Shown here in pieces: positions 1 through 64,000 of a stretch of 64,000 nucleotides of DNA; position 1 is the first letter of the stretch, and the number at the start of each line of letters is the position of its first letter. Location: positions 124,001 to 188,000 of the forward strand of contig JAFEBM010000006.1 in NCBI GenBank assembly GCA_018242685.1, read 5' to 3'. This DNA comes from Nitrospira sp. (GTDB lineage: Bacteria > Nitrospirota > Nitrospiria > Nitrospirales > Nitrospiraceae). The translations under genes and the position numbers were made by a program. The notes under the pieces were generated by a model, which saw nothing but the letters and a program-made list of their open reading frames with translations, searched no databases and had not been told where the DNA came from.

Positions 1-2741
1 CCGAGCGCCCCGAATACGGCGACTGGAACCCCCAACAGGACGCTGAACGGCAGCGACCAACTCTCATACTGGGCGGCCAGGATGAGGAAGACGAACAAGA
101 GGGAGAGCCCGAAGATCGCCGTCGCCGGCACCCCTTGCGCGGCAACCTTTTCCTGGAATGACATTCCCATATAGTCAAAGCCCATGTCTGTCGGCATTGT
201 CTCGGCAAAGACCCGTTCCAGTGCGCGCATGACCTGCCCCGAGCTGTACCCAGGCGCGCCGGAAACGACGAGCTGCGCAGCTCGGTATTCGTTGTAGCGC
301 ATCGTAAACTCCGGGCCGTAGACGGTCTCCATTGCGACCAGGGCTGATAGCGGCACCATGTCTCCGGCGCTGTTCCGCACATAGAATTGTCCGACATTTT
401 CAGCGCGCGTCCTGAACTCGCCTTCCGCCTGCACATAGACCTGCCAGACCCGTCCGAACCGGTTGAAGTAATTCACCATGACGCCGCCCATGAAGGTTTG
501 CAGCGTCTGATAGACATCGCTGAGATTCACGCCCTGCTTCAGCACCTTGTCCCGGTCCACCTTGGCAAACACTTGTGGCACACTGGGGATGAATGTCGAG
601 TTCACGAATGCGATTTCCGGCCGCTTGCGCGCGGCCTCGATGAATCGCTGTGCGTGCTCGGCGAGAAACCCGATATCTTTGCCGGCGCGATCTTCGAGAA
701 GCAACATGACCCCGCCTGCCGTGCCGATGCCGGGAATCGCGGGCGGAGAGAACACAAAGGCTTGCGCCTCCGGCAGCTTGCTCAGCTCACGGTTGACATG
801 CGCACTGATCGCCAGAAGTTGCTCCTCTTGTGCAGTGCGTGTCTCCCACGGCGCGAGCGTGACGAACAAGAAGGCGTTATAGGTCGTGCTCACCGTGCTG
901 AGCAAGCTGAACCCCACCACCGTCGTCGCGTGCCGCACGCCGGGGGTATCGTGAAGAATCGCTTCGATTTTCCTGGAGACCTCATCGGTCCGCTGAAGCG
1001 ACGCCGCGACCGGCAACTGCACATTGATGAAGGCATAGCCTTGATCCTCGAGCGGGAGAAAGCCTGACGGAAGCCGCCAGCCGAACGCGCCCGCGGCGAC
1101 GGCCATCATCGCGAGAAACACCATGGAGCGGCCGGCTTTCCGGATCAGTGCGCCGGAGAGAGTCACATAGCCCTCGGTCAGCCGTCCGAATCCTCGATTG
1201 AACCACCCGAAGAAGCGATCCAACGGTCCTCGCCCCGGCGTCTTCGGCCGAAGCAACAGCGCCGACAGCGCGGGGCTGAGGGTCAGGGCGTTAAACGCCG
1301 AGAGCACAACCGAGACGGCGATCGTCACGGCAAACTGTTGATACAGTCGGCCTGTGATCCCGGGAATGAACGCCGTCGGGACGAACACGGCCGCGAGAAT
1401 CAGGGCGATGGCCACGACGGGACCGGAAACTTCTTCCATGGCTTTGAGCGTCGCCTCTCTCGGCGCCAGCCCTTCCTCGATATGGCGTTCGACCGCCTCC
1501 ACGACCACGATGGCATCGTCCACGACCAGGCCGATAGCGAGCACCAGCCCGAAGAGCGACAGCGTATTGATGGAAAAACCGAGCAACGGAAACACCGTGA
1601 ACGTCCCGACCAATGAGACCGGCACCGCCAACAGCGGGATCAGCGTGGCGCGCCATCCCTGGAGAAAAACGAACACGACGAGGATGACGAGCGCCAGCGC
1701 TTCCACCAAGGTCTCCACGATTTCCTTGATGCCCGCTCGGACGGCTTGGGTCGTATCGAGCGACACGACATAGTCCAAATCGGCGGGGAATCGCGCTTTC
1801 ATTTCTTCCATGAGTTGATTCGCCCGGTCCACCGTCTCGATCGCATTGGAGCCGGGGAGCTGATAGACCGCGATGATCGCCGACGGCTTGCCGTCCATCC
1901 GGCCGATCATGCTGTACGTCTGGGCGCCCAGCTCGATCCGCGCGATGTCCTTCAGCCGGACGATGCCCCCATCGGGATTGGCCCGGATCACGATCTTCCC
2001 GAATTCTTCTTCATTCAGCAGCCGGCCTTTGGCGCGAACCGTATACGTAAACTCCTGGCCGGGGGGAACCGGTTCGGCACCGATCTGGCCGGCCGGGTTC
2101 ACGGTATTCTGGGACTGGATGGCCGTCACGATCTCCGTTACCGTGATGCCGAACTTCGCGAGTTGATCGGGCCGAACCCAAAACCGCATCGCATATTGCC
2201 CGGCCCCGAAGATCGATACTTGGCCTACGCCCGGAACGCGCGTCATCGGATCGTTGATATTGACGTAGGCATAGTTGGCCAACCAGATGTTGTCGTACGT
2301 GCCGTTGGGTGAATACAAGGCGAAGAGCGCGAGCGGGCTCGACACGGATTTTCGCGTCGTGACCCCGAAATTCCTCACCTCCTGGGGCAATTGCGATTCC
2401 GCCTGCAGGTACCGCATCTGCGCCAAAATTTGGTCGTCGTTGGATTTGGTCGCGACATCAAAATCCACGCGAAGCGTCATCTGCCCGTTACTCGCGTTCA
2501 CCGAGTACATGTAAAGCATGTTGTCGACGCCGCTCATCTGTTGCTCGATCGGCGTGGCGACCGATTGTTCCAGGGTGACCGCGTCGGCGCCGACGTACGT
2601 GGCTTGCAGCATGATCTCGGGCGGCACGATGTTCGGGAACTGCGCAATGGGCAGCTGAATCATGGCGATGACGCCGACCATCACCATGATGATCGAGATG
2701 ACTATCGCGACGATGGGCCGATGGATGAAGAATCGCGCCAT
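1..2741 (-). CDS. RND (HAE1/AcrB-type) efflux permease, 3' end beyond the left edge
   Basis: Inner-membrane proton-driven drug or solute pump subunit. An open frame runs from an ATG at 2741 to base 1 without a stop, giving about 913 of the roughly 1040 residues usual for the family. It starts MARFFIHRPIVAIVISIIM, the typical first helix. The transmembrane-4 motif GLVVDDAIVVVEAVER lies near residue 400 and carries the paired proton-relay aspartates. The second periplasmic half opens with GFLPLEDQGYAFINVQLP near residue 560, and FLILAAQYESWSLPF lies near the cut end. It follows the membrane fusion protein gene by 4 bp, so the two form one operon. An outer-membrane factor may lie further left. 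Substrate cannot be told from sequence. Confidence 0.95.
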   Translation of the reverse strand, partial: MARFFIHRPIVAIVISIIMVMVGVIAMIQLPIAQFPNIVPPEIMLQATYVGADAVTLEQSVATPIEQQMSGVDNMLYMYSVNASNGQMTLRVDFDVATKSNDDQILAQMRYLQAESQLPQEVRNFGVTTRKSVSSPLALFALYSPNGTYDNIWLANYAYVNINDPMTRVPGVGQVSIFGAGQYAMRFWVRPDQLAKFGITVTEIVTAIQSQNTVNPAGQIGAEPVPPGQEFTYTVRAKGRLLNEEEFGKIVIRANPDGGIVRLKDIARIELGAQTYSMIGRMDGKPSAIIAVYQLPGSNAIETVDRANQLMEEMKARFPADLDYVVSLDTTQAVRAGIKEIVETLVEALALVILVVFVFLQGWRATLIPLLAVPVSLVGTFTVFPLLGFSINTLSLFGLVLAIGLVVDDAIVVVEAVERHIEEGLAPREATLKAMEEVSGPVVAIALILAAVFVPTAFIPGITGRLYQQFAVTIAVSVVLSAFNALTLSPALSALLLRPKTPGRGPLDRFFGWFNRGFGRLTEGYVTLSGALIRKAGRSMVFLAMMAVAAGAFGWRLPSGFLPLEDQGYAFINVQLPVAASLQRTDEVSRKIEAILHDTPGVRHATTVVGFSLLSTVSTTYNAFLFVTLAPWETRTAQEEQLLAISAHVNRELSKLPEAQAFVFSPPAIPGIGTAGGVMLLLEDRAGKDIGFLAEHAQRFIEAARKRPEIAFVNSTFIPSVPQVFAKVDRDKVLKQGVNLSDVYQTLQTFMGGVMVNYFNRFGRVWQVYVQAEGEFRTRAENVGQFYVRNSAGDMVPLSALVAMETVYGPEFTMRYNEYRAAQLVVSGAPGYSSGQVMRALERVFAETMPTDMGFDYMGMSFQEKVAAQGVPATAIFGLSLLFVFLILAAQYESWSLPFSVLLGVPVAVFGAL

Positions 2742-2745
2742 AGAC

Positions 2746-3921
2746 TTACGGATGGGCGCGGGCGGGTTCCGGCGCGGGCGCTTCGAACGGTGTGGGAGTC
2801 ACGGCCATGCCGGCCTTCACGCTTTGCAGCCCTTCGACGATGACGCGCTCGCCTGGCTCAAGCCCCTGGTCGATCACCCACTGACTGCCGATCCGCTCGC
2901 CGACCTTGATTTGTCGGACCTCGACCTTGTTGTCCTGGTTCACGACGGCCGCCTGGTAATTCCCCTGCAACTCCGTCACCGCGCGTTGGGGAATCAGCAG
3001 GGCGTCCTTTCTGGTTTTCGTCACCGCCCGTACGCGCGCGAACAGCCCCGGGCGGAGCACGTTGCCCGGATTCGGAAACAAGGCGCCGATGCGGATGGTG
3101 CCGGTCTTCACGTCCACCTGCCGGTCTGCCAATAGGTAGTTGCCTTTGTGGGGATAGACTGCGCCGTTGCTCAAGATTAACTCCAGCTTGTCGTCGCGTT
3201 CCTTTCCTTGGTTCCTATAGTGTTCTTGGACTTTGTCCGCCGCTTCGAGGTATTCCTGTTCGCTGACGGGAAAATACACCCGAATGGGATCGACCGTCGA
3301 AACGGAGGCCAACTCTCCGGTGCCGGGTCCGACCAAGTCACCGACCTGCGCCTTGGCAATGCCCACGATGCCGTCGATCGGCGCTTCGATTCTCGTATAG
3401 CTCAGATTGAGCTCCGCCCGTTCAACGGCCGCCTTGGCAGACGCCACGGACGCTTGGGCTCCCGCCATGGTTTGAATGGAATCATCCAGTTCTTTTTGGC
3501 TGATGGCCTTGGCCTTCGCCAGCGGCGTATCGCGCTTGACGTCCAGTTCGGCTTTGACATACTGTGCCCGTGCTTGCCCCAATTGGCCCTTGGTTTCGGC
3601 GAGCGCGGCGCGAAATGGTCTGGGATCGATCTCAAAAAGAAGATCGCCCTTCTTGACAAAGGCGCCTTCGATGAAGGCCCGCTTCATGAGATAGCCGCTG
3701 ACCTGCGCTTGAATGGTGGCATTCACGAGCCCGTCCGCCGTCCCCACCCACACGGAGTGGATCGGCACATCTTTCTGGACGACTTCCACGACCTCCACCG
3801 CTCGAGCGGGAGCGGGAGCCGCCGAAGATCTCTCTTGCTCACAACCGATGAACGCTATGCAGAGAACAGGCATCAGCAGGGTAAACGCGAACGCCCTCAC
3901 GATTCGAACATCGCTCGCCAT
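2746..3921 (-). CDS. RND efflux periplasmic adaptor (membrane fusion protein), lipoprotein
   Basis: Links the RND pump to an outer-membrane channel. The 391-residue product starts at ATG 3921 (MASDVRIVRAF); this start puts a lipoprotein-type signal directly at the N-terminus with Cys at about residue 25 (AFIGCEQ). A longer frame to 3969 exists but has no signal logic. The family order is visible: lipoyl-like half motif (IQAQVSGYLMKRAFIEGAFV), a coiled-coil hairpin around residues 95-150, the second lipoyl half (IEAPIDGIVG), then beta-barrel and membrane-proximal domains ending in a Pro/Ala-rich tail. AcrA/MexA family. Co-transcribed with the downstream permease. Confidence 0.93.
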   Translation of the reverse strand: MASDVRIVRAFAFTLLMPVLCIAFIGCEQERSSAAPAPARAVEVVEVVQKDVPIHSVWVGTADGLVNATIQAQVSGYLMKRAFIEGAFVKKGDLLFEIDPRPFRAALAETKGQLGQARAQYVKAELDVKRDTPLAKAKAISQKELDDSIQTMAGAQASVASAKAAVERAELNLSYTRIEAPIDGIVGIAKAQVGDLVGPGTGELASVSTVDPIRVYFPVSEQEYLEAADKVQEHYRNQGKERDDKLELILSNGAVYPHKGNYLLADRQVDVKTGTIRIGALFPNPGNVLRPGLFARVRAVTKTRKDALLIPQRAVTELQGNYQAAVVNQDNKVEVRQIKVGERIGSQWVIDQGLEPGERVIVEGLQSVKAGMAVTPTPFEAPAPEPARAHP

Positions 3922-4205
3922 ACGGGGCTCCAACGTAAGAATGCGGGTACCTCGGACATCACACCCCAAGCGCCTCCGCCTCTGAGCGAGCGCACCGTGT
4001 CCATAGAGGGTTGCCCGAGTAGGACCAACTGGCTGCGAGCCGTCGCATTCCCTGCATTATGCGACGTGCAGTCATCCGGACCGGATGGGACCTTGGGCGG
4101 CAGCTATGGACTATGATTACAGATACGAGAAAGGCAACCTAGGTAAACCCCTAGCTCGCGAGGCAAGAGCGACAAGAATGGCGGAATGTTGAAAGGTTAT
4201 GGTTC

Positions 4206-6221
4206 CTAGGATTGTTCTACCAACCATCGCAACATTTTCTCCGACCGAACGATGCCGATCAGACGACGATTCTCCTTGCTCTCGACCACCGGAAGCCAGT
4301 CGAGATCGTGCTTGTTCATCAACTCGCCGGCCATCAAACTTGTCTCATCCGAAGTGATGATGACGGGATCGACCCGCATGAAATCCCGGACGTTCGTGCC
4401 CGCGCTCTGTCCCTGCGCAAAGGCTTCGAACAACTCGTTTCTCGTGATGACCCCTTGCAGGTGTCCATCTCGATCAAGCGCGCACAAGAACTCGACACGA
4501 TGCTGCTCGAACAGGCGGACGGCATCCTCAAACGTGTCGTCGAGAGCAAGGCGATGTTCGGGAACCGCCTCCATGAACGTGGCCAGGGGTCGGCGTTCGA
4601 GCAGGGACCAGGCTTCGGTCAATCGCGGATTCAACCGAGGTCGCCGCCACCTCAGCGCCTGAGCGACGAGATTGCGGAAAGGAGTCAGCGCGCCGGAAAT
4701 TTGCGAAAATACCTCTTTCCCCATCACGAGCACCTCAACCGTGGTGCGGGCGCGGACGCTCCCGATGCGGACCGTGCCGTCAATCAGCGCAATTTCGCCG
4801 AAAAACTCTCCCGGCCCTAATACCGCCACCAGGTGCTGTTGTCCCGTGGGGTCACGCTGCAGGACTTCGATCTCGCCCTGTTCGACCACGTAAAAACTCA
4901 TCGCCGGCTCGCCTTCGACAAAAATAAGGTCGCCGGGCCGATGATGAGCCCTGGCGATCCGTTCCGTTCGGTTGATCTTCGAATGGGTCAGGTCGCGCGG
5001 AAAGAACAGCTCCCAGGTCCAATCGAACACCACCTTGATTCGGCGGGACCACGAAGGTGATTTCAGCAGATACACAGTTCGCCAGAGCCACCAGGCCGGA
5101 AACCCCGACAGCCGCACGCCCAGAATTTCTGCGACCGCGTTGTGTTCGCCGATGCCGCAGAGCTGACCCAGTGGTCTGTAAGAGAACGGTTCAGTGGATT
5201 GACCTCGCAGGACCCGAACGATGTTCTCCGCCGCTTGCCGCCCTTGCCGTTCGGCAAACTGGCCGGTCGTTGGTGAGATCCGGCCGTCATAGGCATTGAC
5301 GATGTGGGCGCAGTCCCCCACCGCCCACAGATTCGATACGCCGCGCACGCGCATGTCCGGATCGGTCGGCAGCCTGCCGCCTTCCTTGGGCACATCGAGC
5401 CGATGCACTAGAAGCGGCGCTGTGGTGCCGATCGTGCAGACGACTGTCGCTCCACGGAGCATTTGCCCGCCGTGTAGTTCGACGCCCTCGGCGGTGGCTA
5501 TCGTGGCGCGCGCGTTGAGCATCATCTTAATACCGGCCTGCTCCATCTTCGTTCTGGCAAACTCCCGCAGTGTCGGGCTCACTTCCGGCAGAATCTGATC
5601 GCGGCTGTGCACCAACGTGACAGTCACGTCACCGGCGGTGAAGTTGCTGTAAAACCGCATGCCGGCTTTGATCAAATCATTGATCTCGCCGGCCGCCTCC
5701 ACACCGGTAAAGCCGCCGCCGACCACGACGAACGAGAGATACCACCTACGCCGCTCCGGGTCATCGCAGACTTCGGCTTTTTCAAGTTGTTCCATCACAT
5801 GAAATCGCAAGGCCATCGCATCGCCCACGGATTTCAACGGAAACGCATGGTCGGCCATGCCGGGGACCAAACTCAGATTGACTGCAGTCCCGCAAGCCAG
5901 CACGGCATGGTCAAACGCCATACGACCCGGGCGACCATCGTATCGTTCATATTCCACCTCTGACGTGGCCAGGTCGATGTGCCGGACTTCTTCGGTTCGG
6001 CAGCGGACTCCGGGCAGCATTTGCCGTAACGGCGCCGTGACCGCACTCGGGTTGATTGCGGCGCCCGCCACTTCCGCCAGCAATGGATAGAAAATCATGT
6101 TGTTCTCTCGGCTGAACAGCATGATCTCGCAAGTGTTCGCCGACAATCTCTTGCGCAGAGTCCTTGCGCACTTCACTCCGGCGAAGCCGCCCCCCACGAT
6201 GATGATCCGTGTCATGCCCAT
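4206..6221 (-). CDS. NDH-2-like FAD/NAD(P) dehydrogenase fused to cNMP-binding and CBS domains
   Basis: Residues 1-410 are a type-II NADH dehydrogenase-like flavoprotein: FAD motif VGGGFAGVKCA at the start, NAD motif VVVGGGFTGVEAAGEI near 165, and the FAD-closing LWAVGDCAH near 305. Single-subunit NDH-2 enzymes pass electrons from NADH to quinone without pumping. Residues about 430-545 are a CRP-type cyclic-nucleotide-binding fold (GPGEFFGEIALIDGTVR) and about 560-671 a CBS pair, which usually binds adenine nucleotides. The fusion suggests allosteric control by a nucleotide; that is inference. Start ATG 6221 is chosen for a GGGGT sequence 8 bases upstream; GTG 6236 and ATG 6215 are alternatives. 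Family NDH-2 is about 430 residues, so the extra 240 are the regulatory tail. Confidence 0.88.
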   Translation of the reverse strand: MGMTRIIIVGGGFAGVKCARTLRKRLSANTCEIMLFSRENNMIFYPLLAEVAGAAINPSAVTAPLRQMLPGVRCRTEEVRHIDLATSEVEYERYDGRPGRMAFDHAVLACGTAVNLSLVPGMADHAFPLKSVGDAMALRFHVMEQLEKAEVCDDPERRRWYLSFVVVGGGFTGVEAAGEINDLIKAGMRFYSNFTAGDVTVTLVHSRDQILPEVSPTLREFARTKMEQAGIKMMLNARATIATAEGVELHGGQMLRGATVVCTIGTTAPLLVHRLDVPKEGGRLPTDPDMRVRGVSNLWAVGDCAHIVNAYDGRISPTTGQFAERQGRQAAENIVRVLRGQSTEPFSYRPLGQLCGIGEHNAVAEILGVRLSGFPAWWLWRTVYLLKSPSWSRRIKVVFDWTWELFFPRDLTHSKINRTERIARAHHRPGDLIFVEGEPAMSFYVVEQGEIEVLQRDPTGQQHLVAVLGPGEFFGEIALIDGTVRIGSVRARTTVEVLVMGKEVFSQISGALTPFRNLVAQALRWRRPRLNPRLTEAWSLLERRPLATFMEAVPEHRLALDDTFEDAVRLFEQHRVEFLCALDRDGHLQGVITRNELFEAFAQGQSAGTNVRDFMRVDPVIITSDETSLMAGELMNKHDLDWLPVVESKENRRLIGIVRSEKMLRWLVEQS

Positions 6222-6348
6222 GGCGTTACCCCACACGCAGTCTGAAACTCGAACACACAGACAAACATCTTGTGTTCACGTCTGAACCGTTGACTAAATA
6301 CTGGGCCACAAGCCCTCGGCGGGCGAGGCATAGGCAAAATGAGAGTGC

Positions 6349-6642
6349 CTATGCTCCCGAAAGCGGTGGTTTCTGGCCGGACTGCTCCAACTCCCGAATG
6401 CGCTTATCTTGGCGACGGACAGTGGCGGCGAGTTCGCGGGATTTCCGAGTACGTCTGATGCGACTCCCCAACGAAGCCACGAACGTGAGAAGAGCGCCGA
6501 TCGCCACAGCGCTGAGAATGACCAACGCGAGGGAAGTCTCGTACTCCCAGGAATACAATCGTACGGTCACGACGCTGTGATTCTGAATCGCAAACAGAGC
6601 GATCAGCAGCGAGAATACCACGGCAACAATCAGTTTCCCCAT
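6349..6642 (-). CDS. LapA-domain (DUF1049) small membrane protein
   Basis: A 97-residue protein with two transmembrane helices (residues 3-22 and 38-62) followed by a basic stretch and a heptad-like tail (RRQDKRIRELEQ). The FAIQNHSVVTVRLYSWEYETSLALVIL pattern between and into the helices is the signature of the LapA/YciS domain. In E. coli LapA acts with LapB in control of lipopolysaccharide synthesis. Here no lapB neighbour is present, so only the family is assigned. Confidence 0.85.
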   Translation of the reverse strand: MGKLIVAVVFSLLIALFAIQNHSVVTVRLYSWEYETSLALVILSAVAIGALLTFVASLGSRIRRTRKSRELAATVRRQDKRIRELEQSGQKPPLSGA

Positions 6643-6770
6643 CGCGCGGTTACAACCTTACAGTCATACTAGACCTTGGCGATATTCCGTTGCCATATCC
6701 CATTCAGTGCCTCGTGTAGTGAGCTCAAACGAGCATTCATTCAGCCTCGTCCAGTTGCCGCTACACATCG

Positions 6771-7802
6771 TCATGTGTTTGTCCTAGCCCGAAGCCGCTG
6801 AAAGAACGGACTCGCCAGCAAAAAGAGCCACACGACCAGCACAAAAGGCGACGTCAGCGCCGGCATTCCAAGAGGCTCCAGTGCTGCCGACATGGCGGCG
6901 AACACGACTGCCGTCGTCACCACGGCCACGGTTCCATATGCCGCTGAGGCTCCATTCAGTACAAAAAACTCGCTGCCAAGTGCAATCGCCGTCAGGACGG
7001 AGTTGAAGCCGAAGGCTCCGGCACGAATCGCCGGTTCGGCAGCCCCCATGCCCCACGCGACGAGCAATCCCACGAATGAACCCAGGAAGGCTGCGACGCA
7101 TGCCACCCGCGAACTGATCAGGAGTCCGACTGCGAAGAAGATGCCGGTGATGGCATTGCCTTGGAAGAAGACCTGCGCAAGCCCGGTCAAGAGACCCTCG
7201 ACGACTGTCGAAGCCGTCACGATGCCCTCCACAGTAGCGGCCTTTGGAAGCCCGGCGGTCGGTAGCACGCCTGTCGAATGCAGACGGCCGAAACGTGCGG
7301 TGGCCAAGACAAAACATAGTGTGGTGAAGACGAACGGCGCCGTGAGCGCGGGAATCTTCCAGGCGCCCAAAAGATGGAGCAGAGCCGCCATGACGACTGT
7401 TGTGCAGGCGGCGGCGAGCACAACATAACCCCAGGCCAGGATACTTGGTTCGAGAAAGTACAGGAGTGCGATGGCGACGAGCGCGCCGTTGAACCCGAAC
7501 AGTCCAGCCTGCACGTGAGAACGATTGACATCAAGGAGTACGGCGGTCGCTGTACTCGCGGCCGTCCCAAGCAGGACCGCCCAGCCGAACAACATCGAGT
7601 TGTAAAAAATCCCGATCAAAAAAAGAAGGCCTGCGTAACTGTTACCCTGCAACATCACCTGCCCAATGCCGCGAAGGACCGAGTCCAGAAAGCCTAACAG
7701 GAGTTGCCCAGAAGAAGTGCCTTCAATGACAAGCCCCGTCGAAGATATCTGTGCAGGAATGGCTGGACGCGTCGCACGGCTATTGCCAGATTTCATAAAC
7801 AT
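6771..7802 (-). CDS. UT-family urea transporter
   Basis: Integral membrane urea channel of about 343 residues. The two homologous halves of the UT fold are visible: GNSYAGLLFLIGIFYNS with VQAGLFGFNGALVAIAL in the first, and GNAITGIFFAVGLLISS with IRAGAFGFNSVLTAIAL in the second. Start ATG 7802 follows AGGGA; ATG 7796 is equally placed and the true start may be there. The much longer open frame to 8129 overlaps the next gene and is not used. In nitrifiers such transporters feed urease, but no urease gene lies in this window. Confidence 0.9.
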   Translation of the reverse strand: MFMKSGNSRATRPAIPAQISSTGLVIEGTSSGQLLLGFLDSVLRGIGQVMLQGNSYAGLLFLIGIFYNSMLFGWAVLLGTAASTATAVLLDVNRSHVQAGLFGFNGALVAIALLYFLEPSILAWGYVVLAAACTTVVMAALLHLLGAWKIPALTAPFVFTTLCFVLATARFGRLHSTGVLPTAGLPKAATVEGIVTASTVVEGLLTGLAQVFFQGNAITGIFFAVGLLISSRVACVAAFLGSFVGLLVAWGMGAAEPAIRAGAFGFNSVLTAIALGSEFFVLNGASAAYGTVAVVTTAVVFAAMSAALEPLGMPALTSPFVLVVWLFLLASPFFQRLRARTNT

Positions 7803-7885
7803 GTTCCCTGTATAGCGCGCCGAACCTCTGAATGAAGCCGCACCGTGAAGCGACTTCGGCTTGAGTGAATTGTGAGGCGGCCAGC

Positions 7886-8215
7886 CTAGTGGGTGGTTGC
7901 CTTTGAGAACAGGTTGAGAACAACGACACCCGCAACGATGAGCCCGATGCCTGCAACGCCGGCGAAGTCCAACTTTTGCCCGAGCGCCAGCCAGGCAACG
8001 AGCGTGACCAGGACAACACCCGCTTCGGACCAAATTGCGTATGCAATCCCGACCGGGACGGATCGCAGGGTTAGGGAGAGAAAAAAGAACGCAAATCCGT
8101 AGCCAAGAACAACCGCGATGGATGGCCACAGCTTAGTAAATCCTTCGCTTGATTTGAGAGACGACGTGGCAATAACCTCCGCAACAATTGCGATTGCAAG
8201 ATGCAACCAGGCCAT
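7886..8215 (-). CDS. Small multidrug resistance (EmrE/QacE-type) transporter
   Basis: A 109-residue, four-helix protein that aligns with EmrE almost end to end: the essential membrane Glu is at residue 13 ([13 protein letters not shown]), followed by [18 protein letters not shown] and a C-terminal [12 protein letters not shown] proteins exchange protons for cationic compounds as antiparallel dimers. Residue 64 is Glu where EmrE has Gly next to Trp63, an unusual second acidic residue close to the binding site. It reads in the same direction as the urea transporter, 83 bp upstream of it. Confidence 0.9.
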
Positions 8216-8340
8216 GACCTTCCTTCAAGTTTTATGGCGCCCAACAACAACGCTCACCTGACCAGATCCGCATCATGATAGGCCTCCTTGCGCTCATCTT
8301 GATGGGCTCCCCAAATTCGACCCTACCGGCCACGCACCCC

Positions 8341-9465
8341 TCAGTTAGCCTGAATGGTGACGAACGGCGACGGGGCCTTATGGCTGGTTTCGGCCAAGGT
8401 CAACATGACAAGAAGGAATGAAAATAATGCCTTCGATGGAAGATCACGATTCTCGATCCAATACCATCGGTCGTTATAGTACACCTTGGCGAAGGCATCC
8501 GTCGGCTTCGTTTCACCGCTCGCGATGCGAATCAACGACGGAAGCGTCGCCTGACCATCATGTGGAGGGGGAAGATGCGGATACGCGCGCTGTTCTCTCT
8601 CATGCTCGTCGGGAACCTCCACGAAGGTCGCCAGCTCGTACAGGATCTGGAATCCCGAGCGAGTATGTAAGGAAATGACGTCATCCCGGTCCGGCGCCGC
8701 GCCGTACGTCACCGAAAACTCCGTCTTGTCCGGGTTCAAACCGAGGAGGCGTTTCACGGCCTCCATCTCCTTCTGGATCTCCGGTGGAACCTTCTTCGTC
8801 CCAAAAAACATCACGAGGCCTTCGCCCTTTTTTTCTTTGGTGACATCAGCGCGTAGCCCCACGGTGCCGGACTCCTGGATTCGTCGAAGGGCCTTGACCA
8901 ATTGGACGAAATCCGGATCCTCCAATCGTAATTGCGCCCCGCCTCTGCTGTTGGACAGCCCATTCACCGTCTGCACGGCGGCCATGAACAAGAGATCGAC
9001 CCGCCATCCGGCTTCGACCAGCTCGAAGAGCCGGATCGGTGGAATGGGAGTCATCAAGGTTTGGATGAATTGGGAACCGGTCAGCGGCACGTAGGTGATC
9101 GTGGGCCGATCCGTGTATTGTCCCTGCACGCCAAGATTGAAGAAAGGGTTCAGGGCCTTGCTTGGCGCCGTCTCGAGACCGGGATAGACCGTACCTCCGG
9201 CTTGCACACTGCTGACCAACGAGTAGCTGCTGACGATCTGTCCGACATCGACGAAAATCGGCGTATCTCCATAGCGCATTTTGACGATATTGAGCAGCGT
9301 TTGTTGCTTCCAGGAATTCGCCATGGCCTGTGTGAAGTCGAACCGGTCACGGTCGAGTGTCGCTGCGCCGAAGCTCATGCAGCCGGATAGGCTCACAAGG
9401 ACTACTACCGGAACCCATAGCCGTAGCCTGTCAAACCAACAACCGTGCGCGGAGCATACTCCCAT
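8341..9465 (-). CDS. Conserved hypothetical outer-membrane-type lipoprotein
   Basis: A 374-residue protein with a basic N-terminus, a hydrophobic stretch and a lipobox (VSLSGCMS, Cys at residue 29). The mature part begins with a FDFTQAMANSWKQQTLLNIVKMRYGD-like segment that recurs in uncharacterised lipoproteins, then a central helical region. I do not recognise an enzymatic fold. The ATG is preceded by GGAGGGA and overlaps the stop of a 12-codon upstream ORF (TAATG), suggesting translational coupling. Confidence 0.7.
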   Translation of the reverse strand: MGVCSAHGCWFDRLRLWVPVVVLVSLSGCMSFGAATLDRDRFDFTQAMANSWKQQTLLNIVKMRYGDTPIFVDVGQIVSSYSLVSSVQAGGTVYPGLETAPSKALNPFFNLGVQGQYTDRPTITYVPLTGSQFIQTLMTPIPPIRLFELVEAGWRVDLLFMAAVQTVNGLSNSRGGAQLRLEDPDFVQLVKALRRIQESGTVGLRADVTKEKKGEGLVMFFGTKKVPPEIQKEMEAVKRLLGLNPDKTEFSVTYGAAPDRDDVISLHTRSGFQILYELATFVEVPDEHEREQRAYPHLPPPHDGQATLPSLIRIASGETKPTDAFAKVYYNDRWYWIENRDLPSKALFSFLLVMLTLAETSHKAPSPFVTIQAN

Positions 9466-9503
9466 TATCGTTCCCTCCGGTGCTCTTCGAGATCAGATCC
9501 CAT
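9465..9503 (-). CDS. Possible 12-codon leader ORF overlapping the lipoprotein start
   Basis: ATG 9503 follows a full Shine-Dalgarno sequence (AAGGAGG, 4 bases before it) and reads MGSDLEEHRRER, then a TAA whose last base is shared with the lipoprotein ATG (TAATG). The strong ribosome site in front of so short a frame is the evidence. It could be a leader peptide or a coupling device, or chance. Confidence 0.4.
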   Translation of the reverse strand: MGSDLEEHRRER

Positions 9504-9531
9504 GTGCCCTCCTTAGTCGCCCTTCCTTCAT

Positions 9532-9633
9532 TCATTCAGGGTGCAGAGTCACCTCATGGTCACGATCCAATGTTTCCTTGAGAATCGTCGAACCTACACA
9601 ACCCGTGGCTCCGAGTGATACGATCTTCATCAT
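9532..9633 (-). pseudogene. 5' fragment of an NAD(P)-binding Rossmann-fold (extended SDR-like) gene
   Basis: A 33-codon frame from ATG 9633 (or 9630) to TGA 9532 encodes MKIVSLGATGCVGSTILKE and then RDHEVTLHPE. This is the first beta-strand, the GxxGxxG dinucleotide loop and the second strand of an NmrA/YwnB-like protein, then an abrupt stop where about 170 more residues would be expected. No continuation was seen in any frame up to the next gene, so it is a deletion remnant. Confidence 0.6.
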
Positions 9634-9801
9634 GGATTTTCTTTTTTTGCAAGCCGGAGGTCATTGCCGACTGTGACAAGATCACGTCGATCTCGGGGAG
9701 CTCTGTCTCGGTTAACTACTTGGGGGTCTTCACTTCTTCAGGCTCCGCACATTCAGGCGCTGTCGCGAAATGGTACGGTCGTTGTTCGCTTCAGATTTCT
9801 T
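9634..9801. other. Non-coding gap beside the SDR remnant
   Basis: 168 bp between the acetyltransferase stop and the SDR remnant; an A-run (TTTTTTT on the plus strand near 9641) precedes the remnant. No gene or motif I can support. Confidence 0.3.
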
Positions 9802-10386
9802 TCACACCTCCATATCGTTGCGGCCATCCAAGGAGCGAATGATGCGCGCTGGGTTACCCGCAACGACCTTGGCCGCCTGGACGTCGCGCACCACAACACT
9901 GCCTGCGCCGATGACGCTGCGGTCGCCGATGGTCACGCCCGGAAGAATGATCGCGCCGCCTCCGATCCACACATCGTTGCCGATACGGATCGGGCGAGCA
10001 TATTCCAGGCCGGATCGCCGTACATCCGCTTCAAGCGGGTGCGCCGCAGTATAGATCTGCACGGCCGGTCCCATTTGGAGATTGTCCCCGATCTCGATCG
10101 GCGCGCAGTCGAGAAAGACGCAATTGAAATTGATGAAGGCGTTCCGCCCAAGCCGGATGTTATAGCCATAATCACAGGCGAAGAACGACCTGATGACCGC
10201 GCCGTCTCCGACCGAACCACAGAGCCGGCGCAGCAGCGCCATGCGGGCTTCCGTCGCCTCGCCCGGCGTGACATTGTACTGAGCCGTCAGGCGTTGCGCC
10301 CGTTCCGCGTCTGCGACGAGCTCTGGGTCAGTCGAGCGATACAGCTCACCGGCCAGCATCTTCGCCTTTTCAGATTTTGTATTCAT
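9802..10386 (-). CDS. Maltose/galactoside O-acetyltransferase-like hexapeptide-repeat enzyme
   Basis: Left-handed beta-helix acyltransferase of 194 residues. An N-terminal Mac domain (KMLAGELYRSTDPELVADAERAQ) is followed by hexapeptide repeats (IRLGRNAFINFNCVFLD; IRIGNDVWIGGGAIILPG; IGDRSVIGAGSVV) and a C-terminal NPARIIRSL. The active-site His is in the TAAHPL segment. It transfers acetyl from acetyl-CoA to a sugar hydroxyl; the acceptor is unknown. Start ATG 10386 fits the family N-terminus; a GTG at 10419 would add 11 residues. Confidence 0.9.
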   Translation of the reverse strand: MNTKSEKAKMLAGELYRSTDPELVADAERAQRLTAQYNVTPGEATEARMALLRRLCGSVGDGAVIRSFFACDYGYNIRLGRNAFINFNCVFLDCAPIEIGDNLQMGPAVQIYTAAHPLEADVRRSGLEYARPIRIGNDVWIGGGAIILPGVTIGDRSVIGAGSVVVRDVQAAKVVAGNPARIIRSLDGRNDMEV

Positions 10387-10419
10387 AGAGACCCCGCTTG
10401 TTGAATCGATCGTGTTCAC

Positions 10420-10754
10420 CGCTGTAAAACACCCCGCATGCCGCCGCTCTCCCCCGGCCGTTCAGCTTTCCGGCTGTCCTGGCGGCGACGACTTCCTCAG
10501 GCACACCGGCCTTGCAGATCAGGGCCCGACAGAATTTCCCATGCGCGCCCTAGAGTCAACAGGACCGAGGGGATCAGTCAGTTGATAGGAGGAAGTCCGC
10601 AAAGACGCCGCACCTGTCGAGCACGGAAGGTTCGAGTTAAACACTATGAGATGTTGGGTTGGGTCTCGGTATTGCCGAACAAGCCGACCGTTCGATCCGG
10701 CGTTCGGCGTTGTCTGCAGGCCCCACTACATCATATCGATTGCGCGGCCGGTCG
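10420..10754. other. 335-bp intergenic stretch, nothing supported
   Basis: Lies between the cupredoxin stop and the acetyltransferase start. Frames on either strand are short and lack ribosome sites and recognisable protein sequence. No convincing hairpin or promoter. Confidence 0.3.
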
Positions 10755-11186
10755 TTACACTCCTTGTATGTTGAGGAGCAACAGCTCGCCTTTCATGTTC
10801 GGATGAATCGTGCACTTAAATTCGTACCGCCCCGGGCGCTTTACCGTAAAGCGGATCACAGCGTCGGCGTTGGGACCCACAAACACGCCTCCCATTCCTC
10901 GTCCATACGCGGTCACTCCACCGGCCTCGACTTCCGTCAGAATGCCCTCAAAGAGCGGCGATTCAAAGTTATGTCGCTCCCTATCTTCATTGTGAATTGT
11001 GATGACGGCGGGGAAATTCAACACCAGCGGAGCCTGAGTCGCAATGAAGGTGAAGTCGTGAATCCGCACATCGATCCGTTGCTCGGTCTGAGCATCGGTC
11101 TGGCCCGCGAGGCCGATTACCAGACAACCACCGAGCACAAGTGCTCGCATCCAACTCCGCATGTCGACTCCCTTTTGGCTGCTCAT
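10755..11186 (-). CDS. Secreted cupredoxin (plastocyanin-like blue copper protein)
   Basis: A 143-residue exported protein. ATG 11186 has a perfect AGGAGG six bases upstream, which decides the start over the longer frame to 11240. A signal peptide ends near residue 33 (QTDAQ/TEQ). Type-1 copper ligands are visible: an early His (RERHNFES) and the C-terminal Cys-His-Met cluster CTIHPNMKG. Such proteins carry single electrons in the periplasm or chaperone copper. It stands alone, with a structured inverted-repeat element upstream. Confidence 0.85.
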   Translation of the reverse strand: MSSQKGVDMRSWMRALVLGGCLVIGLAGQTDAQTEQRIDVRIHDFTFIATQAPLVLNFPAVITIHNEDRERHNFESPLFEGILTEVEAGGVTAYGRGMGGVFVGPNADAVIRFTVKRPGRYEFKCTIHPNMKGELLLLNIQGV

Positions 11187-11275
11187 TGTTCCTCCTTCAG
11201 AGATAAGCAAGTGATATTCGAACCCTTCGCACTGCGGCATTCAAGCTTGCACGGTTCATGGCGCCTGGGCCTCTC

Positions 11276-11489
11276 TAGCCCCATTATTCATGACGGTTCG
11301 TGACGAAACCACCAAGACGCCACGCGAGACGGGTATGCGGAGCCGCAAGGAAGGAAGGCATACTTGAAACAGTATGTCGACCGACCGAGCGGCGAGCCTG
11401 CCCGCTTGGCTGCGAGAGCCTGGCAGCCAAGCTTGTCGCAGCGGCGTATCGGTGGTTGCAGTAGAAGCGGTCATGAATAATGTGGGCTA
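11276..11489. repeat. 214-bp inverted-repeat element (MITE-like or structured RNA)
   Basis: The ends are inverted repeats: TAGCCCCATTATTCATGACG at 11276 and its near-perfect complement ending GGGCTA at 11489 (13 bp perfect plus 6 bp across a one-base bulge). A second nested pair, AACCACC near 11307 with GGTGGTT, and ACGCC with GGCGT, continues the stem. Inside are separate hairpins: CATACT/AGTATG, and a 10-bp perfect stem GCTTGGCTGC/GCAGCCAAGC. The outer right arm contains the stop codon of lpd. No open frame. Could be a non-autonomous mobile element or a folded 3' untranslated region. Confidence 0.65.
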
Positions 11490-12881
11490 AATGTGAATCG
11501 CTCGACCCTGCACGGCGAGCGCTGCTTCCCGGAACGCTTCGGCTAGGGTCGGATGCGCATGGCAAGTCCGGGCGATATCCTCGCTGCTCGCGCCGAAGGC
11601 CATCGCGGTGGCCGCCTCGGCTATTAGGTCACCGGCCCGAGGCCCGAGGATGTGGACTCCAAGCAGGCGATCGGTCTTCTTGTCGGCGAGCACCTTGATG
11701 CGCCCCTCGGTCTGGCCCAGGGCTCGCGCGCGGCCGCTCGCGGAAAACGGAAAGACGCCCTTTTGGTAATCGATCTCCGCCTCTCGGAGCTCCTCCTCCG
11801 TCTTTCCAACCGACGCGATCTCAGGGTGCGTATAGACCACGCTGGGGATCGTCTCATACTGCACATGGCCATAGCCGCCTGCAAGCGCCTCCACACAGGC
11901 GATTCCCTCTTCCGATGCTCTGTGGGCGAGCATCGGACCCCGGATGACATCGCCGATGGCGTAGATACCGGTTGCGTTCGTGGCGAAGCGCTCGTCCACG
12001 GCGATGCGCCCATGCTCGTCAGGCCTGATGCCGACGGTCTCCAGTCCCAGGTTGGCCGTCATCGAGGTTCGCCCCACGGCCACCAACAGACGGTCACAGC
12101 GGATGGGCTCGGCCCCTTCGTATTCCACGATACAGTGATCGCCCTCAACCCGCGCCCCCGTCACGCGGCTGCCGAGGTGAAAGTCGAGGCCTTGCCGCTC
12201 GAACATCCGTTTCGCGTCGGCGGCAATCTCCACGTCCATCCCTGAAAGAATGCGGTCCAGATACTCGACGACCGTGACCTTGGCACCGAGCCGGCGCCAC
12301 ACGGACCCGAGCTCGAGGCCGATATATCCCGCGCCAATGATCACGAGATGGTCCGGCACGTCGGGATAGCTGAGCGCTTCGGTGCTCGTGGCGATGCGGT
12401 CGCCATCGAGCCTGACTCCAGGCAGGTTGGCCGGCGTGCTACCGGTCGCGATCAGAACCCAGCGGGCCTTTAGAGCTACGGTTTCCTTGCCGGTCTCGAC
12501 GATGACCGCCCCGAGGCCAGAGATACGCCCGTGCCCCAAGTACCGAACGATCTTGTGCTTCCGGAAGAGACCCTCAACGCCTTTCGTGAGACGCTCCACA
12601 ATCTCGTTTTTCCGGCCCAGCATGGCCGCAAGATCGAGTGCCACGTCCGCAAGTCGAATGCCGTGTGCCTGGAAACGCTCACGGGCAGCAGCGAAGAGCT
12701 CGCTCGACTCGAGAAGCGCCTTGCTCGGGATGCATCCCACACGGAGACAGGTCCCGCCGAGCGCTGGTTCTCGCTCCACGCAGGCCACATTCATCCCAAG
12801 TAGCGCAGCCCGGATGGCGGCGATGTAGCCTCCAGGACCGGCGCCGATGATGATCAAATCATGCTCGCGCTCAGCAGCCAT
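11487..12881 (-). CDS. lpd: Dihydrolipoyl dehydrogenase (E3)
   Basis: Regenerates oxidised lipoamide for 2-oxoacid dehydrogenase complexes, reducing NAD+. At 464 residues it is full length. FAD motif IIGAGPGGYIAAIRAA at the N-terminus, the redox disulfide GGTCLRVGCIPSKALL at about residues 42-57, NAD motif IIGAGYIGLELGSVW near 180, and the interface His-Glu pair in CHAHPTLAEAFREA near the C-terminus. Last gene of a sucA-sucB-lpd operon, 37 bp after sucB. Its stop codon lies inside an inverted repeat arm. Confidence 0.96.
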   Translation of the reverse strand: MAAEREHDLIIIGAGPGGYIAAIRAALLGMNVACVEREPALGGTCLRVGCIPSKALLESSELFAAARERFQAHGIRLADVALDLAAMLGRKNEIVERLTKGVEGLFRKHKIVRYLGHGRISGLGAVIVETGKETVALKARWVLIATGSTPANLPGVRLDGDRIATSTEALSYPDVPDHLVIIGAGYIGLELGSVWRRLGAKVTVVEYLDRILSGMDVEIAADAKRMFERQGLDFHLGSRVTGARVEGDHCIVEYEGAEPIRCDRLLVAVGRTSMTANLGLETVGIRPDEHGRIAVDERFATNATGIYAIGDVIRGPMLAHRASEEGIACVEALAGGYGHVQYETIPSVVYTHPEIASVGKTEEELREAEIDYQKGVFPFSASGRARALGQTEGRIKVLADKKTDRLLGVHILGPRAGDLIAEAATAMAFGASSEDIARTCHAHPTLAEAFREAALAVQGRAIHI

Positions 12882-12918
12882 CTTTTCGCTTTCCCTTCAC
12901 CTTAACCTTAACCTCCCT

Positions 12919-14169
12919 CTAAATCTCTAAGAGGATGCGGGCCGGCTCTTCAAGACAGGCCTTGATGTGCTTGAGAAACGTCACCGCTTCGCGGCCGTCC
13001 ACGACCCGGTGATCATACGTAAGGGCGACGTACATCATGGGCCTGAGCACGACCTGCCCGTCCCGAGCCACGGGTCGATCCTGAATCACATGAAGCCCAA
13101 GGATGCCGCTCTGAGGCGGATTGACGATCGGGGTCGAGAGCAGCGAGCCGTACACTCCGCCGTTCGAAATCGTGAAGGTGCCCCCCTGCAACTCCTCCAG
13201 AGTGAGCCGGTTGGCCTGCGCGCGCCGAGCGAAATCGGCGATAGCCGTCTCGATTTCGGCAAAGCTCAAACACTCGGCGTTCCGCAACACGGGCACAACC
13301 AGGCCGCGCCCGCTTCCGATCGCGATCGCGATATCGTAATAGTGACGATACACGATCTCCGTACCTCGGATCTCGGCGTTGAGCTCAGGAATCAGCTTGA
13401 GCGCCTCGATCACGGCTTTCACGAAAAAGGACATGAGGCCAAGCTTCGCCGCGTAACGCTGCTGGAAGCTTTCTTGAAGGTCTTGCCTCAAGACCGTCAC
13501 GGCCGTCATATCGATCTCGCTGAACGTCGTGAGTAGAGCGGCAGTCTGTTGAGCCTGTACAAGCCGCTCGGCGACGCGGCGCCGGAGCAGGCTCATGGGT
13601 ACCGCTTCTTCGTCGCGGCTGCCCAACGGCTGACGCGGCGCGGACCTAGGCGGCGCAGTCATCTCTTCGGAGACCGTCTCGACCGCGGAGGCTGGTTCTG
13701 TTTGAGACGGATGCTCTTCCAGCCGGCGGAGAACATCTTCTTTGAGCATTCTGCCGCCGGGCCCGGTCGGCGTCGGCTCCTCGACGCCAAGCCGGTGCTC
13801 GTGCAAGAGCCGGCGCGCGGCCGGCATCACTCGCGCCGTATCGGGCGTTGAGACCGGCAGGGGCTTGGGAGCAGCGGTGCGCTCGGTCGTCTTGCCGGAA
13901 ACCGCCGGGGCTGCCGTATCTTTCGGGACCGCTGTCTCATCCAGATATGCGATCACTTCGCCGACATGGGCCATCTCGCCTTTCTTCTTGAGCACCTTGA
14001 CCAGGACGCCCGACACGGGCGCAGGCAAATCGAGTGAGGTCTTCTCCGTCTCGAGCGAGACGATCGGCTCATCTTGACGGACGGTCTCACCCGGCGATTT
14101 CAGCCATTCGTCGATCTGGACCTCCGTAATCGATTCCCCGATCGTCGGAATTTTCAGCTCAATGGACAT
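12919..14169 (-). CDS. sucB: 2-oxoglutarate dehydrogenase E2, dihydrolipoamide succinyltransferase
   Basis: Core acyltransferase of the 2-oxoglutarate dehydrogenase complex, 416 residues. The lipoyl domain comes first, with the modified Lys in [17 protein letters not shown] (about residues 38-54), then a Pro/Ala linker, a peripheral subunit-binding domain ([16 protein letters not shown] ... [10 protein letters not shown]), and the catalytic domain ending in [18 protein letters not shown] with the active-site His and Asp. ATG 14169 ([13 protein letters not shown]) gives the standard N-terminus; it overlaps the end of sucA by 11 bases. Confidence 0.96.
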
Positions 14170-17074
14170 CGAATGCCGCCTTGAGCAGCTTCTGCTGCTC
14201 GATCTTGTGGAGATCATGCCATCCAGTCGCGGGGCTGGCCGAGGCCGGCCGGCAGACCGCCGAGAAGGACCAGGTGTCCATCAGTCTATCGCCGAACCGC
14301 GCAAACAAATATCGCCAGGCCCCCATGTTCGCAGGTTCCTCCTGAACCCAGATCACCGGCGCTTTCGACGAATAGGACGTCAGGCTGTTATGCAATTCCT
14401 CATTCTGCAGAGGATAGAGCTGCTCCAATCTCAAAATCGCGACGTCATCGCGCTTGAGTTCATCTCGCAACCCCACCAGGTCATAATAGACTTTCCCGCT
14501 ACAGAGTAGAACACGCTCGACCCGCTCCGGTCTGACTGTCCGGTCGAAGAGGATTCGCCGGAACCGGCCTTGTTCGAGGTCCTCAAGCGTAGAGATGGCT
14601 TGCGGGTGGCGAAGCAGGCTCTTCGGCGTCATCACAATCAGGGGTTTTCGCCATCGGCGCAGCACCTGGCGTCTGAGCACATGGAAGTATTGGGCCGGTG
14701 TTGTCGGGTTCACCACTTGGATATTGTCATTGACGGCAAGCTCCAGGAAACGCTCCAGGCGCGCACTCGAATGCTCCGGTCCCTGCCCTTCGAACCCATG
14801 GGGAAGGAGAAGCACGAGCCCGCTCAGCCGGCGCCACTTCTCTTCGGCGCTGACAAGGAACTGGTCGATGATGACCTGGGCCGCATTGACGAAGTCCCCA
14901 AATTGGCCCTCCCAAAGGACCAGACTGTCGGGACAATCCAGGCTGTACCCGTACTCGAAACCCAGCACACCCGCCTCGGAGAGGGGACTGTTGTAAATCT
15001 CCACCGTCGCCTGATCCGGCGCGAGATGCTGAAGCGGTACATACATCCGACCATCCTCGGTATCATGCAGGATGGCGTGCCGCTGGCTGAAGGTTCCGCG
15101 AGGCGTATCCTGACCCGATACACGGACCGGATGCCCTTCCACAGCCAGCGTGGCAAAGGCCAGCGCCTCGCCGGCAGACCAGTCAAGCGAGCGCGCGCCG
15201 GCTGCCATTTCGCGTCGGCGCTGCAGCCACTGGATGATCTTCGCATGGGGATGAAACCATTCAGGCAATCGCGTGAGCGTTTCCATCAGCGTGACGAGCG
15301 GGCCTCGTTCAATCCCGGTGCCGACCTCTTCGGCATCTCCGTCGAGTCCTCCATAGTACCCAGCCCATATTCCGGTCGACTTCTCTCGCAACGGCATGTA
15401 GGTATGACTCCGAGCCTCGGTGAGATCCCGCTCCAACTCACGCCGGCGCTCCACCGTGATTCGATCCGCCTCGTCACGATCCACCTCGCCGAGGCGCAAG
15501 AGATGGCCAAGATAGTATTCGCGGAGAGGCCGGCGCTTGTCGATGACTCCATACATGAGCGGCTGTGTGAAGCTGGGCTCGTCCCCTTCGTTGTGGCCGC
15601 GCCGTCGAAAACAGTACATATCTATCACGACGTCACTGTGAAAGGTCCGCCGGAAATCCATCGCGAGCCGCACGACTCGGGCGACGGCTTCGGGATCCTC
15701 CCCGTTGACATGGAAAATCGGGATCTGAAGCATCTTGGCCACGTCTGTCGCGTAGAGCGCTGACCTCGCCTCGTTCGGCAACGTCGTAAAGCCGATCTGG
15801 TTATTGACGACCACATGCAGCGTCCCGCCAGTGCAGTACCCTTCAAGCCGGCTCAGATTGAGCGACTCCTGCACGACACCCTCTCCGGCGAAGGATGCAT
15901 CTCCATGGATGAGAATCGCCGTGCAGGGCGTGCGAGTCGGATCGCCGTTCCGGTCTTGCTTCGCGCGCGTGCGTCCAAGCGCAACTGGATTGACGAATTC
16001 TAAGTGACTTGGGTTGAAGCAGAGGGACAGGTGCACCCTTCGCCCTGATGCCGTCACCCAGTCCGTGCTGTGGCCCAGGTGGTACTTGACGTCTCCGCGC
16101 CCCTCTCGAAGAGGATCGATCACGTTCTCGAATTCATGGAAAATCTCACGCGGTCGCTTCCCGACAATATTCGCCAGGACGTTGAGTCTGCCCCGGTGGG
16201 CCATCGCCAACACGACCTCTTCCACACCCTGCTCGCCGGCGGTTTCGATCGCCAGGTCGAGCAGCGGGATCAAGCTTTCCGCCCCCTCGAGGGAGAAGCT
16301 CTTGGCGCCGGGATACTTCTGCTGGATGAACTCTTCGAAGATGACTGCATCGGTCAGCCGGGTGAGAATACGGATCTGCTCCTGCCTCTTGAGGCTGGCA
16401 TGGTTCTTCGGTCTCTCCATCCGCTCTCGCACCCACGCCCGCCGCTCCGGGTCGGAAATATGCATGAACTGCGAGCCGATCGATCCGCAATAAGCGGCCC
16501 GCAAGCGGTCCAGAATCTCCCGCAGAGTCAGGAAATCCGCTCCTGCAATTCCATGCGTGGAGAATCGCCCGTCCAAGTCATTCTCCGTGAACCCATAAAA
16601 CGCAGGATCCAGCTCAGGATGAACCGAACGCGGCATTTCCAGCGGGTCGATGGCAGCGGCCATGTGCCCACGGACTAGGTACGCCTGCACGAGCTGGGAG
16701 ACACGATCTTGTTCCCCGATGATGGTGTCTCGCGCGAGCCGACTGGTGCCTGTTTCGGCATGATTTCTGGCAAAGAGCGCGTCCTTCGGGAGAGGAGCCT
16801 GTCTTGGCAGGCTCGGGGCGGGAGGGTGCAATGACGCCTGGAGCGGGCGGGTGAGATCAACCCGACCGCGTTCTGGGTCGAAGAGGGATTTCGGCGGACG
16901 AGAGGGCCCCCGTCGCCGAGCCATGGGGTGATCGCCATCGTTCTCTACATCCTTAAAATAATCCCGCCACTCCGGCGAGATCGAGGCGGGGTCCCGCAGG
17001 AACTCCACATACAGATCCTCCACGAAGGGGAGGTTGGCGGGAAGGGGTAGTGGGATTCGCTGGTTCATGGACAT
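14159..17074 (-). CDS. sucA: 2-oxoglutarate dehydrogenase E1
   Basis: Thiamine-diphosphate-dependent decarboxylase that converts 2-oxoglutarate and transfers succinyl to E2. The family N-terminal helix ([16 protein letters not shown]), the [11 protein letters not shown] segment, the [11 protein letters not shown] loop and a thiamine-binding [18 protein letters not shown] motif are all present, and the C-terminus ends [13 protein letters not shown]. The frame is open to 17191; ATG 17074 is chosen because it places the E2-binding helix near residue 15, as in homologues, but no clear ribosome site marks any of the candidate starts (17110 and 17128 are alternatives). Roughly 970 residues, slightly longer than E. 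coli SucA. Confidence 0.94.
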
Positions 17075-17221
17075 GTGAAATTCGTGCGGCTTGTTTGCGG
17101 TCTTCCCCATTATACTTGATACTTGCATCAGCCCGCCATGGAAGCCCCTTCTGGACACCATGGATTGACAACCGAACACAGTGAATCGCATCTACACCAA
17201 TACCATATTGCAGGAGATGAA

Positions 17222-17271
17222 TCATGAGTGAACTGGTCGCATTGCGTTTAGGGATTCCAGCACAGCCGATC
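17222..17271 (-). pseudogene. Detached 3' end of the DUF5615 toxin gene
   Basis: Reading leftwards from the IS boundary, the frame of the toxin gene continues here as SAVLESLNAMRPVHS and a TGA at 17224-17222. Joining it to the upstream part through a single TA restores a protein of exactly 106 residues. This marks the pre-insertion 3' end. Confidence 0.75.
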
Positions 17272-17273
17272 TA

Positions 17274-18157
17274 GAAGTCATTTCAAAACCTGCGGGAGGG
17301 AGGTAGAATCCGCGCCATGAGCCCCTTTCACGAAAGGAGAGCCGATGGCGTGGCGCCACCTGACCGACCCGCAATGGGACCAGATTCGCCCCCACCTGCC
17401 TACGGCCAAGCGTTCCCCACAGAGCGGTCGACCGCCTGCCGACGCCCGGCGCTGCTTCGAAGGCATTCTCTGGATTCTATGGACTGGCGCACCCTGGAGC
17501 GAACTCCCCAGGCGGTATGGCAGCCCCACCACGTGTTGGCGACGCCTGCGGCAGTGGGAAACCACGGGAGTGCTGCTCGCCCTGTGGCGAGCTTTCCTGG
17601 CCCAGCTCAATGACCAACAGAAACTCCGCTGGAACGAGTGCTTCGTGGATGGGAGCTTCGCACCAGCAAAAAAGGGGGCCCCAAAGTCGGGCCGACGAAG
17701 CGAGGCAAGGGCACCAAGTGGATGGTCGTGGTCGATGTCGCGGGTACTCCGCTGGGAGCATACCTGGATTCGGTATCCCCGGCGGAAGTCCGGCTCCTCG
17801 AAGCGACCCTCGACACGGTTGCGGTGACATGCCCGCACCGGCCGGGGCGCCCGCGCAAGCGGCCAGACCGATTGATTGCGGATCGGGGATATGACAGTAA
17901 TGCCGTCCGGGTCTGGTTGGTCCGACGCGGGATTGAGCCCATCATTCCGGCGCGGATCACCAGTAGACAGGCCACGCACCAAGATGGCCGGAAACTGCGC
18001 CGGTACCGACGCCGCTGGATCGTGGAGCGCACGATTGGCTGGTGGGGCAACTTCCGTCGCCTGACCGTCCGCTATGATCGGCTGCTGGAGACGTACGGCG
18101 GCTTTTTTCATCTGGCCTGCGCGCTCATCACGCTTCGCAAGGTTTTGAAATGACTTC
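17274..18157 (+). mobile_element. IS5-family (IS427-like) insertion sequence, 884 bp
   Basis: Terminal inverted repeats GAAGTCATTTCAAAACCT at the left end and the complement of GAAGTCATTTCAAAACCTTG at the right. Both ends are flanked by TA (17272-17273 and 18158-18159), read as a target duplication; removing the element and one TA restores the interrupted toxin frame, which confirms the borders. It carries one transposase made from two overlapping frames. Size and frameshift layout fit the IS427 subgroup. It looks intact. Confidence 0.92.
17345..18153 (+). CDS. IS5/IS427-type DDE transposase made by -1 frameshift
   Basis: The first frame (17345-17827) holds the N-terminal DUF4096-like domain (MAWRHLTDPQWDQIRPHLP ... 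WILWTGAPWSELP); the second (open from 17638, one base back) holds the catalytic core. They join at the slippery heptamer A AAA AAG (17668-17674), which sits in phase with the first frame, giving a fusion of about 269 residues. Catalytic acidic residues: Asp in FVDGSFAP, Asp in LIADRGYDS, Glu in RRWIVERTIGWW. Ends three bases before the right inverted repeat is complete. Confidence 0.9.
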
Positions 18158-18428
18158 TAAGAATCTCGAACACCAACGGCCGAAGGTGAACCATTCGGTT
18201 CGAAGGTGCCTTGATGAGGACGATGCCGAAGGGCTGGACGGCAAGGTTCTGCTGGTGCGGAAGGTTCCTGTCCATCGTGACGAGTGCGTCGAAGGTGCCC
18301 TGCATCCGACACAAAAGTTCGCCGTTCTTGACACCATCCCAACCAAGCCCGCTGACAGTCTGGGCATCGTGACCGCTAAGTAGGCCGGCCAAGTCCACAG
18401 GGATGTTCTCGTCAAGTAGGACGCGCAT
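18108..18428 (-). CDS. DUF5615 (PIN-like) toxin, C-terminus replaced by IS sequence
   Basis: The N-terminal MRVLLDENIPVDLAGLLSGHD and the central LVTMDRNLPHQQN are the two acidic motifs of the Mut7-C/PIN-like DUF5615 family, predicted RNases paired with DUF433 antitoxins. Only residues 1-90 are original. From residue 91 the frame runs into the IS right end and still stops after 106 codons, the same length as the uninterrupted gene, but with an unrelated last 14 residues. Both acidic motifs survive, so activity may be partly kept; this cannot be judged from sequence. Overlaps the antitoxin gene by 17 bases. Confidence 0.85.
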   Translation of the reverse strand: MRVLLDENIPVDLAGLLSGHDAQTVSGLGWDGVKNGELLCRMQGTFDALVTMDRNLPHQQNLAVQPFGIVLIKAPSNRMVHLRPLVFEILRSHFKTLRSVMSAQAR

Positions 18429-18636
18429 CGGCCAGGAGTGAATCGCGGGCCATCTCCAGCGCGGCTAGGGCCTGCTCACGCTTGACCGACGGGAACTGGT
18501 GAAGAAACTCGTCGAGTACCTCGCCGCCCTCGAGATAGTCGAAGAGCGTCCGAGCGGGCACGCGAGTCCCGACGAATACGGGAGTTCCACCGAGGATCTC
18601 TGGGTCGCTGTGAATAACGGCAGTCTTCGAGGTCAT
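18412..18636 (-). CDS. DUF433 antitoxin
   Basis: A 74-residue DUF433 protein (HSDPEILGGTPVFVGTRVPARTLFDYLEGGEVLDEFLHQFPSV), a small winged-helix-like fold that acts as the predicted antitoxin and autoregulator of DUF5615 toxins. Precedes and overlaps its toxin gene, as usual for the pair. Its start lies 55 bp after the attC-like site at 18691-18790, so the pair could have been a cassette, but no attC follows the toxin. Confidence 0.88.
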   Translation of the reverse strand: MTSKTAVIHSDPEILGGTPVFVGTRVPARTLFDYLEGGEVLDEFLHQFPSVKREQALAALEMARDSLLADARPT

Positions 18637-18690
18637 GGCATAATTCCGAGGTAACCGTCCGGTGGATTATACACCGGATCGAGGTTTGAT

Positions 18691-18790
18691 GCCTAACGCC
18701 GCAAGCTTACCGCGAGCCGCCTATCCGTAACCCTTCGGAGTCAGCAGAAGCCACAACAGGGCGGCGATGCGGTGGAGCGCCATGTTATGC
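18691..18790 (-). other. attC-like integron recombination site (100 bp)
   Basis: Read on the minus strand the site begins GCATAAC (R'' consensus RYYYAAC with one mismatch) and ends GTTAGGC (R' consensus GTTRRRY, perfect). Next to these, GGCGCTCCACCGC and GCGGTAAGCTTGC are imperfectly complementary with unpaired bases, as expected of the folded single-stranded attC. It lies 66 bp after the stop of the preceding minus-strand ORF. Confidence 0.7.
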
Positions 18791-18855
18791 CACAAACTCT
18801 TAGGCTCCTGCGTTCTCTCCCAGTGCTCCACCAAAACCTTTAGCGAACGACTCCA

Positions 18856-19422
18856 TCAAAGCCATTGGATCTTTACTAAGAGCACCTCCGCACCATCCTT
18901 CAAGCTGACCACGAGCTTTCGCCTAAGCTTGCGGGCTTTGAGTCTCCTCACACCGTCGCGGACGTGGGCGAGCATTTCCTGGGTGCTCGATGCTGGTACT
19001 TTGGCTTCCCCGACTACTTGGGAAAGGTCATCGAAGATAGGCTCGTATACTGAAGGTTTACTAAAGTCCGCATCTGCCAACTGGATGTACACCGCGTAGT
19101 CTGCTCTGATCGTTCCGTCGGGATTTGGGGGTGCGAACATGAGGATTCCCGGAAGCTTTGCAGTAGGAATACTGAAGATGCGTGCGATATCTGGACTTGG
19201 ATTCTTGAACTTCTTCCCTCTCTTCTGCAAGGGATAGAAGAAGTAGATGCCGCATGCTCTAGCGAAATCATCGAGCCACTCTGTCTGAGCCTCGGTGGAG
19301 GACTTAACGACCTTTTGGCTTGGGCGACTGTCGAAAAGGAGGACCCCAAAGATCGCCGCCTCTTCTCGCCGTTGAACGAGCTTGGAGGAAAAGTCATCGA
19401 AACTTGCAATAGGAACGCCCAT
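18856..19422 (-). CDS. Hypothetical protein in an integron-like cassette
   Basis: A 188-residue protein with no family I recognise. ATG 19422 has AGGAGG five bases upstream. No signal peptide or membrane segment. Visible traits: an alternating hydrophobic N-terminal half (AAIFGVLLFDSRPSQ; ACGIYFFYPLQKRGKKF), a middle segment with FSIPTAKLPGILMFAPPNPDG, and a strongly basic helix near the end (RRLKARKLRRKL). It lies between two attC-like sites, with a start 56 bp from one and a stop 66 bp from the other: the expected layout of a single-gene cassette. Confidence 0.7.
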   Translation of the reverse strand: MGVPIASFDDFSSKLVQRREEAAIFGVLLFDSRPSQKVVKSSTEAQTEWLDDFARACGIYFFYPLQKRGKKFKNPSPDIARIFSIPTAKLPGILMFAPPNPDGTIRADYAVYIQLADADFSKPSVYEPIFDDLSQVVGEAKVPASSTQEMLAHVRDGVRRLKARKLRRKLVVSLKDGAEVLLVKIQWL

Positions 19423-19477
19423 CTCTGCCTCCTATAGCCCGGTGATTTCTGGCGCGGTGAAAACGGTCTTTATTGCG

Positions 19478-19537
19478 GTATAACGCTCCGGTTCAGCGGC
19501 GGCGCGCCGCGCCGTCCGCTGCAACCGGTTGTTAGGT
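19478..19537 (-). other. attC-like integron recombination site (60 bp)
   Basis: Minus strand: ACCTAAC (R'', matches RYYYAAC) and GTTATAC (R', one mismatch to GTTRRRY) enclose CCGGTTGCAGCGG and CCGCTGAACCGG, which pair fully except for one extra C in one arm, the hallmark extrahelical base. The loop is GC-rich. The TAA stop of the HNH gene lies inside R'', a typical cassette arrangement. Confidence 0.8.
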
Positions 19538-20260
19538 GTCACGCTTCTCTGCCTCATTGATGATGTCCATGACGGGCCGACTGCCCCGTCTTGAGTTGCA
19601 GTGGAGGCACGCGGTCACGAGGTTCGCGATCGAATTGTCGCCACCTTCGGAGACGGGCTGAACGTGATCCAAGGTCGCAGTGAACCGCGTCAACTGCTTG
19701 CCGCAGTACTTGCACAGATAACCATCGCGCTCGAACACCTTGAGCCGATTTTCTCGCACATTATAGTAGTCCAGGTTGCGCACGACATCGACGGGCGTGG
19801 TTGCGGCGGGCGAAGCAGGTTTCATCAGCTCGCAACACGCAGGAATCTCCTCAGGAAGAAGGACACGATACGGCGTGCCTTCTCGGGTTGGTTCTCCGAC
19901 GCGCTGGATCGCGCCCCGCTCTTCGAGTCCTTGGAGAGCTCCTCGAGTGGTCTGAATACTCAAGACATCGCCTTGCCCGCTGGCCGACCGAACGACGCCG
20001 TTCATCAAGCCACGGGTGCTAACGCGGCAGTACTGGTCGCCTGAACGAAGCACCGCGAGCTCGAACATGTGCCAGTACACCGCCGCCTCGTAGGGGTTAA
20101 GAAGCGGTTGAAGGAATCGGACGACCTGGGAAACGAGCTCCGGTATCTCTAAAGCGTCGAAGTTTCGCACAAACGCCCGATCATCCGGCGTGCGCAATTC
20201 CCCCTCCAGTTCCCCAAGGAGGGCGCGGATCTTCTCGATTCGTTCGTCCGTGTCACTCAT
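19532..20260 (-). CDS. HNH endonuclease with N-terminal winged-helix-like domain, in an integron-like cassette
   Basis: A 242-residue protein. The C-terminal 75 residues form an HNH nuclease with zinc pairs: CKYCGK, then TLDHVQPVSEGGDN (metal and catalytic His) and NLVTACLHCNSRRG. The middle (STRGLMNGVVRSASG ... TTRGALQGLEERGAIQRVGEP) looks like a helix-turn-helix/winged-helix of the kind seen in plasmid replication or regulatory proteins. The target is unknown; roles as a toxin, a defence nuclease or a mobile-element enzyme are all possible. The start lies 17 bp after an R'-like GTTAGGC and the stop inside an attC-like site. Confidence 0.82.
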   Translation of the reverse strand: MSDTDERIEKIRALLGELEGELRTPDDRAFVRNFDALEIPELVSQVVRFLQPLLNPYEAAVYWHMFELAVLRSGDQYCRVSTRGLMNGVVRSASGQGDVLSIQTTRGALQGLEERGAIQRVGEPTREGTPYRVLLPEEIPACCELMKPASPAATTPVDVVRNLDYYNVRENRLKVFERDGYLCKYCGKQLTRFTATLDHVQPVSEGGDNSIANLVTACLHCNSRRGSRPVMDIINEAEKRDT

Positions 20261-20276
20261 CGTCGTTCGCCGTGAC

Positions 20277-20295
20277 GCCTAACCAGTTATTAGAC
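20277..20295 (-). other. Collapsed attC-like relic
   Basis: Minus strand GTCTAATAACTGGTTAGGC: a degenerate R'' (GTCTAAT) and the start of an L arm run directly into a perfect R' (GTTAGGC) with no stem. It looks like an attC from which the hairpin was deleted, and it marks the upstream border of the HNH cassette. Confidence 0.45.
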
Positions 20296-20424
20296 AGCAG
20301 TACAAGTTTGGGGTCAGATCTTGAATCGTGCATGTCGCATTCAGAGATGACACAGAAGAACTCAAGGGGATACGGCTGGTTTTCATTTACCCCGTATTTC
20401 CATTCCGTTCGACGTGTGAGCCTC

Positions 20425-20520
20425 TTACTCGCTCTGGTCGTCATAGGTGTCCAGGAACACCTGAAGCTTATCGAAGAGACGATCCAACTCCTTCCGCACA
20501 AGATCTATGGGGTCTGACAT
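20425..20520 (-). CDS. Possible 31-residue small protein or gene fragment
   Basis: ATG 20520 to TAA 20425 encodes MSDPIDLVRKELDRLFDKL and then QVFLDTYDDQSE, an acidic amphipathic helix with regular heptad-like leucines. No clear ribosome site. It may be a stand-alone small protein or the N-terminus of a lost gene; the sequence to its left, up to the attC relic, has no supported coding frame. Confidence 0.3.
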   Translation of the reverse strand: MSDPIDLVRKELDRLFDKLQVFLDTYDDQSE

Positions 20521-20606
20521 GACTATTGACTTGTTTGGGACCGGCCTCCGCCCCGAAGAGCGAACCCAAGGCACCGGGAGTCAGAGGTGGCTCAAAAACC
20601 TCGCAG

Positions 20607-20849
20607 TCACGCGCTGACTTTGTCCGGTAAGCTAATCACGGGAATACTCACCCGCGCTCGCCCGACTTTTCCCGTCGCGGTACACCGGTCCATGAGTCGA
20701 AGGACCGCAGGCTTTAGAAATATCTCCCCACACTGACTGCACACCTCAGCCTGCACGTTCTTAAACAGAAACAGACGTTTCCCCCAGCGATGGACATGTT
20801 CGATCGTTTTTCGCTTCACTGGGGCTTTGCAGAACGGGCAGGACTTCAT
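20607..20849 (-). CDS. YgiT/MqsA-type zinc-finger antitoxin
   Basis: An 80-residue protein starting MKSCPFCKAPVKRK, with a second zinc pair CSQCGEIFLKP: the YgiT-type zinc finger found at the N-terminus of MqsA-like antitoxins. It ends in a short region that could contact DNA or the toxin. ATG 20849 overlaps the TGA of the DUF4258 gene (ATGA), showing coupling. The longer frame to 20945 only overlaps the neighbour. Confidence 0.85.
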   Translation of the reverse strand: MKSCPFCKAPVKRKTIEHVHRWGKRLFLFKNVQAEVCSQCGEIFLKPAVLRLMDRCTATGKVGRARVSIPVISLPDKVSA

Positions 20850-21163
20850 GACCGCCTCCCTTTTCTTTTGCGCCAGTTCGTCCACAGCTTCGGATCCGGC
20901 CGATAGATCGTGATCAGAATAGCGGTGTTCTCGTGAATCGACCACACGGCATGCAGCGGTGCATGTGATTCCGTAAAGGCGAGCACAAGTGCCGAATGCC
21001 CTCGTGGATCGTCCGGATAATCTTCAATGATCTCGCTGGCAGCACCGGAATAGGCTTGTTCAATTTCGTCGATCGTAATCTGGTCGGCATCACGCTCTTG
21101 TTCGGCATGCAAGGTGATCCGATACCGGCCCGTCCTGATGAGCGCTCGCAGACGTTCAAGCAC
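20846..21163 (-). CDS. DUF4258 protein, likely toxin partner of the YgiT-type antitoxin
   Basis: A 105-residue DUF4258 protein (GRYRITLHAEQERDADQITIDEIEQAYSGAASEIIEDYPDDPRGHSALVLAF), a BECR/RelE-like predicted RNase family that is commonly followed by a YgiT zinc-finger gene, as here. GTG start at 21163. The paired layout supports a type II toxin-antitoxin role; it has not been shown for this protein. Confidence 0.82.
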   Translation of the reverse strand: MLERLRALIRTGRYRITLHAEQERDADQITIDEIEQAYSGAASEIIEDYPDDPRGHSALVLAFTESHAPLHAVWSIHENTAILITIYRPDPKLWTNWRKRKGRRS

Positions 21164-21244
21164 GCGCCGACTTTACTGAAACTCACAACGAACTGCAATC
21201 GACTCGCTCACAAGGTGATTCCCGCGAAATGTCTGTGAAGTCTG

Positions 21245-21457
21245 TTACGCAGAGACCTCAACGTATTCCACTTGGCTGCTGGGTGGGGGGATGGGCAGGC
21301 TGTCTGCACGAAGACCCTCCAGGTGGAATTCTATCGCTTCGCGAATCATCGTTTCAGTTTCCTGGATTGTCTCACCGGTCGCTACACACCCAGGTAGGTC
21401 CGGTACATAGGCTGCGTAGTTAGAGGCGGCTTTTTCAATTACGATGGCATAGCGCAT
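21245..21457 (-). CDS. hicB: HicB-family antitoxin
   Basis: A 70-residue partial RNase H-fold protein (MRYAIVIEKAASNYAAYVPDLPGCVATGETIQE ... IREAIEFHLEGLR), the HicB core without an added DNA-binding domain. It follows hicA by 10 bp and neutralises it by direct binding in known systems. Confidence 0.9.
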   Translation of the reverse strand: MRYAIVIEKAASNYAAYVPDLPGCVATGETIQETETMIREAIEFHLEGLRADSLPIPPPSSQVEYVEVSA

Positions 21458-21467
21458 GCTGGGCCCT

Positions 21468-21656
21468 CTATTTTTTCCATCCAGCCTGTTTGAAGATACT
21501 GTTCAAAGTTCCAGGTGGCAAATCGTCGCTCGGCTTGCCTGCGACCGTCACTCGACCAGGCTTTATGGGATGCTTAAATTGTCGATGACTTCCCTTCGTG
21601 GCAACCAGGTACCAGTTATCCTCTCGCAATCGATCGAGAACCTGGCTGACTTTCAC
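21468..21656 (-). CDS. hicA: HicA mRNA interferase toxin
   Basis: A 62-residue dsRNA-binding-fold toxin that cuts mRNA. The catalytic His lies in TKGSHRQFKHP, and the tail VAGKPSDDLPPGTLNSIFKQAG is family-typical. The usual N-terminus (MKVSQVLDRL) corresponds to a GTG at 21656, so the longer frame to 21722 is rejected. First gene of a hicAB pair. Confidence 0.9.
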   Translation of the reverse strand: MKVSQVLDRLREDNWYLVATKGSHRQFKHPIKPGRVTVAGKPSDDLPPGTLNSIFKQAGWKK

Positions 21657-21875
21657 GAAGCCAGCATACCTCACTGGGAGTGAGAATCCAAGAACAGGAG
21701 AGATATGAATGCCTTCGCGCAACCTTCCGGTCGTTTTGGGTTTCGGATTGAGCCGTGCGAGGTTTGTGCGACTTCAAAGGGTGCCAATGGTGTACCCAGA
21801 ATGAGCATGGTTGCAGGTAAATCTTTGAAGAGCAGGCTCCCCCCTGTCTTAGCACAATCTTCCGAGCGGTCCCCT

Positions 21876-22691
21876 TCAAGACAACAGGGCGAATACCTTG
21901 GGCGCATTGTCGAGCATTAGGATGACGGCGACTCCTATGGTGAGAGCGGCGAACACCTTGGCTGTGATTTCAGCGGAGAGCCATCGTCCCACGGTCGCCC
22001 CTAGCCCGATCCCAGCAGCACTGCCCAGCACCAACGTGGCCAGCAGCCCGCCAGGGATCTCCTCAAATTGGAGGTGCCCGGCTATCCCTCCGATGGAAGT
22101 GACCCCAATGATCATCAGCGAGGTCCCGATCGAGGCCCTCACGGGAAATCCAAGGATGAGCGAGAGCGCGGGCACGATCACGAACCCGCCGCCCACACCG
22201 AAGAACCCGGACAACAGGCCGACGATCAGTCCGATCGAGCCGACCTTGACGAAACAGGAAGGAGGAAAAGAATCCGCACAGGCAAGGGTTCCACGTCTCT
22301 CCGCCGACTCGGAACGACTGTGTCGCCACATGTGGATGGCCATCACCATCATAAGAAGGCTGAACGAGAGCAAGATGATCTCAGATCGGACCAATTGCTG
22401 GCCCTGCGCCCCAAGCCATCCTCCAACCGCGCCCGTCGGACTGAACACGAGTGCCGTTCTGACCTTCACATCACCGGTCTGGAAGTATGCCACGAGACTG
22501 AGCGCAGCCGACACTCCGACTAAAGCCAATGAGATCGCGGTGGCTTCATGTAGGCTGAGTTTCAGCACGTAGACCAGGAGCGGAATCGCCAACAGCGAGC
22601 CGCCGGCTCCGGTCAGGCCGAGCGACAGACTGATTATGGCGCCTGAGAGCAGCGCGAGCCCTGCTTGTTCATCACCGAGGATGCTCATCAT
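21876..22691 (-). CDS. TauE/SafE-family sulfite or sulfonate exporter
   Basis: A 271-residue membrane protein with about eight helices and the two family repeats: GLTGAGGSLLAIPLLVYVL in the first half and GLLSGFFGVGGGFVIVPALSL in the second. TauE/SafE members move sulfite, sulfoacetate or related anions. It starts 12 bp after a persulfide dioxygenase gene, whose product is sulfite, so sulfite export is the likely role (inference from context). Confidence 0.88.
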   Translation of the reverse strand: MMSILGDEQAGLALLSGAIISLSLGLTGAGGSLLAIPLLVYVLKLSLHEATAISLALVGVSAALSLVAYFQTGDVKVRTALVFSPTGAVGGWLGAQGQQLVRSEIILLSFSLLMMVMAIHMWRHSRSESAERRGTLACADSFPPSCFVKVGSIGLIVGLLSGFFGVGGGFVIVPALSLILGFPVRASIGTSLMIIGVTSIGGIAGHLQFEEIPGGLLATLVLGSAAGIGLGATVGRWLSAEITAKVFAALTIGVAVILMLDNAPKVFALLS

Positions 22692-22703
22692 CCCCGATGC
22701 CGC

Positions 22704-23789
22704 TCACTTGCTCGCCGTGGGGTAGCCGGCCTGCTTCCAGGCAGTCATGCCGCCCACCATCACATGCACCTTGGGGAAGCCCGCTTGCATCAGAATCTGT
22801 GCCGCCGTATGGGCTCGCCCACCGCTCTTGCAGACCGAGATGATCTCTCGGTCTCTTAGATCATCAAATTCCCTCAGCCGCTGCGCCAAAGCAGTCACCG
22901 GAATGTTGCGGACCCCTACAATGTGCCCCAGTTCCCCGGTCAATTCCTCTGGGTCTCGCACATCGAGCAACAGCGGAGGATTCCCGCCTTCCAGCGCCCG
23001 CTTGACTTGATCAGGTGGAATCCCGTCGACCAACTGGTCGTTCGCGCCTTGCTCCATGGTTCCTTTGACCTCGCAAGCCGGGACATCTACCGGTATCCAG
23101 GCCGCCTTGGGATCACGGGCACAGGCATAATTCGCTTTCAGCACGTCTTTCATCCACTCGGCCGGCCCGAGTTTCAACCCTTCCAGGTAGTCGATGTACA
23201 CTTGTTTGCTCCTGGGTTGCAGGTTCGGATTGCGCTGCTTCTGCTGCTTGAGGGTGGAGGGTTGGCGATTCCGGTACTCATGGGCCGGATACACCACGAG
23301 ATGATCGGGCAGTGCGAGAATCCGTTGCAGACTGTCCCAATGTTCGCCCGGATCGCCTCCCGGTAGATCGGTGCGGCCCGCGCCGGCATCGTCAAGAAAG
23401 AGCACATCGCCGGTGAGCACTCGGTCTGAGAGGATCAAGCTCACGCTATCCCTGGTGTGGCCGGGCGTAGACAAAACTTTCACAGGCATATTGCCGAGCC
23501 GGCATTCGAATCCGTCCGTCAGGTGAAAGGTCACACAACGCGCCGGGGCCTTGGCATGCATGACATACTCGCATTTAAGCTGATCCTTGAGCGTTGCCCC
23601 ACCCGAGATATGGTCGGCGTGGGTATGGGTATCAATGACGTGCGTGAGGGTCAGTTTTTGCTGCTCAATCATCTTGAGATAGTCCTGTACATGTTCCAAC
23701 ACCGGGTCGACAAGAACCGCCTCCTTGCTCTTCTCATCGGCGATCAGATACGTCCGGCAAGAGCCTGGGTTGAGTTGTGTGAAAATCAT
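22704..23789 (-). CDS. Persulfide dioxygenase (ETHE1-like) fused to a rhodanese domain
   Basis: A 361-residue two-domain enzyme. Residues 1-235 are a metallo-beta-lactamase fold with the ETHE1 iron ligand set: THTHADHISGG, GHTRDSVSL, GDVLFLDDAGAGRTDLPGG and PAHEY. Residues 260-361 are a rhodanese with the active-site Cys in SVCKSGGRAHT. PDO-rhodanese fusions oxidise glutathione persulfide to sulfite and can form thiosulfate. Together with the TauE neighbour this is a compact sulfide-detoxification unit. Confidence 0.9.
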   Translation of the reverse strand: MIFTQLNPGSCRTYLIADEKSKEAVLVDPVLEHVQDYLKMIEQQKLTLTHVIDTHTHADHISGGATLKDQLKCEYVMHAKAPARCVTFHLTDGFECRLGNMPVKVLSTPGHTRDSVSLILSDRVLTGDVLFLDDAGAGRTDLPGGDPGEHWDSLQRILALPDHLVVYPAHEYRNRQPSTLKQQKQRNPNLQPRSKQVYIDYLEGLKLGPAEWMKDVLKANYACARDPKAAWIPVDVPACEVKGTMEQGANDQLVDGIPPDQVKRALEGGNPPLLLDVRDPEELTGELGHIVGVRNIPVTALAQRLREFDDLRDREIISVCKSGGRAHTAAQILMQAGFPKVHVMVGGMTAWKQAGYPTASK

Positions 23790-23859
23790 ACGGTCCTTTC
23801 TTCTCGACTCGCGAGAGGGCGGCCTGTGCGAATAGATTCTCGCCTATCCGAGCGGTCGT

Positions 23860-23943
23860 TCAGCACGGTGAATAATTTCTGTCCGATTCGGATTCAGACG
23901 AGATCCCGACAAATCCGCTCGCGCCGGTCAATGCGACCTTCAT
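23860..23943 (-). pseudogene. 5' remnant of an NAD-dependent epimerase/SDR gene
   Basis: From ATG 23943 (AAGGGAG 7 bases upstream) the frame reads MKVALTGASGFVG, the first strand and glycine loop of an extended SDR, then turns into unrelated residues ISSESESDRNYSPC and stops. Only about 13 codons are family sequence, so most of the gene has been deleted. A second, similar remnant lies at 9532-9633. Confidence 0.5.
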
Positions 23944-23998
23944 GGTCATCTCCCTTCGCGAAATGTTGTTCCCCTTACATCGGCAGCGGAGATGGTAT

Positions 23999-24871
23999 TC
24001 AGCGATTGTCCTTCCGCTGCTGAGAGAGATACCGGTACATCCCCTCCACATTCTCCGGGAACCAGTCCGCGTACCGTTGCCACTGCTCGTACTTGGAAAG
24101 ATGAACGGCCTTTTTCGCCTCTTCCATACTCGCGCCCTTCCGGACTTGCTCCTCCACGGCCGACCTGAGGTCTTCGAGGTAGCCGCGAAATTGCCGCACG
24201 TGCTCTTTCTTGCCGATCTTGCCATGGCCGGGGACCAGGGTCTCGAAATCTAATTGCTCGATTCGTTTGAGCGATTCGATCCAGTCGTCGGGATAATCGC
24301 TCTGCATTGTACGGTAGGCCACCGTCTCGACCGGAATGAAATCAACGGCAAAGAGCAGTTTGTCCTGAGGGAGCAGGACGACGAGACTGTTATCCGAGTG
24401 GTTCTTACCGGTATAGATCAGTTCGACATGTTTCCCGCCGAGGTCGATCGACATCCGATCGGTGAACGTAAGATCCGGGACGGGGGTTTTCGGATCCGCC
24501 GCGTGGAGAATTTTTTCCCGCGCCGCCGCATGGCTGATGAAGGTCGCCTGGTCGGCGAAGACGCTGCCGCCGGTGATATGGTCGTCGTGGTGGTGGCTGT
24601 AGATCACATAACGGACCGGCTGATCGGTCAGGGTCTTGATCTTGGCCTTAAGCCAGGTCGCCGCATCGGAACTGATCGGATCGGTCACGATCACACCCTT
24701 CGGTGTCGTGATAAAAATGGCCTGGTGAAATTGGTGCCGGTACAGATAGACGTCATCGACCAGCTTGATGATTTCATCGTCCGGCCGGGACTGTTGAGCC
24801 GACAATCCAGGTCCTAGGAGCAGCAGACTTCCGACCGCGAGCACCGACAGAACCCACCGATATCCACTCAT
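23999..24871 (-). CDS. Secreted metallo-beta-lactamase-fold hydrolase
   Basis: A 290-residue exported protein: signal peptide of about 25 residues (LLLLGPGLSAQQ), then an MBL fold with SHHHDDHITGGSVF as first metal motif, GKNHSDNSLVV, a third ligand in FAVDFIP and the last His in VPGHGKIG. The second position of HxHxDH is His-Asp-Asp as in the SoxH/quinoprotein-relay MBL group. The substrate is not evident. A C-terminal helical region (EEAKKAVHLSKYEQWQRYADWF) is typical of this group. Confidence 0.82.
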   Translation of the reverse strand: MSGYRWVLSVLAVGSLLLLGPGLSAQQSRPDDEIIKLVDDVYLYRHQFHQAIFITTPKGVIVTDPISSDAATWLKAKIKTLTDQPVRYVIYSHHHDDHITGGSVFADQATFISHAAAREKILHAADPKTPVPDLTFTDRMSIDLGGKHVELIYTGKNHSDNSLVVLLPQDKLLFAVDFIPVETVAYRTMQSDYPDDWIESLKRIEQLDFETLVPGHGKIGKKEHVRQFRGYLEDLRSAVEEQVRKGASMEEAKKAVHLSKYEQWQRYADWFPENVEGMYRYLSQQRKDNR

Positions 24872-24922
24872 GGTTCCCTCCCTTGGCTGTATCGTTCGTT
24901 CGTGACGGTCTTCGTCTCGTGC

Positions 24923-25714
24923 TCATCCGAGGTCATCTACCAAGCCGCCCTTCCTCCCGACCAGGATGAGTGTGGGGTACGCGAAATGGATTTCCGTGCC
25001 GACCCAATGGGCGCCCATCCCGAGACGATCCTGCCCAATATCGTTGCGCAAGAGTGCGCGGATCGTCTCGTCGTCGCCGGGACGAGGAAACGACGCAGCC
25101 AATTGCCGTTCGAGTTCCATCGCGAGCCTGTACCAGTGGGTTGTGACGCGAGTGAGCTTCAACCGTTCGGCCATGCCGAGTAGTTCTTCCGGTGTGCAGG
25201 CGCTGGTGTGAGACGGATCCCGCAGTTTCTCAAGGTGATCGTAGGCCGCTCTTTTTTCAGACGGAATCGCGACATCGACGACCATCAACACCCCGTCCTG
25301 TTTGCATACTCGATGCATTTCCGCGAACACCAGGAAGGGGTCGAGGAAATGATGAAAGGAGTACCGTGTAATCACCATGGAAAAGGATTCGTCCGCATAG
25401 GAAAGCGGCAGGACATCGGCATTGTTCCATTCCACATTTGTGATCCCTTTGTCCCTTTGGATCTGCCGCGCCTTGTCGATCATGGCAGGCGTAATGTCGA
25501 TTCCCGTAACCCGTGCGGCTCGCGCGGCGAAGGCGCAGGCCACCAGACCCGGGCCGCAGGCGACGTCGAGCACGGTATCGCGCGACGTGACGCCGGTCGA
25601 TTCAAGCATGAGCCGGAAGGCCGACTCCTGCGAATGTTCAGGCATGTCCGCGAAAGGACCGGCTTGCCTGGTGAATTGCTGGATGATGGATGCTTGGTGT
25701 TCTGCCTGTGTCAT
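24923..25714 (-). CDS. Class I SAM-dependent methyltransferase
   Basis: A 263-residue methyltransferase with motif I VLDVACGPGLVACAFAARA, the acidic motif II GIDITPAMIDKA, and motif IV NADVLPLSYADESFSMVITRYSFHHF, the UbiE/type-11 pattern. The acceptor is unknown. Ordinary chromosomal context between an MBL protein and an antiporter. Confidence 0.85.
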   Translation of the reverse strand: MTQAEHQASIIQQFTRQAGPFADMPEHSQESAFRLMLESTGVTSRDTVLDVACGPGLVACAFAARAARVTGIDITPAMIDKARQIQRDKGITNVEWNNADVLPLSYADESFSMVITRYSFHHFLDPFLVFAEMHRVCKQDGVLMVVDVAIPSEKRAAYDHLEKLRDPSHTSACTPEELLGMAERLKLTRVTTHWYRLAMELERQLAASFPRPGDDETIRALLRNDIGQDRLGMGAHWVGTEIHFAYPTLILVGRKGGLVDDLG

Positions 25715-25783
25715 TCTGTCTCCTCTCCGCTCAACGGTGGACCGTTTCCGTCAAGACTTGAACGAACCGGTTGAGTATGATCG

Positions 25784-27388
25784 CTAAACGTGCATCCGCC
25801 GTTCGCCGATCCCCAGGCGCAATGCTTCGACATCCACTTCCTGTTCCAGGCGGTGCAACACTTCATCGCTGATCGTGCCCTCATCCCGGAGCCGGATCAA
25901 CGCCGAACGTTCGGCTGCTAACGTCTCTTCTCTGAGTCGAAGGAAGGCGTCGCTCGTTTCTTTTTTGCAATCAGGATCGATCTCAGCATCCGGTGAGAAA
26001 CGCTGCAGACGTCCACCGTAATGCGATTCCAATTGCTCGACATGAGCCGGTTTCGGCCAGTCTTCTTTGGTCAATTCGTTCAGGCGTACCAGTGCCGCTC
26101 CAGCCGCCTGTTCCCGCGCATGCATTTCTTCTCCCTCTCCCTCGGAACCGCCGCTCACTCCAAGTGTCCGCATCAACGGAGCCAACGTCAACCCCTGGAG
26201 AACCAATGTGGCAAGAATCACCATAAAGCTGAGCAGAATGATTTCCGACCGAAAAGGAAAGGGTGCGCCGGTGCCGGTTGAGACGGGCAAGGCCATCGCA
26301 GCAGCCAAGGTTACAATGCCCCGCATGCCCGTCCATGCCACTAAAAAAATATGCGGCCATGGCGGCAGAGGGTCTCGGGCACGGAGCGTTGAACTCAGAT
26401 ATCGGGGGATTGTCGCGATCAAGGGAACCCATCCCAATCGGACGACAATGGCCGTCACGCTAATGAGCGTCCCGCCGATCACGAAGGACCACAGTCGATC
26501 CGGCGGGACGGCCTCCCGGAGCGTGCCGAGCTGCAAGCCGATCAGGATGAAGATCACACCGTTCAGCACGAAGACGACCAACTCCCACACAGCACGTCCA
26601 TGAAGTCGGGTCGTCGGCGCAACCACCTTGCTGAAGTGTTGCCGTAGATAGATGCCTCCGGCAACGCAGGACAGCACGGCGGAGGCATGGATTGATTCAC
26701 CAATCACCCAAGCCACGTAGGGAGCCAATAATGTCGCCGCGATCTCGGTAAAGCTGTCCTCAATGGCGTGGAGTACCCATCGCATCACCCATCCGACCAC
26801 AACTCCGACCACGACGCCCGCAACCGCAGCATACACAAATTCGAACAGCGCCTCACCCACCACGAAACTGCCGCTGACGACTGCGGCGACGGCGGCCCGA
26901 TAGAGGACCAATGCCGTTGCGTCGTTGACAAGACTTTCGCCTTCCAGGATGGTGACGATCCGGCGCGGCATGTTGAGCCGTTTACCGATGGCCGTGGCCG
27001 ATACGGCGTCGGGAGGTGAAACGATGGCGCCGAGTGCGATGGCTTCAGCCCAACCAAACCCCAATACAACATGGGCGACTGCCGCTACAACCGCCGTGGT
27101 CGCCAGCACAAGCCCCACCGCCAAGAGCGAGATCGGGCGGATATTCCGGCGAAAATCTCGCCAGGACGTGAAGTAGGCGGCGGCCCAGAGGATCGGCGGC
27201 AAGAAGACCAAAAAGACCAGGTCGGGATTCAGAGCGACGGTCGGCAATCCCGGCACAATGCCCAAGACGAGTCCGCCGACGACAAGTAGAATGGGATAGG
27301 GAATCAAGATCCTGCGCGCCACGGTCGTGAGAGCCAGCACGATCGTGAGCAACAATATGATGATTTCGAGTTGGTGGAGATTCTCCAT
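25784..27388 (-). CDS. CPA1-type Na+/H+ antiporter
   Basis: A 534-residue protein with about 12 transmembrane helices followed by a cytoplasmic tail of about 120 residues. Family motifs: FLPPILWAAAYFTSW, SPPDAVSATAIGKRL and GESLVNDATALVLYR, the last carrying the Asn-Asp ion-binding pair of electroneutral CPA1 exchangers. The tail (EQAAGAALVRLNELTKEDW ... ERSALIRLRDEGTISDEVLHRLEQEVD) matches the TIGR00831-type bacterial antiporters. Likely role: sodium and pH homeostasis. Confidence 0.92.
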   Translation of the reverse strand: MENLHQLEIIILLLTIVLALTTVARRILIPYPILLVVGGLVLGIVPGLPTVALNPDLVFLVFLPPILWAAAYFTSWRDFRRNIRPISLLAVGLVLATTAVVAAVAHVVLGFGWAEAIALGAIVSPPDAVSATAIGKRLNMPRRIVTILEGESLVNDATALVLYRAAVAAVVSGSFVVGEALFEFVYAAVAGVVVGVVVGWVMRWVLHAIEDSFTEIAATLLAPYVAWVIGESIHASAVLSCVAGGIYLRQHFSKVVAPTTRLHGRAVWELVVFVLNGVIFILIGLQLGTLREAVPPDRLWSFVIGGTLISVTAIVVRLGWVPLIATIPRYLSSTLRARDPLPPWPHIFLVAWTGMRGIVTLAAAMALPVSTGTGAPFPFRSEIILLSFMVILATLVLQGLTLAPLMRTLGVSGGSEGEGEEMHAREQAAGAALVRLNELTKEDWPKPAHVEQLESHYGGRLQRFSPDAEIDPDCKKETSDAFLRLREETLAAERSALIRLRDEGTISDEVLHRLEQEVDVEALRLGIGERRMHV

Positions 27389-27591
27389 TTCGGCACAACA
27401 CTGGTTAGTACCGCCGTCCGTCTCCCATCAATGCCATTTCACCATGGAGTCCCGTCATCGGGTTGGCACTGTCGGCTTGATGGAGCCACGGCTTGATCCA
27501 TTCTCCGTAGCAGACGACTGCGGAGGACGGGCAGCCATGGCTTCCTGCCTAGGCGGGTGAACTCAACTGCAGTGATCGCCGCCGATCGAAG

Positions 27592-27963
27592 TCACCGTTT
27601 CACGCCCGTATCGTAATAGAACCGCTCGTGAACGATCTTGCCGTTCTTCCACTTTGCGACGGACACTTGCTCCAGATGAACCGGTTGTCCGTTCGTGGCG
27701 ATGAAATCCATCGTAGATTCATAAAACGTCACGTTGTCGCCGATGCCGGTCGCCGTGACGTTGAACCCCTTCCACTCTTTCACGCCATTCAAGAACTGTT
27801 TTTCCCGCTCGATGTTGGCCGCTAACCCCTTCGTCGGAGGATTCGCGTTGTCTTGCATCACCGTATCCTTGTCGTAAAACTCGTTCATCGCCTCGATGAT
27901 CTTGCCCTGGCGCACGTGGCCGAATAGGTCGTTCAGTCGTTGTTGCAGATTGTGATCGCTCAT
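27592..27963 (-). CDS. SnoaL-like (NTF2-fold) protein
   Basis: A 123-residue protein (MSDHNLQQRLNDLFGHVRQGKIIEAMNEFYDKDTVMQDN ... FYESTMDFIATNGQPVHLEQVSVAKWKNGKIVHERFYYD) with the helix-helix-helix-sheet pattern of the NTF2-like SnoaL family. ATG 27963 has AAAGGAA at a good distance; the longer frame to 28053 overlaps the next gene. Enzymatic role unknown. Confidence 0.8.
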   Translation of the reverse strand: MSDHNLQQRLNDLFGHVRQGKIIEAMNEFYDKDTVMQDNANPPTKGLAANIEREKQFLNGVKEWKGFNVTATGIGDNVTFYESTMDFIATNGQPVHLEQVSVAKWKNGKIVHERFYYDTGVKR

Positions 27964-27976
27964 CGTCGAGTTCCTT

Positions 27977-28396
27977 TCATGGTTGTTTGGAGGTGAATAC
28001 AATTCCCGCTTTTTGCACTTCTTGATAGGGCAACAACCACACCAATGACTCATCGCTGAGGTCGCCGACTTGAATCCGATTGCCCCACGGATCCCGAAAG
28101 TCGCAGCGAAAGTCGGGGTGAAGCTTCAGCTTGTACTTCTTCGTCAGTTTCTTGCGGACTTCTTGGATTTGCTTGGCGTCGCGGACCATGAGACCAAAAT
28201 GCTTCGTGCGATCCGGCTGAAGCTTCTCCACTTCGAAAATGGCCATGAATTGATGCTCGCCGAGCTTGCACCAGGCCGCTCCCTCCCCGCCACGCAACAT
28301 CTTGAGGCCAAAGACGTCCGAGTAGAATTTCACCGCTTTCTTGGCGTCGGTGACTTCGATCACCACGTGATTGCACCCATACACTTGGACCGACAT
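27977..28396 (-). CDS. VOC-family (glyoxalase/dioxygenase superfamily) protein
   Basis: A 139-residue single VOC module: CNHVVIEVTDAKKAVKFYSDVFGLKML with the first metal His, and FRDPWGNRIQVGDLSDES towards the end. The fold is that of glyoxalase I, fosfomycin resistance proteins and dioxygenases; which of these is not visible. The first gene (27977) and SnoaL-like gene lie 13 bp apart, so they are co-transcribed with the DsbA-like gene. Confidence 0.85.
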   Translation of the reverse strand: MSVQVYGCNHVVIEVTDAKKAVKFYSDVFGLKMLRGGEGAAWCKLGEHQFMAIFEVEKLQPDRTKHFGLMVRDAKQIQEVRKKLTKKYKLKLHPDFRCDFRDPWGNRIQVGDLSDESLVWLLPYQEVQKAGIVFTSKQP

Positions 28397-28413
28397 GGCT
28401 CACCTCTTGTCGA

Positions 28414-29070
28414 TTAGGAATCGGCAGCGGGAGATAGGTTGGGGCGAGCTTTCTCAACGGCAGCGATGAAGACTTCAACAGGCTGCGCACCCGAGATTGC
28501 ATAGGTTCCATCGAGGACGAAATACGGCACGCCTCGAATACCCAACGTATGACCAACCGACTCTTCAACCTTGACCTCTGTAACTCCCTCTTCGCTCGTG
28601 AACAATTCGGTCGCGCTGAGTCCGGCTCGATCGGCCAACTCAACGAGGACCGAGCGAGAACCGACATCCAGACCTTCTTCGAAATAACCTTTAAATAGCT
28701 GTTCGACAACTGCATCCTGGCGGCCTTGAATCCCCGCATACCAAATCAACCGGTGGGCCAGGAAGGTGTTGGGTATTCTGACAATCTTCTCAAAGGCAAA
28801 GGTGATCTGCTCGGCATTCCCGACCTCCAACAAGCGCTGCTCCATTTCCTTGAAGGCATCCAGGCTGCCGAATTTGGCGACGAGATAGGCGGTTCGATCC
28901 ATCCCTTCCTTCGGCATCGTCGGATTCAGTTGAAACGGCCGCCATATAACACAAGGTCTCGCCGTATCACTCATCTGATGCAACGCCCGGTCAAGCCGCC
29001 GCTTGCCCACATAGCACCAGGGACAGATGACGTCGGAATAGATCTCGATATTGATCCTTGTGCTTCCCAT
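28414..29070 (-). CDS. DsbA-family (FrnE-like) thiol oxidoreductase
   Basis: A 218-residue cytoplasmic DsbA-like protein: thioredoxin-fold start INIEIYSDVICPWCYVGKRRLDRAL with the CPWC redox pair, a helical insertion, then SVGHTLGIRGVPYFVLDGTYAISGAQ containing the cis-Pro loop. No signal peptide, as in FrnE and 2-hydroxychromene-2-carboxylate isomerase relatives. Lies 17 bp upstream of the VOC gene. Confidence 0.9.
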   Translation of the reverse strand: MGSTRINIEIYSDVICPWCYVGKRRLDRALHQMSDTARPCVIWRPFQLNPTMPKEGMDRTAYLVAKFGSLDAFKEMEQRLLEVGNAEQITFAFEKIVRIPNTFLAHRLIWYAGIQGRQDAVVEQLFKGYFEEGLDVGSRSVLVELADRAGLSATELFTSEEGVTEVKVEESVGHTLGIRGVPYFVLDGTYAISGAQPVEVFIAAVEKARPNLSPAADS

Positions 29071-29100
29071 ACAGGACGTCTGTGGTGAGGATATCCTTCG

Positions 29101-29958
29101 TTATACCATTGCTCGTAACGCGTCCGACAAGGTGACTGTTCCGCGCACGAGCTTGTCGGGCTTCTCATATCCGATCGCGCGTCTGGAGAACGCGGTGTAC
29201 ATTTCTTCGAATAACTTTGCCGCTTCGTCTGAAAACCCAAACGACTTGAACGTGGGAACAACGGCGCTCAGGGGCGCATGTTGAGGCGTAACCTTTCTCC
29301 CCAAGATCTGCCCAAGCGCTGACGCAACCTCATCCGGACTGTACTCTGCCGGACCTGCCATTTCCACGATCTGCTTGTCTGGTCCGCCGGCAAGCAATTG
29401 TTCCGCTGCGATCCTGCCGATATCCTTAGTCGAAATCATGGGCATTTTGGCCTGAGGCGCGATGAATGTCGGAAGAACTCCCCCTGCCTTCACCGCGCCG
29501 ATCACCGGCGCCCAGTTGTCCATAAAATAGCAAGGGCGAAGGATCGTGATATGCTTCGCCACAGCACCAAGCGCAAGCTCTCCATAGTGGAGAGCTTGAA
29601 TCGGACCGGTCCCTCCAGACAGATGTCCGCCGACCGACGACAGAAAGACCACATGCTCGGCCCTACTCTTCTGAACGGCTTCTGCAGCATGATCCATCCG
29701 CACTCGTTGATCCGCCAACCATGCCTCAGCACCATAATTCGGCGGCGCCAACAAATAGACCCCTTTTGCTCCTTCGAAAGCCTTGGTCACGGCCGATACA
29801 TCATCGATCGACGCCACGGCCACTTCCGCACCCTTGGCTTTCCAACCGACACCCTTCTCAGCCGAACGTACGATCACCCTGACAGGCTGTTTTTTACTGA
29901 GCAAGTTCTCGACAACGGCTGATCCCGTATTGCCTGTAGCCCCCACGACGACAAACAT
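29101..29958 (-). CDS. NmrA-like NAD(P)-binding oxidoreductase
   Basis: A 285-residue atypical SDR with MFVVVGATGNTGSAVVENLL as dinucleotide loop and no SDR Tyr-Lys catalytic pair, as in the NmrA/HSCARG redox-sensor and azoreductase-like group. Function is open: redox sensor or quinone/azo reductase. Reads away from the repeat-rich region at 30.0-30.4 kb; a GGAGAGGAGGAACCAAC stretch precedes the ATG. Confidence 0.85.
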   Translation of the reverse strand: MFVVVGATGNTGSAVVENLLSKKQPVRVIVRSAEKGVGWKAKGAEVAVASIDDVSAVTKAFEGAKGVYLLAPPNYGAEAWLADQRVRMDHAAEAVQKSRAEHVVFLSSVGGHLSGGTGPIQALHYGELALGAVAKHITILRPCYFMDNWAPVIGAVKAGGVLPTFIAPQAKMPMISTKDIGRIAAEQLLAGGPDKQIVEMAGPAEYSPDEVASALGQILGRKVTPQHAPLSAVVPTFKSFGFSDEAAKLFEEMYTAFSRRAIGYEKPDKLVRGTVTLSDALRAMV

Positions 29959-30185
29959 GTTGGTTCCTCCTCTCCAATCAGTCGAGATTCACTCTATTTT
30001 GCATTATGACGCCATAGCCTCTCGCTGTAGAGCGCGTCAAAACCCTGTTTAGTTGGAAGCGGTACCCATGAACTTTAAGCTTGGCAACTTACGTTCCAGC
30101 AGGAACTACGAGCTTGCACTTTCGGATTTTGCCGTAAAGCGAGAACTTGTCAGCCGAGAGAACTTAATCGACTCGGATGTAGTGT

Positions 30186-30228
30186 CAACCTGACGGCACA
30201 GTGCCGAATGATCGGCCCTTGCAGGTTG
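30186..30228 (+). other. Compact inverted-repeat fold in the 30-kb intergenic region
   Basis: CAACCTG (30186-30192) pairs with CAGGTTG (30222-30228) and encloses a second hairpin, CGGCA/TGCCG, at 30194-30206. It lies in a 484-bp stretch between divergently read genes that holds no supported coding frame. Meaning unknown. Confidence 0.3.
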
Positions 30229-30310
30229 CCTTGTAGTAGCCTTGACAAATAGTACCCTTGGACAGATGGTGCCTCAGATTCGATTCGATCCCTATAAACA
30301 TGAAACACTC

Positions 30311-30378
30311 TTCATTATTTCTTCATGAATTCTTCATGATCTCTTGGTTATGATCTCTTCATGACGATGTTTTCATAA
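30311..30378 (+). promoter_or_regulatory. Phased TTCATGA direct repeats, OmpR/PhoB-type operator candidate
   Basis: TTCATTA (30311), TTCATGA (30322) and TTCATGA (30333) recur at exactly 11-bp spacing, that is 7-bp units separated by 4 bp. Another TTCATGA is at 30358 and TTCATAA at 30372. Direct repeats with an 11-bp period are how OmpR/PhoB-family regulators bind. They end 64 bp before the lipoprotein start, with the BBP2 porin gene further on. Confidence 0.5.
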
Positions 30379-30442
30379 TTTGAAGAATATCCCATTCTTT
30401 CGCATGCTCAATCAGGAAATGATAATGAAAGGTGATCACGAC

Positions 30443-31348
30443 ATGCCGCTACGTAAGATCTACGGTATCCGCTTGTGCTGTTTGCTCATGCTGAGCGGGC
30501 TCACACTGACTCTTGATGCCTGTGGATTGCACCAGACGGTCCTGCTCGAGCTGGCGAAGCAAGAACGTCTGGCGCCGCAGCAAGAACACGAGAAGACTTT
30601 AGCTGAGATCACGCAGAAGGAGCAAGCAGCGATCGCAACTCAGAAACCTATTAAGACAGGCGATACAATTCCGCACATGTACGCGCAGGCGCTCCTCCAA
30701 GGCACGTGGGTAGGCGGCGCCTGCCATGAGCGAACCGTCATTGAAATCGAACTTGCTACCGCCAATCACGAAGCTCCTTTCAGTATGTATGTTGAGCCTG
30801 CCGATGTCGTCGGAACGTTCAGAGCATTGGACCACTCAGCACCGTCACAACCGCGAATTATCGAAACGGGACTCAAGGGAACCTTCGATTATCAAAAGGG
30901 AGTTCTTCGTATGGAGGCGACCCCAAGGCCCGTTATTCCGACAAAAGCAGAGATGGAAGAAGAACACCGTCTGCGTGACAATGTCGCAGTGGAGATAGAA
31001 CTTGCCTCACACGAGCTGACATACGGTTCGCGTGGACCTTGGGGCATAGAGAATGCCGAGCTGGTGAAAAAGAACAGGAAGGCGCTGGAGGAACTTGAGA
31101 CGCAGGAGGCTCTCCGTCAAAAAGCGAAGGCAGAAGAATATGCCGCAAAGGTCGCCGCCGCCAAAGCTGAACTGGCTCCGTTCCAATTCTCCATTGCACG
31201 AGATTGGGAAGGAAAGGGTTGGGCAGGCACCATTGATGGCTCACACTTCAAAGGGTGCGAAATTCGTCTCGCGAGCAAACAAGGAATTACAACCGACAAA
31301 TTGCCGCCCATACAATTCGCGCTACACGGAGTCAAGAACCAGAATTAG
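30443..31348 (+). CDS. Hypothetical lipoprotein
   Basis: A 301-residue lipoprotein: start ATG 30443 with AAAGGTGA upstream, signal sequence LLMLSGLTLTLDACGL with Cys at residue 27. The mature part starts with a charged helix rich in Glu and Gln, then two blocks that each look like a small beta-domain (TWVGGACHERTVIEIELAT; FQFSIARDWEGKGWAGTIDGSHFKGCEIRLAS), separated by a Lys/Glu/Ala-rich helix at about residues 195-245. No family recognised. Confidence 0.7.
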   Translation: MPLRKIYGIRLCCLLMLSGLTLTLDACGLHQTVLLELAKQERLAPQQEHEKTLAEITQKEQAAIATQKPIKTGDTIPHMYAQALLQGTWVGGACHERTVIEIELATANHEAPFSMYVEPADVVGTFRALDHSAPSQPRIIETGLKGTFDYQKGVLRMEATPRPVIPTKAEMEEEHRLRDNVAVEIELASHELTYGSRGPWGIENAELVKKNRKALEELETQEALRQKAKAEEYAAKVAAAKAELAPFQFSIARDWEGKGWAGTIDGSHFKGCEIRLASKQGITTDKLPPIQFALHGVKNQN

Positions 31349-31708
31349 GTTGAAATCGTCGCGTCGTAAGGAGATCGGTTCAATATTGCCGCAGAGATTA
31401 TCAAGAAGCAGATTATCTTTACCCCGCCGGTCGGCTATACCAAAGACAAGCAGCCTAGTCACATTCGAGAGTGCAATTGTCCGGCTCATCTTTTAAGATA
31501 TGCCGCGTAGGAAAACGGAGCACTTGGGTTGCCTGAGGGATCTGCCTTACGGTTGGCTGAACTCTCTTCTTTCCACTCGAACGTGGTTTGAAACACTCTG
31601 GAGATTCTGTCAAGATGGCCACCGATGTAAGGAGTGCGAACTCCATGCGGATTGCTTTGAGCCGAGCTTCTTTTGCGCGACTTCCGTGGTAAGGAGTAGA
31701 AGGGGATT
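31349..31708. other. 360-bp intergenic stretch, no supported gene
   Basis: Between the lipoprotein and the porin. One stop-free run on the plus strand (about 31372-31498) reads RFNIAAEIIKKQIIFTPP and on, but has no start codon or ribosome site; it may be decayed coding sequence. No hairpin or promoter I can support. Confidence 0.3.
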
Positions 31709-32995
31709 GTGCTGCATGGATCCAGGAACTACCGCGTGCTCCGTCGCTCAGGCCTAGCCTTCGTTGCTTTGATTCTCGCCTTTGGATGCGTTCTCCTGAC
31801 AGACGCGCGGGCCGAAGACAAAAAGCCAAGTCTTTTCCCTTATCAATTCGAGCCTATTCCCAGAGTAGCGGAGAAGATGACCGTGCGGCGGTTGCTGTCG
31901 GAAGTTCTGAGGCTGCGGGTCAATGGCTACACCCAAGTTTCCTATATGCAGAACTTCAACCACCCGTCCAACGATATCAATGAACTCCGCATTTTCGACG
32001 TCAACTCCAATCAGTTTCGGGCAAACGTGATCCAGGCTGCGGTAGAGCGGGCAGTGAAGAGCGATGGTTCCGCTCTCGATCGACTCGGCTTTCGCGTGAA
32101 ATTCAACGCGGGACAAGATGCAGATTTCATCGGCGGGCTGAATCTGAATCCATTCGCGACCTTCCAAGAATTCTATATCCAATATCTCGCTCCAGTGGGT
32201 CGTGGGCTTGACCTGCAAGTCGGGCAGTTTAATGCCCTGGTCGGCTATGAACAGGTGGGGAATCCGTACAGCCCGAATTACTCACGGTCCTGGCTGTATT
32301 TGGGGCAGCCCTTCACGACGGGCGGCATCTCCGCGACGTACGAGTTCAATAAACAGGTCTCGCTGGCGATCAGAGCGATCACGTTTATGAACGCGGCTCA
32401 AGCGAATACACAGCACGAACCATTGATGGAGACGCTGCTGATGGTCTCTCCATCTGAAACGGTGAGAGTCATGCTCTATGGGTTGGCCGGGCCAAGGGCT
32501 GGTGCGCCCGGCACGCCGGGAGGGACCCTCATGCTGGGAGGCGGATACGCGAGTTGGCAGCTCGGCGCGCAGACATGGACGGTCGTTGAGGCGTACTACG
32601 CGAATCAGGCCAACAGCAGCCTGATCACCCCTGGAAAAGATGCGCGCTGGGGCGGAGTGGCAGGCTATTTGTTTCATGACTTCACGAAAGAATGGGGCGT
32701 CCGTTTACGAGGAGAGATTTTCGAAGACAAGGGAGGTTTAATCACCTGCCAAGGGACGACGGCCTTTCAACCAAAAGCCAACGTGTGCTTCGGCGCGACA
32801 TCAACAGTAGCTGCGCCGGCCGTCGCGCAGACCCTGTGGGAAGCGACCGCCACGCTTGAGTACAGGCCGTTTCCGTCGGTGAAGACACGGCTCGAATACC
32901 GCTACGACAAGTCCGACCATAATGTCTTCCAGGTCGGGGGACGAGCGACAAGCTACCAGCCGACCCTCTCACTCGATGTTGTGTATATCTTCTGA
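31709..32995 (+). CDS. BBP2-type outer-membrane beta-barrel porin
   Basis: A 428-residue exported protein. GTG 31709 is preceded by AAGGAG and AAGGGG and gives a signal peptide (LAFVALILAFGCVLLTDARA/ED). The mature part alternates hydrophobic and polar residues in strands throughout and ends ...TLSLDVVYIF, with the C-terminal Phe of outer-membrane barrels. VNGYTQVSYMQNFNHPSN and NPFATFQEFYIQYLAP fit the putative BBP2 family. Such barrels are general or anion-selective porins; the substrate is unknown. Confidence 0.82.
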   Translation: MLHGSRNYRVLRRSGLAFVALILAFGCVLLTDARAEDKKPSLFPYQFEPIPRVAEKMTVRRLLSEVLRLRVNGYTQVSYMQNFNHPSNDINELRIFDVNSNQFRANVIQAAVERAVKSDGSALDRLGFRVKFNAGQDADFIGGLNLNPFATFQEFYIQYLAPVGRGLDLQVGQFNALVGYEQVGNPYSPNYSRSWLYLGQPFTTGGISATYEFNKQVSLAIRAITFMNAAQANTQHEPLMETLLMVSPSETVRVMLYGLAGPRAGAPGTPGGTLMLGGGYASWQLGAQTWTVVEAYYANQANSSLITPGKDARWGGVAGYLFHDFTKEWGVRLRGEIFEDKGGLITCQGTTAFQPKANVCFGATSTVAAPAVAQTLWEATATLEYRPFPSVKTRLEYRYDKSDHNVFQVGGRATSYQPTLSLDVVYIF

Positions 32996-33111
32996 TCGGC
33001 GGTAACTTTCATAGCAACCAGTTCCCCATACTGAACACATCAAAATCGTACGATAAACCAGCCGCCATTCAACACAAGCCAAGTACAAATGTGTCAGCCT
33101 GAGTGACCACA

Positions 33112-33720
33112 CTACAGAGCGAACATGCGCGCCACCTGAGCGAGGGCGACTGAAAAAGATTTCTCGTTGTCATCTTCCAGGCAAAATGTTTCTTCTTCCT
33201 GAGGGTGATGTCCCATGGCGCCTCCATAATAAGAAAAGTCCGCCACTTCAGATTCCCGGGTATTCCAAATGTGAAGACACTGCGCCGTCAGGTGCGGCAG
33301 CACTCTCGGAGCTCCGCCGATTATCTCTGCACCTGGTCTATCGGTCATTCCGACCACGACGAGTTTGTTGCCTCTCCGCAACATGCTGGGCTCTAGAGCG
33401 CCGTTGAAAGTAATGGCGTACCAGAATGAGTCTCCTCGCTTGGCGCTCTTCGAACCGTCCGTCGTATAGTTCTTGATGGGCTGCTTCTCGACAAGAAGGA
33501 TGACGCCTTCCGGCTTTCGAATAACCTCTACGATTTCTCCTCCCAATTCCACTTTGTGTGGGACAAAATCGCCGTTCGACGGCTGATAAGACTGCTTCCG
33601 CCAGGCTTCGACATCAAAGGTATTCGTTTCGACGTTTTTCATGATCTCGGGAGAAAATATCGGTGCGGTTGTGCAGGCTTCCAACAAGACACACATCGCA
33701 AACAGTCCGATCATACGCAT
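33112..33720 (-). CDS. Slp-family outer-membrane lipoprotein
   Basis: A 202-residue lipoprotein. ATG 33720 has AGAGGAG at a good distance and starts MRMIGLFAMCVLLEACTT with the lipobox Cys at residue 16; the longer frame to 33792 is not used. The pattern LGGEIVEVIRKPEGVILLVEKQPI ... GDSFWYAITFNGALEPSMLRRGNKLVVVG matches Slp/YeaY lipoproteins, which in E. coli are starvation or stress induced. Confidence 0.82.
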   Translation of the reverse strand: MRMIGLFAMCVLLEACTTAPIFSPEIMKNVETNTFDVEAWRKQSYQPSNGDFVPHKVELGGEIVEVIRKPEGVILLVEKQPIKNYTTDGSKSAKRGDSFWYAITFNGALEPSMLRRGNKLVVVGMTDRPGAEIIGGAPRVLPHLTAQCLHIWNTRESEVADFSYYGGAMGHHPQEEETFCLEDDNEKSFSVALAQVARMFAL

Positions 33721-33788
33721 GGCGAATCTCCTCTTTCTATCCAACACTCCAAAACCAACGGGCGGTGAGAGCGCTAAAAACATCTTCA

Positions 33789-34049
33789 TCATTGGCCTTC
33801 ATCTCCTTTGATCTGTAAAAAGTATATCGTTCGAATATGAATGGTCCATGATGAGATCGTGAAGAAATCTTCACCATAAATCTTGCCTAAAAATGATCCG
33901 TCCACGGTCTCGATGATCCGCTCGACGTCCACTCGGTCATTGTAAAAGTGCCAGAGGTTCAGTGGTTTCAGTGTGAGGTCAGTGACGGGCACTTGGTAGT
34001 GGTACTTCCAAACATGAGCAGCATCAATTGCTCGCTGGGTCCTCTCTCT
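33789..34049 (-). pseudogene. C-terminal remnant of an IS1380-like transposase
   Basis: The minus-strand frame reads RAIDAAHVWKYHYQVPVTDL, then LNLWHFYNDRVDVERIIETV and SFLGKIYGEDF. This resembles the end of the IS1380 DDE domain, where YNxRxxVExxI contains the last catalytic Glu and a LGKI segment follows. The frame is blocked upstream by TAG at 34052 and no inverted repeats or N-terminal half were found, so it is debris. Confidence 0.6.
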
Positions 34050-34294
34050 CTAAGGGCACTCGCACACCATCACGGAGCCCCATCGAACATGCAGTCTGAG
34101 AAAATCACTCATGTGGGGTCGGCCGAGGCAGAAGGATATCGGCAAGAATACTTTTGGGAGTTGGGAGAGCGAATCAGGTCAAGCCTTGTCGAAGTCACAT
34201 GCCCGTTGTCGTTTTGTAGACTCGGATAAGGGATGGTAACGGATCACGGCATCATGCCTTGCGTCTGCTGATGGGAACCCAACGACCTTTGGGG

Positions 34295-34729
34295 CTACTC
34301 CCACCCCCTGACTTCATAGCCCTTCTCCTTCAGACAGTTTGTGACCGCATCGGCATATGGCGATTCCGGTTCGAGCGGCTTGAACGTTCCTCCGAGTAGT
34401 CCAACGACCAATCCAAGTCCGCCACCGGCGGCGGCCCCGATCGCCACGCCGGGTAATCCCCCGACCACTCCCGCCGACGCGCCGACCGCGCCGCCAAGTG
34501 TCAGACCGAGTATGGCGCCGGTCGCGGCATTCGCGCTCCGGTGCACGCCAGGTTGCAATCCAGTCTCTTCAACTTTCTTTCGACAGGATTCAATCTCCTG
34601 TTGAGCCATCTGCTTGCCATATAAGTGGAGTTGTTTATTCGACCGTAAGATCGGCTGCGGTCCCGAGCAGGCGGTAAGACTCAAGAGTAGTGTAGACACA
34701 ACAAGACGATGCCATGACCGATTGGCCAC
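34295..34729 (-). CDS. Glycine-zipper lipoprotein (copy 1)
   Basis: A 144-residue lipoprotein: signal LVVSTLLLSLTACSG with Cys at residue 21, a helical segment with a conserved Cys (QEIESCRKKVEE), a long Gly/Ala zipper (about residues 68-112) that could insert in a membrane, and a C-terminal NCLKEKGYEVRGWE. It is a paralogue of the gene at 35063-35497, with the same length and the same layout. The C-terminal CLxEKGYEVxGW motif is common in uncharacterised glycine-zipper proteins. Confidence 0.82.
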   Translation of the reverse strand: MANRSWHRLVVSTLLLSLTACSGPQPILRSNKQLHLYGKQMAQQEIESCRKKVEETGLQPGVHRSANAATGAILGLTLGGAVGASAGVVGGLPGVAIGAAAGGGLGLVVGLLGGTFKPLEPESPYADAVTNCLKEKGYEVRGWE

Positions 34730-34958
34730 CGAAGTCTCCTAGGGTGTTTCCTTCGTTTGTCTTCACTTCTCACCCTTTGGAGTAAATGTCGAGGCTTTTT
34801 CAATTGCGCACATCATTAGCGGTTTGGTTCGCTTGCCTCAATCTTTCTTCCTCCCTACTCTCTCCCGCTTTCCTCACCTTCTCTCGTAGAGCGGATGGGT
34901 GGGTACTCTACTGCGCGCATTGTCCGAGCACATTCCTCCTTACACTCCTCACCACTCA

Positions 34959-35054
34959 GATTGGGCACCGAGGTCGTTTCCATTGCGCGCATCCAACGAG
35001 GGCCTTCTGAGGCCGCGCGTTGGGCGAGCACCGAAACGACCTCGGTGCCCAATC
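34959..35054. repeat. 22-bp perfect inverted repeat with 52-bp loop
   Basis: GATTGGGCACCGAGGTCG at 34959 continues to TTTC at 34980 and is mirrored exactly at 35033-35054. The loop has a second stem, CCAACG/CGTTGG with AGGGCCT/AGGCC. The element begins 9 bp after the stop of the upstream glycine-zipper gene (copy 2), so it may end its transcript; there is no T-run, so a classical intrinsic terminator is not certain. Confidence 0.7.
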
Positions 35055-35062
35055 CCTCGCCC

Positions 35063-35497
35063 TCACTGCCAGCCCGTTACTTCATATCCCTTCTCTTGCA
35101 AACACCGGTTGACGAAATTCGTGTAGGCCTGGCTAGGTTGTGAGGGACTCGCAGCATGGAACAATCCGGTCAAGAGTCCCCAAACCGCTCCGCTTGCCGC
35201 ACCGATCATCGAGCCTCGCCCCACTGCCCCCCAAATCGCTCCCCCAACTGCCCCGCTTGCAGCGCCGACTCCGGCGCCGACTGCTGTGTTCGTTGCAATA
35301 CGACCTCCTTTGCCCCCTCCACCTTCCGTCGCACCTGCCGACTCCGCCAACTGCCGACAGGCTTCGATATCGCGCTCCGCCCCGTCTTTTCCCGCCGACT
35401 CCAGTTGAGCATTGGGATAGAGCACCGGACGTGCACTGGAACAAGCTGAGAGCATCAACACGGCTAAGGCCGCGCTGCTGATTCGTAATGCCTTCAT
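35063..35497 (-). CDS. Glycine-zipper lipoprotein (copy 2)
   Basis: A 144-residue paralogue of the gene at 34295-34729: lipoprotein signal ALAVLMLSACSS with Cys at residue 19, a helix with DIEACRQLAESAG, a Gly/Ala zipper (AVGAGVGAASGAVGGAIWGAVG), and an end NRCLQEKGYEVTGWQ. ATG 35497 follows GGAGTAGGT. The much longer frame to 35734 overlaps the DUF167 gene and is not real. Lies 14 bp after that gene. Confidence 0.84.
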   Translation of the reverse strand: MKALRISSAALAVLMLSACSSARPVLYPNAQLESAGKDGAERDIEACRQLAESAGATEGGGGKGGRIATNTAVGAGVGAASGAVGGAIWGAVGRGSMIGAASGAVWGLLTGLFHAASPSQPSQAYTNFVNRCLQEKGYEVTGWQ

Positions 35498-35511
35498 ACC
35501 TACTCCGTTTC

Positions 35512-35838
35512 TTACTCGTTTCGCGGTAACAATCGAGCCAACAGCACCTGAGCCGAGACCTCCTTCACACACAGCCGCTTGCGCCGAGCTTCGGCTCCTG
35601 CCTGAATTTGTACATTTGCACGCGGCACAGCGCACCGATCGGCAATGAAGCGAATCAGTTCGTCGTTGGCCGCACCGTCGATCGGACGAGCTGCCAGGCG
35701 GATCTTTATCGCGTCGCCATGAATGCCGACGCACTCAGTACGTGAAGCCCCAGGTTGGACATGTACGGTCAGGAACGCCCCGCGCTCACTGTCCCGTGCG
35801 ATGGCAGGAAGGGAATCCACGAGAATCGATGGATTCAA
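35512..35838 (-). CDS. DUF167 (YggU-family) protein
   Basis: A 108-residue conserved protein with the YggU pattern [46 protein letters not shown]. Function of the family is unproven. Its start overlaps the stop of the CbbQ-like gene by 4 bases, so the two are translated together. Confidence 0.9.
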
Positions 35839-36653
35839 AAGATCGCTTTGACGAATTCGAGTATCGCGCGTTGCATGTCCGAATCATCCGTGATCGGACG
35901 AGCGACGGCCACATCACAGGCCCGCTCGGGCGGCACGCCTCGCTTCATCAGAGTACCGGCGTAGATCAGGAGTCTGGTGCTGACTCCTTCCTCCAATCCG
36001 TGGTTTCTCAAGTTGCGGACCTTTTGCCCGAGCTTGACGAGACGTCCGGCGATTGCAGGATCCACCCCCGCCTCACGTTGAACCACCATCGTTTCGATGT
36101 CCGGCGCGGGATAGTCGAATTCAATCGCGATGAATCGCTGCTTCGTACTCTGCTTCAGATCTTTGAGGACGCTCTGATAGCCGGGGTTGTAGGAGATCAC
36201 CAGCATGAACTCATCGGCGGCCTCCACGATCTGGCCTTTTTTCTCGATCGGAAGCACTCGCCGGTCGTCGCTGAGGGGATGGATGATGACGGTCGTGTCC
36301 TTTCTGGCTTCCACGACCTCGTCGAGATAGACAATGGCTCCATGCTTCACCCCGGCTGTCAAGGGCCCGTCCATCCATACAGTATCCTGCCCCTTGAGGA
36401 GATAACGGCCCACCAAGTCTGATGCCGTGAGGTCTTCGTGACAGGCGACCGTGATCAACGGTCGGCCGAGCTTGTACGCCATGTATTGGACAAAGCGGGT
36501 TTTCCCGCAGCCGGTCGGCCCCTTCAGCATAACCGGGAGCTTCCGCTCGGCGGCAATGGTGAACAGGCCGATCTCCCCACCGACCTCCGCGTAAAACGGC
36601 TCTTGTCGGATGCGATACTGGGCTACATCGATTTCCCGCGCCTGCTGTGTCAC
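35835..36653 (-). CDS. CbbQ/NirQ/NorQ-type MoxR AAA+ ATPase
   Basis: A 272-residue AAA+ activator. Walker [16 protein letters not shown] near residue 47, Walker [13 protein letters not shown], sensor-type SYNPGY, and a C-terminal CbbQ domain ([26 protein letters not shown]). GTG 36653 is chosen because GGGAG lies 7 bases upstream and the length then fits the family; a TTG at 36698 is possible. CbbQ proteins act with a VWA-domain CbbO/NorD partner to remodel RuBisCO or NO reductase; no such partner or client is in the window. Confidence 0.85.
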
Positions 36654-36858
36654 TGCATCACTCCCGGTCCATAGAACTGCTTCGGCCTGACGAAACAACC
36701 AGCTCCGCAGCCGTCACAATAAACGGAACAAAGACTGAAGATCAAGCAAAGGGGAAGATATCGTCTTTACGTGTGTCCCGCTGTAGGTTGAGCTCTATGC
36801 ACAGGAGACCTGATGCGTGGTAGCATGCTGATTGTGTACGTTTCCATGTGGCATTGCG

Positions 36859-38256
36859 ATGTTCAGACCCATCCCAGAAACGACGCTCTTCAGAAAGGTT
36901 TCCTATCGGTTGGTCGCTTCCGTGCTCCTGGTCTTCGCTTTGGTCGTCTCCGTCATTTTGCTTTTCAGCCTGGAACAGAAAAAACTCCTCCTTCGTGGTT
37001 TCACCGAAGGCGAGAATATCCCCACGGAATTGGTCCATGCCCTCCGGCAGTCGCGCAATGATCTGATCGTCGAGACACTTCTTATCTTCTTCGTAAGTTC
37101 GATCGGTATTGCCGCAGTCATCACGTTTCTTCACTACGACGCTGCCCGAAAAACCCTAGAAGAAGTGAAGGGGCTGGCGCGGAATATTTTACACAGTATT
37201 CCAACGGGAGTGCTGACGATCAACCAGAGAGGCATCATCAGCGCGATGAATCCCACAGCTGAAGCGGTGTTGAATCGCGCCTCATCGGAGTTACTGGGGA
37301 TAAGCTATGACGTCGTGTTCCCCGAAGAAGACCCGATCCGCCGGATACTCGACGAGGCGTTGAAAGAACACCGCCATGTGAATCAGAAGGACTTCCTCTA
37401 CGAATGCGGAGACCTAAGCCCGAGAACAATTCGCGTGAGTACAGCAGAGCTCACAGGGGACGATAAGAAACCGGCGGGGGTGATCCTGCAGGCGCAGGAC
37501 GTCTCAGAATGGTTAGAACTCGAACGACGAGTCCGTATCGCAGAAAAGTTAGCGGCGTTGCACACCCTATCTGCGGGGGTCGCGCACGAGCTGCGAAACC
37601 CCTTGAGCGCCATGGATCTGAACCTCCATCTTCTGGAAGAAGAACTTAAGGAAAGCGGAACAGTGGCAGAAACAGGGGCACGGTACTTGGGTGTCGTGAA
37701 CGCCGAATGCCGAAGGCTTTCGGGGATTCTCGATAATTTCATGAAATTTGCCCGCCCGGGATCTGTTGGTTTGCACGAAGTAGATGTAGAGACACTGATC
37801 GACCACATCATGACGTTGATGCGTTTCGAGGCGGAGGAACGCGGGATTCGACTCGAACGGGTGATGGATGAGCAATTACTGCCTGTTCTGGGCGATGCAA
37901 CCCAGATCAGTCAAGTATTGATCAACATCATCGTCAATGCGTTTCATGCCATGCCGAACGGCGGACACTGTCAGATTTCAGCGGTGCAACGAGAGGCTGA
38001 AGGGAAAGACTGGGTAGAGATTACCGTGAAGGATAGCGGCGTCGGGATCGCGAAGGAGCAACTCAACCATCTGTTTGAACCCTTCTATACGACTAAGTCG
38101 AGCGGCACGGGTCTTGGTCTTGCCATAGCATACCGGATTATGCAGGATCATCGCGGTACAATTCAGGTTGTAAGTGCGCCTGGAGCTGGGACGACAGTAG
38201 TGACACAATTCCCGATAGCGATCAGTCAACCACACAAAATCGGTGTGGGATCATGA
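36859..38256 (+). CDS. Membrane sensor histidine kinase with PAS domain (NtrB-like output)
   Basis: A 465-residue kinase. Two transmembrane helices (residues about 17-38 and 72-96) flank a short periplasmic loop; a PAS domain follows (about 108-215, NILHSIPTGVLTINQRGIISAMNPTAEAVLN), then HisKA with the phosphorylated His in GVAHELRNPLSAMDL and an HATPase with GSGTGLGLAIAYRIM-type G boxes. ATG 36859 is preferred over a TTG at 36832. Overlaps the NtrC-type regulator gene by 4 bases, so they form a two-component pair, probably for the sigma-54 promoter at 39.8 kb. Confidence 0.92.
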   Translation: MFRPIPETTLFRKVSYRLVASVLLVFALVVSVILLFSLEQKKLLLRGFTEGENIPTELVHALRQSRNDLIVETLLIFFVSSIGIAAVITFLHYDAARKTLEEVKGLARNILHSIPTGVLTINQRGIISAMNPTAEAVLNRASSELLGISYDVVFPEEDPIRRILDEALKEHRHVNQKDFLYECGDLSPRTIRVSTAELTGDDKKPAGVILQAQDVSEWLELERRVRIAEKLAALHTLSAGVAHELRNPLSAMDLNLHLLEEELKESGTVAETGARYLGVVNAECRRLSGILDNFMKFARPGSVGLHEVDVETLIDHIMTLMRFEAEERGIRLERVMDEQLLPVLGDATQISQVLINIIVNAFHAMPNGGHCQISAVQREAEGKDWVEITVKDSGVGIAKEQLNHLFEPFYTTKSSGTGLGLAIAYRIMQDHRGTIQVVSAPGAGTTVVTQFPIAISQPHKIGVGS

Positions 38257-39611
38257 CGCAGGCCTTTCACGTTCTCATCGTTGATGATGAAGTGAATATC
38301 CGCAATGCTCTGGTGACCATGTTGGAGAAAAAAGGCTACCGGGTTTTCGGAACAGGCACGGGAGCGGAAGCGCTGCGGCATCTTGAGGAAACTCCGGTGG
38401 ATTTGGTAATCACTGACCTCCGGATGCCAGAGATGGGCGGCGTAGAATTTCTGCGTCGGCTGAAGAACAAATGGTCGAATACAGAAGTCGTCGTCATGAC
38501 CGCGTTCGGTTCGATCGATACGGCTGTTGAAGCGATGCGTCTGGGCGCCTACGACTATCTAACGAAACCGATCGATCGTGAGCGGTTTGGAGTCGTCGTG
38601 GAGAAAGCACTCGAGCGCCGTACGCTGACTTCCGAAAACAAGCAACTCCGCGACCGTCTTGAAACGAGAACATGTTTCGATCAAATGGTCGGCGAAAGCG
38701 AAGCCATGCAGGGAGTCTACAGCTTGGTGGAAATGGTGGCGGACAGCGATGTGACGGTCTTGCTCACGGGGGAAAGTGGAACCGGGAAGGAACTCGTCGC
38801 GCGAGCGATCCACCATAAAAGCCCGAGGGCCGATGGACCGTTCATTACCATGAATTGCGGCGCATTGCCCGAGAATCTCTTTGAGAGCGAGTTATTCGGG
38901 TATGAGAAAGGCGCGTTTACCGGTGCCATGTCGACCAAGGCTGGGCGGTTTGAGCTGGCGGACGGTGGTACGCTGTTGCTGGATGAAGTGGGGGAACTCT
39001 CGCTCAAGTCGCAAGTCGATTTTCTACGTGTTCTTGAGACGAAGGAGTTCAGGCGCCTGGGTGGTACGAAATTGATCAAAGTCGATACGAGGATCATAGC
39101 CGCTACCAATCGGAAACTGGATGAAGCGGTCAACCAGGGGGATTTTCGGGAAGATCTCTACTACAGACTGAATGTCGTCCCTATCCGCCTTCCACCACTT
39201 CGCGAGCGGGCAGACGATGTTCCGCTGCTTGTGGATCGATACCTGTCCGCATCTTCCGCACGGCATCACCGCGGACCCAAAGAAGTCTCGCGAGACGCCA
39301 TGCAGTTGTTACGGCTTTATGGGTGGCCTGGAAACGTTCGGCAACTACGAAATCTCATGGAACGGCTTGTCGTCACGGTGAGGGAAACAACGATTCAACC
39401 CGCGCATCTCCCCGAGGAAATTCAGGTTAGCAAAGAGGATACACGGACTATGCTGATCACATTGGGAACATCTCTGGAGCAGATTGAACGACAAGTCATT
39501 GAACGAACTTTGAAGGAAGTCACCAACCATCGAGAAAATGCCGCAAGGCTGTTGGGCATTAGTCTTAGGACTCTCCAATACAAGATCAAGGAATACGAAA
39601 TTCTCGACTAA
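38253..39611 (+). CDS. NtrC-family sigma-54-dependent response regulator
   Basis: A 452-residue activator: receiver domain with phosphoacceptor Asp55 (LVITDLRMPEMGG), AAA+ domain with Walker A GESGTGKELVARAIH, the sigma-54-contacting GAFTGA loop (GYEKGAFTGAMSTKAGRFE) and Walker B GGTLLLDEVGEL, then a Fis-type helix-turn-helix (RENAARLLGISLRTLQYKIKEY). It will activate sigma-54 promoters when phosphorylated; the nearest is 220 bp downstream of its own stop. Confidence 0.95.
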   Translation: MTQAFHVLIVDDEVNIRNALVTMLEKKGYRVFGTGTGAEALRHLEETPVDLVITDLRMPEMGGVEFLRRLKNKWSNTEVVVMTAFGSIDTAVEAMRLGAYDYLTKPIDRERFGVVVEKALERRTLTSENKQLRDRLETRTCFDQMVGESEAMQGVYSLVEMVADSDVTVLLTGESGTGKELVARAIHHKSPRADGPFITMNCGALPENLFESELFGYEKGAFTGAMSTKAGRFELADGGTLLLDEVGELSLKSQVDFLRVLETKEFRRLGGTKLIKVDTRIIAATNRKLDEAVNQGDFREDLYYRLNVVPIRLPPLRERADDVPLLVDRYLSASSARHHRGPKEVSRDAMQLLRLYGWPGNVRQLRNLMERLVVTVRETTIQPAHLPEEIQVSKEDTRTMLITLGTSLEQIERQVIERTLKEVTNHRENAARLLGISLRTLQYKIKEYEILD

Positions 39612-39830
39612 TTACTCTCGCCCGAATCATCTCCCTATTCCCGACCCAAGAGATCACATGGCTCATGCCGCAAAAAATGCACATGAAATCACCATAACCT
39701 AACCCAAGGCTGCAATTCCTGCACAAAATAACTTTCGGCTTGAATACTACGGTTCTAGCATCTCCTTGCGACAGCTGTAAGCCCGCGATAGATTTCATCC
39801 CTGCATAACATCCCGGTGTCTGTTCAGTAG

Positions 39831-39846
39831 TGGCACTCTCCCTGCA
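39831..39846 (+). promoter_or_regulatory. Sigma-54 (-24/-12) promoter
   Basis: TGGCACTCTCCCTGCA: GG and GC doublets separated by exactly 10 bases, matching TGGCAC-N5-TTGCA with one change. It lies in a 313-bp gap just after the NtrC-type regulator and 79 bp before the first small gene, all in the same direction. It is expected to drive the small genes and, by read-through, the Ehr-type operon. Confidence 0.75.
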
Positions 39847-39924
39847 CTGGTTTCACGATAACTCGTTGTGCGCAACCGCCTATCGAGCAACTTGAAGCTG
39901 CCTAAAAAGCAAAGAGATAGAGAC

Positions 39925-40215
39925 ATGACCATTCAGAATGGAGACACGCCGGACCGCAGCCTGTATGCAAGCCGTCAATCGACGCAAGATTGGTTCACAC
40001 AGCTCCAACAGCTGTCGGATGCGCTTGTTCTCTGCCCCACAGATATTGCAACGCGATGTGAACTGGCCGCGTTACTCGAACGGCTCGATCAGCACGAAGA
40101 GGCGTTGATGAATTGGAACAGGGTTCTGACTTCTGATCCCAACAATCTAATGGCACGGGAAGGATTGGCTCGCTGTCGGCAGCGGATGGGCCGTTCCCTC
40201 CAATCCCCCATCTAA
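39925..40215 (+). CDS. Small TPR-like protein, first gene behind the sigma-54 promoter
   Basis: A 96-residue protein with one clear TPR-like helix pair (ATRCELAALLERLDQHEEALMNWNRVLTSDPNNLMAREGLARC) after a 45-residue leader. No signal peptide or membrane segment. ATG 39925 is used; the frame is open to a GTG at 39868. Predicted protein-protein adaptor; its partner is unknown. Confidence 0.65.
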   Translation: MTIQNGDTPDRSLYASRQSTQDWFTQLQQLSDALVLCPTDIATRCELAALLERLDQHEEALMNWNRVLTSDPNNLMAREGLARCRQRMGRSLQSPI

Positions 40216-40342
40216 TGGAGCTGAGCATCAAGACGACTTGGTGGACTCTGTGGCAGCTCGAAAGCGGTATCTCGTCAAGAAGGACGGAAGTCGCACGCAG
40301 AGCTTTAATGGAATATGGAAAGACCGATAGGAGCATACGCTC

Positions 40343-40621
40343 GTGTCAGGACACGCCGACATCGTAGCGGTCCAGTATCAGAGCAGAGCAATGGCACTGG
40401 TCTGGTTGGATCTCTCCACGGGGGCGGTCGTGACGAGTCACGCGGGGTTGTGGGAAATGTTACGCCGTGGACTACGGGATTGGGCAGGCAGCGTCGTACA
40501 TCCACGAGACGGACAAGCCTTTCTCTCGGCTGTGTACGATCACTTTTTCCTCAGTGGATATCGAGTTCATTGGCTCAGGGTCTCAGGATTGAAAGGCGTA
40601 CAGAACACCTATCGTGTTTAG
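40343..40621 (+). CDS. Hypothetical 92-residue protein upstream of the Ehr-type operon
   Basis: GTG 40343 with AGGAG about 9 bases upstream. The sequence (IVAVQYQSRAMALVWLDLSTGAVVTSHAGLWEMLRRGLRDWAGSVVHPRDGQAFLSAVYDHFFLSGYRVHWLRV) is short, soluble and alternately hydrophobic. I do not recognise it. Its place between the sigma-54 promoter and the complex suggests a regulon-linked function, nothing more. Confidence 0.6.
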   Translation: MSGHADIVAVQYQSRAMALVWLDLSTGAVVTSHAGLWEMLRRGLRDWAGSVVHPRDGQAFLSAVYDHFFLSGYRVHWLRVSGLKGVQNTYRV

Positions 40622-40734
40622 TACAAAAACTATAGCCGGGGCTACAGGCACGCCCAACACTGAGCGGCGCATGGGGTACCGAAAGCTGAGTGGAGTCAAA
40701 CTTAATCACTATCCAGGTAAGCAGGAGGCTGATC

Positions 40735-40842
40735 GTGAAAGACCATGAAACTCGGGCATGGCAGGCTTGGAAAGCAACGTGCTACACGATGCTGGTTATC
40801 GCACTATTGGTAACCGTCGTACACGTCGTTGTGGGTGTTTGA
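40735..40842 (+). CDS. 35-residue single-pass membrane microprotein
   Basis: GTG 40735 follows a perfect AGGAGG six bases upstream. The product has a charged, Trp-containing N-terminus (KDHETRAWQAWKATCY) and a C-terminal transmembrane helix (TMLVIALLVTVVHVVVGV). It lies 147 bp before the first complex subunit and reads the same way. Small single-helix subunits are common in respiratory complexes, so a structural or assembly role is plausible. Confidence 0.65.
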   Translation: MKDHETRAWQAWKATCYTMLVIALLVTVVHVVVGV

Positions 40843-40917
40843 GAAACAGGATTCGTGGCCGGTTGAACATTTGGTATGCGTCAATCAGATGAGCGTCATT
40901 CCTGTATCGCAGCCAAT

Positions 40918-40936
40918 GTTGCGGATGAACCGCAAC
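40918..40936 (+). promoter_or_regulatory. Perfect 7-bp inverted repeat before the Ehr-type operon
   Basis: GTTGCGG and CCGCAAC separated by ATGAA, 53 bp before the first subunit ATG. It could be a dimeric regulator's operator or a small hairpin in the leader. Confidence 0.4.
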
Positions 40937-40989
40937 TTCCTATCGTCCTGAGGTAATCTGACAAGAACACGAGGGCCTCAACCGATCGC

Positions 40990-43017
40990 ATGCTGAACCT
41001 GTTGTGGATTCTTCTCGGCAGCTATGTCGTCGGTATACTTCTTCCACTCTGTCTCTCTCGACGACCTGAAGTTCAAAGCCTCGCTGCCGGCACCCCTGCC
41101 GTCGTGGCGACCAGCGCGGGCATCGTTCTTGGGCTCCTTGGCATCACGTCTTCGGAACCTGTCACGGCCTCACTTGTCTCCACAATCCCTCTGCTCACCT
41201 TTGCAATCCGGCTTGATCCACTGGCGGCATTCTTTATTTTGACCATTTCCCTCACCGGTCTCGCCGTTTCTATCTACGCCATTGGATATATGCGGCATTT
41301 TGATGGACGCGCACCGGTCTCTGTGCTTGGAGCGCTCTTCAATGGGTTTCTTTGTTCCATGACCCTGGTGGTACTGGCGGACAACGGCATCTTTTTCCTC
41401 ATCGTCTGGGAACTGATGTCGCTGGTGTCCTATTTTCTGGTTGTGACAGAGCACGAGAAAGCCGAGGTACGCTATGCAGGATTGTTCTACTTGATCATGA
41501 CGCATGTCGGGACCGCCTTCATCATCCTGACCTTTCTGATTTTGTTTTACGACAGTGGGGCATTCTCATTTGAGGCCTTCCGGCATCCGAAGCAGCCCTT
41601 GCCGGAGGGCATGAGAACATTCGCATTTCTGATGGCTCTGATCGGCTTCGGCGCCAAAGCGGGTATCGTGCCGCTTCATGTCTGGCTGCCCTATGCTCAC
41701 CCGGCGGCGCCGTCACATATCTCAGCCCTGATGTCCGGCGTCATGATCAAGACCGCGATCTATGCCCTGATCCGGGTGTATTTCGATTTTCTCGATGGGC
41801 AGTTCCCCTGGTGGTGGGGGTTCGTCGTGCTGCTCCTCGGGGCAACATCTGCGTTACTGGGCGTGATGTATGCGTTGATGGAGCATGATCTCAAGAGGCT
41901 CCTTGCGTTTCACAGCGTAGAGAACATCGGGATCATCTTGTTGGGCATCGGGGCCGGCATGATCTTTCAGTCCTATTGGCTCAAGGAACTTGCCGCACTC
42001 GGACTGCTGGCAGGGCTGTACCACACGATCAATCACGCGATGTTCAAGGCGCTGCTGTTCTTGGGTGCCGGCTCGCTGCTCTATGCGACTCATGCGCATA
42101 ACATCGACGAGTACGGTGGCTTGCTCCGGCGCATGCCCTGGACGGGAGTCTTTTTTTTGATCGGAGCCGTCTCGATTTCCGCTCTGCCTCCCACGAATGG
42201 GTTTGTGAGTGAGTGGCTGGTTTTCCAAAGCCTCTTCCTCAGTTATCAGCTTCCGACGGTGTTTCTCAAACTGATGCTGCCGATCGCCGCCGCGATCCTG
42301 GCCCTGACCGGCGTACTGGCTCTGGCTTGCTTCGCAAAAGCTTTTGGGATTGCGTTTCTCGCATTGCCGCGAAGTACACTCGCACGCCACGCTGAAGAAG
42401 TGCCGGCTTCAATGCGTGTCGGAATGGGTCTCTTAGCCGCCTTCTGTGTGGTGCTGGGAGTCGCGCCAATGGTGATGCTGCCGCTGTTGGACCGAGTCGT
42501 CACCCCTCTGGCGGGAATATCGATTGGAGGGAAGGTGCTGGCGATGGATGGGTGGGCGCTGGCGCCGGTGAATGTCGAATTCTCAAGCTTGTCCACGCCG
42601 GCGCTCTCGCTGCTGCTCATGGCGCTGGCGCTGCTGGGATGGGGACTGGCCGTCACGTTCGGCGGCCGTCTAAGAAAACGCCGTTATAAGACCTGGGGTT
42701 GCGGGATCAACCTCACTCCCCGGATGGAATACACCGCAACCGGTTTTGTCCAGCCGATCAAACGCGTCTTCAGTACCGTTTACCAGCCGACGGTCAAACT
42801 CGAGACGGAGTTTCTTCATGAGTCGCGATACTTTGCCAAACGACGGCACTTTGAATTTCACATTGAACCGATTTTTGAGAAATATCTCTACGATCCTCTG
42901 GTGGCCTTCTTCACGACGCTGGCTGACCGGCTGAGAGTGATCCAGGCAGGAAGCCTGCATCTCTACCTGACCTATATCTTCGCCACCCTCATCCTCTTGT
43001 TGTTGCTCGCGGTGTAA
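40990..43017 (+). CDS. HyfB/NuoL-like proton-translocating membrane subunit
   Basis: A 675-residue Mrp/NuoL/HyfB-type antiporter-like subunit with about 15 helices. The core motif GFGAKAGIVPLHVWLPYAHPAAPSHISALMSGVMIKTAIYALIR contains the central proton-path Lys, and MEHDLKRLLAFHSVENIGIILLGIGAG follows. The last 110 residues (CGINLTPRMEYTATGFVQPIKRVF ... one final helix) are the HyfB-specific C-terminal extension. First of six genes packed end to end; the next starts at the base after its stop. Confidence 0.92.
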   Translation: MLNLLWILLGSYVVGILLPLCLSRRPEVQSLAAGTPAVVATSAGIVLGLLGITSSEPVTASLVSTIPLLTFAIRLDPLAAFFILTISLTGLAVSIYAIGYMRHFDGRAPVSVLGALFNGFLCSMTLVVLADNGIFFLIVWELMSLVSYFLVVTEHEKAEVRYAGLFYLIMTHVGTAFIILTFLILFYDSGAFSFEAFRHPKQPLPEGMRTFAFLMALIGFGAKAGIVPLHVWLPYAHPAAPSHISALMSGVMIKTAIYALIRVYFDFLDGQFPWWWGFVVLLLGATSALLGVMYALMEHDLKRLLAFHSVENIGIILLGIGAGMIFQSYWLKELAALGLLAGLYHTINHAMFKALLFLGAGSLLYATHAHNIDEYGGLLRRMPWTGVFFLIGAVSISALPPTNGFVSEWLVFQSLFLSYQLPTVFLKLMLPIAAAILALTGVLALACFAKAFGIAFLALPRSTLARHAEEVPASMRVGMGLLAAFCVVLGVAPMVMLPLLDRVVTPLAGISIGGKVLAMDGWALAPVNVEFSSLSTPALSLLLMALALLGWGLAVTFGGRLRKRRYKTWGCGINLTPRMEYTATGFVQPIKRVFSTVYQPTVKLETEFLHESRYFAKRRHFEFHIEPIFEKYLYDPLVAFFTTLADRLRVIQAGSLHLYLTYIFATLILLLLLAV

Positions 43018-43971
43018 TTGATGCTACAAGCGATCATTCTCGTTATTGCTCAAGTGACGGTCTTACTGGCCGTCTCGCCGTTTCTTGCCGGTCTGATCCG
43101 GAAGGTCAAAGCACGTCTGCAATTGCGACGCGGCGCGAGTGTCTTCCAGCCTTACGCTGACCTGGCTAAGCTCTTCCGGAAGCAGCCGGTCATTTCGACT
43201 ACCGCCTCTTGGGTCTTTACAGCGACACCCTACATTGTGTTCGCCTCCACAATTTCTGCGGGTTTATTGGTTCCTACGTTCATCTCGCAGACGCCCATGA
43301 ACTTTGCGGGAAACATCATTGCGCTGGTGTATCTCTTGGCATTGGGAACGTTTTTCCTCATTCTTGCGGGACTCGATGCCGGATCAGCGTTCGGCGGGAT
43401 GGGAAGCAGCCGCGAGGCAATCGTTGCATCCCTGACCGAGCCGGCTATGATTCTCTCTATCTTTGCGATTGCTCTGACCAATGGTTCGACGAACTTGAGC
43501 ACCATCGTCCATAAGACCGCGCTGCTAGAAGGTAGTCTCACGGACCCCTCACCCCATCTGATGGCGTTCGCAGCCCTCTTTATCGTCACGCTCGCAGAGA
43601 CAGGACGGGTGCCGGTCGATAATCCAGCGACACATCTCGAACTCACGATGATTCATGAAGCCATGGTCCTAGAATACTCGGGGCGCTATCTCGCCTTGCT
43701 CGAATGGGCGGCCGGCCTGAAGTTGGCCGTATTCCTCTCTTTGATTGCCAACGTCTTCGCACCTTGGGGAATTGCGACCACGCCGGCGCCTGCCGCAATG
43801 ATGATCGGAGTCCTGGTCTATCTGGCGAAAGTTGCAGCACTCGCGGTGGTGATCGGGATTATCGAATGCATGTTCGCAAAATTGCGGTTGTTTCGGGTCA
43901 CGGATCTTTTGGGCGTTGCGTTTATCCTCGGGCTGCTCGGACTGCTGTTCTTTTATATTCTTCGGAGCTGA
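43018..43971 (+). CDS. HyfC/HycD/NuoH-like membrane subunit
   Basis: A 317-residue protein with about eight helices. Conserved cytoplasmic loops of the NuoH family, which join the membrane arm to the redox module, are present: LRRGASVFQPYADLAKLFRKQ, GGMGSSREAIVASLTEPAMIL and AETGRVPVDNPATHLELTMIHEAMVLEYSGRYLALLEW. It starts directly after the previous stop codon. Confidence 0.93.
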   Translation: MMLQAIILVIAQVTVLLAVSPFLAGLIRKVKARLQLRRGASVFQPYADLAKLFRKQPVISTTASWVFTATPYIVFASTISAGLLVPTFISQTPMNFAGNIIALVYLLALGTFFLILAGLDAGSAFGGMGSSREAIVASLTEPAMILSIFAIALTNGSTNLSTIVHKTALLEGSLTDPSPHLMAFAALFIVTLAETGRVPVDNPATHLELTMIHEAMVLEYSGRYLALLEWAAGLKLAVFLSLIANVFAPWGIATTPAPAAMMIGVLVYLAKVAALAVVIGIIECMFAKLRLFRVTDLLGVAFILGLLGLLFFYILRS

Positions 43972-43975
43972 GCGG

Positions 43976-44641
43976 ATGCAGGTTCTTTCTTACAGTGGAT
44001 CACAACTCGTCGACTTGTGCTCGGCCTTGCTCTTGTTGACCTGTTTCGCGATTGTGGCGCAACGGCGACTCTCGGCCTGCGTCGATCTGTTTGCGCTGCA
44101 GTCGGCCTTTCTCGTTGTGACGACGGCGCTGGTGGCCTATTTGACCGGGAACCAGCACCTCTATATTGCGGCGGCGCTGACCGGTGTCATCAAGGTGATC
44201 ATCATTCCCCGGGTCCTCAAGAAAGTCATTGATCGCCTCAATGTTAAGCGGGAACTGGTGATGTGCGTCAACGTTCCGGCGGGACTGTTGATCTGCGGCG
44301 GACTGGTCATGCTGGCCTTCTTCATCTCGCAGCCGATCATTCCATTAGGTTTTCTGCTCACGAGAGATTCGCTGGCCATCGCCCTCGCGATCGTACTCAT
44401 CGGATTTTTTACGATGATCGCGAGACAAAAGGCCGTGACGCAACTGGTTGGTTTTCTGGTGCTGGAAAACGGCTTGTTTCTAGGCGCGACTGCCGCCACA
44501 TACGGGATGCCGCTGATCGTCGAATTGGGCGTGTTCTTCGACGTGCTCATCGCAACATTGATCGCGGGGATCTATACAAATCGCCTACAAGACGCGTTCG
44601 ACAGCGTGGACACGAATCAACTCACCGTGCTGAAAGAATAG
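43976..44641 (+). CDS. HyfE-like (NuoK-related) membrane subunit
   Basis: A 221-residue membrane protein of six or seven helices, like HyfE. The part homologous to NuoK is in the second half (AIVLIGFFTMIARQKAVTQLVGFLVLENGLFLGATAATYGMPLIVELGVFFDVLIATLI), with the buried Glu residues used for proton transfer in NuoK. ATG 43976 gives the family N-terminus, 4 bp after the previous gene. Confidence 0.88.
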   Translation: MQVLSYSGSQLVDLCSALLLLTCFAIVAQRRLSACVDLFALQSAFLVVTTALVAYLTGNQHLYIAAALTGVIKVIIIPRVLKKVIDRLNVKRELVMCVNVPAGLLICGGLVMLAFFISQPIIPLGFLLTRDSLAIALAIVLIGFFTMIARQKAVTQLVGFLVLENGLFLGATAATYGMPLIVELGVFFDVLIATLIAGIYTNRLQDAFDSVDTNQLTVLKE

Positions 44642-44655
44642 CGGAGGATCTGTTG

Positions 44656-46191
44656 ATGATCGCAGTCGCGGCGTTGGTAGTGGCGCCACTATTCGCAGGA
44701 GGGTTGAGCTTGGTCGTTCACCGCTCCGCGCTGCTCCATGCGATCAACCTCATGAGTATGGGCACGCTCGTGGCGGCAGAAATCACGATCACCCGGACCG
44801 TGCTGAGGGATGGTCCGTTCACGGCTCTGGACCAGTTGGTGTATCTCGACGCGTTGTCATCCTTCATTCTTTTCATCATCGGAGCGGTTGGGCTGGCCTG
44901 TTCGTTCTACATGTGTTCCTACATGGACGAGCAAGTGGCGCGGGGCGTCATCGCGCCTACACGGCTCAACTTGTTCTTTTTCCTTTTTCACATGTTTTTG
45001 CTTGCCATGGTAGTTGCAACCATTGCGAACAGCGTCGGGATGCAATGGGTCGCCATTGAGGCGACGACGCTCGCCACAACCTTTCTGATCGCCTTTTGGC
45101 GGCGTCGAGAGTCGCTGGAGGCCGGGTGGAAATACCTCATTTTGTGTTCGGTCGGAATATCGCTCGCATTGTTCGGCGTCGTACTTACCTATTACTCGTC
45201 GCTGCATGTGCTGGGCGATGTCAGTCAGGCATTGAATGTGACGCAGCTGCTCCCCGTAGCCGATCGATTAAATCCGCATGTCCTGAAGTTGTCCTTCATC
45301 TTTATCTTGGTGGGCTATGGTACCAAAGTGGGGCTCGTCCCTATGCATAGCTGGTTGCCGGACGCGTATACGGAAGCGCCGGCTCCGGTCGTGGCTATGC
45401 TCGCAGGCGTCCTTGAAGTGGTCGCGGTCTATGCAATTTTGAGGATGAGGACGATTGTCGACCATGCCGTGCCGTCTGACTTCACTGGTGGGCTGTTGGC
45501 GTTGCTGGGCTTTGCCTCATTTATGACCGCAGCATTGTTCATCCTTATCCAGCACAACTATAAACGACTGTTTGCCTATTCCAGTATCGAGCACATGGGA
45601 ATTGCCATGATCGGATTTGGAGTCGGGGGACCGCTGGGAACCTTCGGTGGGCTGTTTCACTTGTTGAATCATGCATTCGCGAAATCGATGGCGTTCTTTG
45701 CCGCAGGGAACATTCATCGTCGTTATCACACGATGGAAATCGGTCACGTGCAAGGGTTGGCGGCTGCGCAACCCTGGACGGCCATGGCATTGATGATCTC
45801 GGGGTTGGCCCTATCGGCGCTTCCTCCGTTTGCGTCCTTTGCCAGTGAAGTGCACGTCGTCACAGCCCTGGCCTCGCAAGGTGTCCCGGGAATGCCGTTC
45901 ACCAGTACGGGAGGCATGGTGAGCTTTGCATTGTCGGACCAATTCGGACGGATAGCACTGACTGCGGTATTTCTCATATCTGCGGTTCTCGCATTTGGTG
46001 GATTGATGTATCGCATGACCGGGATGGTTTGGGGTACGCCGCCGGAAGGAGTTCTCCGGGAAGAAACCTGGACTTTAGGTCATTTGCCGGTCATTCTTCT
46101 TGCCGGAGCGCTGGTGGTATTCGGTTTTTTTCTGCCGCCGCCCATACAGCAACTCTTGGAGCAGACGACGATGCTTCTTGTAATCCAATAG
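44656..46191 (+). CDS. HyfF-like (NuoN/NuoL-related) proton-translocating subunit
   Basis: A 511-residue antiporter-like subunit with about 14 helices. The core motif GYGTKVGLVPMHSWLPDAYTEAPAPVVAMLAGVLEVVAVYAILR and IQHNYKRLFAYSSIEHMGIAMIGFGVG mark the proton channel. ATG 44656 follows GCGGAGGATC; the much longer frame to 44263 overlaps the previous gene and is not used. With HyfB-like it makes two pump-type subunits; the third (HyfD) of E. coli hydrogenase 4 is missing. Confidence 0.92.
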   Translation: MIAVAALVVAPLFAGGLSLVVHRSALLHAINLMSMGTLVAAEITITRTVLRDGPFTALDQLVYLDALSSFILFIIGAVGLACSFYMCSYMDEQVARGVIAPTRLNLFFFLFHMFLLAMVVATIANSVGMQWVAIEATTLATTFLIAFWRRRESLEAGWKYLILCSVGISLALFGVVLTYYSSLHVLGDVSQALNVTQLLPVADRLNPHVLKLSFIFILVGYGTKVGLVPMHSWLPDAYTEAPAPVVAMLAGVLEVVAVYAILRMRTIVDHAVPSDFTGGLLALLGFASFMTAALFILIQHNYKRLFAYSSIEHMGIAMIGFGVGGPLGTFGGLFHLLNHAFAKSMAFFAAGNIHRRYHTMEIGHVQGLAAAQPWTAMALMISGLALSALPPFASFASEVHVVTALASQGVPGMPFTSTGGMVSFALSDQFGRIALTAVFLISAVLAFGGLMYRMTGMVWGTPPEGVLREETWTLGHLPVILLAGALVVFGFFLPPPIQQLLEQTTMLLVIQ

Positions 46192-46203
46192 GAGAGGACG
46201 GTC

Positions 46204-47796
46204 ATGACAGAGGCGAGGCCCTGTGACAACTTGCTCAAAGCCGCGTTCCCGGCCATTGTGCAGGATGACCCGGTCTGTGGAGAATCTTCTCATTTCCAGG
46301 TTCCTAAGGACCTACTTCCGGCGATCACTCGCTACCTGCATACCCAGCCGAACTTGCGCGGCCGACTGACACTCATCTGGGCCTGTGATCATCGCCCTGT
46401 TCGTGATACCTACGGGCTTCATTACCTGTTCACGCTAGAGGTGTCTCACCACTGGGTGGTGTTGTCAATTGAGCTCGCGGGCAACGATCGGCTGTTTCCA
46501 TCCATTACGCCGCACGTTCATGCCGCCAAGTGGTATGAACGAGAGATTCGCGACATGTTCGGGCTCATTCCCGAGGGACACCCGGACCTGCGACGTCTGG
46601 TTCGACACGAGCATTGGCCGAAGGGGACGCACCCGCTCAGGAAAGACTTTCCCTGGGACCGAGTGCTGGGCAGACAACAGGGCGAGCATCGCTTTCGGCG
46701 TATCGAGGGAGAAGGAGTGTTTGAGGTGCCGGTGGGACCCATCCACGCCGGGATCATCGAGTCCGGGCATTTTCGGTTTTCCGTGGCCGGCGAACCGATC
46801 ATGCAGCTCGAGCTGCGCCATTTTTGGAAACACCGCGGCGTAGAAAAGCTTTTCGAGGAGCAGACGCTGATCGGAGCGGTGCCGCTGGCCGAACGCGTGT
46901 CCGGGGACACAACGGTAGGGCACAGTCTCGCCTATTGCCAGGCCGTTGAACCGCTTCTGGATCTCCAAGTGCCCCGGCGCGCCAGGTACCTCCGTTCTCT
47001 CTTTTTGGAGCTGGAACGACTGTACAATCATCTCGGCGACATCGGCGCCATGTGCAATGACACAGCGTATGCGCTCGCCCATGCGCATTGTGGTCGGATG
47101 AAAGAGCGGATCATGCAGCTCAATGATCGGCTCACAGGTTCACGGTTCCTGCGGGATGTCCTCCGGGTCGGAGGGGTGACTCGAGACATAGAGAATCGTC
47201 AACTCGCCGACCTTGTGGATGAACTGAACCGCATCCAACCGGACTTTTCCGAAGTGGGGGCCATCATTTTTGCGAACGCTTCCCTTACCGATCGCCTGGA
47301 AACGACGGGAATCCTCAATGGGCAAACGGCGTGGGATCACGCCGTGATGGGCGTCGTGGGGCGGGCATCGGGCATGGATTGCGATCTGAGGCGTGATCGC
47401 CCATTCGCTGCCTATGACGAGCTACCCGTGAACGTAGCTCTGTATCGCTACGGTGACGTGCGGGCCAGGTTGCGCGTTCGTGGCGATGAGATCCATGAAT
47501 CCATTCGCCTCATCCGTGAAATTTGCAGCAAGATTCCGGATGGTCCGGTCGCAAATGAACTAAGTTGCTCACCGAATCCAGGCGACTGGACGCTGTCAGC
47601 GGTCGAAGGTTGGCGAGGGGAAATCCTTTATATGGTGATGGCGGGAGAAGGTGGCCGGATTCATCGTTGCAAAGTTCGCGACCCATCGTTCGTGAATTGG
47701 CCCGCGATTCAATGGGCTGTGCCGGGGAATATCATCCCGGACTTTCCTCTCATCAACAAAAGCTTCAACCTCTCATACGCTGGAAACGATCTGTAG
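46204..47796 (+). CDS. HyfG/NuoCD-like large subunit lacking all NiFe-site cysteines
   Basis: A 530-residue fusion of a NuoC-like domain (residues 1-165, with [20 protein letters not shown]) and a NuoD/hydrogenase large subunit domain. The N-terminal nickel motif RVCGxC is RVSGDT here (Ser233, Thr236) and the C-terminal DPCxxC is DPSFVN (Ser495, Asn498), so none of the four metal ligands remains. No C-terminal His-type maturation signal follows. The rest of the fold is well kept ([28 protein letters not shown]), so it is a selected, non-hydrogenase version. It cannot make H2 by the known NiFe chemistry. Confidence 0.93.
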
Positions 47797-47806
47797 GAGG
47801 CCGAAC

Positions 47807-48316
47807 ATGTTCCGTATCATCAAGAAGAGTTTGAAGATCGGAGTTGTGACGGGTCAGTATCGCAGAGCGGAGAGGTCTGCGCTACCGGTTAGCCCGGAAG
47901 TTAAGGACAAAACTAAACTCTTCAAACGGTCGCTCGCGATCCGTGAAGTAGATACCGGCTCCTGCAACGCCTGTGAGATGGAAATGAATGCGCTCCTCAA
48001 TCCTGTGTACGATGCCGAACGGTTCGGCATTCACATCGCAGCCTCACCGCGCCATGCCGATGCATTGGTGGTGACGGGGCCGGTCACCGTCAACATGGAG
48101 CGAGCGTTGAAAGATGTGCACAAGCAAACACCTGACCCGAAAATCGTCATTGCACTCGGCGACTGCGCGATCACCTGCGGCATGTTCAAAAACAGCTATG
48201 CAGTGACCGGGCCTGTGGAACGGCATATTCCTGTGGATATTCGTATCTCCGGCTGCCCGCCGCGGCCAGCGGAAATTCTCGAGGTCTTATCGGAGTTGCG
48301 CAAGCCAACGGTATGA
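47807..48316 (+). CDS. HyfI/NuoB-like small subunit with one [4Fe-4S] cluster
   Basis: A 169-residue NuoB/HycG-type subunit. Cluster ligands are all present: Cys53 and Cys56 (TGSCNACEMEMNAL), Cys120 (LGDCAITCGMF) and Cys150 (ISGCPPRPAEIL). This is the proximal or N2-type cluster that in hydrogenases faces the NiFe site and in complex I faces quinone. Preceded by GGAGG, 10 bp after the large subunit. No ferredoxin-like (HyfA/HyfH) electron-input gene follows. Confidence 0.92.
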   Translation: MFRIIKKSLKIGVVTGQYRRAERSALPVSPEVKDKTKLFKRSLAIREVDTGSCNACEMEMNALLNPVYDAERFGIHIAASPRHADALVVTGPVTVNMERALKDVHKQTPDPKIVIALGDCAITCGMFKNSYAVTGPVERHIPVDIRISGCPPRPAEILEVLSELRKPTV

Positions 48317-48404
48317 GGGGTAACAACCGGGAGCCTGTGATGGGAGTGCGACCTCTGACAGGTTGGGAATTAGGGAGTGTCAAAATAGTTTTTCCAACAG
48401 TTTG

Positions 48405-50717
48405 CTACGCTACTTTCTTCCCGTCGAGCACTTCACGAACTTTTTGGGTGAGCAAGTTCGGCGTGAAAGGTTTCTGAAGAAAGGCCGTGTCCCGTTTGAT
48501 CCCACCCTGTTCGAACACCGGATGATCGGGGTAGCCGGACATGTACAAGACCTTGATCTCGGGACGCACAACCGCCAGTTTTTCTGCGACCTCCGGCCCG
48601 CTCATCTGCGGCATCGCGACGTCCGTCAGCAACAAATGAATCGGACCCAGGTGTTTCGCGCCGGTCAGGAGCGCTTCGATGCCGTGACGCGCGACCAACA
48701 CCTCATATCCACTGAGGCGAAGGGCTTCTTGCACAAGCCCGCGCACCGACGGGTCGTCCTCGACGACGAGTATCGTTTCGCGCCCGATCGCTCTGACCAC
48801 TGCTCCATTGACGACCGGCGCGGCTTGTGTGATCGCATCCACTTTCGGGAAGAAAATCTTGCACGTGGTTCCTTGTCCTAGCTTGCTTTCAATCCCGATG
48901 GTTCCGCCGCTTTGCTTCACGATACCGTACACCGTGGACAACCCGAGACCCGTCCCCTTCCCTTCTTCCTTTGTGGTAAAAAACGGCTCGAATAAATGCG
49001 ATTGGGTTTCTTCGCTCATACCATGACCCGTGTCTCTGATCGCCAGGAGCACGTACGCCCCCTCGTCGAGCATCACGGTTTCACGTGGAAGATCTTTCCC
49101 GATGGTGACATTCCGAGTCTGAATCGTCAGCTGGCCACCCATCGGCATCGCGTCTCGAGCATTCACGGCCAGATTCATGATCACCTGCTCGATCTGCCCT
49201 GGATCGGCCTTGATCGATCCCAACTGCGGCTCGAGGTCGGCGCAGAGTTCAATGATGTCCTCGCCTAGCAGCCGTCGCAGCATCCCGTCCATATTCATGA
49301 CGATCGCGTTCAGGTCCACGATCTTGGCCGCCACAAATTGCCGCCGACTGAAAATCAGCAGTTGGCGGGTCAGGCCGGCGGCCCGATCGGCGGCTTTTTT
49401 GACCTCTTCCATCTCGCGTCGCGCTGGATCTCCCGACCCCAAGCGACTCAGGATCAACTCGCTGTATCCACGAATGACCGTCAGTAGATTGTTGAAATCA
49501 TGAGCGACACCGCCGGCGAGCCGCCCCACAGCCTCCATCTTCTGCGATTGACGCAGTTGCGCCTCCGTCAGGCGCAACGCCTCTTCGGCTCTCGTGCGTT
49601 CACCGAATTGCCCGATCTTTAGACCGACATCGGCGATCATGCTGAGCAGCTCGCTATCCGGCTCACGGACCTGATGGCTGAAGAACTCGATGACGCCCTC
49701 GACTTCACCACCGATACGAATCGGAAACCCAAACGCGCCGTGAAGCCCGGCGTGAGCGGCCAAATCCGATCGAACAAAAATGGGGTCGAGCGTCACATCT
49801 TTGATCCACACCGGTTGCCCGCTTTCCCAGATTCGCCCCGGCAATCCCACACCGGGCTTGAAGGTCTGATGCTGGATCTGCGCGATAAATTCATTGACGG
49901 AAAGCGTGGTGACTCGCCAGTGATCGAGGCACCGCAGCGTTCCCGATTGTTTATCCAGTCTCCACACTACACCGAGATCCCATTCAAGACTCTCGCCGAC
50001 CGCTTGAATGATTTTCGGCACCGCTTCTTCGAGCCTCACGGCTTCCGATAGCACACGCGTCACCGCATATTGGGACGCCAGCCGCCGTTCCGCCCGACGA
50101 CGATCCGTAATGTCCCGCACAAACGCGCTGAAGATATACGCTTCACCGATACGCGCCAGCGAGACGGCGAGCTCGACCGGGAACTCGTGGCCTTCCTTAT
50201 GTCGCGCAGCGATCTCGATCCGACGATTCAGCACGGGGCCGACTCCGGTCTTGAGATACTCTCGAATCCCTTGAGCGTGCGCCTCCCGATCCCGCTCGGG
50301 AATGATGGTGTCCGAAAGCAATTTTCCCATCGCCTCTTCGCGGGTCCACCCGAAGACAGCCGTCGCTTGAGCATTCCATTCGGTCACGATTCCGGCTGCA
50401 TCGATGGTAATGACTCCATCGAGCGCCGTGTCGACAATCGCTCGATTGCGTTCCTGGCTCTGGAGTAAGGCCGCCTCCGCGGCCCGCGCCCAGGCGCTTT
50501 CCTGTTGAGCTTGTCGATATTCCGCCCGCAATCGGATCGTCGACCACAACAGCAACATCAACAGCGGAAGCCAAACGGCGGCCACGATGCTGCGTTCGAC
50601 ATGGCCGAGTAGAAAGGTCCCCACGCCCAACGTAAACAGCGTGATCAAGACCATCACGAACGTCAACCACTCATATCGGCGAGCCGTTGAAGCGGATCGC
50701 TCTTCCGGCTGGGTCAT
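48405..50717 (-). CDS. Hybrid sensor histidine kinase (PAS-GAF-HisKA-HATPase-REC)
   Basis: A 770-residue kinase. Two N-terminal helices (residues about 16-60), PAS (about 90-210, VDTALDGVITIDAAGIVTEWNAQATAVFGWTREEAMG), GAF (about 225-375), HisKA with GGVAHDFNNLLTVIRGYSELIL, HATPase with GKGTGLGLSTVYGIVKQSGG, and a C-terminal receiver with Asp in LLLTDVAMPQMSG. GVAHDFNNLL marks the group whose C-terminal receiver is often used for feedback. It faces the Ehr-type operon tail to tail; partner unknown. Confidence 0.92.
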   Translation of the reverse strand: MTQPEERSASTARRYEWLTFVMVLITLFTLGVGTFLLGHVERSIVAAVWLPLLMLLLWSTIRLRAEYRQAQQESAWARAAEAALLQSQERNRAIVDTALDGVITIDAAGIVTEWNAQATAVFGWTREEAMGKLLSDTIIPERDREAHAQGIREYLKTGVGPVLNRRIEIAARHKEGHEFPVELAVSLARIGEAYIFSAFVRDITDRRRAERRLASQYAVTRVLSEAVRLEEAVPKIIQAVGESLEWDLGVVWRLDKQSGTLRCLDHWRVTTLSVNEFIAQIQHQTFKPGVGLPGRIWESGQPVWIKDVTLDPIFVRSDLAAHAGLHGAFGFPIRIGGEVEGVIEFFSHQVREPDSELLSMIADVGLKIGQFGERTRAEEALRLTEAQLRQSQKMEAVGRLAGGVAHDFNNLLTVIRGYSELILSRLGSGDPARREMEEVKKAADRAAGLTRQLLIFSRRQFVAAKIVDLNAIVMNMDGMLRRLLGEDIIELCADLEPQLGSIKADPGQIEQVIMNLAVNARDAMPMGGQLTIQTRNVTIGKDLPRETVMLDEGAYVLLAIRDTGHGMSEETQSHLFEPFFTTKEEGKGTGLGLSTVYGIVKQSGGTIGIESKLGQGTTCKIFFPKVDAITQAAPVVNGAVVRAIGRETILVVEDDPSVRGLVQEALRLSGYEVLVARHGIEALLTGAKHLGPIHLLLTDVAMPQMSGPEVAEKLAVVRPEIKVLYMSGYPDHPVFEQGGIKRDTAFLQKPFTPNLLTQKVREVLDGKKVA

Positions 50718-52204
50718 GTGGTCATCCTTGTGATCACCCAGGTGTCCAGAATTTCGGATGGGTGATAGGCCGACTTGGCAGCACGCAGTCCCGGAAGGCC
50801 TGCATCATCCATGGCATTGATAGAGACGGCCCCTTGCGCCATGGCGGTTCGACAGGTCTCGCGGAAAACCCACTGAGCCAGACCGGGAATGGAACGGTCC
50901 GCGACCTCCAACAAGATGCACCAGGTCTGAGGAGTCACCCAGTACCCGAAGGTGTAGGCAACGATGTCATGGCTGACTCTCAGGACAGTACCCGACAAGC
51001 CGATCCGTTCATGCTCTTGAAAGACGAGCGCGTGGGCCATTTCCGCATCCTCCAGAAGCAGCTTCTCAATCTGATCGAGATTTCCCCGGCGTTTCTGTTC
51101 GGCCCACCGCCGATACAGACGCGCGCAGCCGGAGTGATGGTCAGCCCGATAGGGCTCTTTCGCGATCGTCTGTTCTCGGGCCACACGATTGCAGAGCGCC
51201 CGTTGGGATTTGTAGCGGTCTCCTGCCAAGGCGGCCAGAGCCTCGACAGGGTAGAGATAGTCTCCTTCTTTCCGACGGGATTGAATCCCGTCGCGCTCCA
51301 GCTGTTGTCGTTGGGATTCCATCACGTTTTCGATTCGACTCACCGGCGACGGTCCATTCCACGACCGCATCAGCGCGAACGCCTGCTCCACCGCCCGATC
51401 CAAAGGACCGGCTCCGAGCGGCGGGAGCGGCATGAACCACCCGTCCGGAGACTGGACAAAAAGAAACACCGTGCGATCGAACTCCATCCACCAATAGGGA
51501 AGCAGCGATGACCAGATGTAATGGTAGGGAAACGCAAACGCGGCGGGTGTCTCATGGCAGAGCACTTGAGCCCGTTCGAGCGCCTTCTCGAAATACGAGC
51601 CGTCAGATACTGTCAGTGGATGGAGCCGAAAATCTATTCGCTGCGGCCTGAGACGAGCCGTCAGGTGAGGCAGCGCCTTGAGCACGACCACATCGTCTTG
51701 GAAGGAACCAATGAGGCGGGGATGAGCCGCAATCGTCTCCACGATTGCGTCACCAGCAAGAAAGATCGCGATACGTTCTCCATACTCGCGAATCGCGCTC
51801 GATGGCGCGTCGCGCATGAACGGACACTTAGAATCCCACCCGAGCAGAACCTCTCGACCCGACAGGTCCCACATCAGCGCCATCGGGTACAGCCGACAAT
51901 CCAAGGGGCGAACGTCGTAAATTCCGCACCGGCCTGACTTCGAATCAAAAGCCGGACAGAGATACCCCTCGCCGATCGGGTTCTTGACAAGACCAATCTG
52001 CGAGCCGGATTTATCGGGAAAGAACGACTCGGAGACTCCATGTTCCACGGCATCGCTGATTTCCGAACGCGTAAAGTATGGACGAAGGAAACTGTCGGCT
52101 TCCGGGAAGCGACAACACACATCACAACGAAAACACGCCGAATCCGGCACCAGTTGAGGCAGAACCCTCAATGTCTGTTTGGAATCCACCGCCCTAAAGT
52201 CCAT
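50714..52204 (-). CDS. YkgJ-type cysteine-cluster protein fused to a DUF2156-like acyltransferase domain
   Basis: About 496 residues. The N-terminal half has the YkgJ/zinc- or iron-chelating signature: ACFRCDVCCRFPEAD, CPAFDSKSGRCGIYDVRPLDCRLYPM. The C-terminal half (LYPVEALAALAGDRYKSQRALCNRV ... ISINAMDDAGLPGLRAAKSAYHPS) resembles DUF2156, a GNAT-type fold seen in phosphatidylglycerol lysyltransferases. ATG 52204 is chosen for GGAGC upstream; the frame opens back to 52348. Its stop overlaps the hybrid kinase start by 4 bases. Possible role: tRNA-dependent or peptidyl modification; not established. Confidence 0.72.
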   Translation of the reverse strand: MDFRAVDSKQTLRVLPQLVPDSACFRCDVCCRFPEADSFLRPYFTRSEISDAVEHGVSESFFPDKSGSQIGLVKNPIGEGYLCPAFDSKSGRCGIYDVRPLDCRLYPMALMWDLSGREVLLGWDSKCPFMRDAPSSAIREYGERIAIFLAGDAIVETIAAHPRLIGSFQDDVVVLKALPHLTARLRPQRIDFRLHPLTVSDGSYFEKALERAQVLCHETPAAFAFPYHYIWSSLLPYWWMEFDRTVFLFVQSPDGWFMPLPPLGAGPLDRAVEQAFALMRSWNGPSPVSRIENVMESQRQQLERDGIQSRRKEGDYLYPVEALAALAGDRYKSQRALCNRVAREQTIAKEPYRADHHSGCARLYRRWAEQKRRGNLDQIEKLLLEDAEMAHALVFQEHERIGLSGTVLRVSHDIVAYTFGYWVTPQTWCILLEVADRSIPGLAQWVFRETCRTAMAQGAVSINAMDDAGLPGLRAAKSAYHPSEILDTWVITRMTT

Positions 52205-52414
52205 CAAGCTCCAATCATACGATGCATGTCGGACGGTAGCAAGGAAGGTTCGCTTCCGATCATCTCGTCGCCTGTCCGCACCATTCCATACCTCTACCGA
52301 TCGGCGGTCCGTCGGCCTCTTGTCGATCGCTGATGTGCGTGCTAGCATTGGCTTCTTTGCCAGACGCTCTCACAATAGCCCGCAGCAGTCCGCAGCATAC
52401 TAGGGGATGTTCCG

Positions 52415-53890
52415 TTGGCACAAACTGAATCCTCCTGCCCGACGCTCTCTCCTGAGGCAGCACGCGATCGCTGTGCCGCCATCCGTACGCAGTTAAGTCT
52501 TGCCAATCTATTTGGATCTTCATCCACCGTCTCTTTTCAACAGCAGTCTCCCGGCTTGGGGGCGGCGACCTCGTGGCGAGTCAGCCCCTGCCCGTTTTAC
52601 CTGTCTTCCGATCAGCTGCAATTCTTCACCGATTTGGGGCCACACCTGCTCTCGTTCTATCGAGCGTTGAATCGGCTCTACAATGAAAGCGTCAAAGGAA
52701 CTCAACCGGCCTGGATATCAAAATATCTCGATCAGGGCAAGCCGGAAGCTTTGGTGCAGTACAGCCGGATGAAACGGTTTCGCGATGCCTTGCCCGCCGT
52801 CATCAGGCCCGATGTGATCCCCACACAGGACGGCATGGTCATCACCGAGCTGGATTCGGTTCCGGGCGGCATCGGGCTCACCGCCTGCCTCTCGTACATC
52901 TATCACGACCTTGCCGGCGGTGATGCACGGCTCATCGGCGGACGGGACGGAATGGTACGCGGATTTGCGCGCATGCTGCGATCTGTGCAAGGCCAGCATG
53001 AGGGATGCATCGCGATCCTGGTCTCGGAGGAATCCAAAGACTATCGGCCGGAAATGTCCTGGTTGGCCGCACAACTCCGCGAAGCGGGGACGCCCGTTTG
53101 GTGTGTCGAGCCTCAGGAGATTCGTTTTACGGAGGAAGGTCTTCGATTACAGATCGACGGCAGCGAGCAATCGATCGGTGCGGTCTACCGTTTCTATGAA
53201 CTGTTCGACCTGTTGAACATTCCCAAGGCCGAGCTCGTGCAATATGCCGCGAAGAAAGGCCGGGTGTCCGTGACGCCGCCCTACAAGCCGACACTGGAAG
53301 AAAAATCCGCGTTCGCGCTGCTGCACCATCCGAAGCTCCACCCCTTCTGGGAAAAGGAACTCGGAGCGGACTGCATGCTTCATTTGAGCGCCATCATGCC
53401 GAAGACCTGGCTGCTCGACCCAGCGCCGCTTCCCGCGATTGCGACGATCCCCGGCCTACGGGTCGGAGGGCGAGCGGTGACAAATTGGTCCGACCTCGAG
53501 ACGGCCACGCAGAAAGAGCGCCATTTCGTCATCAAGCCTTCCGGCTTTTCCGCACTCGCGTGGGGAAGCCGCGGCGTATCGATCGGGCATGACATGCCTC
53601 AGAGTGCATGGGTTGAGACCCTCCGGAACGCGCTTGCATCCTTCCCGACCACACCCTATCTCTTACAAGAATTCCATAAGGGGCGACTGTTCGAAATGAA
53701 CTATCTGGATGAAGACAGGCAGACGATCGTGCACATGTCCGGCCGGGCACGGTTGTCTCCCTATTATGTTGTTTCAGACGATACAGTGGAACTCACCGGC
53801 ATTCTGGCGACAATCTGCCCAGCCGATAAAAAGATTCTTCACGGCATGAAGGATGCGATTATGATTCCTTGCGCCCTACGATCGAGCTGA
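52415..53890 (+). CDS. ATP-grasp-like protein of unknown function
   Basis: A 491-residue soluble protein with TTG start (GGGGA upstream), divergent from the YkgJ fusion. It has features of an ATP-grasp ligase: VITELDSVPGGIGLTACL near residue 145 and, in the last third, HFVIKPSGFSALAWGSRGV (ATP Lys and glycine-rich loop) and LLQEFHKGRLFEMNYLDEDRQ. A middle CIAILVSEESKDYRPEMSWLAAQLREAGTPVW segment looks like a Rossmann-type pre-ATP-grasp domain. The substrate is unknown; it resembles the glutathionylspermidine-synthase-like group only loosely. Confidence 0.6.
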   Translation: MAQTESSCPTLSPEAARDRCAAIRTQLSLANLFGSSSTVSFQQQSPGLGAATSWRVSPCPFYLSSDQLQFFTDLGPHLLSFYRALNRLYNESVKGTQPAWISKYLDQGKPEALVQYSRMKRFRDALPAVIRPDVIPTQDGMVITELDSVPGGIGLTACLSYIYHDLAGGDARLIGGRDGMVRGFARMLRSVQGQHEGCIAILVSEESKDYRPEMSWLAAQLREAGTPVWCVEPQEIRFTEEGLRLQIDGSEQSIGAVYRFYELFDLLNIPKAELVQYAAKKGRVSVTPPYKPTLEEKSAFALLHHPKLHPFWEKELGADCMLHLSAIMPKTWLLDPAPLPAIATIPGLRVGGRAVTNWSDLETATQKERHFVIKPSGFSALAWGSRGVSIGHDMPQSAWVETLRNALASFPTTPYLLQEFHKGRLFEMNYLDEDRQTIVHMSGRARLSPYYVVSDDTVELTGILATICPADKKILHGMKDAIMIPCALRSS

Positions 53891-53961
53891 TCCGCGATTC
53901 TCCAATAAACCATAAAATGGGCGTTCCACTTTCTTCCATTTCCTGGTAGCCTAAGATAATT

Positions 53962-54300
53962 GTGGCTGTGACTCTTTTCCATGTCGACTGGTGTCCTGAC
54001 TGTCAGGTGGTCCGCCAAAAACTGGCGGATTTGGGAGTGACCTACGAATCTGTCGTCGTACCCGACAGTAGACGGATGCGCACGCAGGTGTACGAGGTAT
54101 CCGCCCAATACTATGTACCGGTCCTCAAGGACGGCGATCTCGTTCTGACAGAAGCCGACGACATTCTGGCCTATCTGGACGAGCGGTATAGTGCCGACCG
54201 CGCAGAAGCCAAAGCAGCAACCGAGTTTCAGTCGCAAGCCCGTACGACGCCCGAGGTTTTGGGCAAAGACGACGAGCACCCTTCCTGCCGGATTAACTGA
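53962..54300 (+). CDS. Glutaredoxin/GST-N-like thioredoxin-fold protein
   Basis: A 112-residue protein starting at GTG: AVTLFHVDWCPDCQVVRQKLADLG with a CPDC redox pair, then YVPVLKDGDLVLTEADDILAYLDERY, the cis-Pro and Ser/Glu glutathione-binding region of the GST N-terminal fold. A Lys/Gln-rich tail follows. Likely a thiol reductase or a stand-alone GST-N domain. Confidence 0.8.
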   Translation: MAVTLFHVDWCPDCQVVRQKLADLGVTYESVVVPDSRRMRTQVYEVSAQYYVPVLKDGDLVLTEADDILAYLDERYSADRAEAKAATEFQSQARTTPEVLGKDDEHPSCRIN

Positions 54301-54317
54301 TCAACGAAGGACGATTC

Positions 54318-55511
54318 ATGGAAGACTGGAAACAAGTCCTGGCTAAAAGCATCGTGAGGCCCAAGGACTTGGCCGAACGGTTCGGCCTCGATGAGAAAGA
54401 GATTGAAGCCATCGTCGGTCCTTATCCCATGCGAATCACCCCGACGGTACTCGAGACCATCACATCGAAAGATGACGCGATCTGGAAACAGGTGGTCCCC
54501 GACACGGCGGAATTGGACGATATTGCGGCCGACGACGACCCCCTTGAAGAAGATCTCATGAGCCCGGTGCCTCACCTTGTTCACCGCTATCCGGATCGGG
54601 TGCTCCTCATGGTGACGAATCAATGCCCGATCTATTGTCGGTTTTGTACCAGGAAGCGGCTGGTCGGAAAACCCGGCTTCCTCAAAAAAGGCGAGCTGGA
54701 TCGAGCCATTCAGTACCTTCGTGAACACAAAGAGGTGCGCGATGTCATCCTCTCAGGAGGGGACCCGCTGCTGCTTCCCGACCATCTCCTCGAACGTGTC
54801 TTGAAGGCGCTTCGAACGATCCCCCACTTGGAGCTCATACGGATCGGCTCGCGAGTCCCCGGGTCATTGCCGCAACGCATCACGTCCAAACTGTGTGACA
54901 TGGTGAAAAAGTACCATCCTATTTACATGAACCTGCATTTCAATCACCCGGACGAGCTGACGCCGGAAGTGAAAGCTGCGTGCGGCCGGCTCGCGGATGC
55001 CGGTATTCCCCTGGGCGCTCAAACGGTTCTCCTCAAAGGCGTGAATGACGATCCGGAAATCATGAAACGCCTTGTCCATCAGTTGCTCCTCGCGCGGGTG
55101 AAGCCTTATTATCTCTATCAAGCCGACTTGACCAAGGGAACAAATCATTTCCGGACAACCGTCGAAACAGGCCTGAACATCATCAAAGCACTCCAAGGCC
55201 ACACGAGTGGCATGGCCGTACCTCATTTCGTGATCGACGCGCCGGGCGGGGGCGGCAAGATTCCGTTGCTGCCCGACAACTACGTGGTCCATCTTGATGA
55301 GGATGGGGCGATCCTCCGGAATTATGAGAACAAGACATTTCACTATCCTCAGCCTAAGTCCGATAATCGGCGGGAGCTTCCGATGATTGGGGTACAGTCC
55401 CCGCTCGATGATCCAGAAGAAGCCTATGCGGCGTGCAGTGACAGCTACCCTGATCGAGACGGTTACGCCGCCTGGGGGAACAGCTGCGGCGGAGATGCGG
55501 ACGACCTGTGA
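54318..55511 (+). CDS. Lysine 2,3-aminomutase-family radical SAM/PLP enzyme
   Basis: A 397-residue KamA-family protein. The radical SAM cluster motif is CPIYCRFCTRKRLVG, followed by DVILSGGDPLLLPDHLLERVL; a conserved Lys for PLP lies in the C-terminal region near PHFVIDAPGGGGKIPLLPDNY, the usual KamA signature. Length exceeds EpmB (about 340) and fits true KamA-type enzymes. In bacteria they make beta-lysine as an osmolyte or modify EF-P; which one is not visible, as no efp, epmA or acetyltransferase gene is adjacent. Confidence 0.88.
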   Translation: MEDWKQVLAKSIVRPKDLAERFGLDEKEIEAIVGPYPMRITPTVLETITSKDDAIWKQVVPDTAELDDIAADDDPLEEDLMSPVPHLVHRYPDRVLLMVTNQCPIYCRFCTRKRLVGKPGFLKKGELDRAIQYLREHKEVRDVILSGGDPLLLPDHLLERVLKALRTIPHLELIRIGSRVPGSLPQRITSKLCDMVKKYHPIYMNLHFNHPDELTPEVKAACGRLADAGIPLGAQTVLLKGVNDDPEIMKRLVHQLLLARVKPYYLYQADLTKGTNHFRTTVETGLNIIKALQGHTSGMAVPHFVIDAPGGGGKIPLLPDNYVVHLDEDGAILRNYENKTFHYPQPKSDNRRELPMIGVQSPLDDPEEAYAACSDSYPDRDGYAAWGNSCGGDADDL

Positions 55512-56665
55512 CCACTCATTCGCCCCGAGCCGGCATTCTCCCCTATCAGGACATCAAGCGCTTGATCGCAAGTCGAGCCATCAGCGCCTCGCCGATAGTC
55601 GAAGACCGGCAGATCCAGCCGGCCAGTCTCGATCTCCGTCTGGGCCGCAAAGCCTATCGATTGATCAGCAGCTTCTTGCCGGAACTGTCGGCTATTTCCT
55701 CTAGACTGGACGTGCTGGATTTTTATCAGTCGGATCTTGTGATGTACGAGATGGATCTGACCGATGGGGCGATTCTGGAGAAGGGGCATGTGTATCTCGT
55801 TCCGTTGCTGGAACAACTCGCTCTCCCGAAGACAATCCGGGCACGGGCGAATCCAAAGAGTACGACGGGCCGTCTGGATGTCTTCACCCGCGTGGTGACG
55901 GATCTGACCTCCGGATTCGATGAAATCCGAGCCGGCTATCGAGGCCAGCTCTTCCTGGAGGTCGTCCCACGCTCGTTTGCCGTCAAAGTCCGCACCGGGC
56001 AGTCGCTGAACCAGATCCGGTTTGTGCGAGGCAAGGCCACGGTGCCGGACCACGCACTTCAGGTGCTGCATCGAAGCACGCCGTTGCTGTATCACAATAC
56101 GGCATCCCATAAGGCCGTAGACAACCGAGACTTTCGTGTTGAGCGCGGACTATTCCTCCGCATTGATCTTGCCGGTACGGATCAGCGCGACGCCCATGTG
56201 ATCGGTTACCGAGCCAAGAAAAACAGCCACGTCATTGATCTCGAGAAAATCGGCCATTATGCTGCGGCTGATTTTTGGGAACCGCTCCATCGCCATCGCC
56301 ACGACAGCTTGCTCTTGGAGCCGGAAGAGTTTTATATCCTCGCCTCGAAGGAGCGCATTCGTGTGCCGGCCGGCTACGCCGCCGAAATGGTGGCCTACGA
56401 AGCTGCCTGTGGAGAGCTACGGACTCACTATGCCGGCTTTTTCGACCCGGGGTTCGGCTATGGATCGAAGGGAGAGATCAAAGGCACACAGGTTGTGCTG
56501 GAAGTTCGTCCACATGACGTGCCATTCTTGATTCATGATGGACAGACCTTTTTCAAAGTCGTCTATGACAAGATGATGGGGATGCCGGCACAGCTCTATG
56601 GGGCCGTGCTGGGATCATCCTATCAGCAACAGACCTTGACCCTCAGTAAACATTTTAAAATCTAG
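55508..56665 (+). CDS. 2'-deoxycytidine 5'-triphosphate deaminase (long, two-domain Dcd type)
   Basis: A 385-residue protein with a GTG start that overlaps the KamA stop by 4 bases. The Dcd core appears twice: GILPYQDIKRLIASRAISASPIVEDRQIQPASLDLRLG with RANPKSTTGRLDVFTRVV in the first half, and a second copy ending YAGFFDPGFGYGSKGEIKGTQVVLEVRPHDVPF. The single-domain Dcd is about 190 residues, so this is the tandem form known in some bacteria. It converts dCTP to dUTP for dTMP synthesis. Confidence 0.88.
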   Translation: MTTHSPRAGILPYQDIKRLIASRAISASPIVEDRQIQPASLDLRLGRKAYRLISSFLPELSAISSRLDVLDFYQSDLVMYEMDLTDGAILEKGHVYLVPLLEQLALPKTIRARANPKSTTGRLDVFTRVVTDLTSGFDEIRAGYRGQLFLEVVPRSFAVKVRTGQSLNQIRFVRGKATVPDHALQVLHRSTPLLYHNTASHKAVDNRDFRVERGLFLRIDLAGTDQRDAHVIGYRAKKNSHVIDLEKIGHYAAADFWEPLHRHRHDSLLLEPEEFYILASKERIRVPAGYAAEMVAYEAACGELRTHYAGFFDPGFGYGSKGEIKGTQVVLEVRPHDVPFLIHDGQTFFKVVYDKMMGMPAQLYGAVLGSSYQQQTLTLSKHFKI

Positions 56666-56667
56666 CC

Positions 56668-57081
56668 ATGGCTCCGTCCGATCTGCCACCTCCTCAAGAC
56701 AAATCTCTGCGCCCGTCTCAACCGGCCGAACCGAAAGAGCAGGGAGGTGGGAACGAGCATCAAATACATGTCGTCGGTTTAATGGTCGGGACGGCGTTGA
56801 TGTTTATCGGCTTTCTCAATGTATTTCTGTCCATCAGCGGCGGCTTCGAAATTAATGTCGTGCCGTTTCTCATTTACTTCGCAGGCCTTGCAATATGGGC
56901 CAATGCCGCCATCGAAACTCCGACTCTCCGCTATGGAACCATGACCATTGCGATCGCCTTGGCCTTAGGACTCTTTCAATACGGAGAAGTGCTCTTTTGG
57001 CATAAGCAGGTCCTCTTCTGGGTCACCATCATCGTCGTCATGTATTTCATGTTCGTCGAGCCCAAGAAACCCACCACGTGA
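56668..57081 (+). CDS. Small integral membrane protein, function unknown
   Basis: A 137-residue protein with a Pro-rich polar N-terminus (about 30 residues) and four transmembrane helices, ending in a short charged tail. It starts 2 bp after the deaminase gene and overlaps the next gene by 4 bases. No family recognised. Confidence 0.7.
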   Translation: MAPSDLPPPQDKSLRPSQPAEPKEQGGGNEHQIHVVGLMVGTALMFIGFLNVFLSISGGFEINVVPFLIYFAGLAIWANAAIETPTLRYGTMTIAIALALGLFQYGEVLFWHKQVLFWVTIIVVMYFMFVEPKKPTT

Positions 57082-57782
57082 CCTCCATGGTGACGATCTC
57101 CGTCATCATTCCTGCTCTGAATGAAGAGAAGACCATCAGGCAGACACTCTCATGCTTACCGATGACTGAAATCCTCGAAGCCATCATTGTTGATGGGGGA
57201 AGCACCGATCAGACGATCTCGATTGCCGAAGTCTTTTGCGCGAAAGCATCAAACGCTCGTGTCGTAACCGCTCCAGCAGGACGGGCACGCCAAATGAATG
57301 AGGGGGCGAAGGCCGGCCGAGGTGACATTCTGCTCTTCTTGCATGCCGATACACGATTGCCGGTTGGAGCACCGCTGATGATCGAGGCGGCGCTCACCGA
57401 CCCGGCGGTGGCGGGAGGCCGCTTCGATGTCACCTTCGACTCTCGTTCTGCCTTGGGAACCATGATCAGCACATTCATGAACTGGCGTTCTCGATTGAGC
57501 GGCATTGCCACGGGCGATCAGGCCCTGTTCGTTCGCCGTCATGTCTTTGACCAACTCGGCGGCTTCGCTGACATTCCGCTGATGGAGGACATCGAATTCA
57601 GCCGGAGACTGAAGCGTACCGGACAGATGGCGGCACTGCATCAATCGGTGATCACATCGTTCCGACGCTGGGAACAGCAGGGTCCTTTGCGGACCATCCT
57701 CTTGATGTGGATTCTGCGATTTTTGTACTGGATGGGCGTCAACCCGCATCAGCTTGCTCGCGTCTATCGGTCGGTGAGGTAG
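57078..57782 (+). CDS. TIGR04283-type glycosyltransferase (arsenosugar-associated family)
   Basis: A 234-residue GT2-fold protein: SVIIPALNEEKTIRQTL, the substrate-binding VDGGSTDQT, GDILLFLHADTRLP with the metal-binding Asp-His-Asp, and GQALFVRRHVF with PLMEDIEFSRRLKR. This compact form paired with a DUF2064 protein is the TIGR04283/TIGR04282 pair annotated from arsenosugar loci. The arsenic link is known for the family only; arsM and arsS are absent here. Confidence 0.85.
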   Translation: MTSMVTISVIIPALNEEKTIRQTLSCLPMTEILEAIIVDGGSTDQTISIAEVFCAKASNARVVTAPAGRARQMNEGAKAGRGDILLFLHADTRLPVGAPLMIEAALTDPAVAGGRFDVTFDSRSALGTMISTFMNWRSRLSGIATGDQALFVRRHVFDQLGGFADIPLMEDIEFSRRLKRTGQMAALHQSVITSFRRWEQQGPLRTILLMWILRFLYWMGVNPHQLARVYRSVR

Positions 57783-57785
57783 TGA

Positions 57786-58517
57786 ATGCCGGGCCTTAAC
57801 CTCAGCACTGCTTTGGTAATCTTCGCCAAAGCACCGATCCCAGGTCAGGTGAAGACGCGCCTCTGCCCACCGCTGACTCCCGACGAAGCGGCGACGCTCC
57901 ATGGCAGTTTCGTGCTCGATATTTTGGAAAGAACAAAGGTAGCGGTCTCAAAACTGAAGCTGCCGATCGATCGATATCTGGCCTGCGCCCCGTCTGCGAC
58001 ACATGTCTTCTTCAAGATCATGGAGGAACGGCAAGGCGTCAAGCTGATCGATCAAGTCGGCGACGACCTGGGTGCGCGCATGAACCAGGCCTTTCGAACG
58101 TTGTTCTCGCAAGGATACCGCCAGGTCATACTCCTGGGAACGGATGTGCCGACCCTTCCGCTCGATCATTTCAAACAGGCCCTCACCTCGCTGGAGAACC
58201 ATGATCTTGTGCTCGGTCCGGCTTTTGATGGAGGCTATTATCTAATCGGCCTCAAGCGGACGGCGCCGGAACTCTTCGCCGACATTCCTTGGTCGACCGA
58301 TCAAGTGCTCAGACTCACACGGGAGAAAGCAGCGGGAATCGGACTCAAGGCTTCCGTGATTCAACCGTGGCGAGACGTCGATACCTTGGCCGACCTTGAA
58401 GCCCTCATTGAAGCAAATACCGCCGAGGCCAAGCAGCCGAAGAATGATCGGGTGTTTTCAAGCCGCACGGCCGGTGTCCTGCAAAGGCTCGCCAAACGAT
58501 TGCGAACGAGAGCATAA
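57786..58517 (+). CDS. TIGR04282/DUF2064-type nucleotidyltransferase-fold protein
   Basis: A 243-residue CobY/GT-A-like protein with ALVIFAKAPIPGQVKTRLCPPLTPDEAA at the N-terminus, VILLGTDVPTLPLDHF in the middle and LGPAFDGGYYLIGLKR, the three DUF2064 signatures. Partner of the preceding glycosyltransferase, 3 bp away. It is related to sugar-phosphate guanylyl/uridylyl transferases; the substrate is not known. Confidence 0.88.
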   Translation: MPGLNLSTALVIFAKAPIPGQVKTRLCPPLTPDEAATLHGSFVLDILERTKVAVSKLKLPIDRYLACAPSATHVFFKIMEERQGVKLIDQVGDDLGARMNQAFRTLFSQGYRQVILLGTDVPTLPLDHFKQALTSLENHDLVLGPAFDGGYYLIGLKRTAPELFADIPWSTDQVLRLTREKAAGIGLKASVIQPWRDVDTLADLEALIEANTAEAKQPKNDRVFSSRTAGVLQRLAKRLRTRA

Positions 58518-59287
58518 TGCCCCACACACTCATCGATCAACCAGGAAACCACATGAGCCGGCAGGTCGCACTGATCACCGGAGGGGCGAAAGGCATCGGA
58601 CGAGGAATCGCTCTCGACCTCGCATCGCGACAGTGGAAGATTGCCTTCTGCTACAGAACCAGCGATGGTGAGGCCAAGACCACGGCGCAGGATATCACGC
58701 AGCGAGGCGGACAAGCGCTGGCACTTCAATGCGATGTTTCCGACCCGGTGGCAGCCAAGGACATGGTCACACGGGTGGAAAAAGAATGGGGCCGCATCGA
58801 TGTCCTGATCAACGGCGCCGGCCCCTATCATCGGGTCAATCTGTTCGACGAAACCATCGAAGGCTGGAACGAGATGTTTGCCGACAATCTGCATCCTATT
58901 TTCTATCTCGCGCAGGCCGTGGCGCCCGGCATGAAATCCCGCAAAGCCGGCCGCATCATCAGCTTCAGCATGGCCAATGCTGATCAGATGGAGGCGCAGC
59001 CGGATGTGACCGCCCACTATATCGCCAAGGCCGGAGTGCTGATCCTGACACGCACATTGGCCAAGCTCTTGGCGCCGTACGGTATCACCGTGAATGCGAT
59101 TTCACCCGGTTTCATCGATTCAGGCAGCGCTCCGCCGCAAGAACTTGCCGCCATGACCAAGCGTATTCCCGCCGGGTACATCGGAACCATTGATGACACA
59201 GTCGCGGCAGTCCGTTATTTGCTCAGCGAAGAAGCGCGATACGTGAACGGCGCCAATATCCAAATTAGTGGAGCATGGGGAATATGA
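58517..59287 (+). CDS. Short-chain dehydrogenase/reductase (FabG-like)
   Basis: A 256-residue classical SDR: nucleotide loop ITGGAKGIGRGIALDLA, NGAG in the middle, catalytic Ser in SMANAD, YIAKAG (Tyr-x-x-x-Lys pair) and the ISPGFIDSGSAPP segment. Starts at ATG 58517, sharing a base with the previous stop (TAATG); ATG 58553 is an alternative with the shorter classical N-terminus. Substrate unknown. Confidence 0.88.
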   Translation: MPHTLIDQPGNHMSRQVALITGGAKGIGRGIALDLASRQWKIAFCYRTSDGEAKTTAQDITQRGGQALALQCDVSDPVAAKDMVTRVEKEWGRIDVLINGAGPYHRVNLFDETIEGWNEMFADNLHPIFYLAQAVAPGMKSRKAGRIISFSMANADQMEAQPDVTAHYIAKAGVLILTRTLAKLLAPYGITVNAISPGFIDSGSAPPQELAAMTKRIPAGYIGTIDDTVAAVRYLLSEEARYVNGANIQISGAWGI

Positions 59288-59397
59288 TGGAGTGAGAGGA
59301 TCGGGTTAGTTTCAGTGCTCGCTCAATGCGCGCAGGGGAACCAACCTGGATGCCGTTCTTTGGGGAGAAGAGAGTTTAGAAAAAGGGAGGAGTGCCG

Positions 59398-59802
59398 ATG
59401 AAATCGGAACAGGAACGCGAAGCTCACCATCGATTCGTCCTGGCTCTTCAGCATGAACATCTGACCTGCACAAAACCCGGCTGCGGCGGAGCGATGGCCG
59501 TGGCCGATCATACGCCACATAGCGCCCGCATCAAGTCTTACGAAGCCACTTGCGAACGTTGCCACGCCGTCGAAAAGGTTACCGGCAAGGAGGAACACCA
59601 GCCTTCTTGGGATGTGGCCTCCATCACCTTGATGGCGGAGACGCATCTCCTGCACGAACAGCCGAGCTGCCCCTACGACGATACCCCCATTACCTTCATC
59701 TCCTTACCCAATCCCCGCCGCAAGGCCCGATACCGCCTCCTGTGTTACTACTGTGGTCGGCACACGGAAATGAATTGGCCGCCGCCGGAGGCGAAGCGGT
59801 AG
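59398..59802 (+). CDS. Double zinc-ribbon-like hypothetical protein
   Basis: A 134-residue protein with GGGAGGA six bases before ATG 59398. Two cysteine groups suggest two zinc ribbons: CTKPGC with CERC, and CPYDD with CYYCGR. The rest is soluble and basic. No known family; nucleic-acid or protein binding is possible. Confidence 0.65.
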   Translation: MKSEQEREAHHRFVLALQHEHLTCTKPGCGGAMAVADHTPHSARIKSYEATCERCHAVEKVTGKEEHQPSWDVASITLMAETHLLHEQPSCPYDDTPITFISLPNPRRKARYRLLCYYCGRHTEMNWPPPEAKR

Positions 59803-59839
59803 CTCGACGAGGCCGCCCCGATCAGGTACGCGTCAAACC

Positions 59840-60601
59840 TCAATATGCCGCAAGCGCTTGCTTGATGAACTCCCCGAGCCGGCGGAAGTAGGCGCCGCCA
59901 CCCATCACATAAGTGTCGTTATGGCCGGCGCCTTGGATCACATACCATTCCTTTGGCGGTTTGGCCGTATCGAAGACCTGTCGTCCCAGCTCAATGGGAA
60001 TGATGTCGTCCTTGTCTCCGTGAATAATCAGTTTCGGCAGCGAGAGATTCGGCAGACGATCGATCAACCGAAACTCAGCTCCGAGGAACCAATGCGCCGG
60101 GAAGCCGCCGTAATGCAATCTGGCCACTGCTTCGATGGAAGGAAATGACGATTCAAGCATGAGGGCTGAGGCAGGTCGTTGCACCGCAAGTTCGCCCGCC
60201 ACAGAAGCTCCAAGGGATCGACCGAACAAGACGATTCGTTCAGGACGGATCTTTCTCATTCGGGTGAGGTAATCATACGCACCATACGCATCCTGGTAGA
60301 GTCCTTGTTCGTTAAGGCTGGAGCTCTGGCTCTTCCCATATCCCCGGTAGTCGAACAGAAAAATCGACAAGCCCATCCGGTAAAGGAGCTTGAGATTGTC
60401 GAGACGGTTGATGATATTGCCGGCATTGCCATGGCACCACAGGATGACCGGACGATCAGCCGCAACCTCAACATACCAACCGAACAACGAGACACCATCG
60501 GACGCGTGAAACCACACATCTTCCAGCGGCAACCCGCTCAGCCTTGCCCAGTCTCGGTCTTGCCAAGGTTCAGGATGATAGACGAAGAATTGGTCGAGCA
60601 T
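59840..60601 (-). CDS. Alpha/beta hydrolase (BEM46/YqiA-like)
   Basis: A 253-residue alpha/beta hydrolase: oxyanion region ILWCHGNAGNIINRLDNLKLL, FDYRGYGKSQSS, nucleophile Ser in LFGRSLGASVAGELA, acid Asp in IIHGDKDDIIPIELG and catalytic His in GAGHNDTY. A short hydrophobic start but no clear signal peptide. Substrate unknown; this subfamily includes esterase-like membrane-linked proteins. Confidence 0.87.
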   Translation of the reverse strand: MLDQFFVYHPEPWQDRDWARLSGLPLEDVWFHASDGVSLFGWYVEVAADRPVILWCHGNAGNIINRLDNLKLLYRMGLSIFLFDYRGYGKSQSSSLNEQGLYQDAYGAYDYLTRMRKIRPERIVLFGRSLGASVAGELAVQRPASALMLESSFPSIEAVARLHYGGFPAHWFLGAEFRLIDRLPNLSLPKLIIHGDKDDIIPIELGRQVFDTAKPPKEWYVIQGAGHNDTYVMGGGAYFRRLGEFIKQALAAY

Positions 60602-60688
60602 GATAGTTCATATTCCCGTCTTATGCGTTAGACATGAAGGGTCATTGAATTTCAAAGATTTCAGACCATGACCGACTTGGCATGCCGG

Positions 60689-60919
60689 CTAGAGAAACGT
60701 GAGAAATTCTTCGACTGAAAGACCGGACTGTTCCACGATTGATTCTAAGGTTCTACGCTTGAGATCTCTGTTGTGGAAGGCAACCGTCACGCGAAGAGTT
60801 GGCCGATCAGGATGTTTGAGAATGTAATGACTGCCCGATGTGTGATGAACGAAAAACCCGGCTCTTTGCAAAGCGCGAAGAACCTCTTCCGGGGTGAGCG
60901 AAGGCAACCGCCGACTCAT
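60689..60919 (-). CDS. hicA: HicA mRNA interferase toxin (second pair)
   Basis: A 76-residue HicA with catalytic His in HTSGSHYILKHPDRPT and a YcfA-type tail (HNRDLKRRTLESIVEQSGLSVEEFL). Here the antitoxin gene comes first and overlaps this gene by 4 bases, the reverse of the pair at 21.5 kb. Confidence 0.9.
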   Translation of the reverse strand: MSRRLPSLTPEEVLRALQRAGFFVHHTSGSHYILKHPDRPTLRVTVAFHNRDLKRRTLESIVEQSGLSVEEFLTFL

Positions 60920-61191
60920 GCGGCATCAAGGTCGACGGTCAATTCCTCTTTCACAGGATCGAGTCGGATATCCTTGTCGGGCGGGATCTGAAGCCCGTCT
61001 TTTCGCAAACTTTCCAGATAGGCGCGGATGGCATCTTTCGCCATGGCTCGGGCTTCTTCCAAAGTCTCACCCTCCGTCGCCATCCCCGGCAAGGCCGGGC
61101 AGGTGACAATGTATCCACCCTCCTCAGCCGGTTCGAAAAACACTGTGTAGCGATATTCACGCTCGGCCACGGCCTCCTCCATCGCGTCCAT
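60916..61191 (-). CDS. hicB: HicB antitoxin (second pair)
   Basis: About 91 residues: YRYTVFFEPAEEGGYIVTCPALPGMATEGETLEEARAMAKDAIRAYLESLRKDG, the HicB fold, with an acidic C-terminal extension. The start is not certain: ATG 61191 and ATG 61182 are both possible and neither has a good ribosome site. First gene of the pair. Confidence 0.85.
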   Translation of the reverse strand: MDAMEEAVAEREYRYTVFFEPAEEGGYIVTCPALPGMATEGETLEEARAMAKDAIRAYLESLRKDGLQIPPDKDIRLDPVKEELTVDLDAA

Positions 61192-61252
61192 GCGAATTTT
61201 CAGCTCAGTGTAGGAAAGCAGAAGTTCGAAGTCAAATAGAAGCAGATATCCC

Positions 61253-63160
61253 TTAGAAAAACGCCTGGACACTGAACAGGACATCGTTGTCGCGGTCGCG
61301 ATGGTTGTACTCCAGCCTGACCGTCCAATTTCGAGCCAAGGTGAAGCGCGACCCGACAAACCACCGGAAGTCGTCCGACTTGTCCCCTAACGGAAATCTC
61401 AAGTATGTCCCTGTTGCCATCACTTTCCAGCGTTCGGTAAGATCGGCCAACATTCCGACCGTTCCGCCGCCGCCGACTCGGTGCATCTCGTGATAGGCCT
61501 TGCTGACGTTCGCCTCGGTTTCCGCGAAGGCAAACAGGACCTCCCGGTTGAGCAACCGAAATTCCTTCGCCCCTCCGATCCCACCGTTGAGGAAGCCGTT
61601 GCTGCAAAGCTGACAATCGTTATGCCGGATGGTATTCATCCCAATGTTGAGCTTCCAGGATGGAGCATGGAAGACGGAATCGATGGGCGAGAGGGACAGA
61701 AGGTTCAACAACGTGGCCCGTTCCACCCTGGTCTGATCTGCTCGATCGTAGTGCCGTACCGTGATGGAGGCCATTTCAATTTGCGCATCGGGCGTATAGC
61801 CGACCTCCGGATCAAGCAAATCGTGATAGCCGCCCCGAAAGGTCGCTTCTTCAAATGTATCGTCATTACGCCAGCCACCTCCGATCGCAGCTCGGTGCAT
61901 CTTATGGCCTAGTTCAGGCTGTCTCGCAAAGGGTCGCACGATGAATTCCTCGGATGGAATTCGAAGCTGACTGCGGGCCGTCAAAACCGCTCTATTACGT
62001 TCCTTCCATTCCGGTTTCGGAGAGTCGGTCGTCTCGATCCGGTAGCGAAGGTAGTCTGAGGCGAGATCAAGCACAAATGCTTGTTTGGAGAGAGCAAGTT
62101 GAGCAAACGCCGGCGAAGTCACTTCTCTGGGATCTTGCGTGATTCTCTGAGCCAGATCTCGTTCCGCTGCAGGCAATGATTCCCGCTTTCGCTTGATCAC
62201 CGTGCTGCGAGACGGTCGGTAGCTGACATCAGATACCAGACCTGGCTTTGAGACAATCAATCGGACGGTATCGGCCGGAACAGTCCACCCAATAAACTCC
62301 TCTGTCAAGTGCAAGTCAGGATCAGCATAATCCAAGAGTGCAAGAAGATGATAAGAGCAATTTTCCTTGAAGAAGAAATAGTCGAAGTAAGCATTCCCGA
62401 GTTCCCACGCATGCATCAAAAACCGCCGTAACTGATTTTCGGTGAGATTCAAACGATACTCCCAAATATCCCGGTTTTCGATGTCCCGATACTGCTGCAC
62501 CTTGAGGTAATAAGGGATCGTCGAGAAGTACCCCTTGTAGCTTCCGAAGATACCGCGTATCGGATAAGCGAGGCCGGCTCCAGGAGGAACATCTGCGGCG
62601 TAGTTGATGGTATAGGCAAGGATACGGGTCTGTTCGGTCTGCCCCTTTTGATCGACGCGAAACAGGGTATGGCCGAACATGGAGGCCGGGTTGTTTAGAA
62701 AGGCTGATGGAAATATCAGGGAGATGGATTGGACCTCGAAATCCTCGTACCATCGATGAAACCGTTCACAGGCGAGGGGCGCAAGACGGGCAGAATCAAA
62801 GTTCAGCTGTTCCTTGAGCCAGTGGTATCGAGCGATGAAGGCGCATTGAGCCGGCTGTCGAGAGCGACCGACCAGTTCGTCGGAGAAAAATTTTGCAAGA
62901 GTTGCATTGAGTTCGGCAACCGGATCCGTCTTCCCATTGGGAGACAAGAAAAAACCAGGATCGTCCTGCTCGCTCTCGTATCCTCCGAAGGGCCCCTTTC
63001 GGTAGTGCAACAAGAGATGCCATTCACGCTGGTCGGAGAGGTGTTTTTGCTGCGCCTGATCGATCAAGTGCTGAAGATAGGCCTCATGACCGGGCTGTTG
63101 AGCATGAGAGATGATTGGAAGGAAGAAGCAAACTACAAAAACGAGGAGTGGAACCAGCAC
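61253..63160 (-). CDS. DUF4105 (Lnb N-terminal periplasmic domain) protein with C-terminal beta-barrel
   Basis: A 635-residue exported protein with signal peptide (VFVVCFFLPIISHA/QQ). The DUF4105 domain spans about residues 120-330: ISLIFPSAFLNNPASMFGHTLFRVD and ENCSYHLLALLDYADP contain the His and Cys that form a papain-like dyad in Lnb-type lipoprotein N-acyltransferases. The last 270 residues alternate as strands and end RVQAFF-like (VLFSVQAFF), a barrel that suggests outer-membrane anchoring. Predicted acyl transfer or protein maturation in the envelope. Confidence 0.82.
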   Translation of the reverse strand: MLVPLLVFVVCFFLPIISHAQQPGHEAYLQHLIDQAQQKHLSDQREWHLLLHYRKGPFGGYESEQDDPGFFLSPNGKTDPVAELNATLAKFFSDELVGRSRQPAQCAFIARYHWLKEQLNFDSARLAPLACERFHRWYEDFEVQSISLIFPSAFLNNPASMFGHTLFRVDQKGQTEQTRILAYTINYAADVPPGAGLAYPIRGIFGSYKGYFSTIPYYLKVQQYRDIENRDIWEYRLNLTENQLRRFLMHAWELGNAYFDYFFFKENCSYHLLALLDYADPDLHLTEEFIGWTVPADTVRLIVSKPGLVSDVSYRPSRSTVIKRKRESLPAAERDLAQRITQDPREVTSPAFAQLALSKQAFVLDLASDYLRYRIETTDSPKPEWKERNRAVLTARSQLRIPSEEFIVRPFARQPELGHKMHRAAIGGGWRNDDTFEEATFRGGYHDLLDPEVGYTPDAQIEMASITVRHYDRADQTRVERATLLNLLSLSPIDSVFHAPSWKLNIGMNTIRHNDCQLCSNGFLNGGIGGAKEFRLLNREVLFAFAETEANVSKAYHEMHRVGGGGTVGMLADLTERWKVMATGTYLRFPLGDKSDDFRWFVGSRFTLARNWTVRLEYNHRDRDNDVLFSVQAFF

Positions 63161-63216
63161 GGTGTGACAAAAGATCGCAAGGGCCCCGACATCTCTGCCA
63201 GGGCCCCTATAATGCC

Positions 63217-63726
63217 TCAGCGTCCCGATGCTTGCGCCAGGACCGGATGGCCCGCGATGGCATCATTAAGGGACTTGACCAATGCGACCGGGGAAGCCTC
63301 TCCTGCCTGAACCAGAGACGTATACCGCTCCTGGGTCATGGCGAAGAAAGCGGGATGTTGCTCAGAAGGGACACCCATTAAAGAAGCCAACGAAGCAAGG
63401 TGTTCGCCTTTTCCCTGAGCCATCTCCGCAGTGAGCGCCTCGAAGTTCAACGATGCGAACATGGTTGTCTTCTGCTCACTCATAATCTTGCCGTCGTTGG
63501 TGCAACCGGAAGTCCCAAAGCTGATCCCAAACGTCTGGCTACCAAAGGTGCCGTTCGTGGTCGCCTGCAGCACTTGAGGAGCGATTTCCTTCTGACCCTT
63601 GTACTCTCCCCAGGCCAGCTTTCCCAGGCCGCAGCCAGGACCGGTATCTGGATTTGCCGCCATTGCCAGACCTGCCTGGGCGCCGAACAGTACGGCGATA
63701 GACAATACAAGCACTTTCTTCGACAT
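63217..63726 (-). CDS. DUF3015 secreted protein
   Basis: A 169-residue protein with a clear signal peptide (VLSIAVLFGAQAGLAMA/AN) and the DUF3015 pattern GPGCGLGKLAWGEYKGQKEIAPQVLQATTNGTFGSQTFGISFGTSGCTNDG, with two cysteines likely paired. Its gene is 56 bp upstream of the DUF4105 gene, and such pairs recur in other genomes, so the two products may work together in the envelope. Function unknown. Confidence 0.85.
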   Translation of the reverse strand: MSKKVLVLSIAVLFGAQAGLAMAANPDTGPGCGLGKLAWGEYKGQKEIAPQVLQATTNGTFGSQTFGISFGTSGCTNDGKIMSEQKTTMFASLNFEALTAEMAQGKGEHLASLASLMGVPSEQHPAFFAMTQERYTSLVQAGEASPVALVKSLNDAIAGHPVLAQASGR

Positions 63727-63860
63727 AAGGCCTCCTCCGTTAGAATTAGTTAAGCACCCATGCTACTGCAAAAACACTGAGGCGAAGTATAACCAAACTC
63801 GCTCTCGATGTTCATAAAAAAGTCGGCCACCAGGGAAGTGACTAGTATCTACTTCTCAAG

Positions 63861-63889
63861 TGGGTAGATTATAGCTGGGTGGATTATAG
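63861..63889 (+). repeat. Tandem 15-bp repeat upstream of the DUF3015 gene
   Basis: TGGGTAGATTATAG (63861-63874) is followed at 63876 by TGGGTGGATTATAG, one base different. It lies 135-165 bp upstream of the DUF3015 start, in a 274-bp stretch with no gene. TTATAG resembles a -10 box, so it may hold a promoter or an operator. Confidence 0.45.
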
Positions 63890-64000
63890 ACAAATCACAG
63901 TGAAGCGCAACAATATTTTCTCGGCCTTGAAGTTTCTTACTTCGTTCAACAGGCGAGAGCCGAGTCCAGATGGATCACAGCCTCCAAGCCGAACGCGTGT

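What the first reader, a model, noticed from the sequence alone, without database searches (positions are those of the whole stretch)
40990..48316. Ehr-type hydrogenase-4-like complex with every NiFe ligand replaced
Six packed genes encode HyfB-, HyfC-, HyfE-, HyfF-, HyfG- and HyfI-like subunits. The large subunit has RVSGDT at residues 231-236 and DPSFVN at 493-498 in place of RxCGxC and DPCxxC, so all four metal cysteines are gone, while the small subunit keeps Cys53, 56, 120 and 150. Both proton-pump subunits keep their core motifs. HyfD and the ferredoxin-like HyfA/HyfH subunits are missing. Ehr complexes (energy-converting-hydrogenase-related) are known as a class but their reaction and electron donor are unknown; this one has an unusual subunit set and its own sigma-54 control. 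It may couple an unknown redox reaction, perhaps at a quinone site, to proton movement.
Basis: partly seen in the sequence, partly recalled or inferred. Interest (0 to 1): 0.78.

Follow-up and report, generated by a model that had tools for sequence, protein, structure and literature searches.

The report
Metal-free hydrogenase-like Ehr complex, Nitrospira
Six genes in a Nitrospira genome encode a relative of hydrogenase and respiratory complex I in which every cysteine that would hold the nickel-iron metal is replaced; it belongs to a family already reported in these bacteria whose reaction is unknown, and it likely uses a rebuilt metal-free pocket to couple electron transfer to proton pumping.

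Summary
The six genes are real and intact: hyfB, C, E, F, G, I at 40990-48316. The large subunit lacks all four [NiFe] cysteines. None of 82 close relatives has a cysteine in any of the four columns, so a sequencing error is excluded. The protein groups with Ehr/Hyq sequences, next to Hyf/Hyc and outside NuoD. The subunit set is not unusual: 20 of 20 other Nitrospirota loci have B, C, E, F, G, I in this order, one with an extra antiporter-like gene, as do Rhizobium and Burkholderia plasmids and published Azorhizobium Hyq. Sigma-54 control is supported: a -24/-12 element follows the NtrC-type regulator in 20 of 20 loci that have it. Papers already report Ehr in Nitrospira, CxxC missing, function unknown. 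New here: a conserved replacement pocket (SGD-T/S, NKS), two Ehr-specific HyfC histidines, complex I quinone ligands absent, hydrogenase proton relay kept, HypD not found here or in complete N. defluvii. Best guess, unproven: ferredoxin-type donor, quinone-like acceptor, proton pump.

The parts
36832..38256 (+). PAS-type sensor histidine kinase
   Evidence: Pfam PAS, HisKA, HATPase_c; upstream neighbour in related loci
38253..39611 (+). NtrC/AtoC-type sigma-54-dependent response regulator
   Evidence: same-strand upstream in 17 of 25 loci with at least 4 kb before hyfB
39831..39845 (+). sigma-54 (-24/-12) promoter-like element TGGCACTCTCCCTGC
   Evidence: 20 of 20 loci with the regulator carry NGGCAY-N6-TGC within 330 bp behind its stop
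39868..40215 (+). small TPR protein gene (start codon uncertain; an in-frame ATG lies at 39925)
   Evidence: Pfam TPR_17; present in 16 of 25 loci with at least 4 kb upstream; sequence
40990..43017 (+). HyfB-like, NuoL-type antiporter-like subunit
   Evidence: NF005086 749 bits, over cut-off; E141, K223, K353, E408 in 64 of 64 rows, K254 in 62 of 64
43018..43971 (+). HyfC-like, NuoH-type subunit (TTG at 43018 or ATG at 43021)
   Evidence: acidic residues kept, Ehr-specific loop with His206 (61/61) and His213 (59/61) and a 3-residue insert
43976..44641 (+). HyfE-like membrane subunit
   Evidence: NF008556 103 bits, below cut-off 136; start
44656..46191 (+). HyfF-like, antiporter-like subunit (511 aa)
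   Evidence: E135, K224, K303, K343, E398 in 68 of 68 rows
46204..47796 (+). HyfG-like large subunit, NuoC-NuoD fusion, all four NiFe cysteines replaced
46894..46911 (+). codons for RVSGDT (residues 231-236), the old L1 metal motif
47767..47784 (+). codons for NLSYAG (residues 522-527), the true old L2 metal motif
47807..48316 (+). HyfI-like small subunit with four [4Fe-4S]-type cysteines 53, 56, 120, 150
   Evidence: CCCC in 55 of 57 rows, exceptions L060 and L077

Best explanation
The operon encodes a six-subunit Ehr/Hyq-type complex, likely descended from a group 4 [NiFe] hydrogenase, whose large subunit has no metal-binding cysteines but a conserved replacement pocket; it is predicted to take electrons from a soluble low-potential carrier, likely ferredoxin, at the single predicted iron-sulfur cluster of HyfI, to pass them to a small acceptor, likely a quinone bound in a new way, in that pocket, and would use the reaction to drive proton pumping by HyfB and HyfF. 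Shown here: family membership, loss of all four ligands, conserved residues in the pocket columns and the HyfC loop, conserved cluster cysteines, intact charged residues in the pump subunits, purifying selection, the gene composition and the conserved sigma-54 element. Inferred: that the columns form one pocket, cluster assembly, the electron donor, the acceptor, the direction of electron flow and the pumping. The reaction is likely reversible, running forward when the cell is over-reduced or short of oxygen.
For: Tree: 39 rows (36 Ehr/Hyq, 3 fluoride-type) form a branch next to Hyf/Hyc, 100/100; the 20 Nitrospira rows 100/100; NuoD apart. Pocket columns: no Cys in 82 of 82 rows; Ser233 78/82, Thr or Ser236 78/82, Ser524 78/81, Gly527 81/81, Asp235 77/82, Asn518-Lys519-Ser520 81/81, Tyr525 81/81. 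Proton-relay residues named for HycE in PMC9474812 (passages) are kept: Glu193=Glu186, Arg478=Arg471, His284=His276, Glu437=Glu429, Arg395=Arg387; canopy Asp529 became Asn522. HyfI keeps the CxxC-type cluster cysteines in 55 of 57 rows. HyfC keeps its acidic residues and gains a His-bearing loop; by my alignment this is Loop 3, which in MBS joins active site and pump (PMC7684303 passages). Ferredoxin hint: in 5 Nitrospira loci the region before hyfB holds an alpha-like piece of 2-oxoacid:ferredoxin oxidoreductase, in 3 of them with a paralogue of an extra subunit of that enzyme. dN/dS 0.06-0.16.
Against: The complex I quinone ligands His and Tyr are replaced by Ile185 and Gly234 in all 82 rows, so canonical quinone chemistry is unlikely. 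No HyfH/NuoI-like ferredoxin subunit is present, so the donor must dock straight on HyfI; no docking was tested. The ferredoxin hint covers only 5 loci. No redox partner gene is shared by the 20 other Nitrospirota loci. The predicted structure is unsure exactly at the pocket (residues 154-210 and 508-530 under pLDDT 50). The NKS signature is not universal in the wider family: it is missing in the 3 fluoride-type rows and in 2 of 7 other cysteine-less sequences that reach these columns. Some relatives have lost even the cluster cysteines. Azorhizobium work reports hydrogenase phenotypes for a six-subunit relative (PMC2650096, PMC3357923 passages).
Confidence: 0.37

Rival explanations
1. It is a true H2:quinone endo-hydrogenase that works without the usual four cysteines, as claimed for Azorhizobium Hyq.
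For: Deletion of the hyq operon changed growth and H2 recycling, and the authors ascribe microaerobic H2 production to Hyq in Azorhizobium (PMC2650096 abstract and passages, PMC3357923 passages). The Rhizobium leguminosarum relative, a species in that paper's HyqG alignment, is 40% identical to the window protein.
Against: No ligand Cys in 82 of 82 rows, while true hydrogenases of the same phylum keep all four (4 of 12 low-scoring matches). HypD, needed to build the NiFe cofactor (recalled), was not found in this genome (93.75% complete) or in complete N. defluvii, and was found in 20 of 37 Ehr genomes tested, from 37 of the 64 loci. Ehr expression did not rise with H2 in N. moscoviensis (cited in PMC12342949, passage). 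Two of the three Cys said to be universal in HyqG are not in the window protein. PMC3357923 itself calls a NiFe site in HyqG uncertain, if not unlikely.
Confidence: 0.06
2. The complex no longer does redox chemistry: it is a proton-motive-force-driven transporter or conformational device built on the complex I scaffold.
For: Of the 120 best relatives of the Allomeiothermus HyfI, 71 have none of the four cluster cysteines, in repeated patterns such as TDES and DEDS. No redox partner is shared by the other Nitrospirota operons.
Against: In the window's own group the cluster cysteines are kept in 55 of 57 rows, and proton-relay and pocket columns are conserved.
Confidence: 0.17
3. It is the membrane arm of a formate-linked complex: a formate dehydrogenase feeds it, as proposed for FDH-Ehr in other phyla and for Nitrospira nitrite oxidisers.
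For: Proposed in PMC5596200 and PMC6349859 (passages). In 77 Nitrospiraceae genomes common to two searches, 25 of 45 with Ehr and 10 of 32 without have an FDH over cut-off, p = 0.04, not corrected for kinship.
Against: 20 of those 45 Ehr genomes, the window's own included, have no FDH match over the cut-off. No FDH gene was recognised beside the operon in the window. The other Nitrospirota loci were labelled only against a small reference set, so absence there was not fully tested.
Confidence: 0.1
4. A different small polar substrate, neither quinone nor H2, is reduced or oxidised in the pocket, as MBS does with sulfane sulfur.
For: The pocket columns are polar and conserved (Ser, Asp, Thr, Asn, Lys, Ser, Tyr); quinone ligands are absent. 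MBS shows that a relative without a NiFe site can take a new substrate (PMC7684303 passages).
Against: The family spans nitrifiers, rhizobia, actinobacteria and thermophiles, with no obvious shared substrate other than quinones (recalled). MBS-specific features are not met: MbsL keeps two of the four Cys, and its small-subunit motif is shorter (PMC7684303 passages).
Confidence: 0.28

Closest known systems
Ehr of Nitrospira (PMC12342949, PMC10284858, PMC5596200, PMC12542776; passages read)
   Same: hyfBCEFGI-type operon, missing NiFe ligands, function unknown. PMC12342949 says about half of the Nitrospirales genomes have it.
   Different: Nothing different in kind. The replacement pocket, the HyfC loop and the missing quinone ligands were not in the passages I read.
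Azorhizobium / rhizobial Hyq endo-hydrogenase (PMC2650096, PMC3357923; passages read)
   Same: Six subunits BCEFGI, sigma-54 control, no CxxC in the large subunit; R. leguminosarum relative 40% identical.
   Different: NifA-controlled there; HyqG has two extra conserved Cys near the C-terminus (Ile517 and Leu523 here).
E. coli FHL-1/FHL-2 (HycE, HyfG)
   Same: HycE is the closest solved structure by sequence (7z0s_E, 2.7e-79) and by fold (rank 1); proton relay kept.
   Different: No NiFe cysteines, no HyfA, HyfD, HyfH, no formate dehydrogenase in the operon, no C-terminal extension after the old L2 motif.
Respiratory complex I (NuoB, CD, H, L/M)
   Same: Homologous core and pump subunits.
   Different: No NADH module, no NuoI; quinone His and Tyr absent; CxxC cluster instead of adjacent cysteines.
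Pyrococcus MBS sulfane sulfur reductase
   Same: A relative without a NiFe site and with a new reaction.
   Different: MbsL keeps two of four Cys (PMC7684303 passage); here none.

Membership tests
Ehr (energy-converting hydrogenase-related complex) | homologous to group 4 hydrogenase / complex I core, with antiporter-like subunits | tested here: met
Ehr (energy-converting hydrogenase-related complex) | NiFe-binding cysteines missing | tested here: met
   window; 82 of 82 rows
Hyq-type six-subunit complex | gene set B, C, E, F, G, I without A, D, H | tested here: met
   window; same order in 20 of 20 other Nitrospirota loci, of which two are duplicated, one has an extra antiporter-like gene and one a HyfA-like gene upstream
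Hyq-type six-subunit complex | three Cys conserved in HyqG (Cys-258, 491, 497 of A. caulinodans) | tested here: not met
   mapped through R. leguminosarum: one of three kept (Cys284); claim from PMC3357923
Hyq-type six-subunit complex | hydrogenase activity in vivo | not testable with these tools
   needs an assay
[NiFe] hydrogenase group 4 | four Cys ligands in L1 and L2 | tested here: not met
   S233, T236, S524, G527
[NiFe] hydrogenase group 4 | NiFe maturation by Hyp proteins available in the genome | tested here: not met
   HypD not found in this genome, 93.75% complete, nor in complete N. defluvii; only HypD was sought
Complex I (NuoD) | large subunit groups with NuoD | tested here: not met
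Complex I (NuoD) | quinone-ligand His and Tyr | tested here: not met
   Ile185 and Gly234
MBS | two of the four old NiFe Cys retained | tested here: not met
   against PMC7684303 passage
Formate hydrogenlyase | formate dehydrogenase and HyfA/HyfH relay subunits | tested here: not met
   none recognised in or beside the operon; own genome has no FDH over cut-off

The most novel reading that the evidence does not exclude
Ehr is a separate kind of respiratory machine: a proton pump driven by a conserved metal-free catalytic pocket (Ser-Gly-Asp-Thr/Ser plus Asn-Lys-Ser, coupled to the membrane by two Ehr-specific histidines of HyfC) that does neither hydrogen nor canonical complex I quinone chemistry, and it is one stage of a stepwise removal of redox centres from the complex I scaffold that ends in relatives with no proximal cluster at all.
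Probability: 0.33. Interest if true: 0.78.

Novelty: new member of a known kind. Interest (0 to 1): 0.45.

Why it matters
Ehr complexes are widespread in Nitrospirota (at most 148 of 253 good genomes sampled, perhaps 137 once a genus with true hydrogenases is taken off) and occur in rhizobia, Burkholderia and actinobacteria, yet their reaction is unknown. The conserved pocket and loop residues found here give a signature for annotation, now mixed (NADH-quinone oxidoreductase, hydrogenase, formate hydrogenlyase), and residues to mutate. They also bear on how the complex I family swapped a metal site for another substrate.

Tried and rejected
Sequencing error restoring cysteines: rejected, 82 of 82 relatives agree. 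Pseudogene: rejected, dN/dS 0.06-0.16 for HyfB, C, G, I. NuoD of a second complex I: rejected by the tree; the genome has four NuoD loci besides. DPSFVN as the metal motif: rejected by alignment. Formate partner: weak association only. Structure of the pocket: the HyfG model has mean pLDDT 77.9, but residues 154-210 and 508-530 are under 50, so no cavity was measured; HyfI and HyfC would be needed. Fold search only repeated the HycE match. NDH-2 as operon partner: in 11 of 43 loci, 10 downstream and one upstream, not general. A sigma-54 site right before hyfB: none good. A presence/absence study with HyfI and AmoA did not complete.

A check changed one count: the E<=1e-60 matches are not all Ehr. 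Of 12 low-scoring ones re-examined, 4, all from one genus (g60, 11 genomes), carry all four cysteines and a C-terminal extension; 8 do not (one of these is cut before L2). It also showed an extra antiporter-like gene in L114 and the second hyfB of L098 that my ORF caller had hidden.

Rows dropped before counts: one search used every third of the extra Nitrospira rows and only rows with over 250 filled columns (50 rows). One search left out three fluoride-type rows, E. coli and NuoD rows, Halobaculum, true hydrogenases and Nitrospira ORFs outside 440-620 aa; its 22 other-Nitrospirota rows come from higher-scoring matches. Searches used length filters. The HyfF reference was read in a wrong frame, so HyfF was recognised there by place and by its HyfB/HyfD likeness. 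Recalled, from no call: roles of the Lys/Glu residues in antiporter subunits, the need for HypD, the Tyr as quinone ligand.
Full report
What is there. The window lies in a 4.2 Mb genome, 93.75% complete, whose nearest named relatives are Nitrospira (95% identical HyfG). The six ORFs are intact and packed on the + strand. Corrected starts are 43976 for hyfE and 44656 for hyfF. Downstream, on the opposite strand, is a sensor kinase gene; upstream are a kinase, an NtrC/AtoC-type regulator and a TPR gene. The genome also holds four NuoD loci besides HyfG.

The metal site. Aligned with E. coli HycE, the L1 cysteines 241 and 244 fall on Ser233 and Thr236, and the L2 cysteines 531 and 534 on Ser524 and Gly527 of the C-terminal [11 protein letters not shown]. 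In 82 Ehr rows (60 from Nitrospira, Actinobacteria, one Acidobacteria bin, Proteobacteria and Allomeiothermus, plus 22 from 20 other Nitrospirota loci) no row has Cys in any of the four columns. The replacements are regular: Ser233 78/82, Gly234 82/82, Asp235 77/82, Thr or Ser236 78/82, Ser524 78/81, Gly527 81/81, and Asn518-Lys519-Ser520 81/81. This looks like a kept site, not decay; dN/dS is 0.06-0.16 for the four subunits tested. The protein ends right after the old L2 motif, whereas true hydrogenases of the same phylum have CCCC and an extension. Limits: among 12 low-scoring matches examined later, 4 (one genus) are true hydrogenases; of the 7 cysteine-less ones that reach the L2 columns, 5 have NKS and 2 do not, nor do the three fluoride-type rows.

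Neither hydrogenase nor classical quinone site. The residues that PMC9474812 (passages) names for proton transfer in HycE are kept (Glu186, Arg471, His276, Glu429, Arg387), while the canopy Asp529, called strictly conserved there, is Asn522 (75 of 81 filled rows). The complex I quinone ligands, His224 and Tyr273 of E. coli NuoCD, are Ile185 and Gly234 in every row. That the Tyr column is a quinone ligand is recalled; the His agrees with PMC9474812. HyfC carries a loop THLELTMIHEA with a three-residue insert against E. coli HyfC, HycD and NuoH; His206 is in 61 of 61 rows and His213 in 59 of 61. By my alignment this is the TMH5-6 loop, one of three that in MBS link the catalytic site with the pump (PMC7684303 passages). 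HyfI has CxxC plus two Cys in 55 of 57 rows. HypD was not found in this genome or in complete N. defluvii; 20 of 37 Ehr genomes have it.

Tree. With 50 rows and 359 columns, 36 Ehr/Hyq rows and 3 fluoride-type rows form one branch next to Hyf/Hyc (100/100); inside it Nitrospira (100/100), Proteobacteria (100/99) and the actinobacterial set (100/99). The five NuoD rows are apart, with a Halobaculum row nearest to them. Some long branches (Alicyclobacillus, M. branderi, Allomeiothermus) are flagged as unsure.

Composition and spread. In 20 of 20 loci taken from other Nitrospirota the order is B, C, E, F, G, I. Two loci hold the operon twice in tandem, one has an extra antiporter-like gene before F (L114), one a HyfA-like gene upstream (L096), and a HTH plus PTS-EIIA regulator lies beside six. 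F was recognised by place and by likeness to HyfB or HyfD. Rhizobium, Burkholderia pyrrocinia, Paraburkholderia and Allomeiothermus plasmids show the same six genes as annotated. In 295 Nitrospirota genomes, 175 match at E<=1e-60, 148 of 253 among good ones; 11 of these belong to the genus whose four tested members are true hydrogenases. Within the window's genus 20 genomes match and at least 20 do not (the list is cut).

Control. NGGCAY-N6-TGC follows the regulator in 20 of 20 loci, shuffled mean 0.19, maximum 2; kinship of the loci adds to this conservation. It sits before the TPR gene, so control of hyfB itself is inferred. A one-mismatch sigma-54 search of the window is no better than chance, and no good site lies right before hyfB.

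Partners. No redox partner is common to all. In five Nitrospira loci (L019, L027, L033, L039, L054) the region before hyfB holds an alpha-like piece of 2-oxoacid:ferredoxin oxidoreductase (for L054 TIGR03710 5.6e-14, far under cut-off), in three of them (L019, L039, L054) with a small protein whose relatives in this genome lie beside genes I read by eye as gamma, ferredoxin and alpha subunits. This is the only hint toward ferredoxin. FDH is weakly associated and often absent.

Wider family. Of the 120 best relatives of the Allomeiothermus HyfI, 71 lack all four cluster cysteines, 46 keep all; several that I looked at keep Cys in an N-terminal ferredoxin-like part. A further subtype sits beside CrcB, DUF190, enolase, pyrophosphatase or dynamin genes.

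Literature. Passages of PMC12342949, PMC10284858, PMC10432482, PMC5596200, PMC12542776 and PMC6349859 already give Ehr or the hyf-like operon, and most the missing ligands and unknown function; PMC2650096 and PMC3357923 describe Hyq. The listings of searches showed me no purified Ehr complex of this type; only open-licence papers are held, and most listed papers were not opened, so this is no proof of absence.

Verdict. A sound observation with one misplaced motif, in a known but unexplained family. The parts I did not meet in print are the conserved replacement pocket, the HyfC loop, the absent quinone ligands and the conserved sigma-54 element.

Noticed in passing
L078 5036-18887, L079 4608-16791, L080 4573-15731, L140: A divergent Ehr subtype (HyfG 33-36% identical to the window's in the three plasmids) lies in islands with fluoride-type genes: CrcB, DUF190, inorganic pyrophosphatase, enolase, dynamin-like, chloride channel. 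CrcB is in three of the four stretches; L079 has enolase and DUF190; in L080 only the large subunit is annotated. A fluoride link is a guess.
   Followed up: partly
P0121-P0240; L077 10260-11132; L079 10402-11196: HyfI-like small subunits with all four proximal-cluster cysteines replaced, in repeated patterns (TDES in Meiothermus/Thermus, DEDS in named Gaiellaceae): 71 of 120 best relatives of the L077 protein. These complexes may work without the proximal cluster.
   Followed up: partly
L098, L099: The whole hyf-like operon is present twice in tandem in two Nitrospirota loci.
   Followed up: partly
L114 6194-9223: Two antiporter-like genes between hyfE and hyfG, so a seven-gene version of the operon.
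   Followed up: no
L019, L027, L033, L039, L054, before hyfB: Relatives of 2-oxoacid:ferredoxin oxidoreductase subunits in the Ehr region. The 'CODH' next to the hyf operon of Ca. N. nitrosa in PMC5596200 might be this; not checked.
   Followed up: partly
L007, L009, L011, L019, L027, L030, L037, L050, L054, L060: A protein of about 310 aa with a C-x2-H-x3-M-like motif, exported and cupredoxin-like to my eye, in 10 loci near the operon; Pfam gives only CarboxypepD_reg and fn3_3.
   Followed up: no
L012, L015, L025-L028, L048, L052, L059, L060, L070: A type II NADH dehydrogenase (NDH-2) gene near the operon in 11 of 43 loci, 10 of them downstream on the same strand.
   Followed up: partly
window 35835-36698 -: CbbQ/NirQ/NorQ-type AAA ATPase divergently placed before the kinase gene; its usual vWA partner was not looked for beyond the Pfam scan of neighbours.
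   Followed up: no
L096, L100, L105, L108, L109, L110: HTH plus PTS-EIIA regulator gene beside the Ehr operon in six of 20 other Nitrospirota loci.
   Followed up: no
L148, L149, L151, L152: True group 4 [NiFe] hydrogenases with all four cysteines in one Nitrospirota genus, a natural contrast to the Ehr sequences.
   Followed up: partly
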